Positions 1 to 64,000 of a stretch of DNA of 64,000 nt are shown in pieces. The stretch lies in NCBI RefSeq assembly GCF_002092855.1, contig NZ_LVLC01000001.1:434001-498000 (forward strand), in the 5' to 3' direction. Source of the stretch: Campylobacter concisus. Lineage in GTDB: Bacteria; Campylobacterota; Campylobacteria; Campylobacterales; Campylobacteraceae. A program made the translations under genes and the position numbers. How positions within the stretch are numbered: position 1 is the first letter of the stretch; the number at the start of each line of letters is the position of its first letter. Below the pieces are notes generated by a model. It saw nothing but the letters and a program-made list of their open reading frames with translations. It was not told the origin of the DNA and searched no databases.

Positions 1-213
1 TTTTATATCATCCATTTTGATGATCTCTTCAAATTTAGACTCTTTAGTATCATAAATTTCAACCGTCCCTCCATCAGTCGCGATAAAGAGTTTGCCATTT
101 ATTAGCGTTGTGCTTAGCACATTTGCACTAGCCTCTATTTGCTTATATGGAGTGGTGATCTCGCTTGCAAAGATAAAATTTAATAGACAAAAAATAAAAA
201 ACAAAGCTCTCAT
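1..213 (-). CDS. napL: NapL, nitrate reductase accessory protein (N-terminal part)
   Basis: Partial gene: 71 codons from ATG at 213 run off the window edge. The start MRALFFIFCLLNFIFAS is a clear signal peptide, so the product is periplasmic. The visible mature part (LINGKLFIATDGGTVEIYDT) looks like one blade of a beta-propeller, as in NapL of epsilonproteobacteria, whose role in Nap maturation or function is poorly defined. The ATG overlaps the napF stop by 4 bases, so it is the last visible gene of the nap operon; napD is normally next. The name rests on position and the propeller-like repeat, because most of the protein is outside the window. Confidence 0.72.
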   Translation of the reverse strand, partial: MRALFFIFCLLNFIFASEITTPYKQIEASANVLSTTLINGKLFIATDGGTVEIYDTKESKFEEIIKMDDIK

Positions 214-677
214 AAGGCCTCCATTTGAAGTGAATTTTTAAAGCAAACATCAAAGCACTCGCCGCAACTTACGCAGTTTTGATTAACAATAGGACGAAAA
301 ACGCCAAGAAATTCGACTGCTTTAAATTTGCAAGCATCAAGGCAGTTGTAGCAGATCGTATCGTTCCACGCTAGACAGCTAGAAACATCGATGCTAACTT
401 TTGCATTTATACTCTTTGGTGAGCTTAGGCTTAATGTCTTCTTACCAAGACTCTCACAAGCCTTTGCGCACTCTTCGCAAAAGTCACAGCCCAGCTTCTT
501 AACTTTAAAAATTACTCTTTCATTTTCAAAGCTAAGAAGCTCTTTTTCACAAGCATTTACGCAGATAGCATCGCATCTATCGCAGTCAAACTCTCCGCTA
601 AAAAAAGGCGGAGTTATAAATTTGGGAGCAGATTTTGCCCCCAAAATTTTACTAAAAAGCTCTCGCCTGCTTTGCAT
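210..677 (-). CDS. napF: NapF, iron-sulfur ferredoxin-type accessory protein
   Basis: A 155-residue protein with sixteen cysteines in four groups: C32/35/39/43, C64/67/70/74, C101/109/112/116 and C135/138/141/145. This fits up to four [4Fe-4S] clusters. NapF of other bacteria is a cytoplasmic ferredoxin-like protein that assists NapA maturation or electron supply. The N-terminus SRRELFSKIL is typical of NapF and resembles a twin-arginine motif, but no hydrophobic segment follows, so export is unlikely. The gene abuts napB upstream and overlaps napL by 4 bases, which implies translation as part of the nap operon. Confidence 0.9.
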   Translation of the reverse strand: MQSRRELFSKILGAKSAPKFITPPFFSGEFDCDRCDAICVNACEKELLSFENERVIFKVKKLGCDFCEECAKACESLGKKTLSLSSPKSINAKVSIDVSSCLAWNDTICYNCLDACKFKAVEFLGVFRPIVNQNCVSCGECFDVCFKNSLQMEAL

Positions 678-1204
678 TATTTAACACCATCGTTTAAAAC
701 ATCTAGCAAGTTTGACTTATGAGTACCGTTTTTATCTCTAAAGTCAGGCTTAAATTTATTGCCAACAAGCTGAGTTAAGCCAGTTTGTTGCTCAACGTGG
801 CATGTTGTGCAGTTATATCTTTCATCATCAAGCTTGCCCGCAAGATCTTTTTTATTTCTGATGTCATAAAGGTGAGATGATGGTATCGGTGTTGCTCCAC
901 TATCTTTTGCAAACTCAGGCATATGGCAGGTTACGCACATATTCATATCCTTTGTGATAGGCACTAAACCCTCAGTATCGTGTGGGATAAATGGTGGTGC
1001 ATTTTCAAAAGACCTATCAAATTTCTTTGACATGCCAGCTGGCTCTTTTGTGTAGTTCACATCTTTTAATACAACGTCTTTATCGTCTAGCAAATCGATA
1101 TTTCTAAAGCCGATTTGCGAATCACTAATACTTGGATTATTAAAAGTACATGCCGCAAAAAACGCAGCGCACAATCCTCCAAGCATCATTATTTTTATTT
1201 TCAT
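677..1204 (-). CDS. napB: NapB, diheme cytochrome c subunit of nitrate reductase
   Basis: NapB passes electrons to the catalytic NapA subunit in the periplasm. The 175-residue protein carries two CxxCH heme sites, CVTCH at residues 90-94 and CTTCH at 132-136, as expected for this family, and further histidines that can serve as axial ligands. The N-terminus is hydrophobic with C19 in FFAAC, which resembles a lipobox; see findings. It overlaps napH by 4 bases upstream and meets napF downstream. The order napA-G-H-B is the usual epsilonproteobacterial one and differs from that of enterobacteria. Confidence 0.93.
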   Translation of the reverse strand: MKIKIMMLGGLCAAFFAACTFNNPSISDSQIGFRNIDLLDDKDVVLKDVNYTKEPAGMSKKFDRSFENAPPFIPHDTEGLVPITKDMNMCVTCHMPEFAKDSGATPIPSSHLYDIRNKKDLAGKLDDERYNCTTCHVEQQTGLTQLVGNKFKPDFRDKNGTHKSNLLDVLNDGVK

Positions 1205-1992
1205 TTTTCTCTCCTTAAATTTCTAATACTAAATTTCAAAGCCCCGTCTCCACAAACATCAATGCACCTGCCACAGCTTATGCACTCGCTTGAGCTTACC
1301 GAGCGGCTCTCTTTACCGATCATATCAAGCACTTGCATCTCTGGACAAATAAGCTTACATTTCATACATTTTGTACAAGCCTGGGCATCATGTTTTACTC
1401 TAATTAGGGCAAATTTTGAGATGATGGCATAAAAGGCACCAAGTGGACAAACGTGCGAGCAAATGCCACGCTTTAACACAAACATATCAAAAGCAATGAT
1501 CGCAACCGCTATGCCTAAAGCACTAGCTGAGCCGTAAATAATGCCACGCTGAATAATGCCAATATAGCTAACGCTCTCAAATACCGGGTAAGATAAAGCA
1601 AGGCTTAATATAAGAGCAAGAGCCAGCAAGTAATAACGTAAATTTTTACTCACATTTAAGACTTTTTCGCCCTTAAAGCCAAATTTCTCTCTTAGTTTAA
1701 AAGCAATATCAGTTAGCAAATTTATTGGGCATATCCACGAACAAAACGCTCTTGGAGCAACTAGCGCGTAAAACGCCAAGATAATGCCAGCTCCAATAAT
1801 TGCATTTATGCCGGCACTAAAGCTTGCAAGTAAAATTTGAACCAAAGCAAATGGATCGCTTAGTGGAATTTTTCCAAAAAGCAAAGATGAGCTTAAATTT
1901 CCGCTAAGTATCTTAACTCCGTAAAAATTTCCTAGGATAAATAGTGCTAGGATAGAAATTTGAGTTATTCGTCTTAAGATTAAAAATTTCAT
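1201..1992 (-). CDS. napH: NapH, membrane quinol dehydrogenase subunit
   Basis: NapH sits in the inner membrane and with NapG takes electrons from menaquinol to NapB/NapA; no NapC is seen here, which is normal for Campylobacter-type nap operons. The 263-residue sequence has about four hydrophobic segments, CSWICP and CSHVCPLG motifs near the membrane, and two C-terminal ferredoxin motifs (ACTKCMKCKLICPE and CISCGRCIDVCG) that bind [4Fe-4S] clusters. It overlaps napG and napB by 4 bases each, indicating tight coupling. Confidence 0.93.
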   Translation of the reverse strand: MKFLILRRITQISILALFILGNFYGVKILSGNLSSSLLFGKIPLSDPFALVQILLASFSAGINAIIGAGIILAFYALVAPRAFCSWICPINLLTDIAFKLREKFGFKGEKVLNVSKNLRYYLLALALILSLALSYPVFESVSYIGIIQRGIIYGSASALGIAVAIIAFDMFVLKRGICSHVCPLGAFYAIISKFALIRVKHDAQACTKCMKCKLICPEMQVLDMIGKESRSVSSSECISCGRCIDVCGDGALKFSIRNLRREK

Positions 1993-2756
1993 AGCTCACC
2001 ACCATTTAGATAATCAGTCGCTTTTTTAATGTCAAGCTTTATTTTGCTGTCTGCATCGTCTATGCGTCTTTCATCTTCTTTGACCCAGCCTTTGACGTAG
2101 TTATCGCCTACTTTTCCAAGCACCGCGTCACGGTTTAGCACGGTAATGGCTGCTTTTTTGGTGATACAGGCTCGCTCGCATAGGCCACATCCGGTGCAGA
2201 TGTCGCTATCGACCACTGGAAGTAAAAACGCATGCTTTTGCGTCCTTTCGTTGCGGCGATACTCAAGATACAAGGCCTTATCTATGAGCGGACAGGATCT
2301 GTAGCAAGCATCGCACTGTATGCCCCAGTATGCCACGCAGTTTTTCATATCGACCACCGCAACACCCATTTTGGCCTTATTTATATCAAGTTTGCCTTTT
2401 GTGCTTACTAAATTTACGTCCAAAGCTCCGGTCGGACAGGCTGGCACACAAGGGATATTTTCACACATATAGCAAGGAATTTTTCTAGGCTCAAAATAAG
2501 GCATTCCAATGCTTATGCCATCTTCTAGCGATGAGAGCTTTAGCGTATCAAATGGACAGGCCTCTACGCAAAGCCCGCATCTAATGCAGCTTTGTAAAAA
2601 TTGCTTCTCTTCTTTTGCACCAGGAGGCCTAAGAAGCATAAGTGGCGAAGCCTTGGCGCTAAGCGACCAAACAAAGCCTCCACCAAGAGCCAAAAGTGCC
2701 ACTTTTGCTCCAAATTTTAAAGCCTCTCGCCTACTTGAAAATCCCATATCGCTCAC
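1989..2756 (-). CDS. napG: NapG, ferredoxin-type quinol dehydrogenase subunit
   Basis: A 255-residue periplasmic iron-sulfur protein working with NapH. The N-terminal SSRREALKFG followed by a hydrophobic stretch is a Tat signal. Four cysteine groups follow: CIRCGLCVEACPF, CYMCENIPCVPACP, CDACYRSCP with upstream C, and CTGCGLCERAC, enough for four [4Fe-4S] clusters. GTG at 2756 begins one base after the napA stop; an in-frame ATG three codons later is an alternative start. It overlaps napH by 4 bases. Confidence 0.93.
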   Translation of the reverse strand: MSDMGFSSRREALKFGAKVALLALGGGFVWSLSAKASPLMLLRPPGAKEEKQFLQSCIRCGLCVEACPFDTLKLSSLEDGISIGMPYFEPRKIPCYMCENIPCVPACPTGALDVNLVSTKGKLDINKAKMGVAVVDMKNCVAYWGIQCDACYRSCPLIDKALYLEYRRNERTQKHAFLLPVVDSDICTGCGLCERACITKKAAITVLNRDAVLGKVGDNYVKGWVKEDERRIDDADSKIKLDIKKATDYLNGGEL

Positions 2757-5537
2757 CTATGCTTTGTAAATTTTAACCGCACACTTTTTATAATCAGTCT
2801 CTTTTGAGATTGGGCAAGTAGCATCTAGTGTGACTTTATTGATAAATACGTTTTCATCAAACCAAGGCACATAAACAAGACCTACTGGTGGCTTATTTCT
2901 ACCTTTTAGATCAACTCTTGCTTTTACCTTGCCACGGCGTGATTCGACCCAAACGATCTCATTTTGCATTACGCCAAGATTTTTAGCATCATCTTCATGC
3001 ATATAGCAAAGTGCCTCTGGAACAGCTCTATAAAGCTCAGGAACACGCATGGTCATAGTGCCTGAGTGCCAGTGCTCTAGAACACGGCCAGTACATAGCC
3101 AGAACGGATACTCTTTGCTTGGCATCTCGCATGGATCCATGTAAGGGCGGAAGAAAATTTTTGCTTTGTTTGCAAGAGATGTTTTATCTTTATTTGTAAC
3201 GCCTTTTAGATCGCCTGTTGGAAGTGCTGCATTTTTGTTGCCGTAGAATGCAAATTTCTCATTTGGGGCAGCTTTTTTAGCGTATGGGTCAAATTTAGTG
3301 TTAAATCTCCACTGAGTCTCTTTGCCATCAACTACTGGCCATCTAAGACCTCTTACTCTGTGGTAAGTATCAAAGTCTGCTAGGTCGTGGCCGTGTCCAA
3401 CGCCAAATTTTCTATACTCTTCCCAAAGATATTTGTGGACGAAAAATCCATATCCTTTAAATTCTTTGCCATCTGAGCCGATCACCTTTCTGCTATCGCC
3501 AAATACTTCTGTATTGTCGTAGTTTTCTATGATCGGATCGTTTGCACTAAATTTCTTAGCCTCTTCGTTAGCAAAAAGTACATCAAATAGCGTATCTTCT
3601 TCGCTATACCCCATAGCTTTTGCCTCTTCAAGCACATTTGGAAGTGTCACTTTATCATTTACTTTTTTCTCACCCCAAACATCTTTTAGCTTAAAGCGTT
3701 TACTAAACTCCATCATTTGCCAAATATCAGGCATCGCTTCGCCAACTGGAAGTACTTGCTGTCTCCAGTGTTGTGTTCTTCTCTCAGCATTACCGTAAGC
3801 ACCCCATTTTTCATAGATCATCGCAGTTGGGAGGATAAGGTCAGCCACTTTTGCAGAAATTCCTGGATAAGGATCGCTTACAACGATGAAGTTATCCATC
3901 TCACGAGCTGCTTTTATCCAGTGGTTTGCATTTGCAGTATTTTGCCATGGGTTGTTTACTTGAACCCAGATAAATTTAACCTTACCATCTTCAAGATCAC
4001 GCATCATTTTTACGTAGTGAGAAGCGAGTACACCACTTAGTGTTCCGGCAGGAAGTTTCCAAATTTTTTCAGTTATCTCTCTATGTTTTGGATTATCAAT
4101 AACCATGTCAGCTGGCAAGCGGTGAACAAATGTTCCAACCTCTCTTGCAGTTCCACACGCACTTGGTTGGCCAGTTAGAGAAAATGCTCCTGAGCCTGGA
4201 AGTGCTTGTTTGCCGAGCAAAAAGTGAACCATATAAGCTTGCTCATTTACCCATGTACCACGTTGGTGTTGATTAAAGCCCATAGTCCAAAAACTTACAA
4301 CTTTGCGGTTTTTCTCGATATAAAGATCGGCAAGTGCTTTTAGTTTTTTCTTAAATTCTTCTATATCTTCGTTTGGATCACCCTTTGCCACCTTTGCTGT
4401 AAAGTCAAGTGTGTAAGGTGCAAGAGCTTTTTTAAACTCTTCAAATGTTATTTGCCAATGTGCGCCAGATTTTGCAGCATTTTTATTTTCTAGCGTATCG
4501 CCAGCTTTTAGTCCAAGATATGCAAGTGTAACACCCTCAGCTTCACTTAGCACCTTTGACTTCTCAGTAGCAGCAGTGTCTAGCTCACTTGGAGCATATT
4601 TTTTATGATTAATGTCTGGACGAAGACCATATCCGATGTCGGCTGGACCGGTTGTAAATACACAGTGCTTTTTAACAAATTCTTCATCGATCATCTCTGG
4701 GTGGTTATAAACTATCTCGCGAGCGATGTAGTTCCAGATAGCAAGGTCAGATGACGGAGCAAAAATGATCTCGATGTCAGCTAAATTTGATGTTCTAGTT
4801 GAGTAGGTGCTTAAATTTACAACCTTTACTCTATCAGGATCGCTAAGCTTTCTATCGCTTACGCGCGCCCAAAGGATCGGGTGCATCTCAGCCATATTTG
4901 CGCCCCAAGCCACGATAGTATCAGTTAGTTCGATATCATCAAAACAGCCTGATGGCTCGTCTATACCAAAAACTTGCATAAAGCCAACAACCGCGCTTGC
5001 CATGCAGTGTCTTGCGTTTGGATCGATGCTATTGCTTCTAAAGCCACCTTTTATAAGCTTAACAGCAGCGTAACCTTCTGGAATTGTATATTGACCAGAG
5101 CCTAGAACTCCGATACCGTGAGGGCCTAGTTCATTGTATGCTTTTCTAAACTGAGCCTCCATAACATCAAATGCTTGCTTCCAGCTTACTTGCTTAAATT
5201 TACCTTTTTTATCAAATTCGCCTTTTTCATTTACACGCAAAAGCGGATGAGTGATCCTATCCTCGCCGTACATGATCTTAGCATTAAAATAGCCTTTAAT
5301 GCAGTTTAGACCGCGATTTACTGGCGCTTCTGGATCTCCTTTTACAGCTACTATCTTGCCCTCTTTTGTAGCGACCATGATGCCACAGCCTGTCCCACAA
5401 AACCTACAAGCGGCCTTATCCCAGCGCCAGCCTTTTTCGGCTTCGCTTGCTGCACTTAGCGAGCTTGGTACGGCTATACCAGCACTAGCACAAGCAGCAC
5501 TAGCCGCAGCACTTTTTATGAATTCTCGTCGATTCAT
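2757..5537 (-). CDS. napA: NapA, periplasmic nitrate reductase catalytic subunit
   Basis: Reduces nitrate to nitrite in the periplasm using a bis-molybdopterin guanine dinucleotide cofactor and one [4Fe-4S] cluster. The 926-residue length matches epsilonproteobacterial NapA. Visible are the Tat signal [15 protein letters not shown], cluster ligands C44, C47, C51 and C79 (CRFCGTGCG...NCIKG), and the molybdenum-ligand cysteine C178 in [10 protein letters not shown]. It is the first gene of napAGHBFL, with a good ribosome site (AAAGGAG) just before ATG. A 540-base AT-rich leader with an FNR-like dyad at 5571 precedes it. Confidence 0.97.
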
Positions 5538-5570
5538 TCTTTCTCCTTTAAAGATTTAAAACAAATTTAA

Positions 5571-5584
5571 TTGATATTAATCTT
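5571..5584 (-). promoter_or_regulatory. FNR/CRP-family-like dyad before napA
   Basis: TTGATATTAATCTT matches 8 of the 10 fixed positions of TTGAT-N4-ATCAA, 34-47 bases before the napA ATG. In such AT-rich DNA a chance match is quite possible; similar sites precede the torA-like and norZ genes. Confidence 0.3.
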
Positions 5585-6017
5585 ACAAAACTTATTTACA
5601 ACTGATTTACATTTATAAAAATTTCAAAAAACTTAAGCTAAAAATGTAAATATTTTTCTACATAAAAATATTAATTTTCTCACAAAGTACGATTTTAAAA
5701 GAAAATACTATTTAATAAAATTTAAAAATTTTAGAGTAGTTATCAAAAAAGCTAAAGAAAATAAAGTAAAATTATTTTTAAATATTTGAGTAAAAAAGTA
5801 ACACATATTATTATTAAAAATTTTTATATCATTACTGAAATAGTGATGATTTCAAAGTCAAATTCTAATAGATTTCATAGTTTTATAGCAAACATAATCT
5901 ATAAAAATTTAACTAGTAATATTACCATAAAGCTATAAACATTATATGATTTTTAAAAATTTTATTATATTTATAAAACAAAAAATAATTTTAAGATTAG
6001 AGATAAAATAGAGTTAT

Positions 6018-6044
6018 TTTCATCCTCAAATTTTGAGGATGAAA
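6018..6044 (-). terminator. Inverted repeat, likely terminator of the chemoreceptor gene
   Basis: A 13-base arm TTTCATCCTCAAA is followed after one base by its exact complement (in RNA the loop would open to 3-5 bases). It starts 34 bases after the stop codon at 6078. The following T-run is poor, so it may act as an RNA-end stabiliser rather than a classic terminator. Confidence 0.5.
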
Positions 6045-6077
6045 TATTAATGAATTTTTAAGTATCAAGCCATAAAG

Positions 6078-8045
6078 TTAAAATTTATTCTTTTTAACAT
6101 CGGCTACTATCGTCTTAGCCATGTCGTCTATTTGGTCAGTAATTTCGTTTGTTGTACCAACAATATCAATATTTTGTTTTGTAATACTGTCGATCTGACT
6201 TACACTTTGATTTATCATATTTATGCCTTCGCTTTGCTCTCTGATACTCTCACTCATCTCATTGATACTTTGAGCTAGAACATTTGCATTAGCTTCGATC
6301 TCACCAAGTGACTTTTGAGTTCGCTCAGCTAGTTTTCTAACCTCATCCGCAACTACAGCAAAACCTCGTCCATGCTCGCCGGCGCGTGCCGCTTCGATAG
6401 CGGCGTTTAGAGCAAGTAGGTTGGTTTGATCGGCTATATCTCTAATAATAACGATAATGTTTTTAATCTCTTCGCTTTGTCTGGTTACATCACCAGCTTT
6501 TTGGCTAATGGCGTTCATAGAACTGCTCATCTCTTCTATAGCAGCCGCGCTTTCTTGGATGGAGTCGGCTTGCTTATGGGCTCCGTCGGTTAGGGTTCTC
6601 ATAGATTCTGCTAGGATTTTAGCTTTTTCTTCTAGAACCTGAGCTTCTTTTAAATTTTCCCTTAGCATATTGCTTACGGCGTCTCCCGCGCTTTGAAGGC
6701 CTACTATCATATCTCTTAAATCGCTTTCAAGCTCGGGTTTTAGCTCTAATCTAGGAGTATAGTCGTTTTTATTATAAGAAGCTAAAACTACGGCTATGCC
6801 TTTTAAATTCTCGGAAATAGAAGTAAAGAATTTATTTAGTAGATCTTTTAACTGAACTAAAGCCGGATTATTAGGGACGGAGTTGATCTTGGCTCCCATG
6901 TGGCCTTTTATCATGAGATTTGCTATACCGTTCATCTCGTCTATTAAGGCGCTGTCTTTTTTAACGCCGTTAAGGACTTTTTCTATATTTTCGTTAATAG
7001 ATTCACTCATTCTGCCGAATTCGTCTTGCGTAGTTACTACTAGCTTTTCCGGAGCGTTAGGGGTTTCGTAGGTGATAAATTTAAACGCGTCTTCAAGCTT
7101 GGTTTGAATAGTCCTAATAGGGCTAAGAGATTTTTTAAGAAGAGTAAATACGATAGCCGAAAGTATGACTATAAAAGCTACGGCTAGAATTATTTGAGCT
7201 TTTAATAAAGGCAAGGTGTTAGACGAAAAAGTATCTGCTCCGATAGCAACTACGGCTAGCCAACCTTGATCATTTATAGGAAAAACTTTGGCGGTTACGT
7301 TTTCGCCTTTATCATTAGTATAAGGGATAAGTCCATTTTCATCAAATCTTTTAGCCGCAAATTCATCAGCCAAATATTTGCTTGCTGGAACTACTTTGCC
7401 AATATTTTCAGGATTTGAATGCATAAGAACAACACCGTCTCTGTTTATTAAATAGACGTAGCCGTATTTTGTTTTACCCATTTCGAGAATCTTTTTACTT
7501 AAAGCATCTATCTTTAAATCAAGCCCCAAAACACCAGCAAAATTTCCATTTTTATTTACAGGAGCGGCGAAACTAACCACCAAAGCATTATATGTTGCCG
7601 CCAAATAAGGCTCAGTATAAATAGCACCGTTTGCGCTCTTGGCTGCTTTATACCAACCTCTGGTTCTAGGATCGTAGTTGTCGGCTGGGGTCATTCTAGT
7701 GCCGTCAGACTGAAAAAAATGTCCATCACTTTCACGTCCATAAAATACATAAGAAACTAGCGAGCTAGCGTTATCTTTTTGCATTTTTGTTTTTTCTATA
7801 TACAAGTCATCATTATTTGGTGTATTTTCTATGTCTGAAGCTAACTTTTTGGCTACACCTAAATATTCTTCAAAAAAAGAATCCGTAGTAGCTTTGATGT
7901 CACTTAGAATCTGATCCTGGGTCTGACTGACCAACTCTACTACCTTACTTTCCGCTGTATAGTAGCTAACTGCTGAAATAGCAGCAAACGAAATAACTAG
8001 CAATGAGATGATAATCATCGCTATCTTTGAAGTTATGGACTTCAT
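6078..8045 (-). CDS. Methyl-accepting chemotaxis protein with dCache-type sensor
   Basis: A 655-residue inner-membrane chemoreceptor. TM1 is at about 7-29, then a periplasmic sensor of about 240 residues with Cache features ([24 protein letters not shown]), TM2 at about 282-303, a linker, and a cytoplasmic signalling domain whose hairpin tip contains [20 protein letters not shown] followed by [18 protein letters not shown]. It should feed CheA/CheW and be modified by CheR/CheB (53331-54711). It ends without a CheR-docking pentapeptide. The ligand cannot be told from sequence. The middle third looks richer in CpG than the sensor part; see findings. Transcribed alone, ending at the repeat at 6018. 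Confidence 0.93.
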
Positions 8046-8253
8046 CTTTCCTCCTTTAAAAAGTTAAAATCGCTTTAATTTATCGAAAAAGAATTAAAAT
8101 TAGTATTAAATTTACCCTCTATTTAATGCTTTTTAAAAATTAATAAAGATATCTTGATAATTAAAATTTTTGAATAAATTTTAGATCACAAAATACCATT
8201 AAATTAAGATAGCTTTGATTTTTGTTCTTTTGTTAGATATAGAGTATAAATTT

Positions 8254-8409
8254 TTACTTGAAAATCAATAAAACAACGCCTGAAATAATAAGACAAATGG
8301 CTAAAATTTCTTTGTAATTTAGCCTCTCACCAAAAAAGATGACAGCCAAAATAACAGCAAGCACAACGCTAAATTTATCAACTAAGGCTGCTTGATAGAC
8401 CTTATACAC
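8254..8409 (-). pseudogene. EamA-type transporter remnant, 3' end only
   Basis: Read on the minus strand, about 50 codons up to TAA at 8254-8256 give KVYQAALVDKFSVVLAVILA, then VIFFGERLNYKEILAICLI. This is a near match to the C-terminal third of the intact EamA protein at 12070-12492 (KVYQVALIDKFSVVLAIILA). No start codon context or upstream membrane segments remain, so it is a 5'-truncated paralogous copy. It has the same orientation as the intact gene, on the other side of the torA-like operon. The residue differences are mostly conservative, so it diverged some time ago. Confidence 0.85.
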
Positions 8410-8713
8410 TCGCAACTATAAAAATCAAGCCTAAGAAGATGTCAAAGATATTTTGAATTTTATATCTATCTTGTTCATCCTTTAAATTTATACTATTCTT
8501 GATATAAATGTATAACTCTAATTACCAAGATTACTGGATTGATGTTTTTAAATTTTAAAATAATCAGCCAAATAACTTTTTTACAATATAGCTATAGCCT
8601 TATTTGCTTCTCTTCTAAACATCTGTTGCGAAATAAGAATTGATAGAACTATAGACTTTAAATATAAATTTAAGCTTTTGTGAGTAGTAGATTTATTTTA
8701 AATTTTAAGTTCA

Positions 8714-8739
8714 AAAGCAGGAGATAGCTCCCCTGCTTT
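8714..8739 (-). terminator. Hairpin after the torA-like gene
   Basis: AAAGCAGG and CCTGCTTT form an 8-base stem around a 10-base loop just after the stop codon at 8744. The following T-run is weak. Confidence 0.55.
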
Positions 8740-8743
8740 GAAA

Positions 8744-11311
8744 TTATTTAGAAAATTTTGGCTCAGCAAAAGCTGTAAGCTTTAATGCCTCGCCACCTTT
8801 ATATTTCTCGATATTTACAAGAGCTGTGTGGCTGATGTTGCCGTTTGCTAGCTTACTTGTTGGGATATCTATGGTTAGCACGTTTGCACCGCCGTTTTTG
8901 CAAATTCCACTATCAAAGCCGTCATACCAAGCGCCCTCAGCTAGTTTTACAACGCCCTCTTTGATGTTTTTAGTCACGTGAGCACCTGCTAAAACCTCAC
9001 CACGTACATTAAATACACGCACCAAGTCGCCACTTTGTACGCCAAGCTCTTTTGCGTCTTTTTCGTTGATCCAGATAGGCTCGCGATTTGCGATAGCGTA
9101 TTTGTCACGAAGTGAAGTTTGACTTAGTTGTGAGTGCAAGCGGTCAGTTGGGTGAGCACTTATCATGTGGAATTTAGCTGGCTTATCTTTCATGCCTAGC
9201 CACTCGATCGGCTCAAACCACATTGGGTGTGCCTTGCAGTCGTCATAGCCCATTTTCTCGATAGTCTCTGAGTAAATTTCTATAAGACCACTTGGAGTTC
9301 CAAGAGCATTTAGCACAGGATCTTCTCTAAATTCGCCAAATCTCACCCAACTATCGCTATCTTGAGATGAGGCAAATGTAACTGGCTTGTTCTCGTTCCA
9401 AAACTCTTCAAATGGCTTCATATCAGTAGTTAGCTCTGGCACAGCCTTGACCTGAGCGTAGGCTGCGTCATAGTACTCTTTGATCCAGTCAAACTCATCC
9501 TTGCCGTTATCTGTGTAGGCAATGACTAAATTTTTAGCATAAGCTTTGCAAAGATCGATGAAAATTTGATAATCATCTCTTGCCTCGTGGTATTTCTCAA
9601 CGACTTGTTTCATCGGCACGATGTTCATATTTGAGTAGTCGCCAGTCATGGTAATGTCGTTTCTCTCATACTCTGTAGTGACTGGGAAAACGATATCAGC
9701 CATTTTTGCTGTCGGTGTCCAGTATGATTCATGTACGACAACCGTTCTTGGCTTTCTCCACGCTTTTAAATTTGTATTTGTATCTTGGTGGTGCACAAGT
9801 GGATTACCGCCGACCCAGTAGATAAAGTCAATGTCTGGATAGGTGATCTTTTTGCCATTATGATCTATCACTTTGCCAGGATGCAATAACGCATCAGCGA
9901 TCCTTGCTACCGGGAAGGCATAGCTGGTTGCTTTTTGTAGCCAGCTTTGGCCTGTACCTGCTGCTGCAGCAGCCTTTGCAACGAAGCGACCTCGTTTATC
10001 GAACTCACCTGTATCTGTACCTATAAACTCGCCTTTATCGTTAAATTTACCCACACTTGCGCTATTCATGCCACCGATAGCTGCGCCCTTGCATGTTGGT
10101 GCGCCACCGTTTGAGTAGTGATAGCTAAGTCCAAATCCCCCGCCAGGAAGTCCGATCTGACCGATCATAGCTGCTAATGTCACCATCGCCCAGTGCGGCT
10201 GCTCGCCGTGATGCGCGCGCTGCATACCCCAACCACTCATTATCATAGTGCGGTTTGCGACAAATGTATCAGCTAGCTCTTTTAAAACGTCTTTATCGAT
10301 ACCACAAATTTTGCTCGCCCACTTTAAATTTTTAGGAGTGTTGTCTGTCTTACCAAGTAGATATGGGAGAAATTTATCAAAGCCAGTTGTATAGGTCTCG
10401 ATAAAATTTTTATCATACTTGCCGCTTTCATATAGGTAGTGCATCATACCAAGCATCATCGCTGTGTCGGTGTTTGGCACTGGGGCGATCCACTGAGCGT
10501 TGTCAAAGTATTGCGCTGTGTCACTCTTGATAGGGTCGATAATGATCACTTTGATATCTTTTTTGTTTTTTAGCTCTTCAAAGTACTTAAAGCCCTGCTC
10601 GTCGGTACTAGTCCAAGCTATGCGAAGTGTCGCAAGTGGGTTTGCACCCCAGATGACTACGACTTTTGAGTTCTCAAGTACGACTGGCCAGCTAGTTTGC
10701 TGCTCATAGACCTCGATACTACCCACAACGTGAGGCATTATGATCTGGCTAGCACCTGTTGAGTAGTCACCTAGTGAGCCAACAAAGCCGCCACTTAAAT
10801 TCATAAATCTATGAAGTAAAATTCTTGAGTTATGCACGTTTCCACTTGACTTCCAGCCATAGCTACCCGCAAATACACTTTGTAAGCCTTTTTGTGCTCT
10901 TGTCTTTTTAAGCTCTCTTGCAACTAGCTTGATCGCCTCTTCGTAAGGCACCTCAACCCACTCATCCTTGCCGCGAAGCTCTGGCTTTGGACTATCTGGA
11001 TTTTCAAGGTAGCTCTTTCTAACTGCTGGGCGCTTGATACGACATTTGTAGATCATATCTGGTGTGTAGTGCTGAAGTGGGTTGTAAATTTCACTTGTTT
11101 TTTGGATAGGCTCTGACTTTACTGCAACGCCGTTTTTGGTTGTCACTTTTAACATACCCCAGTGGGCAGCTGTGATGACCTCGCTATCTCTTAAAACACT
11201 CTTTTTTACGCCATCAGCAAATAAATTTGATGCTGTTACGCTTGAAAGCAAAGGTGTCGCTGCAATTGCTGTAGCACCTTTTTTTAGAAATTCTCGTCTG
11301 TTCTCGTTCAT
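8744..11311 (-). CDS. torA: TorA/BisC-type molybdopterin S/N-oxide reductase
   Basis: An 855-residue periplasmic oxidoreductase of the DMSO reductase family. NENRREFLKKG plus a short hydrophobic segment is a Tat signal. The motif GDYSTGASQ places S184 as the likely molybdenum ligand, as in TMAO and DMSO reductases; no N-terminal [4Fe-4S] cysteine motif is present, as in TorA/BisC. Expected reaction: reduction of TMAO, DMSO or related oxides, with electrons from the cytochrome encoded just upstream (11396-11971). C. jejuni has the same pair, as I recall Cj0264c/Cj0265c. The exact substrate is not readable from sequence. ATG at 11311 has an AAGGGAGA-type ribosome site. Confidence 0.9.
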   Translation of the reverse strand: MNENRREFLKKGATAIAATPLLSSVTASNLFADGVKKSVLRDSEVITAAHWGMLKVTTKNGVAVKSEPIQKTSEIYNPLQHYTPDMIYKCRIKRPAVRKSYLENPDSPKPELRGKDEWVEVPYEEAIKLVARELKKTRAQKGLQSVFAGSYGWKSSGNVHNSRILLHRFMNLSGGFVGSLGDYSTGASQIIMPHVVGSIEVYEQQTSWPVVLENSKVVVIWGANPLATLRIAWTSTDEQGFKYFEELKNKKDIKVIIIDPIKSDTAQYFDNAQWIAPVPNTDTAMMLGMMHYLYESGKYDKNFIETYTTGFDKFLPYLLGKTDNTPKNLKWASKICGIDKDVLKELADTFVANRTMIMSGWGMQRAHHGEQPHWAMVTLAAMIGQIGLPGGGFGLSYHYSNGGAPTCKGAAIGGMNSASVGKFNDKGEFIGTDTGEFDKRGRFVAKAAAAAGTGQSWLQKATSYAFPVARIADALLHPGKVIDHNGKKITYPDIDFIYWVGGNPLVHHQDTNTNLKAWRKPRTVVVHESYWTPTAKMADIVFPVTTEYERNDITMTGDYSNMNIVPMKQVVEKYHEARDDYQIFIDLCKAYAKNLVIAYTDNGKDEFDWIKEYYDAAYAQVKAVPELTTDMKPFEEFWNENKPVTFASSQDSDSWVRFGEFREDPVLNALGTPSGLIEIYSETIEKMGYDDCKAHPMWFEPIEWLGMKDKPAKFHMISAHPTDRLHSQLSQTSLRDKYAIANREPIWINEKDAKELGVQSGDLVRVFNVRGEVLAGAHVTKNIKEGVVKLAEGAWYDGFDSGICKNGGANVLTIDIPTSKLANGNISHTALVNIEKYKGGEALKLTAFAEPKFSK

Positions 11312-11395
11312 CTTATCTCCCTTTCATTTTTAAGTTTTCTTTTGAATAAGCTAAACTTTAATATTTGTTTTTACTCACCGCTACAAAAGTTTTGC

Positions 11396-11971
11396 TTATT
11401 TACCTAGGTTTACGTCAGATGAGTGTTTTTGAAGGTATTCAACAACCAACCACTCGTCTTTTTTCTCTATTGCGGTTCTGCCGATCATTGATTTTAGAAG
11501 TGACGGCCATTGGTTTGCGTTGAAATGTGTGGTTTGAGGCAACGCATGGCAAACGCCACAGCTCTCTTTATACATCTTATCAGCTTTTGCAAACATCGCA
11601 TTTACATCGGTGCTAAAGCCATCTTTTTGAACGAAAACTGTCGTTTCTACCTCGTTCCATTTGCCATTTTTGCCCTCTTTTATCACTTTGATATCAAAAG
11701 GTGCAGTTTTTGCAAATGCTACTGAGATGATCCTCGCGCCATCAGCAAAATAAACTACGTTGCTAACGGCTGGGTTTTGATAGCCTTTTACTTTAATCTG
11801 CGCTCTATCGCCGCTTGTTTGTAAAATTTCAACTGCATTGGTTGGTAGCAGTCTGCCTATACTTTTTGTTGAGCTAGCGTCACCATAAACGTCTTTTACG
11901 ACATCTGTGTAGTTTACACTAGCACCAAATGCTGCACAAGCCACGATGGCCGAAAAAATGATTTTTTTCAT
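11396..11971 (-). CDS. Periplasmic monoheme cytochrome c, partner of the TorA-like reductase
   Basis: A 191-residue exported protein: signal peptide MKKIIFSAIVACAAFGAS, then about 115 residues without heme motifs, then one heme site CGVCH (C138-H142) and a likely axial methionine M162 in LLKSMIG. The short heme domain resembles the C-terminal domain of TorC-type cytochromes. It is the first gene of a two-gene operon, 84 bases before the reductase, and most likely donates electrons to it. It replaces the large pentaheme TorC of enterobacteria. Confidence 0.87.
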   Translation of the reverse strand: MKKIIFSAIVACAAFGASVNYTDVVKDVYGDASSTKSIGRLLPTNAVEILQTSGDRAQIKVKGYQNPAVSNVVYFADGARIISVAFAKTAPFDIKVIKEGKNGKWNEVETTVFVQKDGFSTDVNAMFAKADKMYKESCGVCHALPQTTHFNANQWPSLLKSMIGRTAIEKKDEWLVVEYLQKHSSDVNLGK

Positions 11972-12014
11972 ATTTCTCCCTTCAAAATGAAATCGTTCAA
12001 ATTTTAGGAGCTTT

Positions 12015-12028
12015 TTGATTAATTACAA
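12015..12028 (-). promoter_or_regulatory. FNR/CRP-family-like dyad before the cytochrome/TorA operon
   Basis: TTGATTAATTACAA matches 8 of 10 fixed positions of TTGAT-N4-ATCAA and lies 44-57 bases before the cytochrome ATG (11971). Weak on its own; noted because similar sites precede napA and norZ. Confidence 0.28.
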
Positions 12029-12069
12029 ATTAAAATTAAAAATATATTTTAAGAATAATGCAGAAAATT

Positions 12070-12492
12070 TTATTTAAAAATGAGTAAAAATACGCCAGAC
12101 ACGATAAGACAGACGGCTAAAATTTCTTTTAAATTTAACCTCTCGCCAAGAAAGATGACAGCCAAAATGATAGCCAGCACAACGCTAAATTTATCAATCA
12201 AAGCCACTTGATAAACCTTGCCTGCCTGCATAGCTTTAAAATACATGAGCCACGAGAGCCCAGTTGCCATGCCACTTAGTATGAGAAAGAGCCAGTTTTT
12301 GGGGCTTAGTGAGCTTAGTGGTTGCCATTTTTTAGCCACGCTTAAAAGCAAAACAAGCATCAAAATGACAACGATCGTTCTTATAAATGTCGCAAAATCG
12401 CTGTCAATATCCTTTACGCCAAGCTTTGCAAAGATCGCTGTAAGTGCAGCAAAAACAGCTGAAAGAGCCGCGTAGATAAACCACTCTGGCAT
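12070..12492 (-). CDS. EamA/DMT-type small transporter
   Basis: A 140-residue, almost wholly hydrophobic protein with about five membrane helices and the GERLNLKEILA end typical of EamA domains. One EamA domain of this size is half of the usual ten-helix transporter, so it probably works as a dimer, as other single-domain members do. Substrate unknown. Its last third is duplicated as a remnant at 8254-8409. It follows the DyP gene on the same strand, 45 bases away. Confidence 0.8.
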   Translation of the reverse strand: MPEWFIYAALSAVFAALTAIFAKLGVKDIDSDFATFIRTIVVILMLVLLLSVAKKWQPLSSLSPKNWLFLILSGMATGLSWLMYFKAMQAGKVYQVALIDKFSVVLAIILAVIFLGERLNLKEILAVCLIVSGVFLLIFK

Positions 12493-12537
12493 TTTTATTT
12501 AAAATTTAAAAGGGCAAGTTGCCTCACCCATTTAAAT

Positions 12538-13461
12538 TTAGCCCTCATAATCGCTTAACATATCAACTGTTGGCACAAAATATAAGGCACCAGTTACTGG
12601 CGTACTAAAGTCAAGCAGTCTATCTGAGTTGCCCTTTGGCTCGCCGATAAACATCTTTTTAAGCATAAGCTCAACCGTTGAAAATGTGCTCGCATAAGCG
12701 ATGAAGTAGGTGCCAGTTTTACTACCTTCAGTAAAAGGCATATTGCCACGCACGACCTTTTTATCATCTCCTACGTTTGCAGCAGCTGAGTGCGAATTTG
12801 TAGGTTTTACATCCTCGCTCATCTCGATGTCAAGCTCTTTTGAACGGCCTATTACCTTTTCTTGCTCACTTACGCTTGTAGCGTTCCACTCTTTCATATT
12901 ATGGAAATATTTTTGTACAAAAACGTAGCTGCCACCTTTAAATTTAGCGTCCTCATCGCCAACTTTAGCAAAGAAATCTCTCTCCTCGCCCTCAGGATTT
13001 TCAGTGCCATCAACAAAGCCAATTATCGCCCTACCGTCATGATACTTAAAGCCTTGCGTCTCGTCTGTAAGCTCTGCAAATTTAAAAAGTACGGCCTTTA
13101 TCGCTTGAGCCATATCGAAGCAATCAGGCGCATTTAAAGCGCGGATGTGGATATGAATATCGCCCTTTGTGCTAACAGCTTCGTGTTTATCGCCTTTTAT
13201 CGCTTTAAAATTCATAAGCTCTTTTGGCAATTCTTTTGAAATTTCAAGCTTTTTCCAAGCATCATGACCCACGCCAAGGACGCAGTTTACATTTTCATTT
13301 GCGCCAAATCTAATCTTGGCAGTTTTATTTAAATTTACAACCAAGGCGCAAAGCTCGGCAAACCCATCTTTACAAGCCTTTTTATCAGCTGTTAAAACCC
13401 ATGTTTGAAAGACTGTGTTGTTGCCTGGTGTCTGCGTGACTTCTTGTGAATTTACGCTCAT
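12538..13461 (-). CDS. DyP-type heme peroxidase
   Basis: A 307-residue protein of the DyP/YfeX family. The distal motif GFVDGTENP contains the conserved Asp (D151), and the proximal heme histidine is probably H224 in TNSHSAAAN; the following VVRGNMPF matches YfeX-type proteins. It has no signal peptide or Tat motif, so it should be cytoplasmic, using hydrogen peroxide to oxidise an unknown substrate; YfeX-like roles in porphyrin or iron metabolism are possible but unproven. Twenty bases separate it from the upstream DUF4230 gene. Confidence 0.88.
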   Translation of the reverse strand: MSVNSQEVTQTPGNNTVFQTWVLTADKKACKDGFAELCALVVNLNKTAKIRFGANENVNCVLGVGHDAWKKLEISKELPKELMNFKAIKGDKHEAVSTKGDIHIHIRALNAPDCFDMAQAIKAVLFKFAELTDETQGFKYHDGRAIIGFVDGTENPEGEERDFFAKVGDEDAKFKGGSYVFVQKYFHNMKEWNATSVSEQEKVIGRSKELDIEMSEDVKPTNSHSAAANVGDDKKVVRGNMPFTEGSKTGTYFIAYASTFSTVELMLKKMFIGEPKGNSDRLLDFSTPVTGALYFVPTVDMLSDYEG

Positions 13462-13481
13462 TTTTTCTCCTTTTTAAAATT

Positions 13482-14177
13482 TTATGCAATATTTTCTAAA
13501 TTTAGTTGCGAGCTGATCTGCTCATCATTATCGTCAAAAATAAACTCAACTTTGTTTGCGCCAAAGCTCTTAGCTATCGCTTCAAGCGTATCGCAAGCTG
13601 ATTTATGAATTTTACTTTGAAGCTGTGAGATAAGGCGAACGCTCATCTTTTTGACTTCGTTTCTTGCCTCTTCAATTAGTCTATTTTTATCTTCTTCTGT
13701 AAAAGTGCTACCAAAAAAGCCATTTAGCGAGTCAGGCAGTAAAAATGGTATAAATTTGCCGTTTTTCTCATCGTAAAATTTCATATCGGCGATTGAGAAT
13801 TTATACTTGCAAGGAGGCATTTTTATCTTATAGCTAGAGTTTGCGATCTGCGTGATCTCGAGCTTTGGGCTAGTTAGATCGTAGATGAAATTTATCTCAA
13901 ACTCAAATATCATCGAAAGCTTCTTCTCGCTTATAAGCCATCTTAGATACTCTTTGCCAAAATTTCCAAACGCATGATCTGTCTTTGTGACGATCTCTTT
14001 GCTATAAACTTGAAAAACAGATAGCTCGCCAATACTTTTTAGCTGCGAAATTTCAGTGCTGACTGAGAGATTTTCGCTATCATCTTTTGCCTTTTTTAAC
14101 GCCTTATTTGACCTATAAAATGCAAATGCCAAAACAGCTAATAAGATAGCTAATATCAAATTTGCATATTCGCTCAT
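13482..14177 (-). CDS. DUF4230-like membrane-anchored protein
   Basis: A 231-residue protein with one N-terminal membrane helix (residues about 5-22), a short charged linker, and a domain with IGELSVFQVYSKEIVTKTD and a mixed alpha/beta pattern resembling DUF4230. No enzymatic motif is seen. The orientation of the helix cannot be fixed with confidence. It is probably co-transcribed with the DyP peroxidase. Function unknown; the DUF4230 assignment is by eye. Confidence 0.6.
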   Translation of the reverse strand: MSEYANLILAILLAVLAFAFYRSNKALKKAKDDSENLSVSTEISQLKSIGELSVFQVYSKEIVTKTDHAFGNFGKEYLRWLISEKKLSMIFEFEINFIYDLTSPKLEITQIANSSYKIKMPPCKYKFSIADMKFYDEKNGKFIPFLLPDSLNGFFGSTFTEEDKNRLIEEARNEVKKMSVRLISQLQSKIHKSACDTLEAIAKSFGANKVEFIFDDNDEQISSQLNLENIA

Positions 14178-14457
14178 TTTTTCTCCTTTAAAGCTTGCTA
14201 TTTTAGCTTAAATTTGTAAAGCAGAGATGAAATTCTACTTTTATTAAAAATTATATTTAAATAATTGTTTTAAAATAAAATCGTAATTAATAATATTTAT
14301 GTGATACCATTTTAATTATTTTTTCATATCTTATAGTAAAAATAGCGTAAAAAAGGGATTATTAAAGTAAATTTTTATCATAAATTTTAATATTTTAATT
14401 AATAATTTATTTTAAGGATATTACAATCCATTTAAATTTTATGCAAAAGGATGAGAT

Positions 14458-17400
14458 GTGAAAAGATCCATTTTAAATAAAAAATGTATTTTTATAAGTG
14501 CAGCTTGTTGTGCTCTTTTGTTTACAAATTCGCTAAAAGCCAACGATCAAGAAAGTGGTAAATTTGGCGACATAAGTAGCTGGCAGAGCGCTGAATATGA
14601 AGCATACTGGGGACTAAAGCGTATCAATGCAGCTATTGCGTATGCTCTTGGAGTGACAGGCAAAGGTGTGACGCTTGGCGTTATGGACTCTGGCGCATTA
14701 CTTAGCCACCCTGAACTTAGTGACGGTAGGATAAGCGCACTAAAAATTTCTGGTAGCTACTACAAAGACGGACAAAAATATCCAGATACTGAGCACGGCA
14801 ACTCTCCTTTTTTAAAAAAGGGAAGCACTGATAAAAATAGAGCTGACTTTGGCGACTTTAAAAAAGGTGATAAATTTGAAGCTGATGGCAACTGGATCGC
14901 TGGTGTAAACGACTCGCACGGCACGCACGTAGCTGGCACAATTGCTGGCTCAAGAGATGGTAAAGGGATGCATGGTGTAGCATTTGACTCAAAACTTATA
15001 GTAGGAAATACTGGCGGAACCGATGGTATGACATATGGACCAAACCAAGACTACAACTTCTTTTTAGCATCTTATGAGGGACTAGCTAAAGCTGGTGCAA
15101 GAGCTATAAATAATAGTTGGGGTTCAAACCGAAAATTTTATAAAGCTTATGAGGGAGCAATTGGATTTGATGGTGGCAATAGCTTAGATATAAAAGATCT
15201 TGACGCAGCCTATAAAAGCTACTATCCATTTGTCACAAATGGTAAAAATTTCTTAGATGCTGCTTATGAAGTCGCCAAAAAATACGGCATCATTCAAGTC
15301 TTCACTGCCGGAAATAGAAATGGCATGAAAGAGTCATACACAAGAGCAATGCTTCCATATTTTCGTCCAGATGCTGAAAAATACTGGATAAACGTTACTG
15401 GAATGACAGATGGCGATGCACAACATTTTAATACCGCAGGACACTCAAAATGGTGGAGTATCGCAGCACCTGGTAAAAGTATAAAATCAAGCACAGTTGA
15501 TCCTAAAAATGGAAACGCTGGTTATGATAGCTGGGATGGTACATCAATGGCAGCTCCACACGTCACTGGCGCACTTGGTCTTGTCATGCAAAGATATCCA
15601 TATATGAGCAACTCTCAAGCAAGAGATGTTTTACTAACTACCGCAAGACAAGTTAGAGATGAGTTTAAAAAGCCAGCCGATACAAGAAGAATTTCTGGCT
15701 TTACTGCGCCACTTGGCGTACCTGATGAGCGCTGGGGCTGGGGAGCACTTGATATGTCAAAGGCTATGTTTGGACCAGGACAGCTACTAGGCGTATTTGA
15801 TGTAAGTCTAGACACAGACGATCTTTACTCAAATAATATCAGTGATGTAGCCATAAAATACAGAAAGACTGAGGATGAAGCAGAGGCACAAATTTGGGCT
15901 AATCGCAAAGCCGAGCTTGAACAAATGTCAAATTTAACAGCCGAGCAAAGGGCTGAACTTGATATAGGCAACGCTAGAGAAAAAGCAAGAGAGCAAAGAG
16001 CTAGCGAAGGCTACGAAGGAACTCTTATTAAGAGAGGTCTAGGCACTCTAAAACTAGCAGGCACCAACTCATACACTGGCAAAACCATAATAAAAAGTGG
16101 CAAGATCACAGCACTAAATCAATCACTAAAATCAAGCGAAGTAGTAGTCGAAAATGGTGGTGCACTTGAGATTGTTAAAGAGATGAGTGTTAGAGAGATT
16201 GATAGAAATAAATTTTCTCAAAAGCTATCTTTTAAAGACGTAACTAGAAAAAGTACAAATGACGCAGTAAAAGCTACTATAAAAACAGGCGGTAGTTATA
16301 TCATCTCAAATAATGCAGCAAATTTAAATCTAAAATTTGAAAAGAACTCTATCATAGATATAAGCAAGCCAGATGTAGATATCATGAAAAGACTATATGA
16401 TGATAGCTCAAAAGCAAAAACTTACACCGTAACTGGAAATTTTAGTGGCTATAATGACACCATCTTAAGAAAATATGCATTTTTTGATCTTAGTAGAAAT
16501 TATAGTGACAACAAGCTAGAATTAACACTTAAAAAATCAAAAAACACGATAACAAGTATTGCAGCTAGCGATAACCAAAAAAGAGTAGCGCAACTCATAG
16601 AGAGTACAGCTAGCAGACCAGCACTCCTTGCTTCGCCGTTTAGAAGTAGACCAGCAGTCATCACGAGTGATCTATATAGACACTTCATCTACGCTACACC
16701 AAAAGAAGCAAGTGATACGCTAAAAACATTTGCAAATAATGCAAATTTAGCTCAACATAATGCATTTTTACTAGAAAACATCTTACTCAAAAATGCAATT
16801 ATCAACCATGAATTTGATCCATTCAGTGCAAAAGCAATCGATGCGAGTGGTATGAATTTTTGGTCAAATACCATGGCTAATGCTATGAAATTTGATGATG
16901 TAAAAGCAAACTCACTCACTCAGCTTTTTGGATTTGACGGTAGCATAAATGATGTTTTCACACTTGGTGGCGTGCTTGGTGCTAGCAGTGAAAAAGTAAA
17001 AGAAGATGGCGATGATGCTTATAAAACAAAAGGCACAAGTATAGGCATCTACGGAAAAAGCCAGATCGCTAGCACAAAACTAGACCTTGGTCTCATATAT
17101 ACAAATTCTAAACGAAAAACGCAAAATGGTGCTACGATCGTTAGTTTCTACTCAGATGAGCATGTAAAAAGCAAGGAAAAAGCACTTACTGCTTACGCAA
17201 ATTTGGCACTAACTAGCTTTAACAGTGCGAATTTCTCACTAAATCCTTATGTGGGCGCAAGCTATCTACGCATGAAAACTGATAGTACTAGCCAAAATGT
17301 AGGAATTTTCAGAATGGACGTTGATGAAAAAACTAGGAATTTAGGTGTATTTAGCATAGGTCTAAACCCTAGCGTACCATTTAGTCTTAGTAGTACAAAG

Positions 17401-17649
17401 ATGAAATTTGAAGCTGATCTAGCCTACAATAGACTAGTTGGCGATACAAGACCAAATATCGGCGTAAATATCGCAAATGCTGGATACTTAGAACTTGAAG
17501 GAAAAGAGGTACGCGATCTTGGCACAGCTAGCCTTGGTGTAAAGGCGAATGTTTATAAAAATATAAATTTAGGCCTATCTTACACAGGTGCTTTTGCTAA
17601 AGACGTGAAGTCAAACAGCGTAAATGCGAAATTTGAAATTTTGTTTTAA
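14458..17649 (+). CDS. Autotransporter subtilisin-like serine protease (S8)
   Basis: A 1063-residue type V secreted protease. GTG at 14458 is preceded by AAGGATGA. Residues 1-28 form the signal peptide. The S8 catalytic triad is intact: D77 (GVMDSGA), H154 (DSHGTHVAG) and S363 (DGTSMAAPHV). A passenger-associated strand repeat lies at about 521-550 (RGLGTLKLAGTNSYTGKT), a linker follows, and the last 260-odd residues form the outer-membrane autotransporter barrel ending in phenylalanine (FEILF). It is expected to be exported by Sec and displayed or released at the cell surface. It stands alone, convergent with ilvA, with a shared terminator. Substrate unknown. Confidence 0.93.
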   Translation: MKRSILNKKCIFISAACCALLFTNSLKANDQESGKFGDISSWQSAEYEAYWGLKRINAAIAYALGVTGKGVTLGVMDSGALLSHPELSDGRISALKISGSYYKDGQKYPDTEHGNSPFLKKGSTDKNRADFGDFKKGDKFEADGNWIAGVNDSHGTHVAGTIAGSRDGKGMHGVAFDSKLIVGNTGGTDGMTYGPNQDYNFFLASYEGLAKAGARAINNSWGSNRKFYKAYEGAIGFDGGNSLDIKDLDAAYKSYYPFVTNGKNFLDAAYEVAKKYGIIQVFTAGNRNGMKESYTRAMLPYFRPDAEKYWINVTGMTDGDAQHFNTAGHSKWWSIAAPGKSIKSSTVDPKNGNAGYDSWDGTSMAAPHVTGALGLVMQRYPYMSNSQARDVLLTTARQVRDEFKKPADTRRISGFTAPLGVPDERWGWGALDMSKAMFGPGQLLGVFDVSLDTDDLYSNNISDVAIKYRKTEDEAEAQIWANRKAELEQMSNLTAEQRAELDIGNAREKAREQRASEGYEGTLIKRGLGTLKLAGTNSYTGKTIIKSGKITALNQSLKSSEVVVENGGALEIVKEMSVREIDRNKFSQKLSFKDVTRKSTNDAVKATIKTGGSYIISNNAANLNLKFEKNSIIDISKPDVDIMKRLYDDSSKAKTYTVTGNFSGYNDTILRKYAFFDLSRNYSDNKLELTLKKSKNTITSIAASDNQKRVAQLIESTASRPALLASPFRSRPAVITSDLYRHFIYATPKEASDTLKTFANNANLAQHNAFLLENILLKNAIINHEFDPFSAKAIDASGMNFWSNTMANAMKFDDVKANSLTQLFGFDGSINDVFTLGGVLGASSEKVKEDGDDAYKTKGTSIGIYGKSQIASTKLDLGLIYTNSKRKTQNGATIVSFYSDEHVKSKEKALTAYANLALTSFNSANFSLNPYVGASYLRMKTDSTSQNVGIFRMDVDEKTRNLGVFSIGLNPSVPFSLSSTKMKFEADLAYNRLVGDTRPNIGVNIANAGYLELEGKEVRDLGTASLGVKANVYKNINLGLSYTGAFAKDVKSNSVNAKFEILF

Positions 17650-17659
17650 TAGAAGTTAT

Positions 17660-17685
17660 GCTCGCTACTTTAAATAGTAGCGAGC
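17660..17685. terminator. Bidirectional terminator between autotransporter and ilvA
   Basis: A perfect 10-base stem GCTCGCTACT/AGTAGCGAGC with a 6-base loop lies between two convergent genes. Confidence 0.8.
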
Positions 17686-17692
17686 CATTAAA

Positions 17693-18904
17693 TTAAAATA
17701 GTTGAGTGAAAGAAAATCCATTTTTAGTAAGAACTTCTTTGATCTTTTCTTGATGCTCAAGACCCTTTGTTTCAAGCGTGATCGTAATGCTTGCATCGCC
17801 ATAATCAAGCCTTGTCGAGAAGCGATCGTAGTCGATCTTGACGATGTTTGCGTTTGCTGATTTGAGACTATCTGTTAGGCTCATGAGCGCTCCTGGCTTA
17901 TCCACAAGTGTGATTTGCAAGGTCATCTTGCGGTGAGACTTGATAAGACCCTTTTCGATAATAATAGAAAGTACCTGAACATCGATATTTCCACCACTTA
18001 GCACCACGCCTATCTTTGCGCCTTTTTTAAATTTGATCTTATCATGCATAAGTGCTGCCACGCCAGCTGCGCCAGCTCCTTCTACAACGATCTTTTGAGT
18101 CTCTAGCAAAAACAAAATCGCAGTTGCGATCTCCTCATCATCAACTTGCACAAACTCATCAACACACTCAATAATATTTGCCAGTGTGATCTCGCTCGCA
18201 TCACGCACAGCGATGCCATCTGCTATGGTGCGGACTGATTTTGAGTTTATACTCTTTTTAGCGCCGTAGCTATTAAACATCGCTGGAGCGCCTTTTGCAC
18301 CGACACAGATTACTTTTGTCTTTGGATTAACTTGTTTTATACAGCTTGCCACACCACTAGCTAATCCGCCGCCGCCAACTGGAACGATGACTATATCAAG
18401 GTCACTTATCTCATCAAGCATCTCAAGCCCAACAGTGCCCTGCCCCGCCATGACGTACTCGTCGTTAAATGGATGAACAAAAGTCATACCCTTATCTTTG
18501 GCGTAATTAACCGCAAAAGCATACGCCTCGTCAAAATTATCACCCTTTAAAATAACTTCTGCACCAAGGTCTTTCGTACCAGCAACCTTTAGAAGTGGGG
18601 TTGATTCTGGCATGATGATACAAGCGTGTACGCCAAATTCTTTCGCACTTATCGCTACGCCTTGAGCGTGATTGCCAGCACTTGCGGCTACTACGCCACG
18701 CTTTCTCTCTTCATCGCTTAGGCTAGCTATTTTATTGTAAGCACCTCTTATCTTATAAGCTCCAGTTCGTTGTAAATTTTCTTCTTTTAGATAGATGCTT
18801 GCTCCCAAATTTTTACTAAGTTTCGCACTCAAAGCAAATGGAGTTTTATTTACGAAATGACCGATCGTGATCTTTGCTTGGATGATTTTATTTAGTGAAA
18901 CCAT
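17693..18904 (-). CDS. ilvA: Threonine ammonia-lyase with ACT domain
   Basis: A PLP enzyme converting L-threonine to 2-oxobutanoate and ammonia, the first step toward isoleucine. At 403 residues it has the fold-type II core with the PLP lysine K51 in GAYKIRGAYNKI, the SAGNHAQGVA motif, the glycine loop VPVGGGGLASG, and a C-terminal ACT domain (about 327-403, ITLVDKPGALMSLT). This short one-ACT form is close to catabolic or serine/threonine dehydratases, so a degradative role is possible. Six bases of ribosome site (AAGGAAAA) precede ATG. Confidence 0.9.
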   Translation of the reverse strand: MVSLNKIIQAKITIGHFVNKTPFALSAKLSKNLGASIYLKEENLQRTGAYKIRGAYNKIASLSDEERKRGVVAASAGNHAQGVAISAKEFGVHACIIMPESTPLLKVAGTKDLGAEVILKGDNFDEAYAFAVNYAKDKGMTFVHPFNDEYVMAGQGTVGLEMLDEISDLDIVIVPVGGGGLASGVASCIKQVNPKTKVICVGAKGAPAMFNSYGAKKSINSKSVRTIADGIAVRDASEITLANIIECVDEFVQVDDEEIATAILFLLETQKIVVEGAGAAGVAALMHDKIKFKKGAKIGVVLSGGNIDVQVLSIIIEKGLIKSHRKMTLQITLVDKPGALMSLTDSLKSANANIVKIDYDRFSTRLDYGDASITITLETKGLEHQEKIKEVLTKNGFSFTQLF

Positions 18905-18927
18905 TTTTTTATTTTTCCTTTTTTAAA

Positions 18928-20031
18928 TTATTCTTTTGCCCTTAGTAGCACGCCACACTCGATGTGATGAGTATTTGCAAACTGATCAAAAATGGCAAAT
19001 TTTATCACTTCATGGCTTTTACAAAGCTCTTTTAAATTTTCTTTTAGAGTCTCTGGATTGCACGAGATATAGATGATATTTTTGAAATTTTTGATGAAAT
19101 TTATGACACTTTCGCTTAATCCTGCGCGAGGCGGATCGACAAGAATATGAGAGAAGTTAAAGTTGCTTAAATTTATATCCTTTAGTCTATTAAATTCCCT
19201 AACGCCAGCAAATGCGCTCATAAGCTCGTCAGCATCCATTCGTAAAAATTTGATATTTTTAGCCTTGTTTAGCTCACAGTTTTTAAAGGCATTTGCGATC
19301 GAGCTTTTTGAAATTTCAGTGGCAAGAACGTTTTTAAATTTAAATGAAAGCGGAATAGTAAAATTTCCATGTCCGCAGTAGAGCTCAAGAAGGTCAGCAC
19401 CGCCTTGCACACACTCTTTTGCCCAAGCTATCATCTTTTCATTTACGGCTCTATTTGGCTGGATAAAGGCATTCTCACTTAGGCTAAATTTATAAATTTC
19501 ACCACCAACGTCTAGCTCATCAATCAAATTTAGCTCACAACTTAGCAGCTTTTGCCCACGAGATCTAGCAAGTATGGTGACATTAAGCTTGTTAGCTAAA
19601 ATTTTCATAGCCGCCTCAAACTCGTTATCAAGCCTTTTATGGTAAAGAAGTGTAACCAAAATACCACTTTTACAAGAGATAAATTCCACTCCAAAAAGCT
19701 TTGCGCGCAGTATTTCGTTCTCTTGTAAGCCATAAAGCAAGCTTGGCATGAGATCTGAAATTTGCTCGCAGACCTTTGGACAATCATCTATAAAGACCTT
19801 TTTGCCCTTTTCGCTTGCATGCATAGTATAGCAAAGCTTGCTGCCTTCGTGCCAGATACCAAACTCAGCTCTTGTACGGTAGTGTTTTGGTTTTGAGCTA
19901 AAAACATCAAACTCACCATCATAAAACTCTGAAAAATTTTGTTTTATAAGATCAGTTTTAAATAAAATTTGCTCATCATAAGGAGTAAAAAGAGTGCAAG
20001 AGCCACACTCTTTTAGATAATTGCAATCCAA
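18928..20031 (-). CDS. trmA: TrmA, tRNA (uracil-5-)-methyltransferase
   Basis: A 367-residue SAM-dependent RNA methyltransferase. Visible motifs are ELYCGHGNFTIPL (SAM site), LVDPPRAGLSE, and the nucleophile motif YISCNPETLKENL. TrmA makes 5-methyluridine at position 54 of tRNA; in some bacteria one enzyme also acts on other RNAs. The N-terminal MDCNYLKECGSCTLF has three cysteines, perhaps a residual Fe-S-like site as in RumA relatives, though a fourth is not obvious. It starts 2 bases after the NhaC gene stop. Confidence 0.88.
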   Translation of the reverse strand: MDCNYLKECGSCTLFTPYDEQILFKTDLIKQNFSEFYDGEFDVFSSKPKHYRTRAEFGIWHEGSKLCYTMHASEKGKKVFIDDCPKVCEQISDLMPSLLYGLQENEILRAKLFGVEFISCKSGILVTLLYHKRLDNEFEAAMKILANKLNVTILARSRGQKLLSCELNLIDELDVGGEIYKFSLSENAFIQPNRAVNEKMIAWAKECVQGGADLLELYCGHGNFTIPLSFKFKNVLATEISKSSIANAFKNCELNKAKNIKFLRMDADELMSAFAGVREFNRLKDINLSNFNFSHILVDPPRAGLSESVINFIKNFKNIIYISCNPETLKENLKELCKSHEVIKFAIFDQFANTHHIECGVLLRAKE

Positions 20032-20033
20032 AT

Positions 20034-21727
20034 TTATGCTTCTACTTTCTTTCCAACAAATCTAACTAGTGCCCAAATCGCTAAAAATCCGCAAGGAAGT
20101 GCGATCCAAACGCTAAGACCAAGTGCAACCGGCAAGTAACCAACTAGCACACAAACTGCACAAACGCTAAGCGCATAGACCATTTGAGTCGATACGTGAT
20201 CGATATGATTACATCCTGCGCCCATTGATGAAAGTATCGTAGTATCCGATATCGGTGAGCAGTGATCGCCAAAGATTGCGCCTGTAAGCACGCCTGAAAT
20301 ATTTACGATCATATATGCATGCATCGCATCGCCCTCTAGGCCGTAGTTTTTGCCGACAGCATAAGCTAGTGGGATAGCTAGAGGCATTAAAATACCCATT
20401 GTGCCATAGCTTGTTCCAGTTGAGAAGCTAATAAACGAACCAAGAATAAAAACAGCAACTGGCAGGATAAATTTAGGTGTAGAAGAGCTTAATAGATCAA
20501 CCAAATATCTTGATGTGCCAAGTTCTTTGATAACAGCACTAAGGCTCCACGCAAGAAGCAAAATGACAACCGTGATAATCATAGTCTTCCAGCCCTTTAC
20601 CCATGTGCTAATAGCCTCTTTTACGTCAAAAATTTTACGCCAAACGCCCATTGTAATAGCTACGATACTAGCAAGTAACGCTGCTTGAAATAGCGATGTA
20701 GCTGAGTCTGCTGCGCCAAAAGTATCTTTAAATGTAGAAAATGAAAGCGGATTAGCAAGTGCATTTTTAAGAGTATCGCCCTCAAGTGCAGCAAGACCAC
20801 TAAAGTAAAAACTAGTAAATGCGCCAATAACCAACACAAGAAGTGGCACAACAGCATTTGCAGCACTTAGTTTTACACCCTCTTTTGGCTCAAGTGTTTT
20901 ATCTTCAAGATCTTGGATTTGAGTTTTGCCCGAGTGAAGCTCGCCTCTTCTAGCGCGTCTTTCAGCTAATAGCATTGGTCCGTATTCACGTTGCATCAAG
21001 GCTGTACAGACTATAAAAAATAAGATGAAGAGGTTGTAAAATCTATATGGAATTGTCTCGATAAATATAGAATAAGCATTAATGCCAGTCTCTCCAACTA
21101 GCTCATAGCCCTTTTCGATGAGTGAAACCTCAAGGCCAACCCATGTCGAGATGATAGCAATACCAGCGATCGGTGCCGCAGTAGCATCTATGATAAAAGC
21201 TAGCTTTTCGCGGCTTATTTTAAATTTATCGCTTATTGGTCTCATGATTGGACCTACTATTAGAGCATTTGCATAGTCATCAAAAAATACAAAAATTCCC
21301 ATGAGCCATGTTGAAATTTGAGCTGAAATGCCGCTTTTTGCCTTTTTACTAAGCCAAAGAGCAACTGCCTTTGTACCACCCATTTTTGTAATGAGTGCGA
21401 CCACACCACCGATACAAAGCACTTGAAGTAAAATTCCTGAATCAGTCTTATCAGCCATTGATTCAACGACCCTTGAAACGATACCTGTAAAGCCTTTTAC
21501 GATACCCATAAAGAAGTTTTCATTGATGATATTTATGAGAAACGTTCCGCTAAAAACACCTATAAATAGCGACAAGATGACGTCTTTTGTGATAAAGGCA
21601 AGTGCTATTGCCACAACTGGCGGTATAAGCGTGAATACACCATAAATTTCAGCGTTTCTCTTTGCCACTTCTGGATCAACTCCAAAAAGCGCAATGCTAA
21701 AAAAAGTAATAATAAAATTTGTCTCAC
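20034..21727 (-). CDS. NhaC-family Na+/H+ antiporter, frameshifted near its start
   Basis: A multi-helix (about 11-12) inner-membrane antiporter resembling NhaC. From codon GVDPEVAKRN onward the frame is intact to 20034. The in-frame start (a TTG at 21767 inside the upstream gene) has no ribosome site. A well-placed AAGGAG precedes GTG at 21725-21727, five bases away, but that GTG is in another frame. One extra T in the 7-T run at 21699-21705 would join them to give MRQILLLLFFSIALFG, a good export signal or first helix, then DPEVAKRN. So the gene is either phase-variable, recently broken, or mis-sequenced here. Ten bases follow the upstream dehydrogenase stop. Confidence 0.8.
21699..21705 (-). 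repeat. Homopolymer A7/T7 tract in the NhaC start region
   Basis: Seven A on the plus strand (seven T in the mRNA sense). The count agrees with the downstream frame (ACT TTT TTT AGC). With eight, the GTG at 21727 would be in frame with the antiporter. Confidence 0.85.
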
Positions 21728-21736
21728 AAGAACTCC

Positions 21737-22483
21737 TTAAAATTTTTCTATCGCAAGCCCAGCCCAAGTCTGCGTATTTGCCATGACTTCGACTCTATTT
21801 ATATTAACACTTCCGGGCATATTTAGACAATTTACCAAAATAGTCGCGATATCCTCAGATGTGATGAAATTTGTATTTTCATAAAGGCTATCCGCCTTTG
21901 CCTTATCTCCCCTAAATCTAACCTCACTAAATTCAGTCTTGCAAAGCCCTGGTTCGATGTTTGTCACCCTGATATTTGTGCCAACTAGATCGTTTCTTAA
22001 ATTTAGACTAAACTGCTTTACAAAGGCCTTTGTGGCACCATAAACGTTACTTCCAGGATATGGCCATGAGCCAGCTGTCGAGCCTAGGTTAAATATATAG
22101 CCCTTTTCCTGTTTGTAAAGTAGCGGCAAAACCGCCTTTGTTGAGTAGATAAGACCCTTGACGTTGGTGTCTATCATCGCCTCAAAGTCCTCCACCTTCG
22201 CATCTATCGTCTTTTCAAGTCCAAGAGCCATACCAGCGTTATTTACAAGCACTTCGATATCCTTAAATTTATCAGGTAAGCTCTCTACCGCCTTAAAAAC
22301 AGCCTCTTTGTCGCGTATGTCAGCTACGATAATATGCGTATCGCCAAGCTCTGCTGCAAGCTTCTTTAGCCTATCTTCTCGCCTTGCAAGAGCGACTATC
22401 TTGTAGCCCTCTTTTGAGAGTCTTCTGGCGATCGCCTCGCCAAATCCAGATGTTGCACCGGTTACAAAAGCTGTCTTTTTCAT
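21737..22483 (-). CDS. Short-chain dehydrogenase/reductase, YdfG-like
   Basis: A 248-residue cytoplasmic Rossmann enzyme. It has the NADP-site motif TGATSGFGEAIA, NNAGMALG, and the catalytic pair in VYGATKAFVKQ with serine in LGSTAGSWPY. The arginines after the first strand (ALARREDR) favour NADP over NAD. The family member YdfG acts on 3-hydroxy acids such as L-allo-threonine; the ilvA gene nearby makes that kind of substrate plausible, but this is inference. Its TAA overlaps the ribosome site of the NhaC gene. Confidence 0.85.
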   Translation of the reverse strand: MKKTAFVTGATSGFGEAIARRLSKEGYKIVALARREDRLKKLAAELGDTHIIVADIRDKEAVFKAVESLPDKFKDIEVLVNNAGMALGLEKTIDAKVEDFEAMIDTNVKGLIYSTKAVLPLLYKQEKGYIFNLGSTAGSWPYPGSNVYGATKAFVKQFSLNLRNDLVGTNIRVTNIEPGLCKTEFSEVRFRGDKAKADSLYENTNFITSEDIATILVNCLNMPGSVNINRVEVMANTQTWAGLAIEKF

Positions 22484-22491
22484 GATTTTTC

Positions 22492-23706
22492 CTAATTGAA
22501 ATTTGGCTTTAAGCCCAAATTTTCTAAAAATTTGATCGTCTTTTCGTTTTGTTCTTTCATGGCATAGTCAAGCGCGTTAAATCCAGCATCATCAGTAACG
22601 TTGATATCAGCGCCATTATCTATCAAAAGTTTTAAAATTTCTGGCGTTGCATGAGCTGCTGCATGCATAAAAACGCTTCTGTTTGTATGCTCTAGACCGC
22701 ATGTATCTTCAACTTGCGTCATACCCAAATTTATCATATTCATCTTGGCATTTTCGTCTATGTAACTCTCATTTGCATTGGCACCATTTTTTAGCAAAAG
22801 CTCACAAAGTGGCTTATCGCTAAACTGCACAGCATAAAAAAGTACACTTTTTCCAAAGAAATTTTTGTGATTTACATCGGCTTTATTTGCAAGTAAAATT
22901 TTTACATTTTCTATATTTTTTAAAGCAAAAAATAGCGGTGTCTCATCGCCTAAATTCACATCGGCCCCACGCCTTATGATCTCTTTTATCATATCACTAC
23001 TTTTTTCGTTTAAAAGCGCGATATTAAGTAAATTTGTAAGCTCAGCGGTACTGAAATTTTTTGAGTAAAGCAAATTTGCTAGCTCATCGGAATTTATCCT
23101 TTGAGCCATTATATTTTGCTCAGGTGTTAAAATTTTAGCTTTATTTACACTTTTACCGACACCAAAAGTCAAAAACTCATTTACCACGCTAGTCGCGTAA
23201 TACACAGCACTTGGCGTATCAAGCCCAAGGCTTTCATAAAATTTTACAAGCGGAGTTTGGACATTTTTATAGGCTTCTAAAAATTTTTTATATTTTAAAA
23301 AATTAAACAAACTCTCGTTTGCCCAGTACCTAAGATACTCCATTCTGGCGTCTTTTTCTCTCTCAGCAACCTTTGGCTCTGCAAGCTCTTTTTGGTAAAG
23401 CTCAGGCGCAAATGATGCTTTTAGCAAAAGCCATCTGAGCTTGTTTAAATTTTCTTTATAAACTCTATCGCCAACGCAGCTTTGAGACTCACTTCTCACA
23501 GCCACACTCGCATCAAAAAGCTCTTTTACCTCTTTTAAGTTTAAAAGTGAGCCATCACAGTAAAATAGCCCCTCATTCGTGTAAGCAAGATCGTTTGGAG
23601 TAGTTTTAAAGTTCTCTTTTTTGGCAAGATCACTGCACTCTAAAGCGTGTAAATTTATCAAAAAACAAACGCTAAAAAAGAGAAAAAAAACTACTTTTTT
23701 CATCAA
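22492..23706 (-). CDS. Exported ankyrin-repeat protein
   Basis: A 404-residue protein with signal peptide MKKVVFFLFFSVCFLINLHA, so periplasmic or outer-membrane. An N-terminal half with no recognised domain (cysteines at CSDLA, YCDGS, SQSC) is followed from about residue 210 by ankyrin-type repeats: NEKSSDMIKEIIRRGADVNL, VLFYAVQFSDKPLCELLLKN, and a last pair ending GADINVTDDAGFNALDYA. These are usually protein-binding. It precedes the dehydrogenase by 8 bases on the same strand. Partner unknown. Confidence 0.8.
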   Translation of the reverse strand: MMKKVVFFLFFSVCFLINLHALECSDLAKKENFKTTPNDLAYTNEGLFYCDGSLLNLKEVKELFDASVAVRSESQSCVGDRVYKENLNKLRWLLLKASFAPELYQKELAEPKVAEREKDARMEYLRYWANESLFNFLKYKKFLEAYKNVQTPLVKFYESLGLDTPSAVYYATSVVNEFLTFGVGKSVNKAKILTPEQNIMAQRINSDELANLLYSKNFSTAELTNLLNIALLNEKSSDMIKEIIRRGADVNLGDETPLFFALKNIENVKILLANKADVNHKNFFGKSVLFYAVQFSDKPLCELLLKNGANANESYIDENAKMNMINLGMTQVEDTCGLEHTNRSVFMHAAAHATPEILKLLIDNGADINVTDDAGFNALDYAMKEQNEKTIKFLENLGLKPNFN

Positions 23707-23739
23707 AGCTCCTTAAAATTTCGCGATATTGTAACAAAT

Positions 23740-26325
23740 TTATATACTAAACTCGCTTATTTCATTAAATTTTAGATATTTATAAATTTCATCTTTATTT
23801 AAGCCAAGACTATCTTTTACTATCTTTTTATATTCATCTACACTTGGTAAACGCCCAAGTAGTGCACAAACGGCGGCTAGCTCGGCACTTCCTAGATAGA
23901 CCTTCGCGCCCATGCCCATTCTGTTATCAAAATTTCTGGTTGATGTAGAAAAGACAACGGCATTGTCATTAACTCTTGCTTGATTGCCCATACAAAGCGA
24001 GCAGCCTGGCACCTCTGTCCTAGCCTCCAGCCTCTTAAATATCTCATAAACGCCTTCATTTTCAAGCGTGCTTTTATCCATCTTTGTCGGTGGTGCGATC
24101 CAAAGCCTAGTTGTAAGCTTGCTCTCGTGCTCCAAAATTCTAGCTAGTGCTCTGTAATGGCCGATATTTGTCATACAGCTTCCCACAAAAACTTCATCTA
24201 TTTTATGCACTCTTTTGTTATCAACTAAAATTTCACTTAGCGTTGCCACATCGTCTGGGTCATTTGGACACGCCAAAATCGGCTCATCTATCTGCGACAA
24301 ATCGATCTCTAAAATTTCAGCGTATTTTGCATCTTTATCGGCTCTTAAAAGAGTTGGATTTTCAAGCCATTTTTGCATTTTTTCTTTTCGTCTAAGCAGG
24401 GTCTCACGGCTCTCGTAACCAGCTTTTATCATCGCGTCAATTAGCGCAACGTTTGAGCGAACGTACTCCACAACGCTATCAACGCTTAAATTTACCACGC
24501 AAGCCGCAGCCGAGCGTTCAGCCGAAGCGTCACTTAGCTCAAACGCCTGTTCCACTTTTAGGCCCTCTAACCCCTCGATCTCTAAAATTTTGCCCGCAAA
24601 AATGTTCTTTTTATTTTTCTTTTCAACGCTTAAAAGCCCTTTTTTGATAGCAAAATAAGGTATCGCATTTACAAGATCCCTAAGCGTCACGCCCTCTTTT
24701 AGCTCGCCTTTAAATTTGATCAAAACCGACTCTGGCATATTTAGTGGCATCATTCCAAGTACCGCTGCAAACGCCACTAGGCCGCTGCCCGCCGGAAAGC
24801 TGATACCAATAGGAAATCTCGTATGACTATCGCCACCAGTGCCCACGCTGTCAGGCAGTACCATGCGGTTTAGCCAAGAGTGGATGACGCCATCGCCTGG
24901 TTTTAGACTCACACCGCCACGTAAATTTATAAATTTTGGCAAGCTCTCATGCATCACAAGATCACTTGGCTTTGGATAAGCGGCCGTGTGGCAAAAGCTT
25001 TGCAAAACAAAATCCGCCCCGAAACTAAGGCTAGCAAGCTCTTTGATCTCATCTCTAGTCATCGGCCCAGTGGTGTCTTGCGAGCCAACGGTCAAAATTT
25101 CAGGCTCCACGTATGCCCCAGCTCTAACGCCAGCTACACCACAAGCCTTGCCAACCATCTTTTGAGCCAGCGTATAGCCACCGCCCTGCTCTTTTGGCTG
25201 ATCTGGCTTTATAAAAATTTGCTCCTCGCCAAGCCCTAGAGCCTCTCTGGCCTTTTTGGTCACTTGGCGCCCTATCATAAGTGGTATCCTGCCCCCCGCT
25301 CTTATCTCGTCGCTTAGAGTGTTTGGGTTTAGTTTAAAATTTGCCACGAGCTTTTTCTCAGTGCCAATAAGCTTATAAATTTCGCCTTTAAATGGATAAA
25401 TTTCTATCTCATCGCCCATCTCAAGCTCATTTACGTTTGCAACTATCGGCAGTGCGCCGCTGTCTTCCGCGGTGTTAAAAAATATCGGAGCTATGGTCGT
25501 GCCTATCACGATACCGCCAGTTTTTTTGTTTGGCACGCCCTCGATCTCATCGCCAAGGTGCCACTGGATCGAGTTTATACCGCTTTTTCTACTGCTGCCA
25601 GTGCCAACCACATCGCCAACATACGCCACTTTTTTACCACGAGTTTTAAGTTCTTTTAAAATTTCTAGACCCTCAGGCATCTTTTTAACAAGCATTGCTT
25701 TTGCGTGAAGTGGTATGTCGGCCCTTGTATAGGCCTCACTCGCTGGACTTAGGTCGTCAGTATTTGTCTCACCAGGTACTTTAAAAACGACTGCGTTTGT
25801 ACAGGTTTCGATTGGCTTTTTATGCGTAAACCACTCAGCATTTGCCCAAGAAGCAAGCACCTCTTTTGCAAATTTATTGTTGCTACTTAGCTTTGCGATC
25901 TCGTCAAAATATTCATGCACTAGGATGATATTTTTTAGCTCATTTGCCGCAGCATGCGCGATATTTTCATCGCTATTTTTTAGAGCTCGCACCAAAATTT
26001 CTACATTGTATCCGCCAAGCATCTTGCCTAAAATTTTAATAGCACGCATAGCGTCAAGACCGCTAACAGCAAGCCCATCTATCACTTCGCCAAGAAAGTT
26101 TGCCTTTATCTTCGCTGCGTCATCAACGCCGGGATTGATACGAGTTTCAAGCAAACTTATAAGAAATTTTAGCTCGCTTTGCGTCTTTTCGTCACCACTA
26201 GACTTGCTAGCAAACTTTATTAGCTCGCAAACTTCACTTGTTTGCTTGGCATTTAGCGCAAGCGGTGGCACGCCCTCTTTTTCTCGCTCGCTCACGTGTT
26301 TTTCGTAGTCGGTAAAAAAGCTCAT
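23740..26325 (-). CDS. acnB: AcnB, bifunctional aconitate hydratase 2
   Basis: An 861-residue TCA-cycle enzyme that interconverts citrate and isocitrate (and 2-methylisocitrate in some bacteria). The N-terminal HEAT-like domain (about 1-160), the swivelling domain with [14 protein letters not shown], and the catalytic core with GGDSHTRFP and cluster cysteines in [18 protein letters not shown] and [13 protein letters not shown] are all visible. These cysteines hold a [4Fe-4S] cluster. The length is typical of AcnB. ATG at 26325 lies just inside the divergent ogt region. Confidence 0.96.
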
Positions 26326-26451
26326 GAAATTCCTTTGTGGTTTTTGCTCGTTATTTTTAGTCTAAAATCGCTAGTTTTGCTTGCATTTTATCAAAAAGCA
26401 AAACAAACTAAAGTAAAATTTGCCCAAAATTTCAAATTTCAAGGAGCAAAT

Positions 26452-26910
26452 GTGTCAAAAGCTTACCTAAAATCGCCTATCGGAATTTTGGAGATCATCG
26501 CTAGCGAAAATGGAATTTGTGAGATAAATTTTGTAGATAAATTTGAAAAAATTGCAGTAAAAGATGAAAATTTAAAGCTTTGTTTGGATGAGTTAGAGGC
26601 TTATTTTAATGGTGAGCTTAAAAAATTTAGTGTGAAGCTTGATATAAAAACAACTAATTTTAGAGCAAAAATTTACGAGGCCTTACAAAAAATACCATAC
26701 GGAGAAACGACTACATACGCAGCTCTTGCACTTGCTGCAGGCCACAAAAATGCCTACCGAGCAGCAGGATCAGCCAATGCTAAAAATCCAGTGCCTATCA
26801 TCGTTCCTTGTCACAGAGTGCTAGCTAGCAGTGGGCTTGGCGGATACTCGGGTGGAGATGGCTTGCCAACTAAAATCTGGCTTTTAGAGCATGAAGCAAA
26901 GCATAAATAG
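26452..26910 (+). CDS. ogt: Ogt, methylated-DNA-protein-cysteine methyltransferase
   Basis: A 152-residue suicide repair protein that removes methyl groups from O6-methylguanine by transfer to a cysteine. The active motif VPCHRVLASSGLGGYSGG is intact, and the helix-turn-helix part (PYGETTTYAALA) is present. The frame is open further upstream to 26296, overlapping acnB, but I choose GTG at 26452 because AAGGAG stands just before it and the protein then has the usual length, starting at SKAYLKSPIG. Confidence 0.88.
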   Translation: MSKAYLKSPIGILEIIASENGICEINFVDKFEKIAVKDENLKLCLDELEAYFNGELKKFSVKLDIKTTNFRAKIYEALQKIPYGETTTYAALALAAGHKNAYRAAGSANAKNPVPIIVPCHRVLASSGLGGYSGGDGLPTKIWLLEHEAKHK

Positions 26911-27034
26911 CTAAAAATTTACAGCAAAATAAAAGTCCGGTAAATTTTAAAATTTACAAACGAGCATATCACGGCTCTAAATAGAGTAAACAAGCTAGCC
27001 TAAATTTTTACTTCGTAGTAATTTATGAAAATTT

Positions 27035-27066
27035 CCTAGCCCAAAGTGAGGCCAAATGGGGCTAGG
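27035..27066. terminator. Hairpin between convergent ogt and lon
   Basis: CCTAGCCC and GGGCTAGG form an 8-base stem with a 16-base loop, followed on the plus strand by TTTTGGATTATTTTTT. It can serve both genes. An 18-base AT palindrome at about 26940 also lies in this gap. Confidence 0.6.
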
Positions 27067-27073
27067 TTTTGGA

Positions 27074-29491
27074 TTATTTTTTAGCTACAAGAGCATTTTT
27101 TAGCACATCATCGATCGTATCTACTGCGATGATCTTCATATCAGCCTTTACTTCAGCTGGGATGTCGATAAGGTCGCGATCATAGTTTTTGCGAGGTATT
27201 AGAGCTGTTTTGATGCCAGCTTTGTGTGCGGCGATGAGCTTCTCTTTTAGACCACCGATCGGTAGCACTCTACCAGTTAATGTGATCTCACCAGTCATTG
27301 CAATGTCGTGTCTTACCTTTGTATCAGTTAGTATCGATGCGATCGCAGTTGCCATCGTGATGCCAGCACTTGGGCCGTCTTTTGGTACAGCGCCCTCTGG
27401 TACGTGTAAGTGAAGATCATAGCGTCTATAAACATCGCTAGCTTCGAGCTTACGCTTATCGTCATCTAATTTTGGCACGATTGTCATAGGCACTTTTAGT
27501 TTCTTGTTGTCTATTAGCACTTTAACGACGCTAAATGCGATGTGAGCGCTCTCTTTCATCACGTCACCTAGCTGGCCGGTGATCTGCATATTGCCTTTAC
27601 CTTGGATCCTGATAGCCTCGATCCTTAGTACGTCACCACCAACACTAGTCCACGCAAGGCCATTTACTAGACCTATCTGATCTTTTTTATCTGCCGGCTC
27701 GATCTCATAGACCTTTTTCTCTAAAAATTCTTTTAAATTTTTAGCCGTGACGCTGATCTTGCCTTCGTTCTTTTTGGTGAGGATATTTTTGGCGACTTTT
27801 CTTAGTATATCAGCGATCCTGCGGCGTAAATTTCGCACACCACTCTCTCTTGTGTAGTCGCTGATGATTAGCTCAAGTGCCTCTTTGCTGATGTTCACAT
27901 CACTTGGTTTTAGCCCGTGCTTTTTAAGCTCCTGAGGCAAGAGATATTTTTTAGCGATCTCAAATTTCTCTTGTGGGGTGTATGAGCTAAGCTCGATAAA
28001 CTCCATCCTGTCGCGAAGTGCGGCCGGGATCATGCTCACGTCATTTGCTGTGGCGATGAAGATGATCTTGCTAAGATCGATGTTAAAATTTAAGTAGTAG
28101 TCTCTAAATTTATTATTTTGCTCGGGATCTAAAATTTCAAGTAAAACCGCAGTCGGATCGCCTCTGTAGCTTCTGCCAACCTTGTCGATCTCGTCTAAAA
28201 CAACCACTGGGTTCATCTGCTTGGCTTCTATGAGCCCTTGCACGATGCGGCCTGGCATAGCGCCTATATAGGTGCGGCGATGACCTCTTAGCTCGTTTAC
28301 GTCCTCAAGTCCGCCAAGTGCGATCCTAACTAGTTCGCGCTTTAACGCCTTTGCGATCGAGTTTGCAAGGCTTGTTTTGCCTACGCCTGGAGGGCCTGCA
28401 AAGCATAAAATGGCGCCGTTATTTACCTTTTCTCCAACACCCCTAAGCTCTAAAAGCTCACGCAAGGCAAAATACTCCTCTATGCGCTCTTTTGGCTTTT
28501 CTAAGCTGTAGTGGTCGGCATTTAGGTGCTTGCTCACCTCGGCGATAGATGACTTTTTCTTAGCTATGTTTTCAAATGGAATTTCAAGTACCCAGTCAAG
28601 GTAGCTTTGCAAGGTGTTCGCGTCTGCTGAGTCTGGATGCATGCGAGAGAGCTTATCTATTTGTTTTTTGATCTCTTTATAGGCGTCCTCAGCCATAAAT
28701 TTCTTCTTCGCATCAAGCTTTTTGCGGTACTCCTCAAGCTCCTCTTCTCGGCTCGTATCCGCTCCAAGCTCAGCTTGAATTTGCTTTAGCTGCTCTTTTA
28801 GAAAGTACTCTTTGTTCGTCTTGTCGATCTTTGAATGAACCTTGTTTTTGATCTCTTTTTGGAGCTTGTTTGCCTCGATCTCTTCAATGACGTAGTCGAT
28901 GAGCTTTAGTAGGCGCTGCTCTAAATTTTCTTCAACAAAAAAGCTATAAGCAATCTGTTTTTTTAGACGAAGCGCGCTTGAAACTAGGTCGCAAACTCTG
29001 ATCGCTTCAGCGCTCTCTTCGATCGTTTTTAAAAGATCAGGCGGGAAAAAGTGGCTAAACTGCGAAAGCTCTCTTACTTTTTCTCTTAAAACTACGATTA
29101 GCGCGTCAGTTTTGACCTGTGATGGGCGCTTGACATGGAGCATATCGACAATGCCACGGAGTGGGTTTATGCCTGATTGTTTTAAAATTTTACCTTTGTC
29201 GATGCCCTGAAATAATACTTTTACACGTCCGTCAGGTAGCGGCACACGGCGCATTATCGTGCCGATCACGCCTGCGTCATAGATGCCGTCAAAGTCTCTA
29301 GCGCCGTCTTGCTGGGGTTTTGTAGGCACGACAAGGATCGGTGTCTCTCCTTGTATGGCAAGCTCAAGCGCTTTTAAATTTTCTTCGTCGCTTAAAAAAA
29401 GCGGCGTTATCATAAATGGATATAAAAATAGCTCGTCCTCAACTATGATAGGGATCTCAGTTGGGAAGCCTTTATTTTCGTTTATTTGCAA
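27074..29491 (-). CDS. lon: Lon, ATP-dependent serine protease
   Basis: A cytoplasmic AAA+ protease of 805 residues that degrades misfolded and regulatory proteins. The LON N-domain (about 10-205) is followed by a coiled coil, Walker [10 protein letters not shown], Walker [11 protein letters not shown], sensor regions, and the protease domain with catalytic Ser in [12 protein letters not shown] and Lys in [14 protein letters not shown]. It follows bamD by 8 bases on the same strand, an arrangement I recall from C. jejuni. Confidence 0.97.
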
Positions 29492-29499
29492 AATTTCTC

Positions 29500-30147
29500 C
29501 TATTCAAACAGTTTTCTATACCATGCTACATCAGGTTTGATAAGATCTGAGTTTCTAAACGGCGACTCTTCTAGCTTTTGCTCGTAAATTTTGGCCGAAA
29601 CATCACGACCAGTCCTATTGTAAAGATCAGCTATTTGCATATCTAGGAAATAAAGTGCAAGTTTAAATTTAATAAGCATAGTCTCGATAAGTGGCTTATA
29701 TTCAGTATTTGGATACATATAAAGAAATTTCTCGATTTCTGTTACGCTATCTTCCATAAGCTTTTGGTTGCGGTTTGGCTGAGTAAATGAGTCAAAATTT
29801 GCTTTTATCTTTAGGTATTGAGCAAATTCTGTTTTTGGGCCGTTATCGCCGTATCTTTTGATGTACTCGTCAAGATAGTGATTTGCCATGAGATACTCTT
29901 CGTCATTTGCGTGAGCTTGGGCAAGGATAAGTAAAATTTGCTCCAAAAGTGGGCTTGCTACGTGTTCGCTTGCCATTGAGACATAGTGTTTATCGGCCGC
30001 TTCAAGATCACCATCTTTTATATCAGCGATAACCTGAGCATACCACTCATCAGGAGTTAGATTGTAAAGCTCGGTATATTTTTCAGCACAACCACTAAAA
30101 AGCCCTAAAAGAGCTACAACTGCTAGAAATTTAGAAAATCTTTTCAT
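29500..30147 (-). CDS. bamD: BamD, outer-membrane assembly lipoprotein
   Basis: A 215-residue lipoprotein of the Bam complex, which inserts beta-barrel proteins into the outer membrane. Signal and lipobox [10 protein letters not shown] give a lipid-modified Cys near residue 20. The body contains TPR-like helices ([40 protein letters not shown]) with the YMYPNTEY motif typical of BamD. Divergent from fliW. Confidence 0.88.
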
Positions 30148-30259
30148 GCTTTTCCTTAAAAAGTTTAAATCCTCGTATTCTACATTTTTTGCTATTATTT
30201 TTGTATAAATTTTTTAAAACTATGATAAAATACGGTAACTTTACAAAATAGGAGTTAGT

Positions 30260-30643
30260 ATGATTTTTAGCGTTAAAAGCCCTATTTTAGGCTTTGAGCA
30301 TATCAAGACGATGGAGTTAATTGAACTTGATAAATTTTTTGTTAAGCTAGCAAGCAAAGATGATGAGACATCTTTTACAATGATAAATCCTTTTGCATTA
30401 AGAAGCTACGAATTCGATATTCCAAGCTATTATGAAGATCTTATGGAGATTAAAGAAAGCTCTCAACTCAGAATTTATAACATTATCGTTGTTGCACTCC
30501 CGCTTGAAAAATCAACTGTAAATTTTATAGCTCCTATCGTTTGCAATATGGATAATATGACCTTATCTCAAGTCGTTTTAGACATTGCCAAATATCCTCA
30601 GTACGGGCAAGCTGAAATGATAGAAAATTTTATACAAAAATAG
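30260..30643 (+). CDS. fliW: FliW, flagellar assembly factor
   Basis: A 127-residue cytoplasmic protein. FliW binds flagellin and frees or blocks CsrA, thereby linking flagellin translation to assembly. Family features are [12 protein letters not shown] at the start and the [18 protein letters not shown] region. A possible -10 (TATGATAAAAT, about 30221) and ribosome site AGGAG precede ATG. In C. jejuni, as I recall, fliW is followed by proC and ctsT; here the pseudopilin cluster follows at once. Confidence 0.9.
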
Positions 30644-30704
30644 TAGCTAAAAGCTTTTAGAAAATCTAAGGAGAGATTTTTTATTGTTATTTAGAGGATT
30701 TGTT

Positions 30705-33700
30705 GTGAAGATAGTATACTTACTCTGTCTTATTGTCACGTTTGGTTTTTGTGCACCCAGAGCTTGTACGACAGCAGAAGCAGCATCTATTGGTTGTAGT
30801 GGAGCAAATTATTCTTGCTTTATAGACGCTGAAGAGTACCAAGACAACTCTTCTAAAAATATCCCACATTGCATAAGAAAATCTGATAGAACCTGGACGA
30901 TAGATACCAATAGCTTTTTTTCAGGCTTAGCACAAGATCACTATCATATTTACGTTGAGCAATTTTCTCCATGGAATAAACGATCATTAATAGGTATGTG
31001 GGATGATCACTCTAAAGGCTTAAGACAAAGATCAATAAATGGAAATCTAAATACCAGAGTAAATGGAGATATAGCTACCATTGGTGCTACTATTATGATT
31101 CCACAATACGCTGGATATAATTTTGTTCCAGATCCATCTAACGTAACAAGAACATCATCTACAGCCGATAGAATATTTTTAGATACTGGTAGTTTTACGT
31201 CTAGTAATTACACACTTTGTCAAACAACATATATTTATAATCCTAGCAAGCATCCTTATTGTAAAAATTCATCCTCTTCCACGTTTGATTTTAGTGAGAA
31301 AAATACCTTTATACAAAATAATTTAAAAGGTAAAAACGTAGTCTATGCCAGGCTTTATTGGGGTGGCTCTCTTTATCAAAACTGGGCAATAAAAAATCTT
31401 GGGTCAAATTTATATGTAAGTGCTTTAAATTACATAAAAGGATATAGCAGGATTGATTTTAAAGCTCCTGGAAAAAATGCAATCACAATAGATGCTGATC
31501 CAAAAGATGTCTTTTGGTTTGGTTCATTTAGTGAGTATAAACCAAAATCAATGACTCTTGAATCATACAATCAAAACGAGTCTAATAGCTACTATGTAAA
31601 GGCTGGAATAAACTACCAATATGTAGCAAGCGCTGATGTAACAGATATAGTTAGAGATTCTCTTGGCACTAGTGAGTCAGATAGGACATTTTATGCTGGC
31701 AATATCAGATCCACTACGATTCCCTTTAGTGATGAATTTATAGACCCAAATGATGGCACATATAAGGTAAACAACTCTACTAATAGAAAACTAAAAAAAA
31801 CATACGGCACGCTACTATTCTCACCAGTTCAAGGGCAAAATGGTTACTGGATACAATCCATTGCACCACAATTTGCAGCTTGGAGTTTGGTCATCATTTA
31901 TGACTTTGATGATAAAACCGCTGCAGCAAACAATATAGAGCCAAAGCTTGTTAGTATATTTGATGGACTAGAAAGGCTTGCAGCAGACTGGATGAAGTCA
32001 AGCGATCCATTTGGTACTGTAAAGAGCTCAACCATAGATGTAAAATTTGAAAATATCTACACACCAAAAGCAGGAAATATAGATGCTTCGCTCACAATGT
32101 TTTCATTTGGCGGCAAGCCAGAAACAAAGGGTGAAGATATTAAGATAAAAAAAGGTGGCAGCTATCAGAGTATCACCAGCGGATATAACGCGCAAGGCGA
32201 TCAGTTTAACTCAACTATGACAAAATTTGGACAACTTATAAATCCAGGTAAAAAATTTCACTCTCAAACAGACTTAGATATATTTGATATATCGGACAAA
32301 ATGTCATATGCTCAAAAAGAAGCGGATATAAAATTTACAGTTACAACGATTAAAAGCTCAGGCGGTGCTAATGTCGTAAGTGCTGACCGTATAAATTTAG
32401 CTCTAGTTGGCTTTTCTTCTCGTATATACAAACCAGATGTTTGCTATATGGAGTATATTTATGCAAAAAAACCTAGCGATAGTACTTTTACAAAGGTGCA
32501 AGAAAATACACCAACGGTAGTGCCAGCAAATACTATTTTAAAAACTTTCGTTGAAGTTACAAATAATACAAATGAAGCCGCCCAAGACTTTGCACTAAAA
32601 GCCACAATAGATCCAAGCCAAATTTATAATCCAAACTCAACTTACATATACGCAGATAAAGCATCGCAAGGGCCTAGTGATCTGCTTACTATGTCAGGAC
32701 AGGTACACTATAACGACAACACAGGCTTGCAGCAATTAAGCGGAAATGACTTAACTTTTTACTTAGGACAAGGTGCGGCTGCAAATAAGGGTGGAGAAAT
32801 GCTAATTCATCAAGGCAACTACGCTTATGCTATATATGAAACTACCCTTAAGTCTAAATTTGAGCCAAATAGTTACAAAGCCACAGTTGCTAATGCTGAT
32901 ATAAATTTACAGCCCTATGACACATATATAAGAAGATGTAGCAATCAAAATTACAACATTACTTTAGGTGTTAGTGCCAGTCCAAATAATTTCGTCGCAA
33001 GCAATAGACAAGACGATGGCTCAGCAGCTTTTAAAACTAAATTTAAAAATAGACTTCTAACTAAAATCGTTTCTACGCCATTTAATGTCTATATCACGAA
33101 CTATGATACAGATGGCAACAAAAAAGTACCAGATGCTCCAGTAGATGTAAAAGTAGAGTTGGTCGAGTCTTGCAGTGCTCCAACAAATTTATATGAACAA
33201 GATATAACATTTAATGGCGTAACTGATATTTTGTTATCAGGCATTAGTATTGACAGAGCCTATAAAAGCGTAAAATTTAGAATTTCTCATCTTGATCCAG
33301 TGACAAATACTACAAAGGTTGAATGTGAAAAATTAGATGATTTTACTATAAGACCAAGTCACTTTAGGCTATGGGATACTGACAAGAATACGATCAATAA
33401 TAACAATGTTTTAATAGGTGGCAAAGTTTATAATAACATTGCTCTTGCGGCTATGAAACCTCTTGATAGTGGCTTAGCAAATGGCTATATAAACAACATA
33501 AGTGGCTCAAATGGAGAGATAAAACTTGTACCAGCATATAGTGCGACTTGTGATCCTAGCATTATAGAGAGTGAGAACAAACTAAGCGTAGATTTTAACG
33601 ATCCAAATAAAGCATTGGGTAAAATTTTCCGTCACACATCGAGTGGACCTGTTGGCTTTTCTTACTCAGATATAGGCGATACATATTTTTATGTATTAGA

Positions 33701-34922
33701 CAAAGACTATACAATAACTGATCAACATACACCATCAAGAGCTGATGATTGTGTAAAAAACTCAATTAGCAACGATCCATCACAAGATACTGCTCAAGAA
33801 GGAAGGATCGGATGTAGTATAAAGCTAGAAGGTAATAGAGATTATCTATTTAGGCCAAAAGATATACAAATAAGCAAGTTAAAGATAACAAAAGATAGCG
33901 ATATAACATACCTTGATAATGAAGGCATACAAAAAGCAAAGCTTGACTTTGAAGTAACTGCTAGGTTGTTTAACGATGACCCTGCAAAACTTTATAATGA
34001 AGATTGCTATGCAAAAAATATGAACTTTGATATAAAACTAGATAGAGTTCCTTTAAATTTTACAGATAATGATGGCAATGCCGGTACATTAGCAAAAGCA
34101 AATGAAGAAATTTTATTTTTTGAAATTCCTGGCTCAAATACTAGAAAAGCAATAGATCCAAGTGCTACAAAATCAACATTTTATGTAGAGAAAAATACTT
34201 TTGTAAATGGCGTAGGTAAAGGTGAAGTATATTTTAATTTTGAAAGAAAAGTAAATCATGCCAAAAATCCTTTTACTATTTCAAGTAATGATTTTAGCTT
34301 TAGCGGCATGTCAGATAGCACCGATACAGTAAAAAAATATGAAAAACCAGCAACAGAAACGACAGCAAAATTTTACTTTGGTAGGGTTTATGCACCATTT
34401 TATGAAGGGCTTTATAGTGGCTTTTATGCCAAAATTTATTATGGTGCCTACTGCGATGGATGCAATAAAAATATCTATATGAAAGATAATGGCAAACTGT
34501 GGCAAGACTTTCCAGCTGCACCATTTTGGGCTACCAATCCAAAACATAACGCAGGAGTACTTAACTATCACGACTTTAGCTTTACAAACACTTACAGCGG
34601 CACTGTTTTAAGAAATGATGTAAGTAGTATAAGCAATGGCGAGCAGATAATTTTTATAAGAAACCCTTCAGCGGTTACTGATGTAGCTAAAATGAGAGCA
34701 CCTAGTTGGCTTCTTTATAGTGAATTTGATGAAAAAACTGAAACAAATAATTTCAATCTAAATTTTCTAGTACCAAATGGCGAATGGGCTGGTAAAGTCC
34801 TAAAGAGCAATAATATAGAGGATAAGACAAGCAGTGCAGTTGGAGGTTTTATAGGAGTAAAATCAAATAGTGATAATAACCTAGATATAAGCGATAAGAC
34901 AAACAGGAGAATAGAGTGGTAA
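30705..34922 (+). CDS. Very large exported MshQ-like (DUF6701-type) cysteine-containing protein
   Basis: About 1405 residues. I choose GTG at 30705 (GAGG upstream, then signal peptide KIVYLLCLIVTFGFCAP); TTG at 30684 with AAGGAG is the alternative. The N-terminal third is beta-rich, with KNVVYARLYWGGS (about 209), ASADVTDIVRDS and WSLVIIYDFDD (about 390), a pattern seen in adhesin-like surface proteins. A DUF11-like part (ILKTFVEVTNNTNEAAQD, about 605) follows. The C-terminal half has DAPVDVKVELVESC and KLDDFTIRPSHFRLW (about 880), as in MshQ of the Vibrio MSHA pilus locus. Many paired cysteines suggest disulfides. It overlaps the first pseudopilin by 7 bases. MshQ similarity is by eye. Confidence 0.72.
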   Translation: MKIVYLLCLIVTFGFCAPRACTTAEAASIGCSGANYSCFIDAEEYQDNSSKNIPHCIRKSDRTWTIDTNSFFSGLAQDHYHIYVEQFSPWNKRSLIGMWDDHSKGLRQRSINGNLNTRVNGDIATIGATIMIPQYAGYNFVPDPSNVTRTSSTADRIFLDTGSFTSSNYTLCQTTYIYNPSKHPYCKNSSSSTFDFSEKNTFIQNNLKGKNVVYARLYWGGSLYQNWAIKNLGSNLYVSALNYIKGYSRIDFKAPGKNAITIDADPKDVFWFGSFSEYKPKSMTLESYNQNESNSYYVKAGINYQYVASADVTDIVRDSLGTSESDRTFYAGNIRSTTIPFSDEFIDPNDGTYKVNNSTNRKLKKTYGTLLFSPVQGQNGYWIQSIAPQFAAWSLVIIYDFDDKTAAANNIEPKLVSIFDGLERLAADWMKSSDPFGTVKSSTIDVKFENIYTPKAGNIDASLTMFSFGGKPETKGEDIKIKKGGSYQSITSGYNAQGDQFNSTMTKFGQLINPGKKFHSQTDLDIFDISDKMSYAQKEADIKFTVTTIKSSGGANVVSADRINLALVGFSSRIYKPDVCYMEYIYAKKPSDSTFTKVQENTPTVVPANTILKTFVEVTNNTNEAAQDFALKATIDPSQIYNPNSTYIYADKASQGPSDLLTMSGQVHYNDNTGLQQLSGNDLTFYLGQGAAANKGGEMLIHQGNYAYAIYETTLKSKFEPNSYKATVANADINLQPYDTYIRRCSNQNYNITLGVSASPNNFVASNRQDDGSAAFKTKFKNRLLTKIVSTPFNVYITNYDTDGNKKVPDAPVDVKVELVESCSAPTNLYEQDITFNGVTDILLSGISIDRAYKSVKFRISHLDPVTNTTKVECEKLDDFTIRPSHFRLWDTDKNTINNNNVLIGGKVYNNIALAAMKPLDSGLANGYINNISGSNGEIKLVPAYSATCDPSIIESENKLSVDFNDPNKALGKIFRHTSSGPVGFSYSDIGDTYFYVLDKDYTITDQHTPSRADDCVKNSISNDPSQDTAQEGRIGCSIKLEGNRDYLFRPKDIQISKLKITKDSDITYLDNEGIQKAKLDFEVTARLFNDDPAKLYNEDCYAKNMNFDIKLDRVPLNFTDNDGNAGTLAKANEEILFFEIPGSNTRKAIDPSATKSTFYVEKNTFVNGVGKGEVYFNFERKVNHAKNPFTISSNDFSFSGMSDSTDTVKKYEKPATETTAKFYFGRVYAPFYEGLYSGFYAKIYYGAYCDGCNKNIYMKDNGKLWQDFPAAPFWATNPKHNAGVLNYHDFSFTNTYSGTVLRNDVSSISNGEQIIFIRNPSAVTDVAKMRAPSWLLYSEFDEKTETNNFNLNFLVPNGEWAGKVLKSNNIEDKTSSAVGGFIGVKSNSDNNLDISDKTNRRIEW

Positions 34923-35611
34923 AAAGAGGTGGCTTTTCATTGATAGAGCTTATCTTGTCAGTGCTTGTAGTAGCCATAGTAAGTGCAAGCCTGCCACTAG
35001 CGGTAAGAACTACTTCAAATTTAAGCGAGCAGTCCTTAATGCAAGAAGGACTAATGAATGCTAAAACCTATATGTCATTAATATTAAAAGCACCATTTAG
35101 CGATCAAGTATTAATAGCTGGCAAAAATACCATGCCATCATCTATAACCACTCAAGAGGCTATAATTTTTCCCCTTATTATCTGCGAGCAAGGGGCAAAT
35201 CCAGATTTTTATGAAAAAAGTGGAGTAAAAGGTGAAGGGCATAGGATACTTGCATATCCAGTGCAAAATTCATCTGCGTGTGCCACAAGGCCTATTGATT
35301 CAAAGCTTCCAGAATCAATCAAAAGCGTAAATTTTAAAGTAAAATCTATCAAAAATTTCAATACCCAAAAATCTATCTCACCAACTGCTAGCACTACTAA
35401 ACGCGACTTTATCATAGATACAGAAACGACTCCAACCATAACAAATGGAGCTGATAAATTTGTAGTTAGCACTCCTTTAAACGATAGTGACGTTTTACAG
35501 ATAAAGCTAGATACGACTATGAAAACTACGAAAGAGAGCAAAAGCGTACTTTATGGATATGCCTTTAACATAGGTGAAAGCAGCACTTTAAGTGTAAAAG
35601 AATGGAAATGA
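34916..35611 (+). CDS. Prepilin-like protein 1 (PilV/MshD-like)
   Basis: A 231-residue protein with a type IV prepilin leader: VKRG|GFSLIELILSVLVVAI, i.e. short basic leader, cleavage after Gly, Phe at +1/+2 region and conserved Glu5, then one hydrophobic helix. It should be processed by a prepilin peptidase and sit in the inner membrane or join a pseudopilus. GTG at 34916 has AGGAGA upstream and overlaps the stop of the MshQ-like gene. The globular part has two or three cysteines (ICEQ, CATRP). It overlaps the next gene by 10 bases. Confidence 0.82.
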   Translation: MVKRGGFSLIELILSVLVVAIVSASLPLAVRTTSNLSEQSLMQEGLMNAKTYMSLILKAPFSDQVLIAGKNTMPSSITTQEAIIFPLIICEQGANPDFYEKSGVKGEGHRILAYPVQNSSACATRPIDSKLPESIKSVNFKVKSIKNFNTQKSISPTASTTKRDFIIDTETTPTITNGADKFVVSTPLNDSDVLQIKLDTTMKTTKESKSVLYGYAFNIGESSTLSVKEWK

Positions 35612-36624
35612 AAAAAACAAAAAAAGCTTTTACGTTAATTGAGCTAATAATAGTCATCACCGTGCTTGGCGTTATCTCACTTATGAGCTTTAACACGCTT
35701 ATGAATTTATATCAAAACTATTTTCAAAGCAAAGTAATAAACGAACTAGAAACACAAAGCGAAATCGCTCTAGAGCAAATTTCAATGCTACTTAGCCACA
35801 GAATCAAACAAAGCGTTATCGCCAGGAAAAAAAATGGAGATTATCTAGCTCTAAATGATAGTGGCGTAAATTTAAGTAGTGACTTTGAAATTTTAGAATT
35901 TATCCCAGCTGCTTATGAGCTATTTAATGGCATAAACGAATATAAAGGAGATGATACTAACGGAGATCCTATCATCGAAGAAGGCATATATAGCGGATAT
36001 GTAGATCTTGCAAATAGCTCTGTTGCAAATGGATTAAAAAGCCCTGGAAGTAAATTTAATGATGCTTTTAGAAATGGCGTAATGGACTTGACCTGCGAAA
36101 ATGATAGCAATGAAGAAGATGTAAATAGCGGCTCTAGGTGTATAAACGCCGATAATGAAAATGGTGGTTTAGTAGCGATATTTTCTAGCATACTTTATAG
36201 AGTTGGTAGCAGCTTTGGCTATCAAGAAAATTTAGACCAAAGGCACTTAGATATCGCAAAAGTAGGCATACAATCAATCGATACGCTTAAAATTTCAAGT
36301 GATTTTAAAAATAAAAAAATTTCAGAACAGTATAAGCTAGCTTATACAGCCATTGCCATAGCGCCAGCTGAGCAAAGTGCCGAGGATATACAAAATGGCT
36401 CTTTTGACCTTAAAATTTACTACAACTATAGACCATGGCTAAATGAAAGCTTTAAAAAATTTAGCCCAACATCTACAAAGGATATCAAAGCCGAAAGTGC
36501 AACGCTAGCTAAACACGTAACAAGATTTGTCTTTACAGAAAAAAATGGTGTCATCGCGCTAAAGCTTTGCCTTAAAGCAGAAAAATCAGAAATAACCATT
36601 TGCAAGTCAAAGGCGGTTTATTAA
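35602..36624 (+). CDS. Prepilin-like protein 2 (PilW/MshO-like)
   Basis: 340 residues with leader KKTKKA|FTLIELIIVITVLGVISL, so a classic class III signal with Glu5 and an N-terminal helix. The cleavage residue is Ala rather than Gly, which some peptidases accept. The long globular domain, larger than that of a major pilin, fits a PilW/MshO-type minor pilin. A cysteine pair (LTCENDS...SRCINAD) and a C-terminal pair (LKLCLKA...ITICKS) could form disulfides. ATG at 35602 overlaps the preceding gene; an ATG two codons on is possible. Confidence 0.8.
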   Translation: MEMKKTKKAFTLIELIIVITVLGVISLMSFNTLMNLYQNYFQSKVINELETQSEIALEQISMLLSHRIKQSVIARKKNGDYLALNDSGVNLSSDFEILEFIPAAYELFNGINEYKGDDTNGDPIIEEGIYSGYVDLANSSVANGLKSPGSKFNDAFRNGVMDLTCENDSNEEDVNSGSRCINADNENGGLVAIFSSILYRVGSSFGYQENLDQRHLDIAKVGIQSIDTLKISSDFKNKKISEQYKLAYTAIAIAPAEQSAEDIQNGSFDLKIYYNYRPWLNESFKKFSPTSTKDIKAESATLAKHVTRFVFTEKNGVIALKLCLKAEKSEITICKSKAVY

Positions 36625-37046
36625 TGAGAAAAGGATTTACATTAATAGCGGCGATATTTTTTCTAGTTGTGGCAGCTTCTATCAGTACTCTTGCTCTTTC
36701 GATAGCTAGCACATCAGCTAGACAAAGTAGTGAAATTTATCTAAGAGAGCAAGCACAGCTCGTTGCTCAAGCAGCAGCAGAGTATGCGATGTTTGAAATT
36801 TTTAGAACTGATTTTTCAAATAAATGCTTAGATAAAGTAAATGGAGAATTTAACGATATGTTCGACTTTAAAGTAAAAATAACTTACTTTGGCGATATCG
36901 GTATATGCACTCCACCGACCATCATGCCAGGAACAAACGGAGTCGCAAGTACTGGCAACATGATCTTTGATGTTTTTGTAACATCAAAAGATAAAAAAAC
37001 GCCAAATCCTATAAATTTTCACAAACGAACTCTTCAGAAACTTTAA
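36624..37046 (+). CDS. Prepilin-like protein 3 (PilX/MshP/GspK-like, no Glu5)
   Basis: 140 residues from ATG at 36624, whose first base is the last of the previous stop (TAATG). The leader MRKG|FTLIAAIFFLVVAASI is prepilin-like but has Ala in place of Glu5, as in GspK and MshP-type proteins, which usually sit at the tip of the fibre. The rest is short with two cysteine pairs (FSNKCLDK, GICTPP). The open frame extends upstream to 36600, but the leader fits the later start. It ends the cluster, 80 bases before hpf. Confidence 0.78.
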   Translation: MRKGFTLIAAIFFLVVAASISTLALSIASTSARQSSEIYLREQAQLVAQAAAEYAMFEIFRTDFSNKCLDKVNGEFNDMFDFKVKITYFGDIGICTPPTIMPGTNGVASTGNMIFDVFVTSKDKKTPNPINFHKRTLQKL

Positions 37047-37069
37047 AATTTTATAAAGATTTTAGTTTA

Positions 37070-37098
37070 ATTTGTTTTTAGTTTTAGCGTGTTATAAT
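37070..37098 (+). promoter_or_regulatory. Likely sigma-70 promoter of hpf
   Basis: TGTTATAAT at about 37090-37098 is an extended -10 box, preceded by T-rich DNA (TTTGTTTTTAGTTTTAG) as is usual for Campylobacter promoters. It lies 29 bases before the hpf ATG at 37127. Confidence 0.55.
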
Positions 37099-37126
37099 CA
37101 TCTTACTTTCTATAAAGGAGATTACG

Positions 37127-37654
37127 ATGAACATAAGCATTGTAGGAAAACAATTTGAGCTAACAGAGCCAATCAAAAACTATATCCAAGACGCTTTTGA
37201 TACGCTTGGCAAATACAATCTCGACATCATCTCAGCAAGATGTGTTGTAGCAGCCGATGAAAAACAAGGAAAAAAAGGCTTTAATGCAGAATTTTCTCTA
37301 AATATGGCCCATAAAGACACCATAGTCGTTCGCCAAAAAGATAAAGATCTTTACGCTGCGATCGATCTTGCCATCGAAAAAGCATCAAAAGTTTTAAGAA
37401 GAGAGCATGATAAGAAATTTACTGTTAAAGGCAAGGCTGACGATAAAGAATTTCGCTCAAGAATAGGCGAAGAAAAGATCGAAGGTGTCGAGGAGATCGT
37501 GCCTATGGAGCTTGAAATTTATAAACCACTTGAAGTCGAAGAAGCACTTGAGAAACTAAAATCAAGTGATAAACAATTTTACGTATTTAACGATGTTGAC
37601 GCAAAAATGCGTGTGATCTACAAAAGAACAGACGGAACTTTTGGTCTATACTAA
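37127..37654 (+). CDS. hpf: Hpf, long-form ribosome hibernation promoting factor
   Basis: 175 residues. The N-terminal RaiA/YfiA domain (about 1-100, starting MNISIVGKQFELTEPIKNYI) binds the small subunit and silences ribosomes. The C-terminal part (MELEIYKPLEVEEALEKLKS ... VIYKRTDGTFGLY) is the dimerisation domain of the long form, which makes 100S ribosomes. AAGGAG stands before ATG. It has its own promoter and terminator and so is probably monocistronic. Confidence 0.93.
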   Translation: MNISIVGKQFELTEPIKNYIQDAFDTLGKYNLDIISARCVVAADEKQGKKGFNAEFSLNMAHKDTIVVRQKDKDLYAAIDLAIEKASKVLRREHDKKFTVKGKADDKEFRSRIGEEKIEGVEEIVPMELEIYKPLEVEEALEKLKSSDKQFYVFNDVDAKMRVIYKRTDGTFGLY

Positions 37655-37657
37655 AAA

Positions 37658-37677
37658 TAGGGGCAGCTTTGCCCCTA
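37658..37677 (+). terminator. Terminator of hpf
   Basis: TAGGGGCA and TGCCCCTA form an 8-base stem with a GCTT loop, 4 bases after the hpf stop. The T-run is weak. Confidence 0.65.
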
Positions 37678-38265
37678 AAATTTATACCGACCCACTATAA
37701 ATTTCTTCCTATAGTCCAAAACCCTGCTTACAAAGACTGCTACGCCAGCAAAATGGCTTTAAATTTAAAATTTACCCAAGCGTTTGAGCGATCCTTTAAG
37801 CGTTAAAAATCCAACTATATTTTTGTAAATTTTATGAGTAATTTTTATTTAGCTTTGTTGATTAGATTATCAGAGTTATAAAAACCTTATCAAATTATCA
37901 ATTTTGGTTTTTAACTCAACGTCCAAACATAATGAAAGAGTGCTTTAAAATCAAAAAGTGCCTAAAATTTTATAGAATAGATATCCCTACATAAGATAGA
38001 TCTAGATACAAGAAGGATTCCCCGTAAGCCATTTTAAGAAGATCTTGGCGAACTAAATTAAAACGACATAAACTAAGTTACAGCTGGTGGAGAGCACGGC
38101 AAAGAAGTAAGTGCTGTAAAAAAGTAAGTATTTTTTAAAAAATAATTGCAAGCATCAAGATATGGAATTTTTTTATGGACTGGGAAAGCGTAGAGGAATA
38201 CAGCAATAGCATAGTAGAGCAAATGAACTAAGAATACCTGATGGCGTCAGAATTTTTTTAAAGAT
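37678..38265. other. Non-coding stretch, possibly decayed genes
   Basis: About 590 bases with no intact gene. Short coding-like pieces remain: on the minus strand just after 37675, some 26 codons reading GVAVFVSRVLDYRKKF and ending in a stop; on the plus strand around 38175-38229, MDWESVEEYSNSIVEQMN; and around 38086-38120, GGEHGKEVSAVKK. I could not identify the parent genes. A clean plus-strand terminator at 38266 with no gene before it supports loss of a plus-strand gene. Confidence 0.45.
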
Positions 38266-38289
38266 AAAAGAGAGACAAAGCTCTCTTTT
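38266..38289. terminator. Strong hairpin terminator
   Basis: AAAAGAGAG and CTCTCTTTT form a 9-base stem with a 6-base loop, followed on the plus strand by T-rich sequence. It can end the DUF1523 gene from the other side; on the plus strand there is no intact gene before it. Confidence 0.7.
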
Positions 38290-38327
38290 TGATTTTTAAA
38301 ATATCAAATAGTTAAAACAAATGCTAT

Positions 38328-38870
38328 CTATTTCTCTAAATTTTCACTAGTTTTTGGTCTAAAGGCCTTATTTATCTTTCTTATCCAAATGATTAGCGAG
38401 ATAAACAAAATAAAGTAAAATACATAGCTAGCTACCGGCCAACTAGTATCATTGCAGTTTTCTTTTAGCGATATAATATTTCTAAACTCTTGAAGCATAG
38501 AAATTCTATATCCATAATATTTTACAGTAACGTTTTTATCGCTATTTGCAAAACCTTGAACCTTGGCTTGTACATCAGCTGAGTTAAATTTAAAATAAAA
38601 CGGAAATCCCCATGCGGTATCTTCATTTCTATAAGCCATAACTTTATTTGGATTATTAGAATCTTTAGTATAGATAAGATAAATATCTCTAGTAAGGCCA
38701 TCAGCTGGATTTTTATCATCGATAATGCCATCTTTGTCCATACGTTTGAGATCGCCACCTGTGATTTGTACATTTGCATAGTGTGGAAATGAATAATCAA
38801 CTACAAGAGCCAAAAAAGAGTGTAAAAGCACGATAAAAATAATGCAAATTCTTTTAAAAAATGTAATCAT
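38328..38870 (-). CDS. DUF1523-family membrane protein
   Basis: 180 residues with an N-terminal membrane helix (about 6-26), an extracytoplasmic domain and a C-terminal helix (about 146-166) with a short basic tail. The domain carries VQITGGDLKRMD, TRDIYLIYT and YRNEDTAWGFPFYFKFNSAD, the pattern of DUF1523. Its function is not known. It sits 71 bases after norZ on the same strand, with a hairpin in between that may reduce read-through. Confidence 0.75.
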   Translation of the reverse strand: MITFFKRICIIFIVLLHSFLALVVDYSFPHYANVQITGGDLKRMDKDGIIDDKNPADGLTRDIYLIYTKDSNNPNKVMAYRNEDTAWGFPFYFKFNSADVQAKVQGFANSDKNVTVKYYGYRISMLQEFRNIISLKENCNDTSWPVASYVFYFILFISLIIWIRKINKAFRPKTSENLEK

Positions 38871-38916
38871 TTCTTTCCTTTTAAATTTGCGTTATTTTAT
38901 GAAAAGATAGCTTAAT

Positions 38917-38937
38917 AAAGGGGCAAAACACCCCTTT
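38917..38937 (-). terminator. Hairpin after norZ
   Basis: AAAGGGG and CCCCTTT form a 7-base stem with a 7-base loop, 5 bases after the norZ stop. It probably ends or attenuates norZ transcription. Confidence 0.6.
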
Positions 38938-38941
38938 AATT

Positions 38942-41173
38942 TTAAGCTTTTTTATTAAGCATAAATTTTAGAAGTTGTGCAAGGAAGCTGATTCCACCGA
39001 TTATTAAAATCGTATCACCAATCATTCTTACCCATCTTAAATTTTGCAAGTGTGATTGTTGTAAAAGCTCAGCGCTTCTTGCATACCACATACCATGCTC
39101 TAGGCTTGCAAATGCTTGATAAATTCCTATTGGAAGTAGTGAAAGCACGATCATTAGCATAAGGCCTATATTTAAGCCCCAAAAACCTACTTTCATAAGC
39201 TTCTCGTCAAATTCTTGACCTTTGAATAGATAAGTAGCTACTAGCCAAACAAATCCAAGTGCTAAAAATCCATAAACACCAAATAGCGCAGCATGTCCGT
39301 GAACTGGAGTCGTATTTAGGCCTTGGATATAAAATAGTGAAATCGGAGGATTGATTAAAAATCCAAATACACCAGCGCCTAGCATATTCCAGAAAGCAAC
39401 TGCGATAAAGCAGTAAAGTGGCCATTTTAATGTCTTAGCCCAAGTTTGAGCAAACTGAAGTCTGTAGTGCTCATAAGCTTCAGCTCCAAGCAATACAAGA
39501 GGAACTACCTCAAGTGCTGAGAAGCTAGCGCCAACTGCCATTATAGGTGTAGTAGTGCCCGCAAAATATAAGTGGTGGAAAGTTCCTGGAATTCCGCCTA
39601 CTAAGAAAAGTGATGCACTCGCAAGTGTTGAAAACGTAGCAAATCTCTTTGAAACAAGACCAAGACTAACAAACACAAAAGCAAGTGAAGCGGTAGCAAA
39701 GACCTCAAAAAAGCCTTCAACCCAAAGGTGTACAACCCACCAGCGCCAGTATTCCATCACTGGAAGTGGACTTCTTTGACCATAAAATAATCCTGCTCCG
39801 TAAAATAATCCAACTGCAACGGCTGAAGCTGCAAAGATAGCAAGTAAATTTTTATCACCTTTGTTCTTAAATCCGCCAATAAATCCGCGAAGTAAAAGTA
39901 GCATCCAAATGACAAGACCAACAAATAAAATAATTTGCCAAACACGTCCAAGCTCGATATATTCATATCCTTGGTGTCCAAACCAGAAGCTTAAATTTAT
40001 AGGCATAATATTTGCGATCGCTAAATACTCGCCAGCAAAACTGCCAACTACAAGGATTAGTAGTGCGTAAAATAATAAATCTACGCCAAGCTTTTGGAAT
40101 TTTGGATCTTTACCGCCATTTATAATAGGTGCTAAGAAAAGACCGCCTGCTAAAAATCCTGTCGCAATCCAGAAGATACTAGCCTGAATGTGCCATGTTC
40201 TAGCAAGTGAATAAGGAATATAAGCTGATAAATTTATACCGTAAAATTCTTGTCCTTCGACTGTATAGTGAGCTGTAAAGCCACCTATTAAAATTTGGAA
40301 TGCAAAAAGAGCCAAAGTTACAAAAAGATATTTTTTAAGAGCTTTTTGAGATGGAGTTAGGCTTAATTTACTAAGCGGATCTTCGCTAATAGCTTCCAAC
40401 TTTTCATCATCTTTTTTGCCATAAAAAGAGCTAAACCAAACAAGAAATCCAATACCAGCAATAAGTATTACAACACTTGCAACTGACCAAAATATATTTT
40501 CGCTTGTTGGTACATTATCGATTAGTGGCTCGTGTGGCCAGTTGTTTGTATATGTAGCATCGCTGCCAGGTCTATTTGCTGCGGTTGCCCAGGCTGACCA
40601 GAAGAAAAAGTTATTAAGATCATCTCTATCAGAAGCATTTGGAAGAGTATTTTCTTTCATCGCATAAGCTTCTCTTAAAGATTTAAACTTAGGGTCATTT
40701 CCAAAAAGTGATGAATACTCTTGGCTTACTTGTTTCATAGCCTTTAATCTATCGCTGCTAAGTACGATTTTATCGTCTTTTACGCCATTTTCTCGGTACT
40801 CTTTTTTAAGTAGAACTTTTAGATTTGCCTTTTGCTCATCATTTAAGTCAGCATATTTTGAGTGATAAATTTCATCTGCTTTTAACTCTAAAAATATAAC
40901 TAACTCTTTGTGAAGCCAGTCTGCGCTCCAATCAGGTGCTTGATATGCACCGTGTCCCCAAATAGAGCCAACTTGCATACCTCCTATGCTTTGCCAGGCC
41001 TCTTGACCTTTATAGATGCTCTCTTTGTCGATAACGACATTGCCATTCTCATCTGTAAAATTTACAACTGGTGGCGAGCTTCTATAAACCTCAACGCCGT
41101 AGTAGCCTAAAATACTAAAGCAAATTACTAGTACTGTAACAAGTGCTAGCCAATACTTTTTGTATTCACGCAT
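38942..41173 (-). CDS. norZ: NorZ, quinol-dependent nitric oxide reductase (qNOR)
   Basis: A single-subunit enzyme of 743 residues that reduces nitric oxide to nitrous oxide with electrons from quinol. The N-terminal helix and cytochrome-c-like periplasmic part lack a CxxCH site, as expected for qNOR; then some 12-13 helices follow with conserved histidines of the heme-copper oxidase fold (TARTWHIQASIFWIATG, VHLWVEGFFEVFATA, GTFHHLYFAG, HGHAALFGVYGFLALG). It probably detoxifies NO made during nitrate/nitrite respiration or by a host. AAGGAG precedes ATG. Confidence 0.95.
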   Translation of the reverse strand: MREYKKYWLALVTVLVICFSILGYYGVEVYRSSPPVVNFTDENGNVVIDKESIYKGQEAWQSIGGMQVGSIWGHGAYQAPDWSADWLHKELVIFLELKADEIYHSKYADLNDEQKANLKVLLKKEYRENGVKDDKIVLSSDRLKAMKQVSQEYSSLFGNDPKFKSLREAYAMKENTLPNASDRDDLNNFFFWSAWATAANRPGSDATYTNNWPHEPLIDNVPTSENIFWSVASVVILIAGIGFLVWFSSFYGKKDDEKLEAISEDPLSKLSLTPSQKALKKYLFVTLALFAFQILIGGFTAHYTVEGQEFYGINLSAYIPYSLARTWHIQASIFWIATGFLAGGLFLAPIINGGKDPKFQKLGVDLLFYALLILVVGSFAGEYLAIANIMPINLSFWFGHQGYEYIELGRVWQIILFVGLVIWMLLLLRGFIGGFKNKGDKNLLAIFAASAVAVGLFYGAGLFYGQRSPLPVMEYWRWWVVHLWVEGFFEVFATASLAFVFVSLGLVSKRFATFSTLASASLFLVGGIPGTFHHLYFAGTTTPIMAVGASFSALEVVPLVLLGAEAYEHYRLQFAQTWAKTLKWPLYCFIAVAFWNMLGAGVFGFLINPPISLFYIQGLNTTPVHGHAALFGVYGFLALGFVWLVATYLFKGQEFDEKLMKVGFWGLNIGLMLMIVLSLLPIGIYQAFASLEHGMWYARSAELLQQSHLQNLRWVRMIGDTILIIGGISFLAQLLKFMLNKKA

Positions 41174-41370
41174 TGATTCTCCTTTTTTAAAAATTTTAAG
41201 GCGAAGTTTATCTCATTTTAAAAAAGCAGCTAATGATATATGTCAATAAAAGATATATATTGTCTTAATAAAAATTTTAAAAAATTTATGAAATTGGCGG
41301 AATTTTACATAGAATTAACCTAAAAATTATTAATATACAACTTTATATTTTTAAAGTAAAGGAAAAAAAT
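41174..41370. other. Divergent promoter region, norZ and iron-type ABC importer
   Basis: 197 bases, very AT-rich. It contains the dyad at 41233-41246 and a TTGACA on the minus strand at about 41241-41246 that could also be a -35 box for norZ. I found no convincing Fur box. Confidence 0.4.
41233..41246 (-). promoter_or_regulatory. FNR/CRP-family-like dyad before norZ
   Basis: ATGATATATGTCAA (minus: TTGACATATATCAT) matches 8 of 10 fixed bases of TTGAT-N4-ATCAA, 60-73 bases before norZ. A nitrosative-stress regulator of this family (as NssR in C. jejuni) would make sense, but the protein is not in the window. Confidence 0.38.
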
Positions 41371-42426
41371 ATGCAAAGAATTTTTTTGCAAAAAATGGCT
41401 AAATTTAGCCTTGTTACTTCACTTTTTATGGCTCTTAGCCTAAACGCAGCTGAGTCTGCTAGAAGCATAACAGATATGCAAGGCGTCAAAGTAGGCGTGC
41501 CTGAGAAGGTTGAAAAGATCGCTGCTCTTTGGCACGCAAACAACGAGATCATCCTAGCGCTTGGCGGTATGGATAAAGTTGTAGCTACAACCGATCAGAT
41601 CAAGAAAAACAAGTGGTTTGCCCTCGTCTATCCAAGACTTAAAAATTTACCAGCCGCACTTGATGGCAAAGATCTTCAGATCGAAGAGCTTGTTAAGCTT
41701 GCTCCTGATGTTGTCGTAGTCTCAAGCAAAAACTATCAAGACGAGCTTAGCAAAAACGGCTTTAGCGCTGTAAATTTGATCTTTAGAGATTACCCAGATA
41801 TGGAGAAAAGTATCTACGCAACAGCTGAAGTGATCGGCACTGACAAGGCTAGAGCTATGGCTGATAAACTTACAAAAAATATCCAAGATAACACTAAATT
41901 TGTAACTGATAGAACAAAAAACATCCCTGATGCTAAACGTCCAAAAGTGCTTCACTTGCTTGGCGGAGCAAATTTATTAAAGGTTGATGGCACAAAAACT
42001 ATCATAAACACTTGGATAAATTTAGCTGGCGGCAAAAACGCAGTCTCAAAAGAGGGCTCTATGATCGAGCTAACAGCTGAAGAGCTCATCAACGCAAACC
42101 CTGATATCATCATCGTTGGTGGTGCTGATACAGACGCACAGATCAAAAGTATAAAAGAAAATCCTGCATATTCAGGTTCAAATGCTGTTAAAAACGGCAA
42201 AGTTTATGGCAACCCAAAAGGCGTTTTTGGCTGGGATAGATACGGCGCAGAGAGCGCTCTTCAAATTTTATGGGCAGCAAAGACTATCCAACCAGATCTA
42301 TTTAAAGATGTAGATGTAAAAGCTAAGACAAAAGAGTTTTACAAAGAGTTCTTAAACCACGATCTTAGCGATACAGAGTATGGCTATATCCTAAAAGGTC
42401 TAAACCCAGACGGTAGCAAAAAATAA
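41371..42426 (+). CDS. Periplasmic binding protein of FecBCD-type metal/metal-chelate importer
   Basis: 351 residues of the TroA/FecB (cluster A-II) class: signal peptide ending LFMALSLNAA, N-lobe (VEKIAALWHANNEIILALGG), long connecting helix (NIQDNTKFVTDRTKNI), C-lobe with NAVSKEGSMIELTAEELINA and PDIIIVGGAD. Such proteins bind siderophores, heme, cobalamin or nickel complexes. A tryptophan/tyrosine-rich region (GVFGWDRYGAESALQILWAA) may line the site. No outer-membrane receptor is nearby, so the ligand is open. Three bases separate it from the permease. Confidence 0.87.
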   Translation: MQRIFLQKMAKFSLVTSLFMALSLNAAESARSITDMQGVKVGVPEKVEKIAALWHANNEIILALGGMDKVVATTDQIKKNKWFALVYPRLKNLPAALDGKDLQIEELVKLAPDVVVVSSKNYQDELSKNGFSAVNLIFRDYPDMEKSIYATAEVIGTDKARAMADKLTKNIQDNTKFVTDRTKNIPDAKRPKVLHLLGGANLLKVDGTKTIINTWINLAGGKNAVSKEGSMIELTAEELINANPDIIIVGGADTDAQIKSIKENPAYSGSNAVKNGKVYGNPKGVFGWDRYGAESALQILWAAKTIQPDLFKDVDVKAKTKEFYKEFLNHDLSDTEYGYILKGLNPDGSKK

Positions 42427-42429
42427 TAT

Positions 42430-43437
42430 ATGAAAAACGCAAATTTTTCATTAGTTACCATTTTTTTAGCTCTGCTAACGCTTCTTTGCGCCTTTGTCGC
42501 ACTTTGCGTTGGCAGATTTTACATATCATTTGGCGATGTATTTAGCGTGTTAGCTCATAGCATTGGTCTAGGAGATGGCGCAGCTAGCAACATTGCAAAC
42601 GTGATAGAAAATTTACGCATCCCGCGCATCATCGCAGCTATACTTGTCGGAGCCGCTCTTAGCGTGAGTGGTGCGGCCTATCAAGGCGTCTTTAAAAACC
42701 AGCTAGTTAGCCCCGATCTTCTTGGCGTCTCAGCTGGTGCTTGCGTGGGAGCAGCCACTGCTATCATCTTTGATCTATCGCTATTTTGGGTGCAGGCTTT
42801 TGCATTTGGCTTTGGTCTAACAGCCGTTGCTATCACGCTAGCAATACCAAAGATGATGGGCCGCTCAAGCACGCTTATGCTAGTTCTTTCTGGTATCATC
42901 GTAAGCGGACTAATGGGCTCAGTGATCGGCTTTTTAAAATATGTCGCTGACCCTGAAACGAAGCTGCCTGACATTGTTTATTGGCAACTTGGAAGCCTAG
43001 CAAAGCTTGATAGTGAAAATTTAAAATATATAGCACCTGTGATGATCATCTGCGCCATTTTGCTAATCGCAATGAGCTGGCGTATAAATTTGCTCTCTCT
43101 TGGCGACGAGAGCGCAGCTAGACTTGGCGTAAATGTAGCTTACGAGCGCTCTATCATCATCATCTGCGCCACGCTTCTTACGGCTTGTAGCGTCTGCATA
43201 AGCGGTATAGTGGCCTGGGTGGGACTTCTCATACCTCATTTAGCGCGCATGCTAGTTGGCGCAAATAACATAAGAAGCATGCCTGCAAGCATATTTATGG
43301 GTGCGATATTTTTGCTATTTGTTGATACTTTAGCGCGTAGCATAAGTGTGAGCGAAGTGCCTCTTGGCGTGCTTACTGGCTTTATCGGTACGGTATTTTT
43401 CGTCTGGGTCTTGTGGCGAAATAAAAAGGTTGCGTGA
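42430..43437 (+). CDS. FecCD-type ABC permease
   Basis: 335 residues, about ten membrane helices, with the family motifs RIPRIIAAILVGAALSVSGA, GVFKNQLVSPDLLGVSAGA and VGLLIPHLARMLVGANN, plus GDESAARLGVN, the loop that contacts the ATPase. It forms the homodimeric channel of the importer. It overlaps the ATPase gene by 4 bases and starts 3 bases after the binding protein gene. Confidence 0.93.
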   Translation: MKNANFSLVTIFLALLTLLCAFVALCVGRFYISFGDVFSVLAHSIGLGDGAASNIANVIENLRIPRIIAAILVGAALSVSGAAYQGVFKNQLVSPDLLGVSAGACVGAATAIIFDLSLFWVQAFAFGFGLTAVAITLAIPKMMGRSSTLMLVLSGIIVSGLMGSVIGFLKYVADPETKLPDIVYWQLGSLAKLDSENLKYIAPVMIICAILLIAMSWRINLLSLGDESAARLGVNVAYERSIIIICATLLTACSVCISGIVAWVGLLIPHLARMLVGANNIRSMPASIFMGAIFLLFVDTLARSISVSEVPLGVLTGFIGTVFFVWVLWRNKKVA

Positions 43438-44210
43438 TGCTTGAAGTCAGAAATTTAAACTTTAGCTACCCAAATGGGGCTGGCAAACTAGAAAATGTAA
43501 ATTTAAAGATAGGCGCAGGTGAGATTTTAACCATACTTGGTCGAAATGGAGCTGGCAAATCAACCACTCTTGGGCTAATAAGTGGCTCACTAAAGCCAGT
43601 TTCAGGAGAAATTTTTCTTGATGGCAAAAACGTAGATAGCCTAAGCAACAAAGAGCGTGCTAAAATCATGGCGTATGTGGCTCAAAGCGAGGTTGCCGAG
43701 TATGAATACACTGGACTTGAGTTCATCACGATGGGACGTGCGGCGCACCTTGGCATCTTTGCAAGACCTAGCAAAGAGGATGAGCAGATCGCTAAAATTT
43801 ACACCAAAAAGCTTGAGATCGAGCACCTTGAAGAGAAATTTATCACTCAAATGAGTGGCGGTCAAAAGCAGATGTGTATGATCGCTCGTGCGATGGCTGC
43901 ACAGCCAAAAATGATTATATTTGACGAGCCAACGAGCGCGCTTGATTTTGGCAACCAGTATAAATTTTTACGCACGCTCAAGTGGCTAAAAGAGCTTGGC
44001 TACTCGGTCGTGCTAACCACTCACAACCCTGACTTTGCCGTACTTCTTGGCGGATATGTCGCACTTGTAAAAGGTGATGGAAATGTTGAGTTTGGTACAG
44101 TTAATGAGATCATAAGAAGCGAAAATTTAAGCAAGCTTTACGGACTAAGCTTAAACGTAAGCTACATCGACGAAGTAAAAAGAGAGTGCTGTTTAACATA
44201 TCCTCTTTAA
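43434..44210 (+). CDS. FecE-type ABC ATPase
   Basis: 258 residues. Walker A GRNGAGKSTTLG, Q-loop AYVAQSEVAEY, signature MSGGQKQMCMIARA, Walker B MIIFDEPTSALD and the switch histidine in LTTHNPDF are all intact, so it should power import by the permease encoded just upstream. It ends the three-gene operon, followed by a hairpin at 44220. Confidence 0.94.
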   Translation: MMLEVRNLNFSYPNGAGKLENVNLKIGAGEILTILGRNGAGKSTTLGLISGSLKPVSGEIFLDGKNVDSLSNKERAKIMAYVAQSEVAEYEYTGLEFITMGRAAHLGIFARPSKEDEQIAKIYTKKLEIEHLEEKFITQMSGGQKQMCMIARAMAAQPKMIIFDEPTSALDFGNQYKFLRTLKWLKELGYSVVLTTHNPDFAVLLGGYVALVKGDGNVEFGTVNEIIRSENLSKLYGLSLNVSYIDEVKRECCLTYPL

Positions 44211-44219
44211 ATTTATACT

Positions 44220-44242
44220 CTCAAAAGAGAAATTCTTTTGAG
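44220..44242 (+). terminator. Terminator of the ABC importer operon
   Basis: CTCAAAAG and CTTTTGAG form an 8-base stem with a 7-base loop, followed shortly by GCTTTTTGT. Confidence 0.65.
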
Positions 44243-44289
44243 CGCTTTTTGTATTATTTTTCTTATTTAATACTGCCTTTGGAGTAAAA

Positions 44290-44496
44290 ATGAAAAAAGT
44301 AGTTTTGATTTTATTTTTTGCATTGATGGCAAACGCGGCGGATAAATTTGATTGTTCTAAACGCTACTGCAAAGAGATGAAAAGTTGCGAAGAAGCATAT
44401 CACTATTTAAGAAAATGCGGACGCAGTGGGTTTGATCGCGATCGTGACGGCATACCATGCGAGAATGTATGCAAAGAACGCAGAGTAGAAAAATAA
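44290..44496 (+). CDS. Small exported excalibur-domain protein
   Basis: 68 residues: signal peptide MKKVVLILFFALMANA, then a cysteine-containing domain (DCSKRYCKEMKSCEEAYHY, KCGRSG) ending in DRDRDGIPCENVC. The DxDxDGxxCE motif defines the excalibur domain, thought to bind calcium in extracytoplasmic proteins, often fused to nucleases. Here it stands alone; six cysteines may pair. GGAG lies upstream. It is a single gene convergent with recG; role unknown. Confidence 0.8.
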   Translation: MKKVVLILFFALMANAADKFDCSKRYCKEMKSCEEAYHYLRKCGRSGFDRDRDGIPCENVCKERRVEK

Positions 44497-44571
44497 TTTT
44501 ATTAAAATTTACTCTGCTAAATTTTAAAGCCAACAAAATCAAATCAAAAATTTAAGTTAAATTAAAAGCAA

Positions 44572-46389
44572 CTAGGCATTATTTTTAGCAAGTGTCGCCA
44601 CTCTAGCCTTTGCAGCCTGCGTGATATCATCCTCGTAGTTGTAGAAGTTAAATGTCGCTCCATGCTGGAAAAAGCCATTTAGTATATCGCCGCTTTGGCG
44701 GTTTTTAAGATCAAGCTCGGCCACTTTAAAGCCGTCATTTGTCGCGCAAAATTCTTTTAACCTAGCAGGCGTCTCTTTTAGCTTAGTAAACAAAAAACAG
44801 TATCCATCGCCGCCATTTCGCCCTACTCTGCCCCTTAGCTGATGAAGCGTGGCAAGTCCTAGCCTCTCAGCGCCTACGATCACTATCGTATTTAGCCTTG
44901 GTAGCGAAATTCCAACCTCAACAACAGTGGTTGAAAGCAAAATTTCACCCTCTTCTCTAAATCTCCTTAAAATTTCCTCTTTTTCTTTGTCCTTGCCATG
45001 CGTGACAAAAACATTTTTGAAATTCTTTAGCCAAAAGCCTTGCGCCTCATTTAGGCTTTGGTAGTTTGAGCTCTCACTGCTCTCAACTAGCGGATAGATG
45101 ATGGCTACTTGAAAGCCGTTTTCTAGCTGCTTTTTGATGTGGGTTAGTAAAAAGCCAAACTCACTAGCGCCTAAAATTTGACTCGTTATATTTTTCTTAA
45201 ACGGCATCTGCTTTAAAAAGCTAAAATTTACGATAGATGACTGGATCAAACTTAGCGTCCTTGGTATGGGCGTAGCTGAAAACTGCACAAAATTTGCTCG
45301 CTCGTCCTCGTTTGAGGCCAGCTCCTCTATCTTTTTGCGCTGGTTTGAGCCAAAGCGGTGCTGCTCATCGACCATGACTAGCGGTGAGTTTGGTAGCTCG
45401 TGAAAGAGCAGCGCATGCGTGCCAACGATCAAATTTACCCCGCTAAAGTCTATCTTTTTCTCTCCACTTTGAACCAACATCACATTCATAAATGGCGGCA
45501 ATAGCCTCTTTGCTTCATTGTAAATTTGCTCGCTTAAGATACTTGTTGGCGCCATCAAAATGGCACTTTGCGGATATACGCTGAGTGCTGATGCTAGGAT
45601 CACTAGTGTCTTGCCGCTTCCCACATCGCCCATTATGACGCGTCTTTTTGCCTGCACAGCACTAAGGTCGTCTCTGATATCATTTATCGCATTTAGCTGG
45701 TCATTTGTCGGCGTAAATGGTAAGCTTTTAAGCCAAGAGCTTATATCAAAAAGCTTGATTTTTGGGCTTTTAAAGTAGGTTTTTTTAGCACTTAGCTTTT
45801 TTATGTAGTTAAAAATTTCTACAAATTTTAAAATGTGCACGCCCTCATTATCGTTTTTTAGGCGGTATAAAATTTGTACACTTTGCTCGTCTAGTCTTTG
45901 CAGCTCAGCTAGAAATTTAGCCTCTCGCTCACTTAAGCCCTCGGCTAATAAATTTTGTAAATTTATATATTTTAAAACGAGTTTTTTGACCTCATCGTCT
46001 TTTAGCTCGGTCTTAAATTTAGGCACAATCTGGCCTATTTTTGTGGTGATTTTTGGATTTATTATCTGCCACGAGCCAAAGGCATAGGAGCAAAGCCCAT
46101 ATATCGCCATCTCTTTGCCCATCTTAAAAGCGCCGTAGTGCCAAGACTTTGCGTTAAAAATGACGATCTTTACGCTACTTTGCCACTGCTCGCAAAAGGC
46201 AAGTGCCGTTAGCATGCCAGGGCGCGAGGCGAGTGAGGTGATCTTTACATTTATGCAGACCTGCCCCTCTCTTGGGCTCTTAGCGATCGTCGTATCCTCA
46301 AAGCCCTTTGGCAGCACGAGAGCAAGGTCAAGTAGGCTAAGCACGCCTATTTTTAGAAGTTTTGCTCTGTCGCTTGCTTCAAATTTCAT
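44572..46389 (-). CDS. recG: RecG, ATP-dependent DNA helicase
   Basis: 605 residues, the shorter epsilonproteobacterial form of RecG (about 690 in E. coli). RecG remodels stalled forks and Holliday junctions. Visible are the OB-like wedge (about 45-110), Walker A MGDVGSGKTLVIL, DEQH box VMVDEQHRFG, SATPIPRTL, and C-terminal motifs STTVVEVGI and HQLRGRVGRNG. It overlaps the stop of the M16-type gene by 11 bases. Confidence 0.95.
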   Translation of the reverse strand: MKFEASDRAKLLKIGVLSLLDLALVLPKGFEDTTIAKSPREGQVCINVKITSLASRPGMLTALAFCEQWQSSVKIVIFNAKSWHYGAFKMGKEMAIYGLCSYAFGSWQIINPKITTKIGQIVPKFKTELKDDEVKKLVLKYINLQNLLAEGLSEREAKFLAELQRLDEQSVQILYRLKNDNEGVHILKFVEIFNYIKKLSAKKTYFKSPKIKLFDISSWLKSLPFTPTNDQLNAINDIRDDLSAVQAKRRVIMGDVGSGKTLVILASALSVYPQSAILMAPTSILSEQIYNEAKRLLPPFMNVMLVQSGEKKIDFSGVNLIVGTHALLFHELPNSPLVMVDEQHRFGSNQRKKIEELASNEDERANFVQFSATPIPRTLSLIQSSIVNFSFLKQMPFKKNITSQILGASEFGFLLTHIKKQLENGFQVAIIYPLVESSESSNYQSLNEAQGFWLKNFKNVFVTHGKDKEKEEILRRFREEGEILLSTTVVEVGISLPRLNTIVIVGAERLGLATLHQLRGRVGRNGGDGYCFLFTKLKETPARLKEFCATNDGFKVAELDLKNRQSGDILNGFFQHGATFNFYNYEDDITQAAKARVATLAKNNA

Positions 46390-47608
46390 TTTTTAAGACG
46401 CAAAAACTTAGCTGATTGATCTCTGCGTGGGCTTTTATGAAGTTATTTAGCTCATTTAGCGAAAGGGCTGAAATTTTATCAAGGTCCTTTAAAAATGCCC
46501 CAAGCTCGCCATGCTCATAAAACTCGCTTTGTGCGATATCAAGGCGCTTAAATAGTGTCTCAAGTCTAAGTGGTAACGAGCCAAGTAAGAATTTTTTAGC
46601 CTGCTCAAGCTCGGCCTTGCTAACACCTTTTTTACTAAATTTTAAAATTTCATCTTTTATAACGGCGATCGCTTCATCTTTTTTCTCATTTTTTGTCTGC
46701 ATGTAGCCGTAGAGCTGGCTGTAAGAGAGATTTAGCAAATTTCTAGCGTAGGCGCTATAAGCAAGCCCTCTTTTCACGCGGATCTCCTCCATGAGCCTCG
46801 AGCCAAAGCCACCCTCGCCCAGGATAAATGTCGCCACTGCAGCCTTGTATCTCTCCTCAGCTCTCACGTTAAATGGTGCGCCAAAGTAGATGTAGGCCTG
46901 CTCGCTTTGCCTGATAATCTCGCTGCTTTCGCACTTATCGCTTGGGCTAAAGTGCTCTAACTTTCGTGCTTTACCAGGTTTTAAAATTTCTAAAACACTA
47001 GCGAGCTCTTTTGTCTGTTTCTCGTCGATGTCGCCGCCTAGCACGCAAAGCAAATTTGAAAGGTCTAAATGCTCGTTTAAAAACTTTCTCACATCTTCAA
47101 GCATGATCGCTTTTATGCTCTTTTTAGTGCCGATGCTTGGCTGGGCAAGCACGCTTTTTGGGTATAAAAGCTCAAAAAGCCCCTGCCTTGCCACGTAGTC
47201 AAAGTCGTTTTCATTTGCTGCGATCTCGCCAAGTGTGACGGTTTTGCACCTATTTAGAATTTCTTCTGTCAAATTTGGAGCGCTTATAAGCTCTTTTAGC
47301 TTGCCGCACGCAAAGGCAAAGTGCTCTTTTAGGCAGTTTAGATCTATGCAAAATGTCTCAAAGCCACAGCTTGCATTTAGGCTAATCGCCCTTACTTCAA
47401 GCTCTTTGGCAAATTTAGCCGAGCCTAGCTTCATATCGCCTTCGTTTAGCAAATTTGCACTTAGCCTTGCAAGGCCTGCGAGCTTGCCATTTTGTGAGCT
47501 ACCAGCTGCTTTGAAAACAAGTCTAAGGCTCACTACTGGCATCGCTTTTGAGCTTTCAAAAACGACTGGAATTTTTACATTTTTTACATTGATATCTAAA
47601 ATTTTCAT
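46379..47608 (-). CDS. M16-family peptidase-like protein without the zinc motif
   Basis: 409 residues with the two-lobed M16 pattern: start VFESSKAMPVVSLRLVFKAAG, then GLARLSANLLNEGD where active enzymes have HxxEH, and the substrate-lobe motif GGFGSRLMEEIRVKRGLAYS. The zinc ligands are absent, as in the non-catalytic partner subunits of M16B heterodimers. It may have lost activity or work with a catalytic partner elsewhere. It lies between mqnC (one base away) and recG in one operon. Confidence 0.82.
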   Translation of the reverse strand: MKILDINVKNVKIPVVFESSKAMPVVSLRLVFKAAGSSQNGKLAGLARLSANLLNEGDMKLGSAKFAKELEVRAISLNASCGFETFCIDLNCLKEHFAFACGKLKELISAPNLTEEILNRCKTVTLGEIAANENDFDYVARQGLFELLYPKSVLAQPSIGTKKSIKAIMLEDVRKFLNEHLDLSNLLCVLGGDIDEKQTKELASVLEILKPGKARKLEHFSPSDKCESSEIIRQSEQAYIYFGAPFNVRAEERYKAAVATFILGEGGFGSRLMEEIRVKRGLAYSAYARNLLNLSYSQLYGYMQTKNEKKDEAIAVIKDEILKFSKKGVSKAELEQAKKFLLGSLPLRLETLFKRLDIAQSEFYEHGELGAFLKDLDKISALSLNELNNFIKAHAEINQLSFCVLKNEI

Positions 47609-48700
47609 CTAAAATTTCTCCAAAATATCGTAGTTCGTGTTACGCTTGGCTGGAATTTCTCCGACATCTTTTATAAGCTCGATCATCTGGTCTTGATTCA
47701 TCCTAAAGCTAGCCCCTGCGGCCTTTACGACGTTTTCTTCCATCATTGTGCTACCAAGGTCGTTTGCGCCAAAAAGAAGCGCTAGCTGACCAACGTAGCT
47801 GCCCTGCGTGACCCAGCTGCTTTGGATATTTTTAAAGTTATCCAAAAAGAGCCTTGAAACCGCAAGAAGCCTTAGATAGACGTTTGAGCTTTGCTTTTTG
47901 ATCTCTGGAAATTCTTGCATGAGCTTTGTATTTAGCCCTTGAAAACTCCAAAGTATAAAGGCTCTAAATCCAGCCGTTTCATCTTGTAAATTTCTGATGT
48001 GCTCCCAGTGCTCCACGATCTCACGAGTGCTCTCAACCGTGCCAAACATCATCGTCGCAGTCGTTTTTATACCAAGCTCGTGCGCCTCTTTGTGTATGCG
48101 AAGCCAGTCTGCGGTGTCGCATTTTTTAGGGGCAATGATGTCACGAACGCGGTCGCTTAAAATCTCTGCTCCAGCCCCTGGCATCGAGTATAAGCCCTTT
48201 TCGTTTAGGCGTCTTAATACCTCTTTTGTAGAAATTTTTGAAATTCTTGCGATGTAGTCGATCTCAACGGCAGAAAAGCCATGTATCGTGATGCTTGGAT
48301 AGTGCTTGCTGATGTAGCTTACAAGCTCCTCGTACCACTCGATCTTTAGCTTTGGATGAACGCCACCTTGAAATAAAATTTGCGTGCCGCCAATGGCGAT
48401 AAGCTCCTCGATCTTCTTGCCGATCTCCTCAAAACTTAGCACATAAGCGTCCTCTTCTTTTGCGTGGCGGTAAAATGCGCAAAATTTACAATCCACCCAG
48501 CAGACGTTTGTATAGTTGATGTTGCGATCTACAATGAAGGTCGTAATGCCCTCTGGATGAAGCTCTTTTTTTCTAGCTAATGCCATCTTGCCAAGCTCGT
48601 GAAGCGGTGCATTTTCTATAAGATCGATGGCCTCATTTACACTAAGTCTTTTCAAATTTAACCTTTTATTTTGCTTATTTTTGGGCGAGAGTTTAGCCAA
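47609..48700 (-). CDS. mqnC: MqnC, radical SAM cyclic dehypoxanthinyl futalosine synthase
   Basis: 363 residues. The cluster motif CWVDCKFC (CxxxCxxC) identifies a radical SAM enzyme; DRNINYTNVCWVDCKFCAFY and QGGVHP fit MqnC, which cyclises dehypoxanthine futalosine in the alternative menaquinone pathway used by Campylobacter and Helicobacter. MqnE is close in sequence, but the size and the start LSVNEAIDLIENAP favour MqnC. Menaquinone is the electron carrier for the reductases in this window. Confidence 0.9.
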   Translation of the reverse strand: MAKLSPKNKQNKRLNLKRLSVNEAIDLIENAPLHELGKMALARKKELHPEGITTFIVDRNINYTNVCWVDCKFCAFYRHAKEEDAYVLSFEEIGKKIEELIAIGGTQILFQGGVHPKLKIEWYEELVSYISKHYPSITIHGFSAVEIDYIARISKISTKEVLRRLNEKGLYSMPGAGAEILSDRVRDIIAPKKCDTADWLRIHKEAHELGIKTTATMMFGTVESTREIVEHWEHIRNLQDETAGFRAFILWSFQGLNTKLMQEFPEIKKQSSNVYLRLLAVSRLFLDNFKNIQSSWVTQGSYVGQLALLFGANDLGSTMMEENVVKAAGASFRMNQDQMIELIKDVGEIPAKRNTNYDILEKF

Positions 48701-48785
48701 AAATGCTTTTAAATATGATAAATCATGTCGTTACCAAATTTTAATTTTTAAAAGATAGAATAGGAAACTTTTTGAAGGAGTAAAT

Positions 48786-48998
48786 ATGAAAAAGATCGTT
48801 TTAGCCGCAGTTGTAGGCCTATTTTTAGTTGGTTGTGCTAAAAATGAGCCAAAGCCAGCAAGCCACGAAGGTTGCGGTTGCCCTCATCACAAAGAGACAA
48901 AAAGTGATATGCAAAAACAAGGTTGCCACCATCAAGGTTGCATGATGCAAGGCTCAATGCACGGCGACATGCAAGGCTGCCCAGCTCACGCAAAATAG
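48786..48998 (+). CDS. Small Cys/His/Met-rich lipoprotein, possible metal binder
   Basis: 70 residues: signal peptide and lipobox VVGLFLVGC, then a short tail packed with metal-type ligands: GCGCPHHKET, KQGCHHQGCMMQGSMHGDMQ and GCPAHAK (six cysteines, seven or so histidines, several methionines). It resembles metal-storage or copper-binding peptides in composition, but I do not recognise a family. AAGGAG stands just before ATG. Single gene with a clear terminator. Confidence 0.75.
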   Translation: MKKIVLAAVVGLFLVGCAKNEPKPASHEGCGCPHHKETKSDMQKQGCHHQGCMMQGSMHGDMQGCPAHAK

Positions 48999-48999
48999 T

Positions 49000-49022
49000 A
49001 AAAGTGCCAAAAAGGCACTTTT
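49000..49022. terminator. Bidirectional terminator
   Basis: AAAAGTGCC and GGCACTTTT form a 9-base stem with a 5-base loop between the small lipoprotein gene and the convergent NfeD gene; A and T runs flank it on both sides. Confidence 0.85.
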
Positions 49023-49413
49023 ATTTTAATATCACCTTGTCACCTTTGGTGCCAAGAACCGTCACCTTCTCTCCATTAGCTAAATTTCCGTCGTATTTCC
49101 AAAGAGTGCCTTTGAAATAGACCATATTTTCTCTGATCTCGCCAACTCCGGCTTCGTCTAAAAATTCCTCGTTAAAACTCTCTTTTCTGGACATAAATTT
49201 ACTCTTCAACGGCGCTTTTAAAAGCACAAGGAGCACGATCGCAATCGCTGCTGTAATTAAAATTTGATAGCTCCAAGCAAAACTAAAACCAAAATTTATA
49301 GCTCCAACTACGATAAAAGCTATGCCAAAAAATAGCAAATAAAATGAGAAAAAGATAAACTCGGTGATGCACAAAACCACACCGATTGCTATCATTATAA
49401 AAGGGCTGATCAC
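49021..49413 (-). CDS. NfeD-like membrane protein
   Basis: 130 residues. Two or three helices (about 4-65) precede a small OB-like domain (about 80-130, GEIRENMVYFKGTLWKYDGN). Genes of this class lie next to SPFH genes and are thought to act with them in membrane microdomains or quality control. It overlaps the SPFH gene by 4 bases. Confidence 0.87.
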   Translation of the reverse strand: MISPFIMIAIGVVLCITEFIFFSFYLLFFGIAFIVVGAINFGFSFAWSYQILITAAIAIVLLVLLKAPLKSKFMSRKESFNEEFLDEAGVGEIRENMVYFKGTLWKYDGNLANGEKVTVLGTKGDKVILK

Positions 49414-50324
49414 GCCTTATCCTTAGCTAGGAAATTTTTCAAAACGCTAAGTGAACCAATAAGCTCAGTCGCCTCATAAGGAACTAAAATTTTATCTTTT
49501 GAGCTATTTTTAGCCAGCTCACTAAATGCCCCGACTCTATCGCGCGCGAGCAAAAATTCAGCCGCATTTGCGTTTTTGCTCATACTATCATTTATCATAT
49601 CCATAGCCTCTTTTTGAGCCGTTGCAATGGCGATTTGCTCGTATTTTTTTGCATCAGCCATACGCTCTATAGCCTCTGCTTGAAGCACTTTTTCTTGTTT
49701 TAGCGCCTCTGCATTGCGGATTAACGCCTCTTTTTCAGCTAAGGCTTTTAGCTCGATCGCACGTTTTTCGCGCTCAGCTTTCATCTGCATATTCATCGCT
49801 TCTTCGATGCCTAGTGGAACAGAAATTTCAGAAATTTCTACACGCATGATCTTTACGCCCCAGTTGCCAGCAGCGTCGCCAAGAGCCACTTGAAGTGCAG
49901 CATTTAGGCGGTCACGTGAGCTTAGCGTATCGTCAAGATTCATCGCGCCTATCTCGCCACGAAGCGTAGTCATGGCTAAATTTGCAATGGCACGCTTGTA
50001 GTTATCGACATTATAAACCGCCATTTTTGCGTCAAAGACCTTTAAAAAGACGATGCCATCAACGCTTATATTAACGTTATCTTTTGTGATGACTTGCTGT
50101 TTTGTGATATCAACAAGTTGTTCTTTTACGGTGATTATCGCTCTTATTTGATCGACAAATGGGATGATTATGTGAAATCCGCCATCAAGCACCTTGTGAA
50201 ATTTACCAAGTCGCTCGATGAGTAGATTATCAGCTTGTGAGACGATCTTGATGCCAGCCTTTAAAAACAAGAACGCAAAGATAACCAGAACTACGACTAA
50301 AACGCCAAATGCTTCGATTTGCAT
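49410..50324 (-). CDS. SPFH/stomatin-like protein (QmcA type)
   Basis: 304 residues: N-terminal membrane anchor (about 5-25), SPFH domain (VSQADNLLIERLGKFHKVLD ... GIVFLKVFDAKMAVYNVDNY), then a long alanine/glutamate-rich coiled coil (EKRAIELKALAEKEALIRNA) and a C-terminal segment. Such proteins form large ring-like oligomers and often bind the FtsH or HflKC-type protease system. It is the first gene of the pair with NfeD. Confidence 0.92.
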   Translation of the reverse strand: MQIEAFGVLVVVLVIFAFLFLKAGIKIVSQADNLLIERLGKFHKVLDGGFHIIIPFVDQIRAIITVKEQLVDITKQQVITKDNVNISVDGIVFLKVFDAKMAVYNVDNYKRAIANLAMTTLRGEIGAMNLDDTLSSRDRLNAALQVALGDAAGNWGVKIMRVEISEISVPLGIEEAMNMQMKAEREKRAIELKALAEKEALIRNAEALKQEKVLQAEAIERMADAKKYEQIAIATAQKEAMDMINDSMSKNANAAEFLLARDRVGAFSELAKNSSKDKILVPYEATELIGSLSVLKNFLAKDKA

Positions 50325-50339
50325 TTTTACTCCTTTAAT

Positions 50340-50371
50340 TTATAATTTGTTATTTTCTTAAGTATTATAAT
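50340..50371 (+). promoter_or_regulatory. Likely promoter of the first NlpE-like gene
   Basis: A -10 box TATAAT lies at 50366-50371 after T-rich DNA, 34 bases before the ATG at 50405. Confidence 0.5.
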
Positions 50372-50404
50372 ACATTTTAAATTTTATTTTCAAAAAGGAT
50401 TAGC

Positions 50405-50833
50405 ATGAAAAATTTTATATTTGCACTAAGTGCGGCTCTACTTTTGGCAGGTTGTGCATCATCTAGCCAAAACACAAACGTCCCACAAGGCAAATGTGAA
50501 GTAAAAAGTAGCTGCGAAGCTCCAATTAACAGCATCGAGGGCACTTATAAAGCATTTTTGCCTTGCGCTAGCTGCATGGGTATAGACTCAACCCTTATAC
50601 TAAAAAAGGACGGCACATTTGAAAGTGTGATGAACTACAAGTCAAAAGACAACTACAAAGCCGTTAGTAAAGGCAAATACTCAATCGAAAATGGTGTGAT
50701 AACAACGATTGACGAGTATAAAGAAAAGAGCTTTTATAAAATAGAAGGCGAGAACCTAAAAATGCTAGATATGGATCAAAAAGAGGTCACTGGCGAGCTA
50801 AAAGATAAATATATCTTTAAACGCGTAAAATAA
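50405..50833 (+). CDS. NlpE-like lipoprotein 1
   Basis: 142 residues with lipobox SAALLLAGC, then an NlpE N-terminal domain: GTYKAFLPCASCMGIDSTLI has the CxxC of NlpE, followed by strands KKDGTFESVMNY, GKYSIENGVITTID and FYKIEGENLKMLD. NlpE in E. coli is an outer-membrane lipoprotein that reports surface, copper and lipoprotein-trafficking stress through CpxA. No CpxA is in view. An extra cysteine pair (GKCEVKSSCEAP) precedes the domain. It has its own promoter. Confidence 0.85.
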   Translation: MKNFIFALSAALLLAGCASSSQNTNVPQGKCEVKSSCEAPINSIEGTYKAFLPCASCMGIDSTLILKKDGTFESVMNYKSKDNYKAVSKGKYSIENGVITTIDEYKEKSFYKIEGENLKMLDMDQKEVTGELKDKYIFKRVK

Positions 50834-50851
50834 ATTTTAAAGGCAAAATGA

Positions 50852-50857
50852 TATAAT
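50852..50857 (+). promoter_or_regulatory. Candidate -10 box of the second NlpE-like gene
   Basis: TATAAT in GATATAATTTTGC, 25 bases before ATG at 50882. Confidence 0.45.
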
Positions 50858-50881
50858 TTTGCAATTTTTAAGGAGTTGCAA

Positions 50882-52084
50882 ATGAAATATCTTTTTGCCA
50901 TACTTATCTCATTTTTCATCCTTGGCTGCGCAAAAAATGAAAATTTAGAGCCAAAACAAAGCACACAAAATACAGTAAAAGAAGACAAGCCGTTAGTTCA
51001 GGCAAATACACCCAAAAAGTCAGAAAAGCTAATACTTCCAAACTCAATTTATAGTAGTTTTCACACTATTTTGCCTTGCCCAAACTGTGAAGGCATAAAA
51101 ACCATCATTACGCTAAATAAAGACAAAACCTACACAAAAACAATGCTTACTATGGATAAAGAAGTAAGCTTGGTTGAAAAAAATGGTACATTTGATGTTG
51201 ATGATAGTGCTATCATTTTAAAAGATGAAAATGGCAATCTTAGCTATTTTGCACCAAATAAAAACTCACTTCTTCAGCTTGATGATAAGAAAAATAAGCG
51301 AGTTGGCGTGCTAGCTCAAATTTATAATTTTGAACCGGTAAATAAAGCTTACAAAGATAGTTTTTTTGCTAAATTTTATAAATTTAAAAACAAAGATAAC
51401 TTTTTAGATATCGTAATCGTACCAAGCAAAAATGGTGCAAAAATAAGTTTTTATTCATCATTAAAAAATGGCTTGCCACTTTGCGAGTTTAGCTCTGAGC
51501 TACTTTACGACAAGGGAATTTTTTACCTTTTAGATGAAAAAGGCATCGCCCTAAGCATACACAGAATAAATAATGCAATTTTTCTAGTAGCAAACTATAA
51601 AATTTGTAAAAATGCTCACATAAGCGGACGATATAAAAAAGATAAAGATCAAAAAAATCTCTTTGGTAAAGGCTTTTTTGCAGAGCTGACAAACGAATCA
51701 GCAAATAGAGATGTGATAAAAATTTACGGCTCAAAAAACATAAAACGTGATAACACAAAAAAAGAAAACAGCTACATCGTAATAAATAAAAATGAAAGAA
51801 TTTTTGAATACACCTTACTAAATGGCATTATCACAAGCATTGAAATTTATTCAAACGAGTTTAAAACTCCAGAAAATATCAGCCTTAAATCAAATTTCAA
51901 AGATATAAAAAATTCTCTTGTCATTTCTAAATTTCGTAGTGATAAAAGCAACATCTATCTAAAAATAGATAGCCACGATATGCTAATCACACTAAAAAAT
52001 ACACTTGCCAAAGAGATAACAAGCCTAAACGATATACCAGATGAAACAAAGATAGAGCAAATAACGCTAATGTGGAATCAATAA
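50882..52084 (+). CDS. NlpE-like lipoprotein 2, with long C-terminal extension
   Basis: 400 residues from ATG at 50882 (AAGGAG six bases before); a TTG two codons upstream is less likely. Lipobox LISFFILGC. Residues about 60-135 repeat the NlpE pattern: FHTILPCPNCEGIKTIITLN with the CxxC. From about 150 to 400 lies a lysine-rich, beta-strand-rich region (FAKFYKFKNKDNFLDIVIVP, SGRYKKDKDQKNLFG) that I do not recognise, with two more cysteines (PLCEFS, YKICKNAH). It is a tandem relative of the gene before it. The MFS gene begins 1 base after its stop. Confidence 0.75.
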   Translation: MKYLFAILISFFILGCAKNENLEPKQSTQNTVKEDKPLVQANTPKKSEKLILPNSIYSSFHTILPCPNCEGIKTIITLNKDKTYTKTMLTMDKEVSLVEKNGTFDVDDSAIILKDENGNLSYFAPNKNSLLQLDDKKNKRVGVLAQIYNFEPVNKAYKDSFFAKFYKFKNKDNFLDIVIVPSKNGAKISFYSSLKNGLPLCEFSSELLYDKGIFYLLDEKGIALSIHRINNAIFLVANYKICKNAHISGRYKKDKDQKNLFGKGFFAELTNESANRDVIKIYGSKNIKRDNTKKENSYIVINKNERIFEYTLLNGIITSIEIYSNEFKTPENISLKSNFKDIKNSLVISKFRSDKSNIYLKIDSHDMLITLKNTLAKEITSLNDIPDETKIEQITLMWNQ

Positions 52085-52085
52085 G

Positions 52086-53282
52086 TTGAAAGAATATCTT
52101 AAACTTTTAAAAGAAGAGAGAAATTTTCGCCTTTTAAGCATCATTCAGCTTATATGCTATTTTGGCGTATGGTTTTCGCACACAGGTATTTTTACCCTTC
52201 TTATCAAGCTTGACGCTCCTGTCTGGGCTATCACACTAAGTGCAGCAATGGCATTTATCCCAGGTGTTGTCATAGCTCCATTTAGTGGAATTTTAGTTGA
52301 TAAATTTAGCCCAAAACCAATGCTTGTCATCATGATGGCAGTTGAGACGATAAGCGTTTTTATGCTTCTTTTTATAGACTCACTTGATTTTTTATGGCTA
52401 CTTTTACTTATCATTTTTATTAGAAATGGCACTGGTGGAATGTATTTTCAAGTAGAGATGAGCGTACTGCCAAAAATTTTAAGCAAAGAAAATCTCAAAC
52501 TCGCAAATGAGATCCACTCTATCATTTGGGCGGTCTCATACACTGCTGGCATGGGGCTGGCTGGAGTTTATATACACTTTTTTGGTATTAAAAGCGCCTT
52601 TTTACTTGATGGCATACTATACATTCTTAGCTTTGGATTTTTATATTTTTTAAATTTACAAGGCCTAAAGCCAGAATTTATAGAAAAGCCTCTAAAAATG
52701 CTCAAAAATGGGCTTAAATATCTAAAAGAAAATAGACTCATCGTGCATCTTATATTCTTACACGCCTTTGTTGGCATTACCGCTTATGACGCATTGATCG
52801 CACTTTTGGCTGATTACAAATATGCAAATTTACTCTCGACATCATTAATTATAGGACTATTAAATACTTCAAGATCCATTTCACTTATGTTTGCTCCAGC
52901 CATACTTAGTAAATTTATAAATAAAAATACGCTTATTTTCGTATATATCGGTCAAGGCCTTGGTATCATTATTTGGGCTTTATCGCTTTGGAATTTTTAT
53001 CTATCGCTTATTGGCATTATCTTCGCTGGATTTTGCACATCAAGTCTTTGGAGCTACACCTATACGATGCTTCAGCAAAACTGCAAAAAAGAATTTTATG
53101 GCCGAGTGATTGCATATAACGATATGGTTTTTCTTGGCTTTAGCGCTCTCATTTCATTTATCATTGGTCTGCTTTATGATATTGGATTTAGCGTTGAGAT
53201 GATTGCGAGTTTTATGGGAAGCCTCTTTTTTGTAGGGGCTTTTTACTATCACATCGTATTAAAAAGCTACAAAATAAGGTGA
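52086..53282 (+). CDS. MFS transporter (MDR-type)
   Basis: 398 residues, about 12 helices, with the loop motif GILVDKFSPKPMLV between helices 2 and 3 and a weaker repeat of it in the second half. It resembles small efflux-type MFS proteins; substrate unknown. It starts with TTG one base after the stop of the second NlpE-like gene, with no clear ribosome site, so translation is probably coupled. Confidence 0.82.
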   Translation: MKEYLKLLKEERNFRLLSIIQLICYFGVWFSHTGIFTLLIKLDAPVWAITLSAAMAFIPGVVIAPFSGILVDKFSPKPMLVIMMAVETISVFMLLFIDSLDFLWLLLLIIFIRNGTGGMYFQVEMSVLPKILSKENLKLANEIHSIIWAVSYTAGMGLAGVYIHFFGIKSAFLLDGILYILSFGFLYFLNLQGLKPEFIEKPLKMLKNGLKYLKENRLIVHLIFLHAFVGITAYDALIALLADYKYANLLSTSLIIGLLNTSRSISLMFAPAILSKFINKNTLIFVYIGQGLGIIIWALSLWNFYLSLIGIIFAGFCTSSLWSYTYTMLQQNCKKEFYGRVIAYNDMVFLGFSALISFIIGLLYDIGFSVEMIASFMGSLFFVGAFYYHIVLKSYKIR

Positions 53283-53295
53283 TTGTTTTTAAATT

Positions 53296-53321
53296 AAGTC
53301 GCCTAAGTTAAAAGGCGACTT
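53296..53321. terminator. Bidirectional terminator between MFS gene and cheR
   Basis: AAGTCGCCT and AGGCGACTT form a 9-base stem with an 8-base loop, followed on the plus strand by T-rich sequence. Confidence 0.8.
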
Positions 53322-53330
53322 GGCAAATTT

Positions 53331-54155
53331 TTATTTTTTTAGATAGTAGGTAGTTCCATTTGAAAAGCGTTTTTCATAAGCTGGAGTGTAAGGCACAAGA
53401 TCAGCGTGTCCAGCGTAAAGCCTACCATCTGGCTTAAGCAATTTATGAAGCCTCTCAACACATTTTAATCTAAAATCATCATCAAAATAGATCATCATAT
53501 TTCTTGAAAGCACGATATCAAATTTTCCTAGATTAAAAATAGCGTCATCAAAAACATTTAAAATTTTAAACTCACACCTTGGTAAAATTTCTTTTTTTAT
53601 CTTAAATTTATCATCGACTTTTGTAAAAAATCTCTCTTTTTGAAAATCGCTTAACCTATGCAAGCTCCTCTCACTAAAAATGCCGTTTTGACAGCTTGCT
53701 ATGGCTTCTGAGTTTATGTCTATACCTACGATTGAAATTTCATGCTGTTTAAATCCCATCTCATAAGCAAGCATCGCAAGCGAATATGACTCATCTCCAG
53801 TGGAGCAAGGAGCACACAAAATTCTAGCTCCTCCAAGCTCCTTTGCGTAATAGATCACGTCTTTAAGTTGAGGCAACTCTCTATAAAAATAAGTCTCATT
53901 TACAGTTACTAGATTTAAAATGTCTTGTCGCAAGCTTGAGTTATATTTTATCATCGAAACAAGATCTTTAAAGCTTTTTATCTGGCGATCTCTAATAAAA
54001 ATGGTAATTCGCTGCAAAGTAATATCTCTTTTTGGCTCAAGATCAACTCCGCAAAGAGTCTTGATCACATTCATAAAATCATTAAAACCATCCATATCTT
54101 GCGGAGTATCTGTTTGTGCTATTTTTATATCTTTTGCATTATTAGTTAGTAGCAT
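53331..54155 (-). CDS. cheR: CheR, chemoreceptor methyltransferase
   Basis: 274 residues. CheR methylates glutamates of chemoreceptors using SAM. The N-terminal helical domain (about 20-90) is followed by the SAM fold: ILCAPCSTGDESYSLAMLAY, VGIDINSEAI and DIVLSRNMMIYFDD, all characteristic. It overlaps cheB by 14 bases, so the methylation and demethylation enzymes are made together; both act on receptors like that at 6078-8045. Confidence 0.95.
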   Translation of the reverse strand: MLLTNNAKDIKIAQTDTPQDMDGFNDFMNVIKTLCGVDLEPKRDITLQRITIFIRDRQIKSFKDLVSMIKYNSSLRQDILNLVTVNETYFYRELPQLKDVIYYAKELGGARILCAPCSTGDESYSLAMLAYEMGFKQHEISIVGIDINSEAIASCQNGIFSERSLHRLSDFQKERFFTKVDDKFKIKKEILPRCEFKILNVFDDAIFNLGKFDIVLSRNMMIYFDDDFRLKCVERLHKLLKPDGRLYAGHADLVPYTPAYEKRFSNGTTYYLKK

Positions 54156-54711
54156 TTAAAAAATCCTCCATCTCTTTTTTTATCATGGTTAGGTTTAGTG
54201 ATTTTAGGCTCTGATTTAGCTCCTTTGCACGTTTTGGCATACCATACACTATCGCACTCTCCTCATTTTCAGCTATACATTTTGCTCCAGCCTTATAAAG
54301 CTTATCAAGCCCAGCCGCACCATCGTCTCCGATACCAGTTAGCAAGATGGCTAGGACATTTGCGCTTTTACAAATTCCAACTCCAGATTTAAACAGCACA
54401 TCAACATTTGGCGTATATATAGTCTTTTCTTCTGTATTTGGCTTTGCGCTAATTGGTAAATTTGGCGACACCACTACATTTTGTTCGCAGACATATACGG
54501 TATTTTCTTTTAAAATTTTCCTCTCATTTAAAATTTCAACATCCAAGCCACACTCTTTTCCGATTTGCATAGCAAAAGAGTTTATAAACATTTTATTCAT
54601 GTGCTGGGCTATCACGATGATAGCTCCATTTAGTTTTACGTTTTTTAGTAACTTTTTTAAATGCCCAGGCCCGCCAGTAGACGCCCCTATTAATATTAAT
54701 TTTTGTGCCAC
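54142..54711 (-). CDS. cheB: CheB methylesterase, catalytic domain only
   Basis: 189 residues from GTG at 54711. It has only the esterase domain, with the triad S11 (GASTGGPGHL), H37 (AQHMNKMF) and D130 (LTGIGDDGAAG). The N-terminal response-regulator domain of enterobacterial CheB is missing, as is known for Campylobacter, so activity is not controlled by CheA phosphorylation in the usual manner. Confidence 0.94.
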   Translation of the reverse strand: MAQKLILIGASTGGPGHLKKLLKNVKLNGAIIVIAQHMNKMFINSFAMQIGKECGLDVEILNERKILKENTVYVCEQNVVVSPNLPISAKPNTEEKTIYTPNVDVLFKSGVGICKSANVLAILLTGIGDDGAAGLDKLYKAGAKCIAENEESAIVYGMPKRAKELNQSLKSLNLTMIKKEMEDFLNATN

Positions 54712-54822
54712 AAATAGCCTTTAAATTTTTAATTTAATATTTAGCTTACACCACTTTTTGTATATCGTCAATACCCCCACTACTCTTTATATGTTTTGCT
54801 AATTTTTAAGCAAATTTATAGA

Positions 54823-55083
54823 TCATTTCTTTGTGATCTTATACAAAAAGCTAAAAATTTCAGCAACAGCTTTATATAAATTTGGTGGAATTTCTTGATC
54901 AACTTCAACCTTGCTTAAAATTTCAATAAGGTCAGGATCCTCTTTGATCGGTATATCATGCTCTTTTGCAAGATCAATTATTCTATTTGCTATCTCACCA
55001 GCGCCATTAGCCAGCACTCTTGGAGCATTATCTTTAGATCTGTTGTAGCCAAGAGCTACTGCTTTTTTCTTATTTACTTGCAT
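54823..55083 (-). CDS. FlhB C-terminal-like protein (FlhX type)
   Basis: 86 residues resembling the cytoplasmic export-switch domain of FlhB: KKAVALGYNRSKDNAPRVLA, then GEIANRIIDLAKEHDIPIKE and a C-terminal KVEVDQEIPPNLYKAVAEIF. The NPTH self-cleavage site is absent; the protein corresponds to the part after it. Such FlhX proteins are reported to stand in for the FlhB fragment in Helicobacter/Campylobacter. It shares one base with the FliK-like gene, a neat link to the hook-length switch. Confidence 0.9.
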   Translation of the reverse strand: MQVNKKKAVALGYNRSKDNAPRVLANGAGEIANRIIDLAKEHDIPIKEDPDLIEILSKVEVDQEIPPNLYKAVAEIFSFLYKITKK

Positions 55084-56732
55084 TAAATTTTCTTATCAAA
55101 GCCCACATCAAGGCCACCAAATTTTTTAAATCTATCATTTAGCTTCACTTTTGACAAAGTTTTGATATTAAAGTTTGAAACTATAAGTCCAAGCTTTGAT
55201 ATTGCTTGTTTTAATTCGCTAGAGTTTGAGAGGATTAGCTCCTTAAACTCATTTGTTTGCGTAGCTACCGAAAGATCAATGTACCTTTTATCAATAAGTC
55301 CAACCATCACATTTATCTGTCCAAATTTCTTAAAATTTAGATCGATCTGAGCGTAAAATTTATCCTTTTTGCCTTGCTTAAATGCGATATTTCCACCCTC
55401 AACGCCGTCCCAAATATAAGGCATATAAGTTTGAATCCCGCCTTGAAGGCTTGATATCATTTGATGCATCTCGATCTGCGAAATCATCTTATTTGCAGCA
55501 TTTACGCTTTGTGGGTTTTGACTCTTTTCACTGATGTTTAAAAGCGTACTTTTTATATCTTGGCTTAGCACTTTTGAAATTTCGCTGCTATTTTTAATCG
55601 TAATGTTATTTATATCGTTTGTAGCGAGATTTAACTGCTTTAAAAGCGCCTTGCTCTCACTTAGCTCATTTTTAGCCAAACTTGCCTTAGCATCAGCAAG
55701 ACTTAGGCTATGAGCAAGACGTCTCGCCGCACTTTGGAGCTTATCTTGCAAGCTACCATCCTTTGAAACATCGCTCATCTCATTAAACGCTTTTACAAGC
55801 CCTGCTTCATCGCCTATATTATTTAGCGTTTTTAGATCGTTTTTTATGCTATCAAGGATAGTTTTTAGCTCTTTGTGATTTTGGCTAAAACCAAAATTTT
55901 GATTTAGCTTTTCATTTGCCAGGCTTGCGACTTTTTCACTTAAATTTGAGATGAAATTTTGCATTTTGCCTATTTGATTTTTTACTAGCTCACCATTTTG
56001 ATCTTTTGAAAAATTTTTATCTAAAAATTTAACCACACTATCAAGCTTATCAACATCTTTTAAAAGGGTTTTTATATTTGAGTTATCAAGGATGTTTTTT
56101 GCGTCATTGCTCGCTTTTTCAAGTATAGAAGCAAGCTTTGAAAAAGAATTTTGATTGTCTAATTTTTCATCATTTAGGGTTAAAATTTGATTTAGTAAAT
56201 TCCCGCTTGAGAGATTTTTTATATCGCTTAGTAGCTTCTGAACCGAGCTTGGAAGCTTCTCTGGACTAAGTGCGTCTTTTAAATTTGCTTCAAGCATTAC
56301 ACCTGAGTTTTTGATCTGATCATTTAGTGAGCCAGCTTTTAGATCGGCTATTGGTTTTAGAAATTCTTTTAGCTTTAGTGCAAGGCTCTTTATCTCAGGG
56401 CTTTCATTTTGGGTTGCTTCTAATTCTAAGCTTTTTGCAAGGTCTGATAGCTCACCTGCTAAATTTGGAGCGATTTTCGTGTCTTTTGCCTGAGATAAAA
56501 TTTGTTCAGCCTTGCTAAGACTTGAAGCACTTTTTAGATCATCAAGTACTCTTGCAACGAGTTTTCCAACATTATCAAGTGTCTCTGAAATGCTTTGCTC
56601 ACTATGCGTTTGTACGCTTGGCTGATTTTTAAAAAGCGAGCCTTCATTTTTACGAACTGGCACATTTTGAGCAGTATTTTGCCCGGTTTGAACCGAAGTA
56701 TTTGATATATTCAAAGAATTTCCTACGTCCAT
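55083..56732 (-). CDS. FliK-like protein with Flg_hook-type C-terminus
   Basis: 549 residues. A long, low-complexity helical part rich in Lys, Ser, Leu and Asn (about 1-420) precedes a compact C-terminal domain (about 425-535: IWDGVEGGNIAFKQGKKDKF, LNFKKFGQINVMVGLIDK) that looks like the hook-length-control domain which contacts FlhB. Its direct neighbour is the FlhX-like gene, so a role in export-substrate switching or flagellar secretion is likely. It could also be a second FliK paralogue; the assignment is by pattern. Confidence 0.72.
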   Translation of the reverse strand: MDVGNSLNISNTSVQTGQNTAQNVPVRKNEGSLFKNQPSVQTHSEQSISETLDNVGKLVARVLDDLKSASSLSKAEQILSQAKDTKIAPNLAGELSDLAKSLELEATQNESPEIKSLALKLKEFLKPIADLKAGSLNDQIKNSGVMLEANLKDALSPEKLPSSVQKLLSDIKNLSSGNLLNQILTLNDEKLDNQNSFSKLASILEKASNDAKNILDNSNIKTLLKDVDKLDSVVKFLDKNFSKDQNGELVKNQIGKMQNFISNLSEKVASLANEKLNQNFGFSQNHKELKTILDSIKNDLKTLNNIGDEAGLVKAFNEMSDVSKDGSLQDKLQSAARRLAHSLSLADAKASLAKNELSESKALLKQLNLATNDINNITIKNSSEISKVLSQDIKSTLLNISEKSQNPQSVNAANKMISQIEMHQMISSLQGGIQTYMPYIWDGVEGGNIAFKQGKKDKFYAQIDLNFKKFGQINVMVGLIDKRYIDLSVATQTNEFKELILSNSSELKQAISKLGLIVSNFNIKTLSKVKLNDRFKKFGGLDVGFDKKI

Positions 56733-56735
56733 TTT

Positions 56736-57980
56736 TTACTTTTTATTTTTTCTATCGGCAAAATTTCCATTTTGCTCAATAGTAGCTATGCCAGCCGTCC
56801 TTGCAACGAGCCTATCGTTATACTCTTTTCTCATGTGCTGTGGTATTGTCTTTTGCGTTAGTGCAAATAAAATAAGTCCAGCAAAAAGCACCAAATAAAC
56901 ATAGATAAAGCCAAATGCTCCAAAAATTTTCATCGCATAGCTCATAAGAAGCGGCGAGAAAAGCGAAGCCAAAGAGTAGCTAAATAGTAAAGCACGTGCG
57001 ACTTGCACGCTCTTTGTCTTGTCTGTGATCTCGTCATTTGCCCTAGCTAAAGAAAGCCCATAAGTGCAAAAAATTCCAGCTCCAAAAAAGAATGAAAGTA
57101 GATATTCAACCGTTAAATTTTTGCCATTTAGCAAAAACAAAACCGCACTTATTAAAGCCACGCTGCTACAAAGCAAAATAGCTGGCCTTCTGCCATATCT
57201 ATCAGAGAAACTACCGATAAAAACTTGAGCTAAAAAGCCTCCGATCATCGCAACCGTCATAAAAAATGACGCCTCTTTTGTGCCGTATCCTTGAAGCAAA
57301 ACAAAAAGGCTTGCCATCGAAAAAAAGCCGTTTATTGCTAAGCCTGCAATGAGCGCACCAACAAGAGCGAGCGGGACGATACCAAAAATTTTTGGGATGT
57401 TTATGGGCTGACGCTCTGGGATTTGAGGCTGATTTATACGGATCAAATTTAATGGAATGCTTGAGAGCATGATAAAAGCTGCACTTATGATGAAAATTTC
57501 AAAGATATTAAGGTTAAGCGCTAAGATCAAAATGCCAAGTCCAAAACTTGTGTAAAAAACGCCTTCATAAAAGGCTATCACGCGAGATCTTATTTTATTT
57601 GGAATTTTTGCATTTAGCCAGCTTTCTATAACCATCAAAAGTGCGTAATAGCAATATCCCAAAAATGCACGCAATATCGCCCAGAATACTAAATTTTGAT
57701 TTACCGCATGAAGCATAGCTGAGACTGCAAAAATAGCTGAAAAGATGGCAAAGGCTCTTATGTGGCCAGTAGTTGAGATGACTCTGTGAGCTGTAATGGT
57801 GCTAATTAACGCGCCTACAAAAAAGCCTGTATTGATTAATCCAATCTCTAGCTCACCCACTCCATTTTGCTTAAGAAGTGCGCTACAAGATGCGATGACT
57901 AGGCCATTTCCGATAAAAAGCAAACTCATGCCCAAAAATAGCGGTCCCATCGAGCGGATGATCCTAAAGCTACTTGCCAT
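56736..57980 (-). CDS. MFS transporter, YcaD-like
   Basis: About 414 residues from ATG at 57980 (MASSFRIIRSMGPLFLGM); the open frame runs up to 58058 inside the preceding gene, but that extension is not membrane-like. Some 12 helices, with FIGSFSDRYGRRPAILLCSS carrying the MFS loop motif in the second half. Resembles YcaD-type carriers; substrate unknown. It overlaps the upstream gene by 11 bases. Confidence 0.85.
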   Translation of the reverse strand: MASSFRIIRSMGPLFLGMSLLFIGNGLVIASCSALLKQNGVGELEIGLINTGFFVGALISTITAHRVISTTGHIRAFAIFSAIFAVSAMLHAVNQNLVFWAILRAFLGYCYYALLMVIESWLNAKIPNKIRSRVIAFYEGVFYTSFGLGILILALNLNIFEIFIISAAFIMLSSIPLNLIRINQPQIPERQPINIPKIFGIVPLALVGALIAGLAINGFFSMASLFVLLQGYGTKEASFFMTVAMIGGFLAQVFIGSFSDRYGRRPAILLCSSVALISAVLFLLNGKNLTVEYLLSFFFGAGIFCTYGLSLARANDEITDKTKSVQVARALLFSYSLASLFSPLLMSYAMKIFGAFGFIYVYLVLFAGLILFALTQKTIPQHMRKEYNDRLVARTAGIATIEQNGNFADRKNKK

Positions 57981-58494
57981 CAGTATCCTTTGCGGTATTA
58001 AATTTATTCTCCATAAGCCCAAAAATAAATGCGCCAATAGGCATCGGAGCAAGCCCAACTAAAAAACCAGACACATTTAGTAAATTTTCATTTTTTAAAA
58101 AGATAAATCCAAAAAAAAGTATCGCATAAGCCACCAAGCGGTAAGGCATAAAGGCTGCCACAAAACTCTTATCTTTAAATGAAAATCTCTGCTTTTTTAG
58201 CCTTGCTTTCTCATCCTTTAAGCTAAAATCTTTTGCCTCATTCTGGGGCAAAATTTCTTCTTCCTCTTCGTCCTCTTCTTCTATCTTGGCTAAAATTTCA
58301 TCTCTAGCATTTTCTAGTCTAGAATTTATGCGGTTTTTGTAGGCAAAAAAACTAGCCGTTAAGATAATAAGCGAGGCAAAAAATGAAATTTGCGAGCTTA
58401 TGAAAAATTGATTTGATATAAATTTGCCAACCGCGCTAAGAGCTAGCCAAAGCGCAAAATAGCAAATCAAAAGCCTACTAATCATCCTCATCAT
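57970..58494 (-). CDS. Conserved membrane protein of the hemL/AtpZ neighbourhood
   Basis: About 174 residues. I place the start at one of the ATG codons at 58485-58494 (MMRMISRLLICYFALW), overlapping the AtpZ-like stop; an earlier start at 58527 is possible. Two helices near the N-terminus, a charged, glutamate-rich loop with KIEEEDEEEEEI, then two more helices (about 120-170). C. jejuni has a like gene (as I recall Cj0851c) in the same place. No known function. Confidence 0.7.
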   Translation of the reverse strand: MMRMISRLLICYFALWLALSAVGKFISNQFFISSQISFFASLIILTASFFAYKNRINSRLENARDEILAKIEEEDEEEEEILPQNEAKDFSLKDEKARLKKQRFSFKDKSFVAAFMPYRLVAYAILFFGFIFLKNENLLNVSGFLVGLAPMPIGAFIFGLMENKFNTAKDTDGK

Positions 58495-58756
58495 CGTCTT
58501 TTGTGTAGCCTTTGTATCTGCTTTCATCTTTTAGCTCATCTAGGCTTTTTATCTGCGCTTTGTAAGCTTTATAGACATTTAAAATAGCAGCTGCGATGCC
58601 AATAGCAAAGCCTATCCAAAGAGCTGGTGTAAAATTTGTAGCCTTTTTTACAAAATACCCTAGCCCAGTGCCAAGCAAGATCGCAACTACGATTGAAACA
58701 CCAAGGCTTAGCTGCTCAGCACCCGCTACGATATCTTTTATCTTAAATTTTGCCAT
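58478..58756 (-). CDS. AtpZ/AtpI-like small membrane protein
   Basis: 92 residues with two helices (LSLGVSIVVAILLGTGLGYF, TPALWIGFAIGIAAAILNVY) and an acidic C-terminus. The pattern is that of AtpZ/AtpI proteins, thought to aid assembly or Mg2+/Ca2+ supply of ATP synthase; here it is far from an atp operon. It starts at the last base of the hemL stop and overlaps the next gene slightly. Confidence 0.8.
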   Translation of the reverse strand: MAKFKIKDIVAGAEQLSLGVSIVVAILLGTGLGYFVKKATNFTPALWIGFAIGIAAAILNVYKAYKAQIKSLDELKDESRYKGYTKDDDEDD

Positions 58757-60039
58757 TAGGCTTTTATCTCCAAAAATGCCTCTTTGGCTGCGCTTACCGC
58801 TAGATCGATATCTGCTTCACTCATCGCATCACAGACAAATCCAGTTTCAAACTGGCTAGGTGCAAGATAAATTCCACGCTTAAGCATCGCTTGGTGAAAT
58901 TTAGCAAAGAGCTTTGTGTCGCTCTTTAACGCATCGTCGTAGTTTTTCACGGCATGATCTGTAAAAAAGTAGCCAAACATCGAGCCACGAACATCAGTTT
59001 GGATGGTGATACCAGCACTCTTTGCAGCCTCTTTAAAGCCAGCCATTAGTTTTAGGGCAAGCTTTTCGAGTCTAGCGTATAAATTTGGATCACTATTTAT
59101 CTTTGAAATCGCCGCTATGCCAGCACTCATCGCTACTGGGTTGCCACTTAGCGTGCCTGCTTGATAGACAGCGCCATCTGGGCTTAAGCAGTCCATTATC
59201 TCAGCCTTACCTCCAAATGCAGCGACGTTCATACCTCCGCCTATAACCTTGCCAAATGTGATGAGATCAGCGTCCACTTCGTGAAATGGATATGAGCCAA
59301 GGCGAGAAGCTCTAAAGCCGCTCATAACCTCATCAAGAATGAGCACAGCGCCAAATTTATCGCAAAGCGCTCTAAGCTCTTCTAAAAATTTCTTATTAGC
59401 TGGCACAAGCCCCATATTTCCTGCAATTGGCTCGATTATGACGACGCCTATCTTGTCTTTATTATTTTCAAAAATGGCTTTTACGCTTTCTATATCGTTA
59501 TAAACTGCCAAATAGGTGTTTTTCACAACATCTTGTGGCACGCCACTGCTTGAAGCGTTGCCGTATGTCGTAGCGCCACTTCCTGCTTTGATAAGAAGTG
59601 CATCGCTGTGTCCGTGGTAGCAGCCCTCAAATTTTATTAGTCCATATTTTTTAGCATATCCTCTAGCCACTCTGATAGCGCTCATGGTAGCCTCTGTGCC
59701 AGAGCTAACGAAGCGAATTTTATCTATTTGTTTAAACTCATCGCATATTAGCTTTGCTAGAGCGGTCTCTTTTGGAGATGGCGCGCCGTAAGATACGCCT
59801 TGTTTTACAGCAGAGATGATCGCTTCTTCGATATCTTTGTCACAGTGACCAAAGATGAGCGGTCCCCAGCTTTGGATGAAGTCAAGGTATTTTTTACCCT
59901 CGATGTCGTATAGATAAGCGCCCTTTGCATGATCGATCATTACAGGCTCACCACCAACGCTTCCAAATGCGCGAACTGGTGAATTTACTCCACCTGGGAT
60001 ATATTTTTTGGCTTCGCTAAATGCCTCTTTATTTGTCAT
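58756..60039 (-). CDS. hemL: HemL, glutamate-1-semialdehyde 2,1-aminomutase
   Basis: 427 residues, a PLP enzyme that converts glutamate-1-semialdehyde to 5-aminolevulinate, the precursor of heme. PLP lysine K264 is in [31 protein letters not shown] and [11 protein letters not shown] are also typical. The window contains many heme proteins that depend on this pathway. ATG at 60039 overlaps the cytochrome gene stop by 4 bases. Confidence 0.96.
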
Positions 60040-60641
60040 TTTTTATCCTTTTGATTTTGTGTTTTTAAATTTGTCTTTTGATTATCTTTTGGGTTTGTAG
60101 CTGGTTTTACTGGCGACTTTGGTGCTTGCGTAGTAGCAGTTTTTGCTGACTCAGCTGGTTTTACTGGTGCAGTTTTAGCTGGTTCTGCTGGTTTTGTAGC
60201 AGGGGCGGCTTTGGCAGATTGCTCTGGCTGTTTTTGCGTCGTATCAGTGGAAACTGGCTTGCTTAAATTTTGCGCTTTTGCTGCTTTTGAAGGAGTATTT
60301 ATCTTATTTGTAATGTACTCATAAAGAATCGTAGTCTCCTCGTCTGTCAAAAAATAGCTTGGCATGACACCTTTTGGCTTAGTTAGAGCGGCTTTAAAGC
60401 TTTCAAAATCTATATCATTTATCTTTGGTGCTCTAAGCTCATCGTCAACCGTTTTGTTTGCCTTTTTGTCAAAGTGTTTGTATTTAGAGATTAGACTGCC
60501 CTCACCCTTTGTGCCGTGGCACTTGTCACATCCTATGCCGCGTGGATTTAGGTAGAGCATCTTGGCGTACTCGGTCTTTGTGATAAAATCAGCACCAAAA
60601 ATCGCCACACAAAAAAGCAAAAACAAAAAAACAGACCGCAT
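60036..60641 (-). CDS. Monoheme cytochrome c with Ala/Pro/Lys-rich tail
   Basis: 201 residues: signal peptide [17 protein letters not shown], one heme site C38-H42 ([11 protein letters not shown]), likely axial Met in [12 protein letters not shown], giving a class I cytochrome domain of about 100 residues. After it comes a tail of about 95 residues made of repeats such as [20 protein letters not shown] and ending in lysine-rich sequence. The tail could span or bind cell-wall material. It precedes hemL, with a 4-base overlap; as I recall Cj0854c is similar. Confidence 0.85.
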
Positions 60642-60654
60642 AAACCTCTCTTTT

Positions 60655-60684
60655 AAAAATTTAATTTAATTTTAGGTATGATAC
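60655..60684 (+). promoter_or_regulatory. Likely promoter of folD
   Basis: TATGAT at 60677-60682 with T-rich DNA before it, about 43 bases ahead of the folD ATG. Confidence 0.4.
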
Positions 60685-60724
60685 CACCCTTGTGATTAAA
60701 AAAGCTTTTAAATAAGGATCCAAT

Positions 60725-61585
60725 ATGAAAATTTTAGACGGCAAAGCCGTATCTTTAAAGGTCAAAGAAAGCGTAAAAGTAAGAGCTGAAGAACTAAAAA
60801 AATTTGGCGTAGAGCCAACCCTAGCTGTTATCTTAGTAGGCGAAGATAAAGCATCTCAAACATACGTTAGAGCCAAAGAAAAAGCCTGCAACGAATACGG
60901 CATAAAAAGCGTAGCTCACCGTCTAAGCGAAAATACAACCCAAGCAGAGCTTCTAGCGCTTATAAATGTGCTAAATTTAGACGATAGTATCCATGGAATT
61001 TTAGTGCAGTTGCCACTTCCAAAACATATAGATACAAATACCGTTTTAGCAACGATCGATCCAGCAAAAGATGTAGATGGCTTTCACGCTGTAAATGTTG
61101 GCAAACTTGTTAGTGGGCTAGATGGCTTTGTGCCTTGCACACCACTTGGCGTGATGGAAATTTTAAAAGAGTATGGCATTGATGTGGCTGGACTAAACGC
61201 GGTGGTGATCGGCAGAAGCAACATTGTTGGCAAGCCTATGGCAAATTTACTTCTAAACGCCTCGGCAACCGTTACGATCACTCACAGCAAAACTAAAAAT
61301 TTAAAAGAAATTTGCAAAAATGCTGACCTCATCGTCGCAGCTATTGGCAAGCCATTTTTCTTAAAGGCTGATATGGTAAAAGATGGCGCAGTGGTCGTTG
61401 ATGTGGGCATAAATAGACTTGATGATGGCAGACTTGTAGGCGATGTGGATTTTGACGAGGTCGCACCAAAATGCTCATACATCACGCCAGTTCCTGGAGG
61501 CGTGGGTCCGATGACGATTGCGATGCTTTTAAATAACACAATCCTTGCAGCCCAAGCTAAGATAGCTAGCCACAAAAGAGCGTAA
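60725..61585 (+). CDS. folD: FolD, methylenetetrahydrofolate dehydrogenase/cyclohydrolase
   Basis: 286 residues, a bifunctional enzyme that makes 10-formyl-THF from 5,10-methylene-THF. Visible are [14 protein letters not shown] with the catalytic Lys region, [12 protein letters not shown], the NADP motif [16 protein letters not shown], and the end [25 protein letters not shown] precedes ATG. It begins a three-gene run with lepB (2-base gap) and the M50 gene. Confidence 0.96.
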
Positions 61586-61587
61586 TA

Positions 61588-62493
61588 ATGAAAAAAATTT
61601 TTACTAAATTTTATGACTTTTGCTCGAGCTGGACTGGCACAGTCATCATCGTGCTTTTTGTTATATTTTTCATAGCTCAAGCCTTTGTTATCCCGTCTGG
61701 TTCGATGAAAAACACGCTTTTGGTTGGTGATTTTTTATTTGCAAAAAAATTTGTTTATGGTATACCAACACCAAGAATTCCATGGCTTGAGGTAAAAATT
61801 TTACCCGAGCTAAATGACAATGGGCATCTTATTACAGGCGATGGTCCGGCAAGAGGCGATATAGTCGTCTTTCGTTATCCAAAAGATGAAAAGACCCACT
61901 TTGTAAAACGCTGCTTTGCCACAAGCGAAGATGAGATCGTCTTTACTGAAAAAGCCCTATATCTACGCCCAAAAGAGGGAGATGATTTTATAAAGGCAAA
62001 CTGCCGTGAAAATTTAAATGGTAAAGAGAGTAAATTTGGCTACTCATGTAGCGATATAACCGAGCTTGATGGCAAACTTTTCATAAAAGAGCCATATAGG
62101 TTTAGCGGCATCCACTATGATGAAAATGTAAATTTATTTGAGCAGATGATTTTCATGCTAAATACAAATAAAGATAGTGTTTTTATGAAGCCAGTGCTAT
62201 TTAGCTCATTGCCGCAAAATCCAAATTTTAACTTTAATGCATTTTACGTCAAAGTGCCAAAGGATGAGTACTTTATGATAGGCGACAACCGCGATCACTC
62301 AAATGATAGCCGTTTTTGGGGAAGCGTGGCTTACAAGGACATAGTCGGAGAGCCTTGGTTTATATATTTTAGTTGGGATAAAAACTACAATGTGCGCTGG
62401 GAGCGTATCGGACGCTTTGTAGATACGATAGAAAATGACGAATTTTTCACTAACAAAGCTCTAAAAGAAGGCGAAGTAGATGGACTTCATTGA
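61588..62493 (+). CDS. lepB: LepB, signal peptidase I
   Basis: 301 residues, an inner-membrane serine protease that removes signal peptides of exported proteins. One helix (about 16-33), then IPSGSM with catalytic S39, and K107 in KTHFVKRCF completes the Ser/Lys dyad; the GDNRDHSNDSRFWG box is intact. It cuts the signals of most exported proteins listed here, but not lipoproteins. It overlaps the M50 gene by 14 bases. Confidence 0.95.
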   Translation: MKKIFTKFYDFCSSWTGTVIIVLFVIFFIAQAFVIPSGSMKNTLLVGDFLFAKKFVYGIPTPRIPWLEVKILPELNDNGHLITGDGPARGDIVVFRYPKDEKTHFVKRCFATSEDEIVFTEKALYLRPKEGDDFIKANCRENLNGKESKFGYSCSDITELDGKLFIKEPYRFSGIHYDENVNLFEQMIFMLNTNKDSVFMKPVLFSSLPQNPNFNFNAFYVKVPKDEYFMIGDNRDHSNDSRFWGSVAYKDIVGEPWFIYFSWDKNYNVRWERIGRFVDTIENDEFFTNKALKEGEVDGLH

Positions 62494-63139
62494 TAACATA
62501 GACATAGTCAAAGTCGCCACTATCGTCATCTCTTTAATAATCGCCATCGTCGGCCACGAGATCGCTCACGGATATGTAGCTTATAAATTTGGCGACAACA
62601 CCGCAAAAAATCTTGGCAGACTTAGCATAAACCCTATAAAACACATCGATCTTGTTGGCACTATCATCGTGCCACTGGTGCTTTATCTAAGCACTGGCAT
62701 GATGTTTGGCTGGGCAAAACCAGTGCCTGTAAATACCTACACAGTTGTGCGAAATGGCGGCTACAAGGCAGCTATCTACGTAAGTCTAGCTGGCATTTGC
62801 TACAACGTCATCTTAGGCATCTTATCGCTTTTTGTGCTAAAGGCTTTATTAAATATAGAAACCTTTGAAATTTTACTTCAGTTTTTATTTACGCTTGCGC
62901 TTTTAAATTTGATGTTAGCTATCTTTAACCTCTATCCGATCCCGCCACTTGATGGCTTTCACGCACTCGAGTACGCGCTTAGAAATTTTGGCTTTCACGC
63001 ACTGGCAGAGAAGCTTGAGGGCATCTCGCGATATGGCTTTGTCATCCTTATCATCATCCTCGTTTCGCCGTTAAAAGATAATATCTTGTATCCAATAAAA
63101 TACGTTTTAGATATCGCAAGCGCCTTTATAAATGACTAA
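62480..63139 (+). CDS. M50-family (site-2-protease-like) membrane metalloprotease
   Basis: 219 residues, five to six helices. The zinc motif is H26-E27-x-x-H30 in VGHEIAHGYVAYKFGD, and the second ligand Asp lies in NLYPIPPLDGFHAL. No PDZ domain, so it belongs to the short group of S2P-like proteases rather than to RseP. Substrate unknown. Its overlap with lepB suggests a link to signal-peptide processing, but this is inference. Confidence 0.88.
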   Translation: MDFIDNIDIVKVATIVISLIIAIVGHEIAHGYVAYKFGDNTAKNLGRLSINPIKHIDLVGTIIVPLVLYLSTGMMFGWAKPVPVNTYTVVRNGGYKAAIYVSLAGICYNVILGILSLFVLKALLNIETFEILLQFLFTLALLNLMLAIFNLYPIPPLDGFHALEYALRNFGFHALAEKLEGISRYGFVILIIILVSPLKDNILYPIKYVLDIASAFIND

Positions 63140-63165
63140 ATTTAGAGCAAATTTGCTCTAAATTT
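63138..63165. terminator. Bidirectional terminator after the M50 gene
   Basis: A perfect 28-base palindrome, AAATTTAGAGCAAA followed by its complement; it spans both gene ends between convergent genes and carries its own T-run. Confidence 0.75.
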
Positions 63166-64000
63166 TTGGCTTTGTGATCTTATAAGAGTACTCTTTTTTA
63201 AATTCCTCTTTTGGCGTAAGCCTAAATTTAAGCTCCACCTTGCCATCTTTGCTGATATCTTTTTTGTCAAAGCCCTTTACCTCGACCTTTACTGCCTCAT
63301 CAGCAGACACTGGCACACGCTCCACCAAAGTGATATCAACGCTCTTACTTGAGTTATTTTTGACACTTATCTCATAACCCTCTTCGCTTATGCGGTCTTT
63401 GCCAAGAAGCGAGCTCTTTTTAAATTTATTTAAGCGCTCTTTTTTAAGCTCGATTAGCTCGTTTTGTCCTAAAAATAGCTGAGAGGGCTCATCTTTTGCT
63501 TTCATCTCAAACTCGCTTGGACTACCAACACTCACGCTATTAACGTAAAACTGCGTTTTAGTTGGAGTTAGATCGTCATTTAGCTTAAAACTGGCCACAT
63601 TATATGCCTTTAGCGAGCCGTAAAAATCAGCAAAAACGCTAAAATTTGCATCCATTTTTTGCGTGTCGTAAGTTATATATTTGCTCTCGCCTTTTGCTAA
63701 ATTTATCCCATCTATCTTCCAAATTTTGGCAAACTCATTCTCATCTCTTTGCACACGCATATCAGCGACCTCAGCAGTGACTTTCGCAGCTCTTAGCATA
63801 TTTTTTGAAGTGCCGTAACCATCAGCCTCTGCCTCGCTCTCCTCATACCAAGGGTAAAACTTGCTTGGAGCAAGCGCTTTTTGATATCTGGTCGGATAGA
63901 TAGCGAGTTTTAAATTTTTAACTTCACTTGCAAATGGGTTGGTAAGCAAAATTTCTTGTTTTATCAAGATATTTTTGTTTTTTGTGTCTACATAAATTTC
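63158..64000 (-). CDS. DUF4139-like protein (C-terminal part)
   Basis: Partial gene: the frame is open to the window edge, so the start is outside. The visible 280 codons are beta-rich: KQEILLTNPFASEVKNLKLA, PSQLFLGQNELIELKKERLN, then ISEEGYEISVKNNSSKSVDI and TLVERVPVSADEAVKVEVKG. This resembles DUF4139 proteins, generally exported and of unknown function. It is convergent with the M50 gene and shares its terminator. Confidence 0.6.
   Translation of the reverse strand, partial: EIYVDTKNKNILIKQEILLTNPFASEVKNLKLAIYPTRYQKALAPSKFYPWYEESEAEADGYGTSKNMLRAAKVTAEVADMRVQRDENEFAKIWKIDGINLAKGESKYITYDTQKMDANFSVFADFYGSLKAYNVASFKLNDDLTPTKTQFYVNSVSVGSPSEFEMKAKDEPSQLFLGQNELIELKKERLNKFKKSSLLGKDRISEEGYEISVKNNSSKSVDITLVERVPVSADEAVKVEVKGFDKKDISKDGKVELKFRLTPKEEFKKEYSYKITKPKI

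Follow-up and report, generated by a model that had tools for sequence, protein, structure and literature searches.

The window analysed here, 64,000 nucleotides of Campylobacter concisus DNA, carries between fliW and hpf four genes that encode a giant exported protein (Q) and three minor prepilins (V, W and X). Their coordinates, and those of the flanking genes, are given in Table 1. Successive genes overlap by 7, 10 and 1 bases and all four open reading frames are intact, which confirms the layout described at 30705-37046 in the original prediction for this DNA. An alternative TTG start at 30684 would extend the giant to 1412 residues. A consensus scan of the locus for promoters and terminators gave a result no better than that for shuffled sequences. 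The host genome (G000; 1.84 Mb, 99.95% complete) is a member of the C. concisus group: FliW, Lon, BamD and Hpf are at least 96% identical to their counterparts in the C. concisus genomes G022, G024, G037 and G041.

Table 1. Features of the locus and its flanks (positions in the window)
Feature	Position	Strand	Remarks
lon	beyond BamD-like gene, upstream of fliW	other strand	name by eye
BamD-like lipoprotein gene (upstream flank)	29500-30147	-	name by eye
fliW (upstream flank)	30260-30643	+	PF02623, E 2e-25
Q, giant MshQ/DUF6701-like protein	30705-34922	+	1405 aa from GTG; exported (signal peptide by eye)
Q, N-terminal part	30762-32429	+	residues 20-575; one compact beta-rich unit
Q, C-terminal part	32412-34778	+	residues 570-1358; string of Ig-like beta-sandwiches; DUF6701-like region inside
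Q, predicted disordered linker	34779-34898	+	residues 1359-1398
Q, conserved tail TNRRIEW	34899-34919	+	residues 1399-1405
V, PilV/MshD-like minor prepilin	34916-35611	+	231 aa; Glu5 present
W, PilW/MshO-like minor prepilin	35602-36624	+	Glu5 present
X, PilX/MshP/GspK-like minor prepilin	36624-37046	+	from ATG; without Glu5
hpf, ribosome hibernation factor (downstream flank)	37127-37654	+	PF02482, E 2.3e-18

The prepilin motif PF07963 scored 28.1 bits in W (cut-off 21.2) and 21.1 bits, just below the cut-off, in V; V passed the NCBIfam model TIGR02532 (18.9 against a cut-off of 16.3). X gave no Pfam match. By eye and in the alignment its motif is RKG/FTLIAA, which places Ala at position 5 of the mature protein, and all 16 X proteins aligned, that of the window included, lack Glu5. 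The locus thus encodes three adjacent subunits with a prepilin motif, recognized in W by the Pfam cut-off, in V by the NCBIfam cut-off and in X by reading and alignment only, and the prediction of three prepilins of which the last lacks Glu5 was borne out. NCBIfam searches returned a weak GspJ match for W; the GspK match of X was likewise weak (E 0.0067, far below the model cut-off). V, W and X did not reach the GspI, GspJ and GspK cut-offs, and a PDB profile search with X returned nothing.

The giant was difficult to place from its own sequence. Alone, it had no usable match in Pfam, NCBIfam or PDB sequences, the DUF6701 model PF20419 did not match it up to E 1, and a PDB profile search with its C-terminal part returned nothing. 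A Pfam search of seven giant homologues found PF20419 in none of them. Fold searches gave a weak match for a jelly-roll sub-domain in the N-terminal part; these searches resolve common arrangements only (Ig-like, jelly-roll), families missing from their match lists stay possible, and we claim no ligand. Across 397 Campylobacterota genomes, PF20419 matched in 33, in 28 of them over the cut-off, with zero matches in the family to which the window belongs, host genome included.

The link to DUF6701 was obtained by comparing profile with profile. A profile of 23 Campylobacter giants (A1) matched one of six giants (A2) with a probability of 100 and an E-value of 3.6e-81 over 1032 columns. A2 consisted of the giants of L074, L080, L081, L086 and L087, from other families, and of L105, from the window's own family; L083 was left out. 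All six stand before V-W-X, and those of L074, L080, L081, L086 and L087 pass PF20419 in the genome search. When five A2 giants were searched by hmmscan, PF20419 was reported for L074 and L081 and not for L080, L087 and L105. Such negatives are weak, because hmmscan missed PF20419 in L078, L080, L084 and L087, all of which pass at those places in the genome search. On this profile match, the window giant is a divergent member of the DUF6701 superfamily that Pfam's own model misses, and the single-sequence negatives are no proof of novelty. The predicted resemblance of the large protein to MshQ/DUF6701 was therefore recovered, profile against profile only. We take DUF6701 to be the MshQ family; the comparison covers giants of Campylobacterota. 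Among the matches listed (120 of 161), no relative of the giant found by search is called MshQ, and relatives bearing organism names come from Campylobacterota, except one labelled Bacteroidia. The giants of relatives contain lectin, PA14 and LamG modules, and whole N-terminal binding modules vary between them.

A survey of the gene neighbourhood in other genomes found giant-V-W-X with shared flanks both in other families and in Campylobacter, as the original prediction had proposed to examine. Among the 14 DUF6701 loci read, the giant is followed by V-W-X in six (L074, L080, L081, L083, L086 and L087), each with at least part of the lon/bamD/fliW/hpf flanks beside it. At L077, L078 and L084, the giant and pilins adjoin more pilus genes, a secretin and an AAA gene, and at L075, L076, L079, L082 and L085 giants stand without pilins beside them. 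The gene order lon-bamD-fliW-giant-V-W-X-hpf, or part of it, was also found at named Sulfurospirillum and Campylobacter loci in a scan with fliW (best 80 of 137 loci).

No major pilin, assembly ATPase or peptidase lies in the cluster itself, and the rest of the machine was found elsewhere in the host genome. Between 161 and 171 kb on contig C1, proteins of 506, 215, 143, 510, 275, 292, 179, 583 and 412 residues are encoded in this order. The 510-residue secretin passes the MshL model TIGR02519 (286.3 bits, cut-off 250.2) and is directly followed by the 275-residue protein, an AAA_22 protein; the 292-residue protein is TPR-like. The 583-residue protein has T2SSE and MshEN domains, as a GspE/MshE-like extension ATPase, and the 412-residue protein a T2SSF domain, as a GspF/MshG-like platform; an NCBIfam search of the run returned no MshE- or MshG-specific model, and their position fits. 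The 506-residue protein matches PilN weakly and the 215-residue protein PilO and T2SSM weakly, all under the cut-offs. We take the run to correspond to the order mshI-J-K-L-M-N-E-G. PilT is encoded on C12 (TIGR01420, 448.2 bits, cut-off 319.1) and a prepilin peptidase on C31 (Peptidase_A24, over the cut-off). Five N_methyl proteins are encoded in the genome, V and W among them. Besides V, W and X the genome has three prepilins, with genes on C23, C12 and C31. The 18 matches of the 145-residue prepilin on C23 include the solved MshA, at rank five (E 1.7e-5). A separate GspG-like pilin is present, below the cut-off of that model, and a 138-residue prepilin lies beside a priA-like gene. A prepilin peptidase and an assembly ATPase, on which the original prediction had staked itself, are thus both encoded in the genome, together with PilT.

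In gene order and content this set resembles that of Vibrio cholerae MSHA: the order of the C1 run, the adjacent minor pilins with one giant, and the separate PilT. MSHA is encoded by two operons, mshI-F for assembly and mshB-Q for the structural components (PMC4624765, in excerpt), whereas the C. concisus genes do not form a single locus and are spread over contigs C1 (two places), C12, C23 and C31. Moreover, the giant comes last in MSHA (D-O-P-Q) and first in C. concisus (Q-V-W-X). The view that Campylobacter is not known for type IV pili calls for correction: excerpts of the literature report MSH systems in Epsilon-proteobacteria, almost exclusively encoded at a single locus (PMC6668835), and name MshL, MshM and PilT in C. 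ureolyticus (PMC3758288). The type of system itself is therefore not new; its scattered gene layout differs.

Together, the DUF6701 link and the machine parts support the overall reading of a pilus-type system built from the giant and the pseudopilins. With a probability of roughly 70%, we propose from the sequence that the giant and the three minor prepilins together make up the tip of a retractable pilus of the MSHA type, the giant being the predicted terminal adhesin. Priming of the filament would fall to V, W and X, with X probably at the top since it lacks Glu5. The giant would pass the secretin and sit on V-W-X, outside the cell, with its Ig-like stalk pointing outward, and PilT would retract the filament and pull attached cells in. 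In the available part of a published model, type IV filaments carry a minor-pilin tip complex with a cap subunit without Glu5, and T4aP of diderms are capped by PilC/PilY1 (PMC10191384). mshQ has been described, again in excerpt, as a putative adhesin gene whose loss lowers surface MSHA (PMC7096442). Like PilY1/PilC with PilV-W-X of T4aP, the locus combines a large non-pilin protein with minor pilins and a cap without Glu5, and by analogy with that system (PMC10191384, in part) the giant may be the tip adhesin. It differs in that the giant has no match to a PilY1-type family and has instead an Ig-like array and a C-terminal Trp tail.

In the C. concisus group, the four genes form a bounded and highly divergent block. 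We compared 11 concisus-group loci, the window and 10 others picked partly for their divergence. The flanking Lon, BamD, FliW and Hpf proteins are 96-100% identical (BamD 97-100%, FliW 96-100% and Hpf 97-100% at the amino acid level), whereas the block proteins range from 37 to 99% for Q (median 42), 42 to 99% for V, 60 to 98% for W and 59 to 99% for X. The Q comparison comprised 13 giants, since two loci hold tandem pairs; G031 and G043 each have a tandem pair of unlike giants. Seven of the divergent concisus loci, L095 and L096 excepted, were compared with the window at the nucleotide level. In each of the seven, an 89-93% match from upstream stops between 30640 and 30907, that is, from the end of fliW to 264 bases beyond it. 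At L090, L091, L093, L094 and L097, a match of 91-92% resumes at 36969-37003, and the interval holds no more than patches of about 70-84%. At L089 and L092, matches of 83-84% run from about 35532 and 36494, respectively, through X into hpf, and at L089 matches of 74% persist through most of Q. By these match ends, the divergent block begins where fliW ends and stops close to the end of X.

Within the block, the genes do not vary alike. In the eight loci L090-L097, V is 80-97% and X 84-98% alike, yet the giant types are only about 40% identical; judged from these alleles, the predicted head changes more often than its mount. The allele type of the window occurs in 18 genomes, host included, with giants 94-100% identical, and the host giant is 97-99% identical over its length to the giants of 16 genomes of the same genus. 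Within this allele type, pN/pS was 0.08 for Q, 0.02 for fliW and 0.03 for V (15 of 17 loci read; the two left out differ in length). The value for Q indicates that the giant is a working gene under purifying selection, and the possibility that it is a pseudogene was rejected on this ground. We read the pattern as an apparent exchange of whole alleles at the block. Such exchange would alter binding specificity or antigenicity, and the pilus tip is probably swapped between strains to change what the cell sticks to. The same tip role would be kept if the variation were driven by escape from tip-binding phages or antibodies rather than by a change of target. This we consider the less likely driver, though a serious one: the divergence is confined to the predicted tip genes, and strong purifying selection within one allele type is expected for whole-allele swaps, but among relatives it is entire N-terminal binding modules that differ, a pattern in keeping with a change of target.

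The giant is widespread in the family and was detected only in genomes with PilT. A profile search (A7) found it in 89 of 153 Campylobacteraceae genomes, compared with 57 of 153 by single-sequence search; a locus recovered this often is not a product of chance. By genus, it was found in 47/48 genomes of g1, 12/16 of g2, 13/14 of g3, 0/49 of g4, 0/4 of g5, 2/2 of g6, 0/1 of g7, 1/1 of g8, 10/14 of g9, 1/1 of g10, 2/2 of g11 and 1/1 of g12. The co-occurrence check on assembly genes, suggested with the original prediction, gave an MshL match in 148 of the 153 genomes (over the cut-off in 141), while PilT exceeded its cut-off in 103. Of these 103 genomes with PilT, 89 have the giant (none detected in the other 14); by the A7 profile it was detected in none of the 50 without. 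Since these 50 are all 49 genomes of g4 plus G058 of g1 (assigned by E-value), the association amounts to at least two losses and not to 50 independent cases.

We equate g4 tentatively with the C. jejuni group, judging by the start of its FliW, by the size of ctsT and by the number of its neighbour proC. In the two of the 49 g4 genomes that were read (L218 and L219), fliW is followed, in L218 after proC, by pilin-like proteins of 97/101, 239/245 and 147/149 residues and by no giant; these were taken as V, W and X by their place and by weak profile scores of 17-46 bits. The corresponding site of G058 shows a similar reduction, with proteins of 132, 256 and 137 residues. In the part of the source available, ctsT (cj1077) is listed as 100 residues long and proC as cj1076 (PMC8308473). 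These data fit the earlier suggestion that the cluster draws on parts of the Cts type encoded elsewhere, with ctsT close to fliW. Common to the C. jejuni Cts system and the window are a probably identical site behind fliW, pilins of the V-W-X type (seen in the two g4 genomes read) and the widespread MshL. It differs in that g4, itself equated with C. jejuni by the reasoning above, has neither the giant nor PilT over the cut-off, and in that the V-position protein measures 97-101 residues as against 231 in the window. We read g4, with giant and PilT gone and shorter V/W-like pilins kept in the two genomes read, as having what may be a stripped-down DNA-uptake machine (Cts).

The kinship with Cts raises the question of whether the whole machine serves natural transformation in C. 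concisus too, with the giant catching DNA or its carriers. The chromosomal site is probably that of ctsT, V-W-X-type pilins remain in the two genomes read of g4 (taken as the C. jejuni genus), and the 138-residue prepilin by the priA-like gene occupies the place of the competence protein Cj0683. Cts parts are required for transformation of C. jejuni, according to excerpts of two papers (PMC10046745, PMC8308473). However, the giant was undetected in 49 of 49 genomes of g4, which is taken to be naturally transformable, so that it would not be needed for uptake, and the lectin, PA14 and LamG modules of relatives point to surfaces and glycans. A role of the giant as a DNA-uptake tip is, in our estimate, improbable.

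The giants share a conserved C-terminus. The last 47 residues of the window giant are predicted to be disordered (pLDDT below 50, model residues 790-836), and giants mostly end in [R/K]-R-x-x-W after a predicted disordered linker. A terminal Trp was found in 86 of 90 giants of one set and in 93 of 120 of a second (among the matches listed, 120 of 161). When 97 non-redundant tails were compared, 78 ended in Trp, 16 in Arg and 3 otherwise; of the 78 Trp tails, 69 have Arg at -4 and 68 have Arg or Lys at -5. We considered whether the terminal Trp is a by-product of the overlapping V start. This was ruled out by three groups of giants. First, Trp is kept in seven of eight giants without V behind them (L104, L107, L075, two in L076, L082 and L085, with L079 as the exception). 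Second, the first copy keeps it in both tandem pairs. Third, at 13 further loci all 12 giants found end in Trp (none was found in L255), and six of the 12 are unlinked giants of g2, where the DNA read at the locus holds no pilin gene.

The tail also varies together with its neighbours. Where both genes are present and the W proteins are distinct (57 loci), the tails fall into three classes: 49 Trp, 6 xFR and 2 APxR. On the tree of W pilins these classes require two changes, the minimum, a value reached in 0 of 200 shuffles, although relatedness among the rows favours such clustering; to each of the three classes corresponds one clade of the adjacent minor pilin. Members of four families have xFR tails. 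Two classes occur together in genome G400, xFR at L084 and APxR at L233, and both of these loci have a V-W-X set of their own. A codon pattern of the tail, R/S-R/S-hydrophobic-x-W-stop (R or S, not K, at the first two codons; TAA or TGA only), has two occurrences in the genome, one in Q and the other outside any open reading frame. We infer that the tail is a docking plug: on its flexible linker, the [R/K]-R-x-x-W end would seat the adhesin on the minor-pilin complex. Least probable, at slightly poorer odds than the DNA-uptake tip, is type II-like secretion, in which a V-W-X pseudopilus would expel the giant as a soluble product with the tail as export signal: three coupled pseudopilins of which the last lacks Glu5 recall the GspI-GspJ-GspK tip, W and X have their weak GspJ and GspK matches and the codon pattern is in no other open frame of the genome, but the GspI/J/K cut-offs are unreached, PilT (a retraction ATPase), the giant and a separate GspG-like pilin (under the cut-off) are present, and tail class and minor-pilin clade go together, as expected of a docking part.

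The reading as an adhesive tip complex can be extended into a more general proposal, which we offer tentatively and at somewhat less than even odds. MshQ-family adhesins may be interchangeable cartridges, whose tail ([R/K]-R-x-x-W-COOH, xFR or APxR) plugs into the matching minor-pilin complex so that any head could be mounted. C. concisus would swap its tips between strains, and the C. jejuni lineage would have dropped head and motor and kept the bare shaft for DNA uptake.

Three of the observations look new. These are, in the C. concisus group, the highly divergent four-gene block, bounded by flanking genes whose proteins are 96-100% identical; the apparent lack of the giant in all 50 PilT-less genomes, 49 of them from one probably C. 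jejuni-like genus; and the conserved giant tail, with three classes matching three minor-pilin clades. Among the matches listed, and in the titles and opening lines of abstracts of a literature mostly outside subscription journals, neither the cassette nor the tail nor the PilT link was mentioned; for DUF6701, no paper was found in mainly non-subscription literature. None of these three appears in the original prediction either.

If the proposal is true, C. concisus, a species of the human mouth and gut, has a retractable adhesive pilus with an exchangeable head. The Cts machine of C. jejuni would then be explained as an MSHA-type pilus that lost its tip adhesin and its retraction motor. For the pilus-tip proteins of this little-studied class, the tail is a candidate for a short docking peptide.

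Interrupted copies of the giant, the MshQ/DUF6701-like exported protein predicted to be a pilus-tip adhesin, were seen at two loci. At L031, in a single-contig genome (G023), frameshifts disrupt the giant and the minor prepilin W alike, and these could reflect either sequencing error or phase variation. At L223 (genome G066, genus g3), a stop codon interrupts a giant of 2085 aa just upstream of its C-terminal end.

The position of the giant also varied. At four loci of genus g3 (L107, L258, L260 and L261), it measures about 1900–2350 aa and is found downstream of prepilin X, not ahead of V; at L107, it lies downstream of hpf. Locus L076 (genome G181) carries three consecutive DUF6701-type giants without adjoining pilins.

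Further features of the window and its genome are listed in the table.

Other features of the window and of its genome
Feature	Location	Strand	Basis or context
Subtilisin-like protease, C-terminus of autotransporter type	window 14458-17649	+	by eye
138-aa prepilin	L013 6403-6819 (same genome as the window, contig C31)	-	immediate neighbour: priA-like gene (name by eye)
Extension ATPase with MshEN domain	L009 7888-9639	+	PF05157, E 3.8e-12

The MshEN domain carried by the extension ATPase is of a type that binds c-di-GMP in Vibrio. The 138-aa prepilin has the same gene position as the competence protein Cj0683 of C. jejuni, which PMC10046745 describes as unique to Campylobacter.
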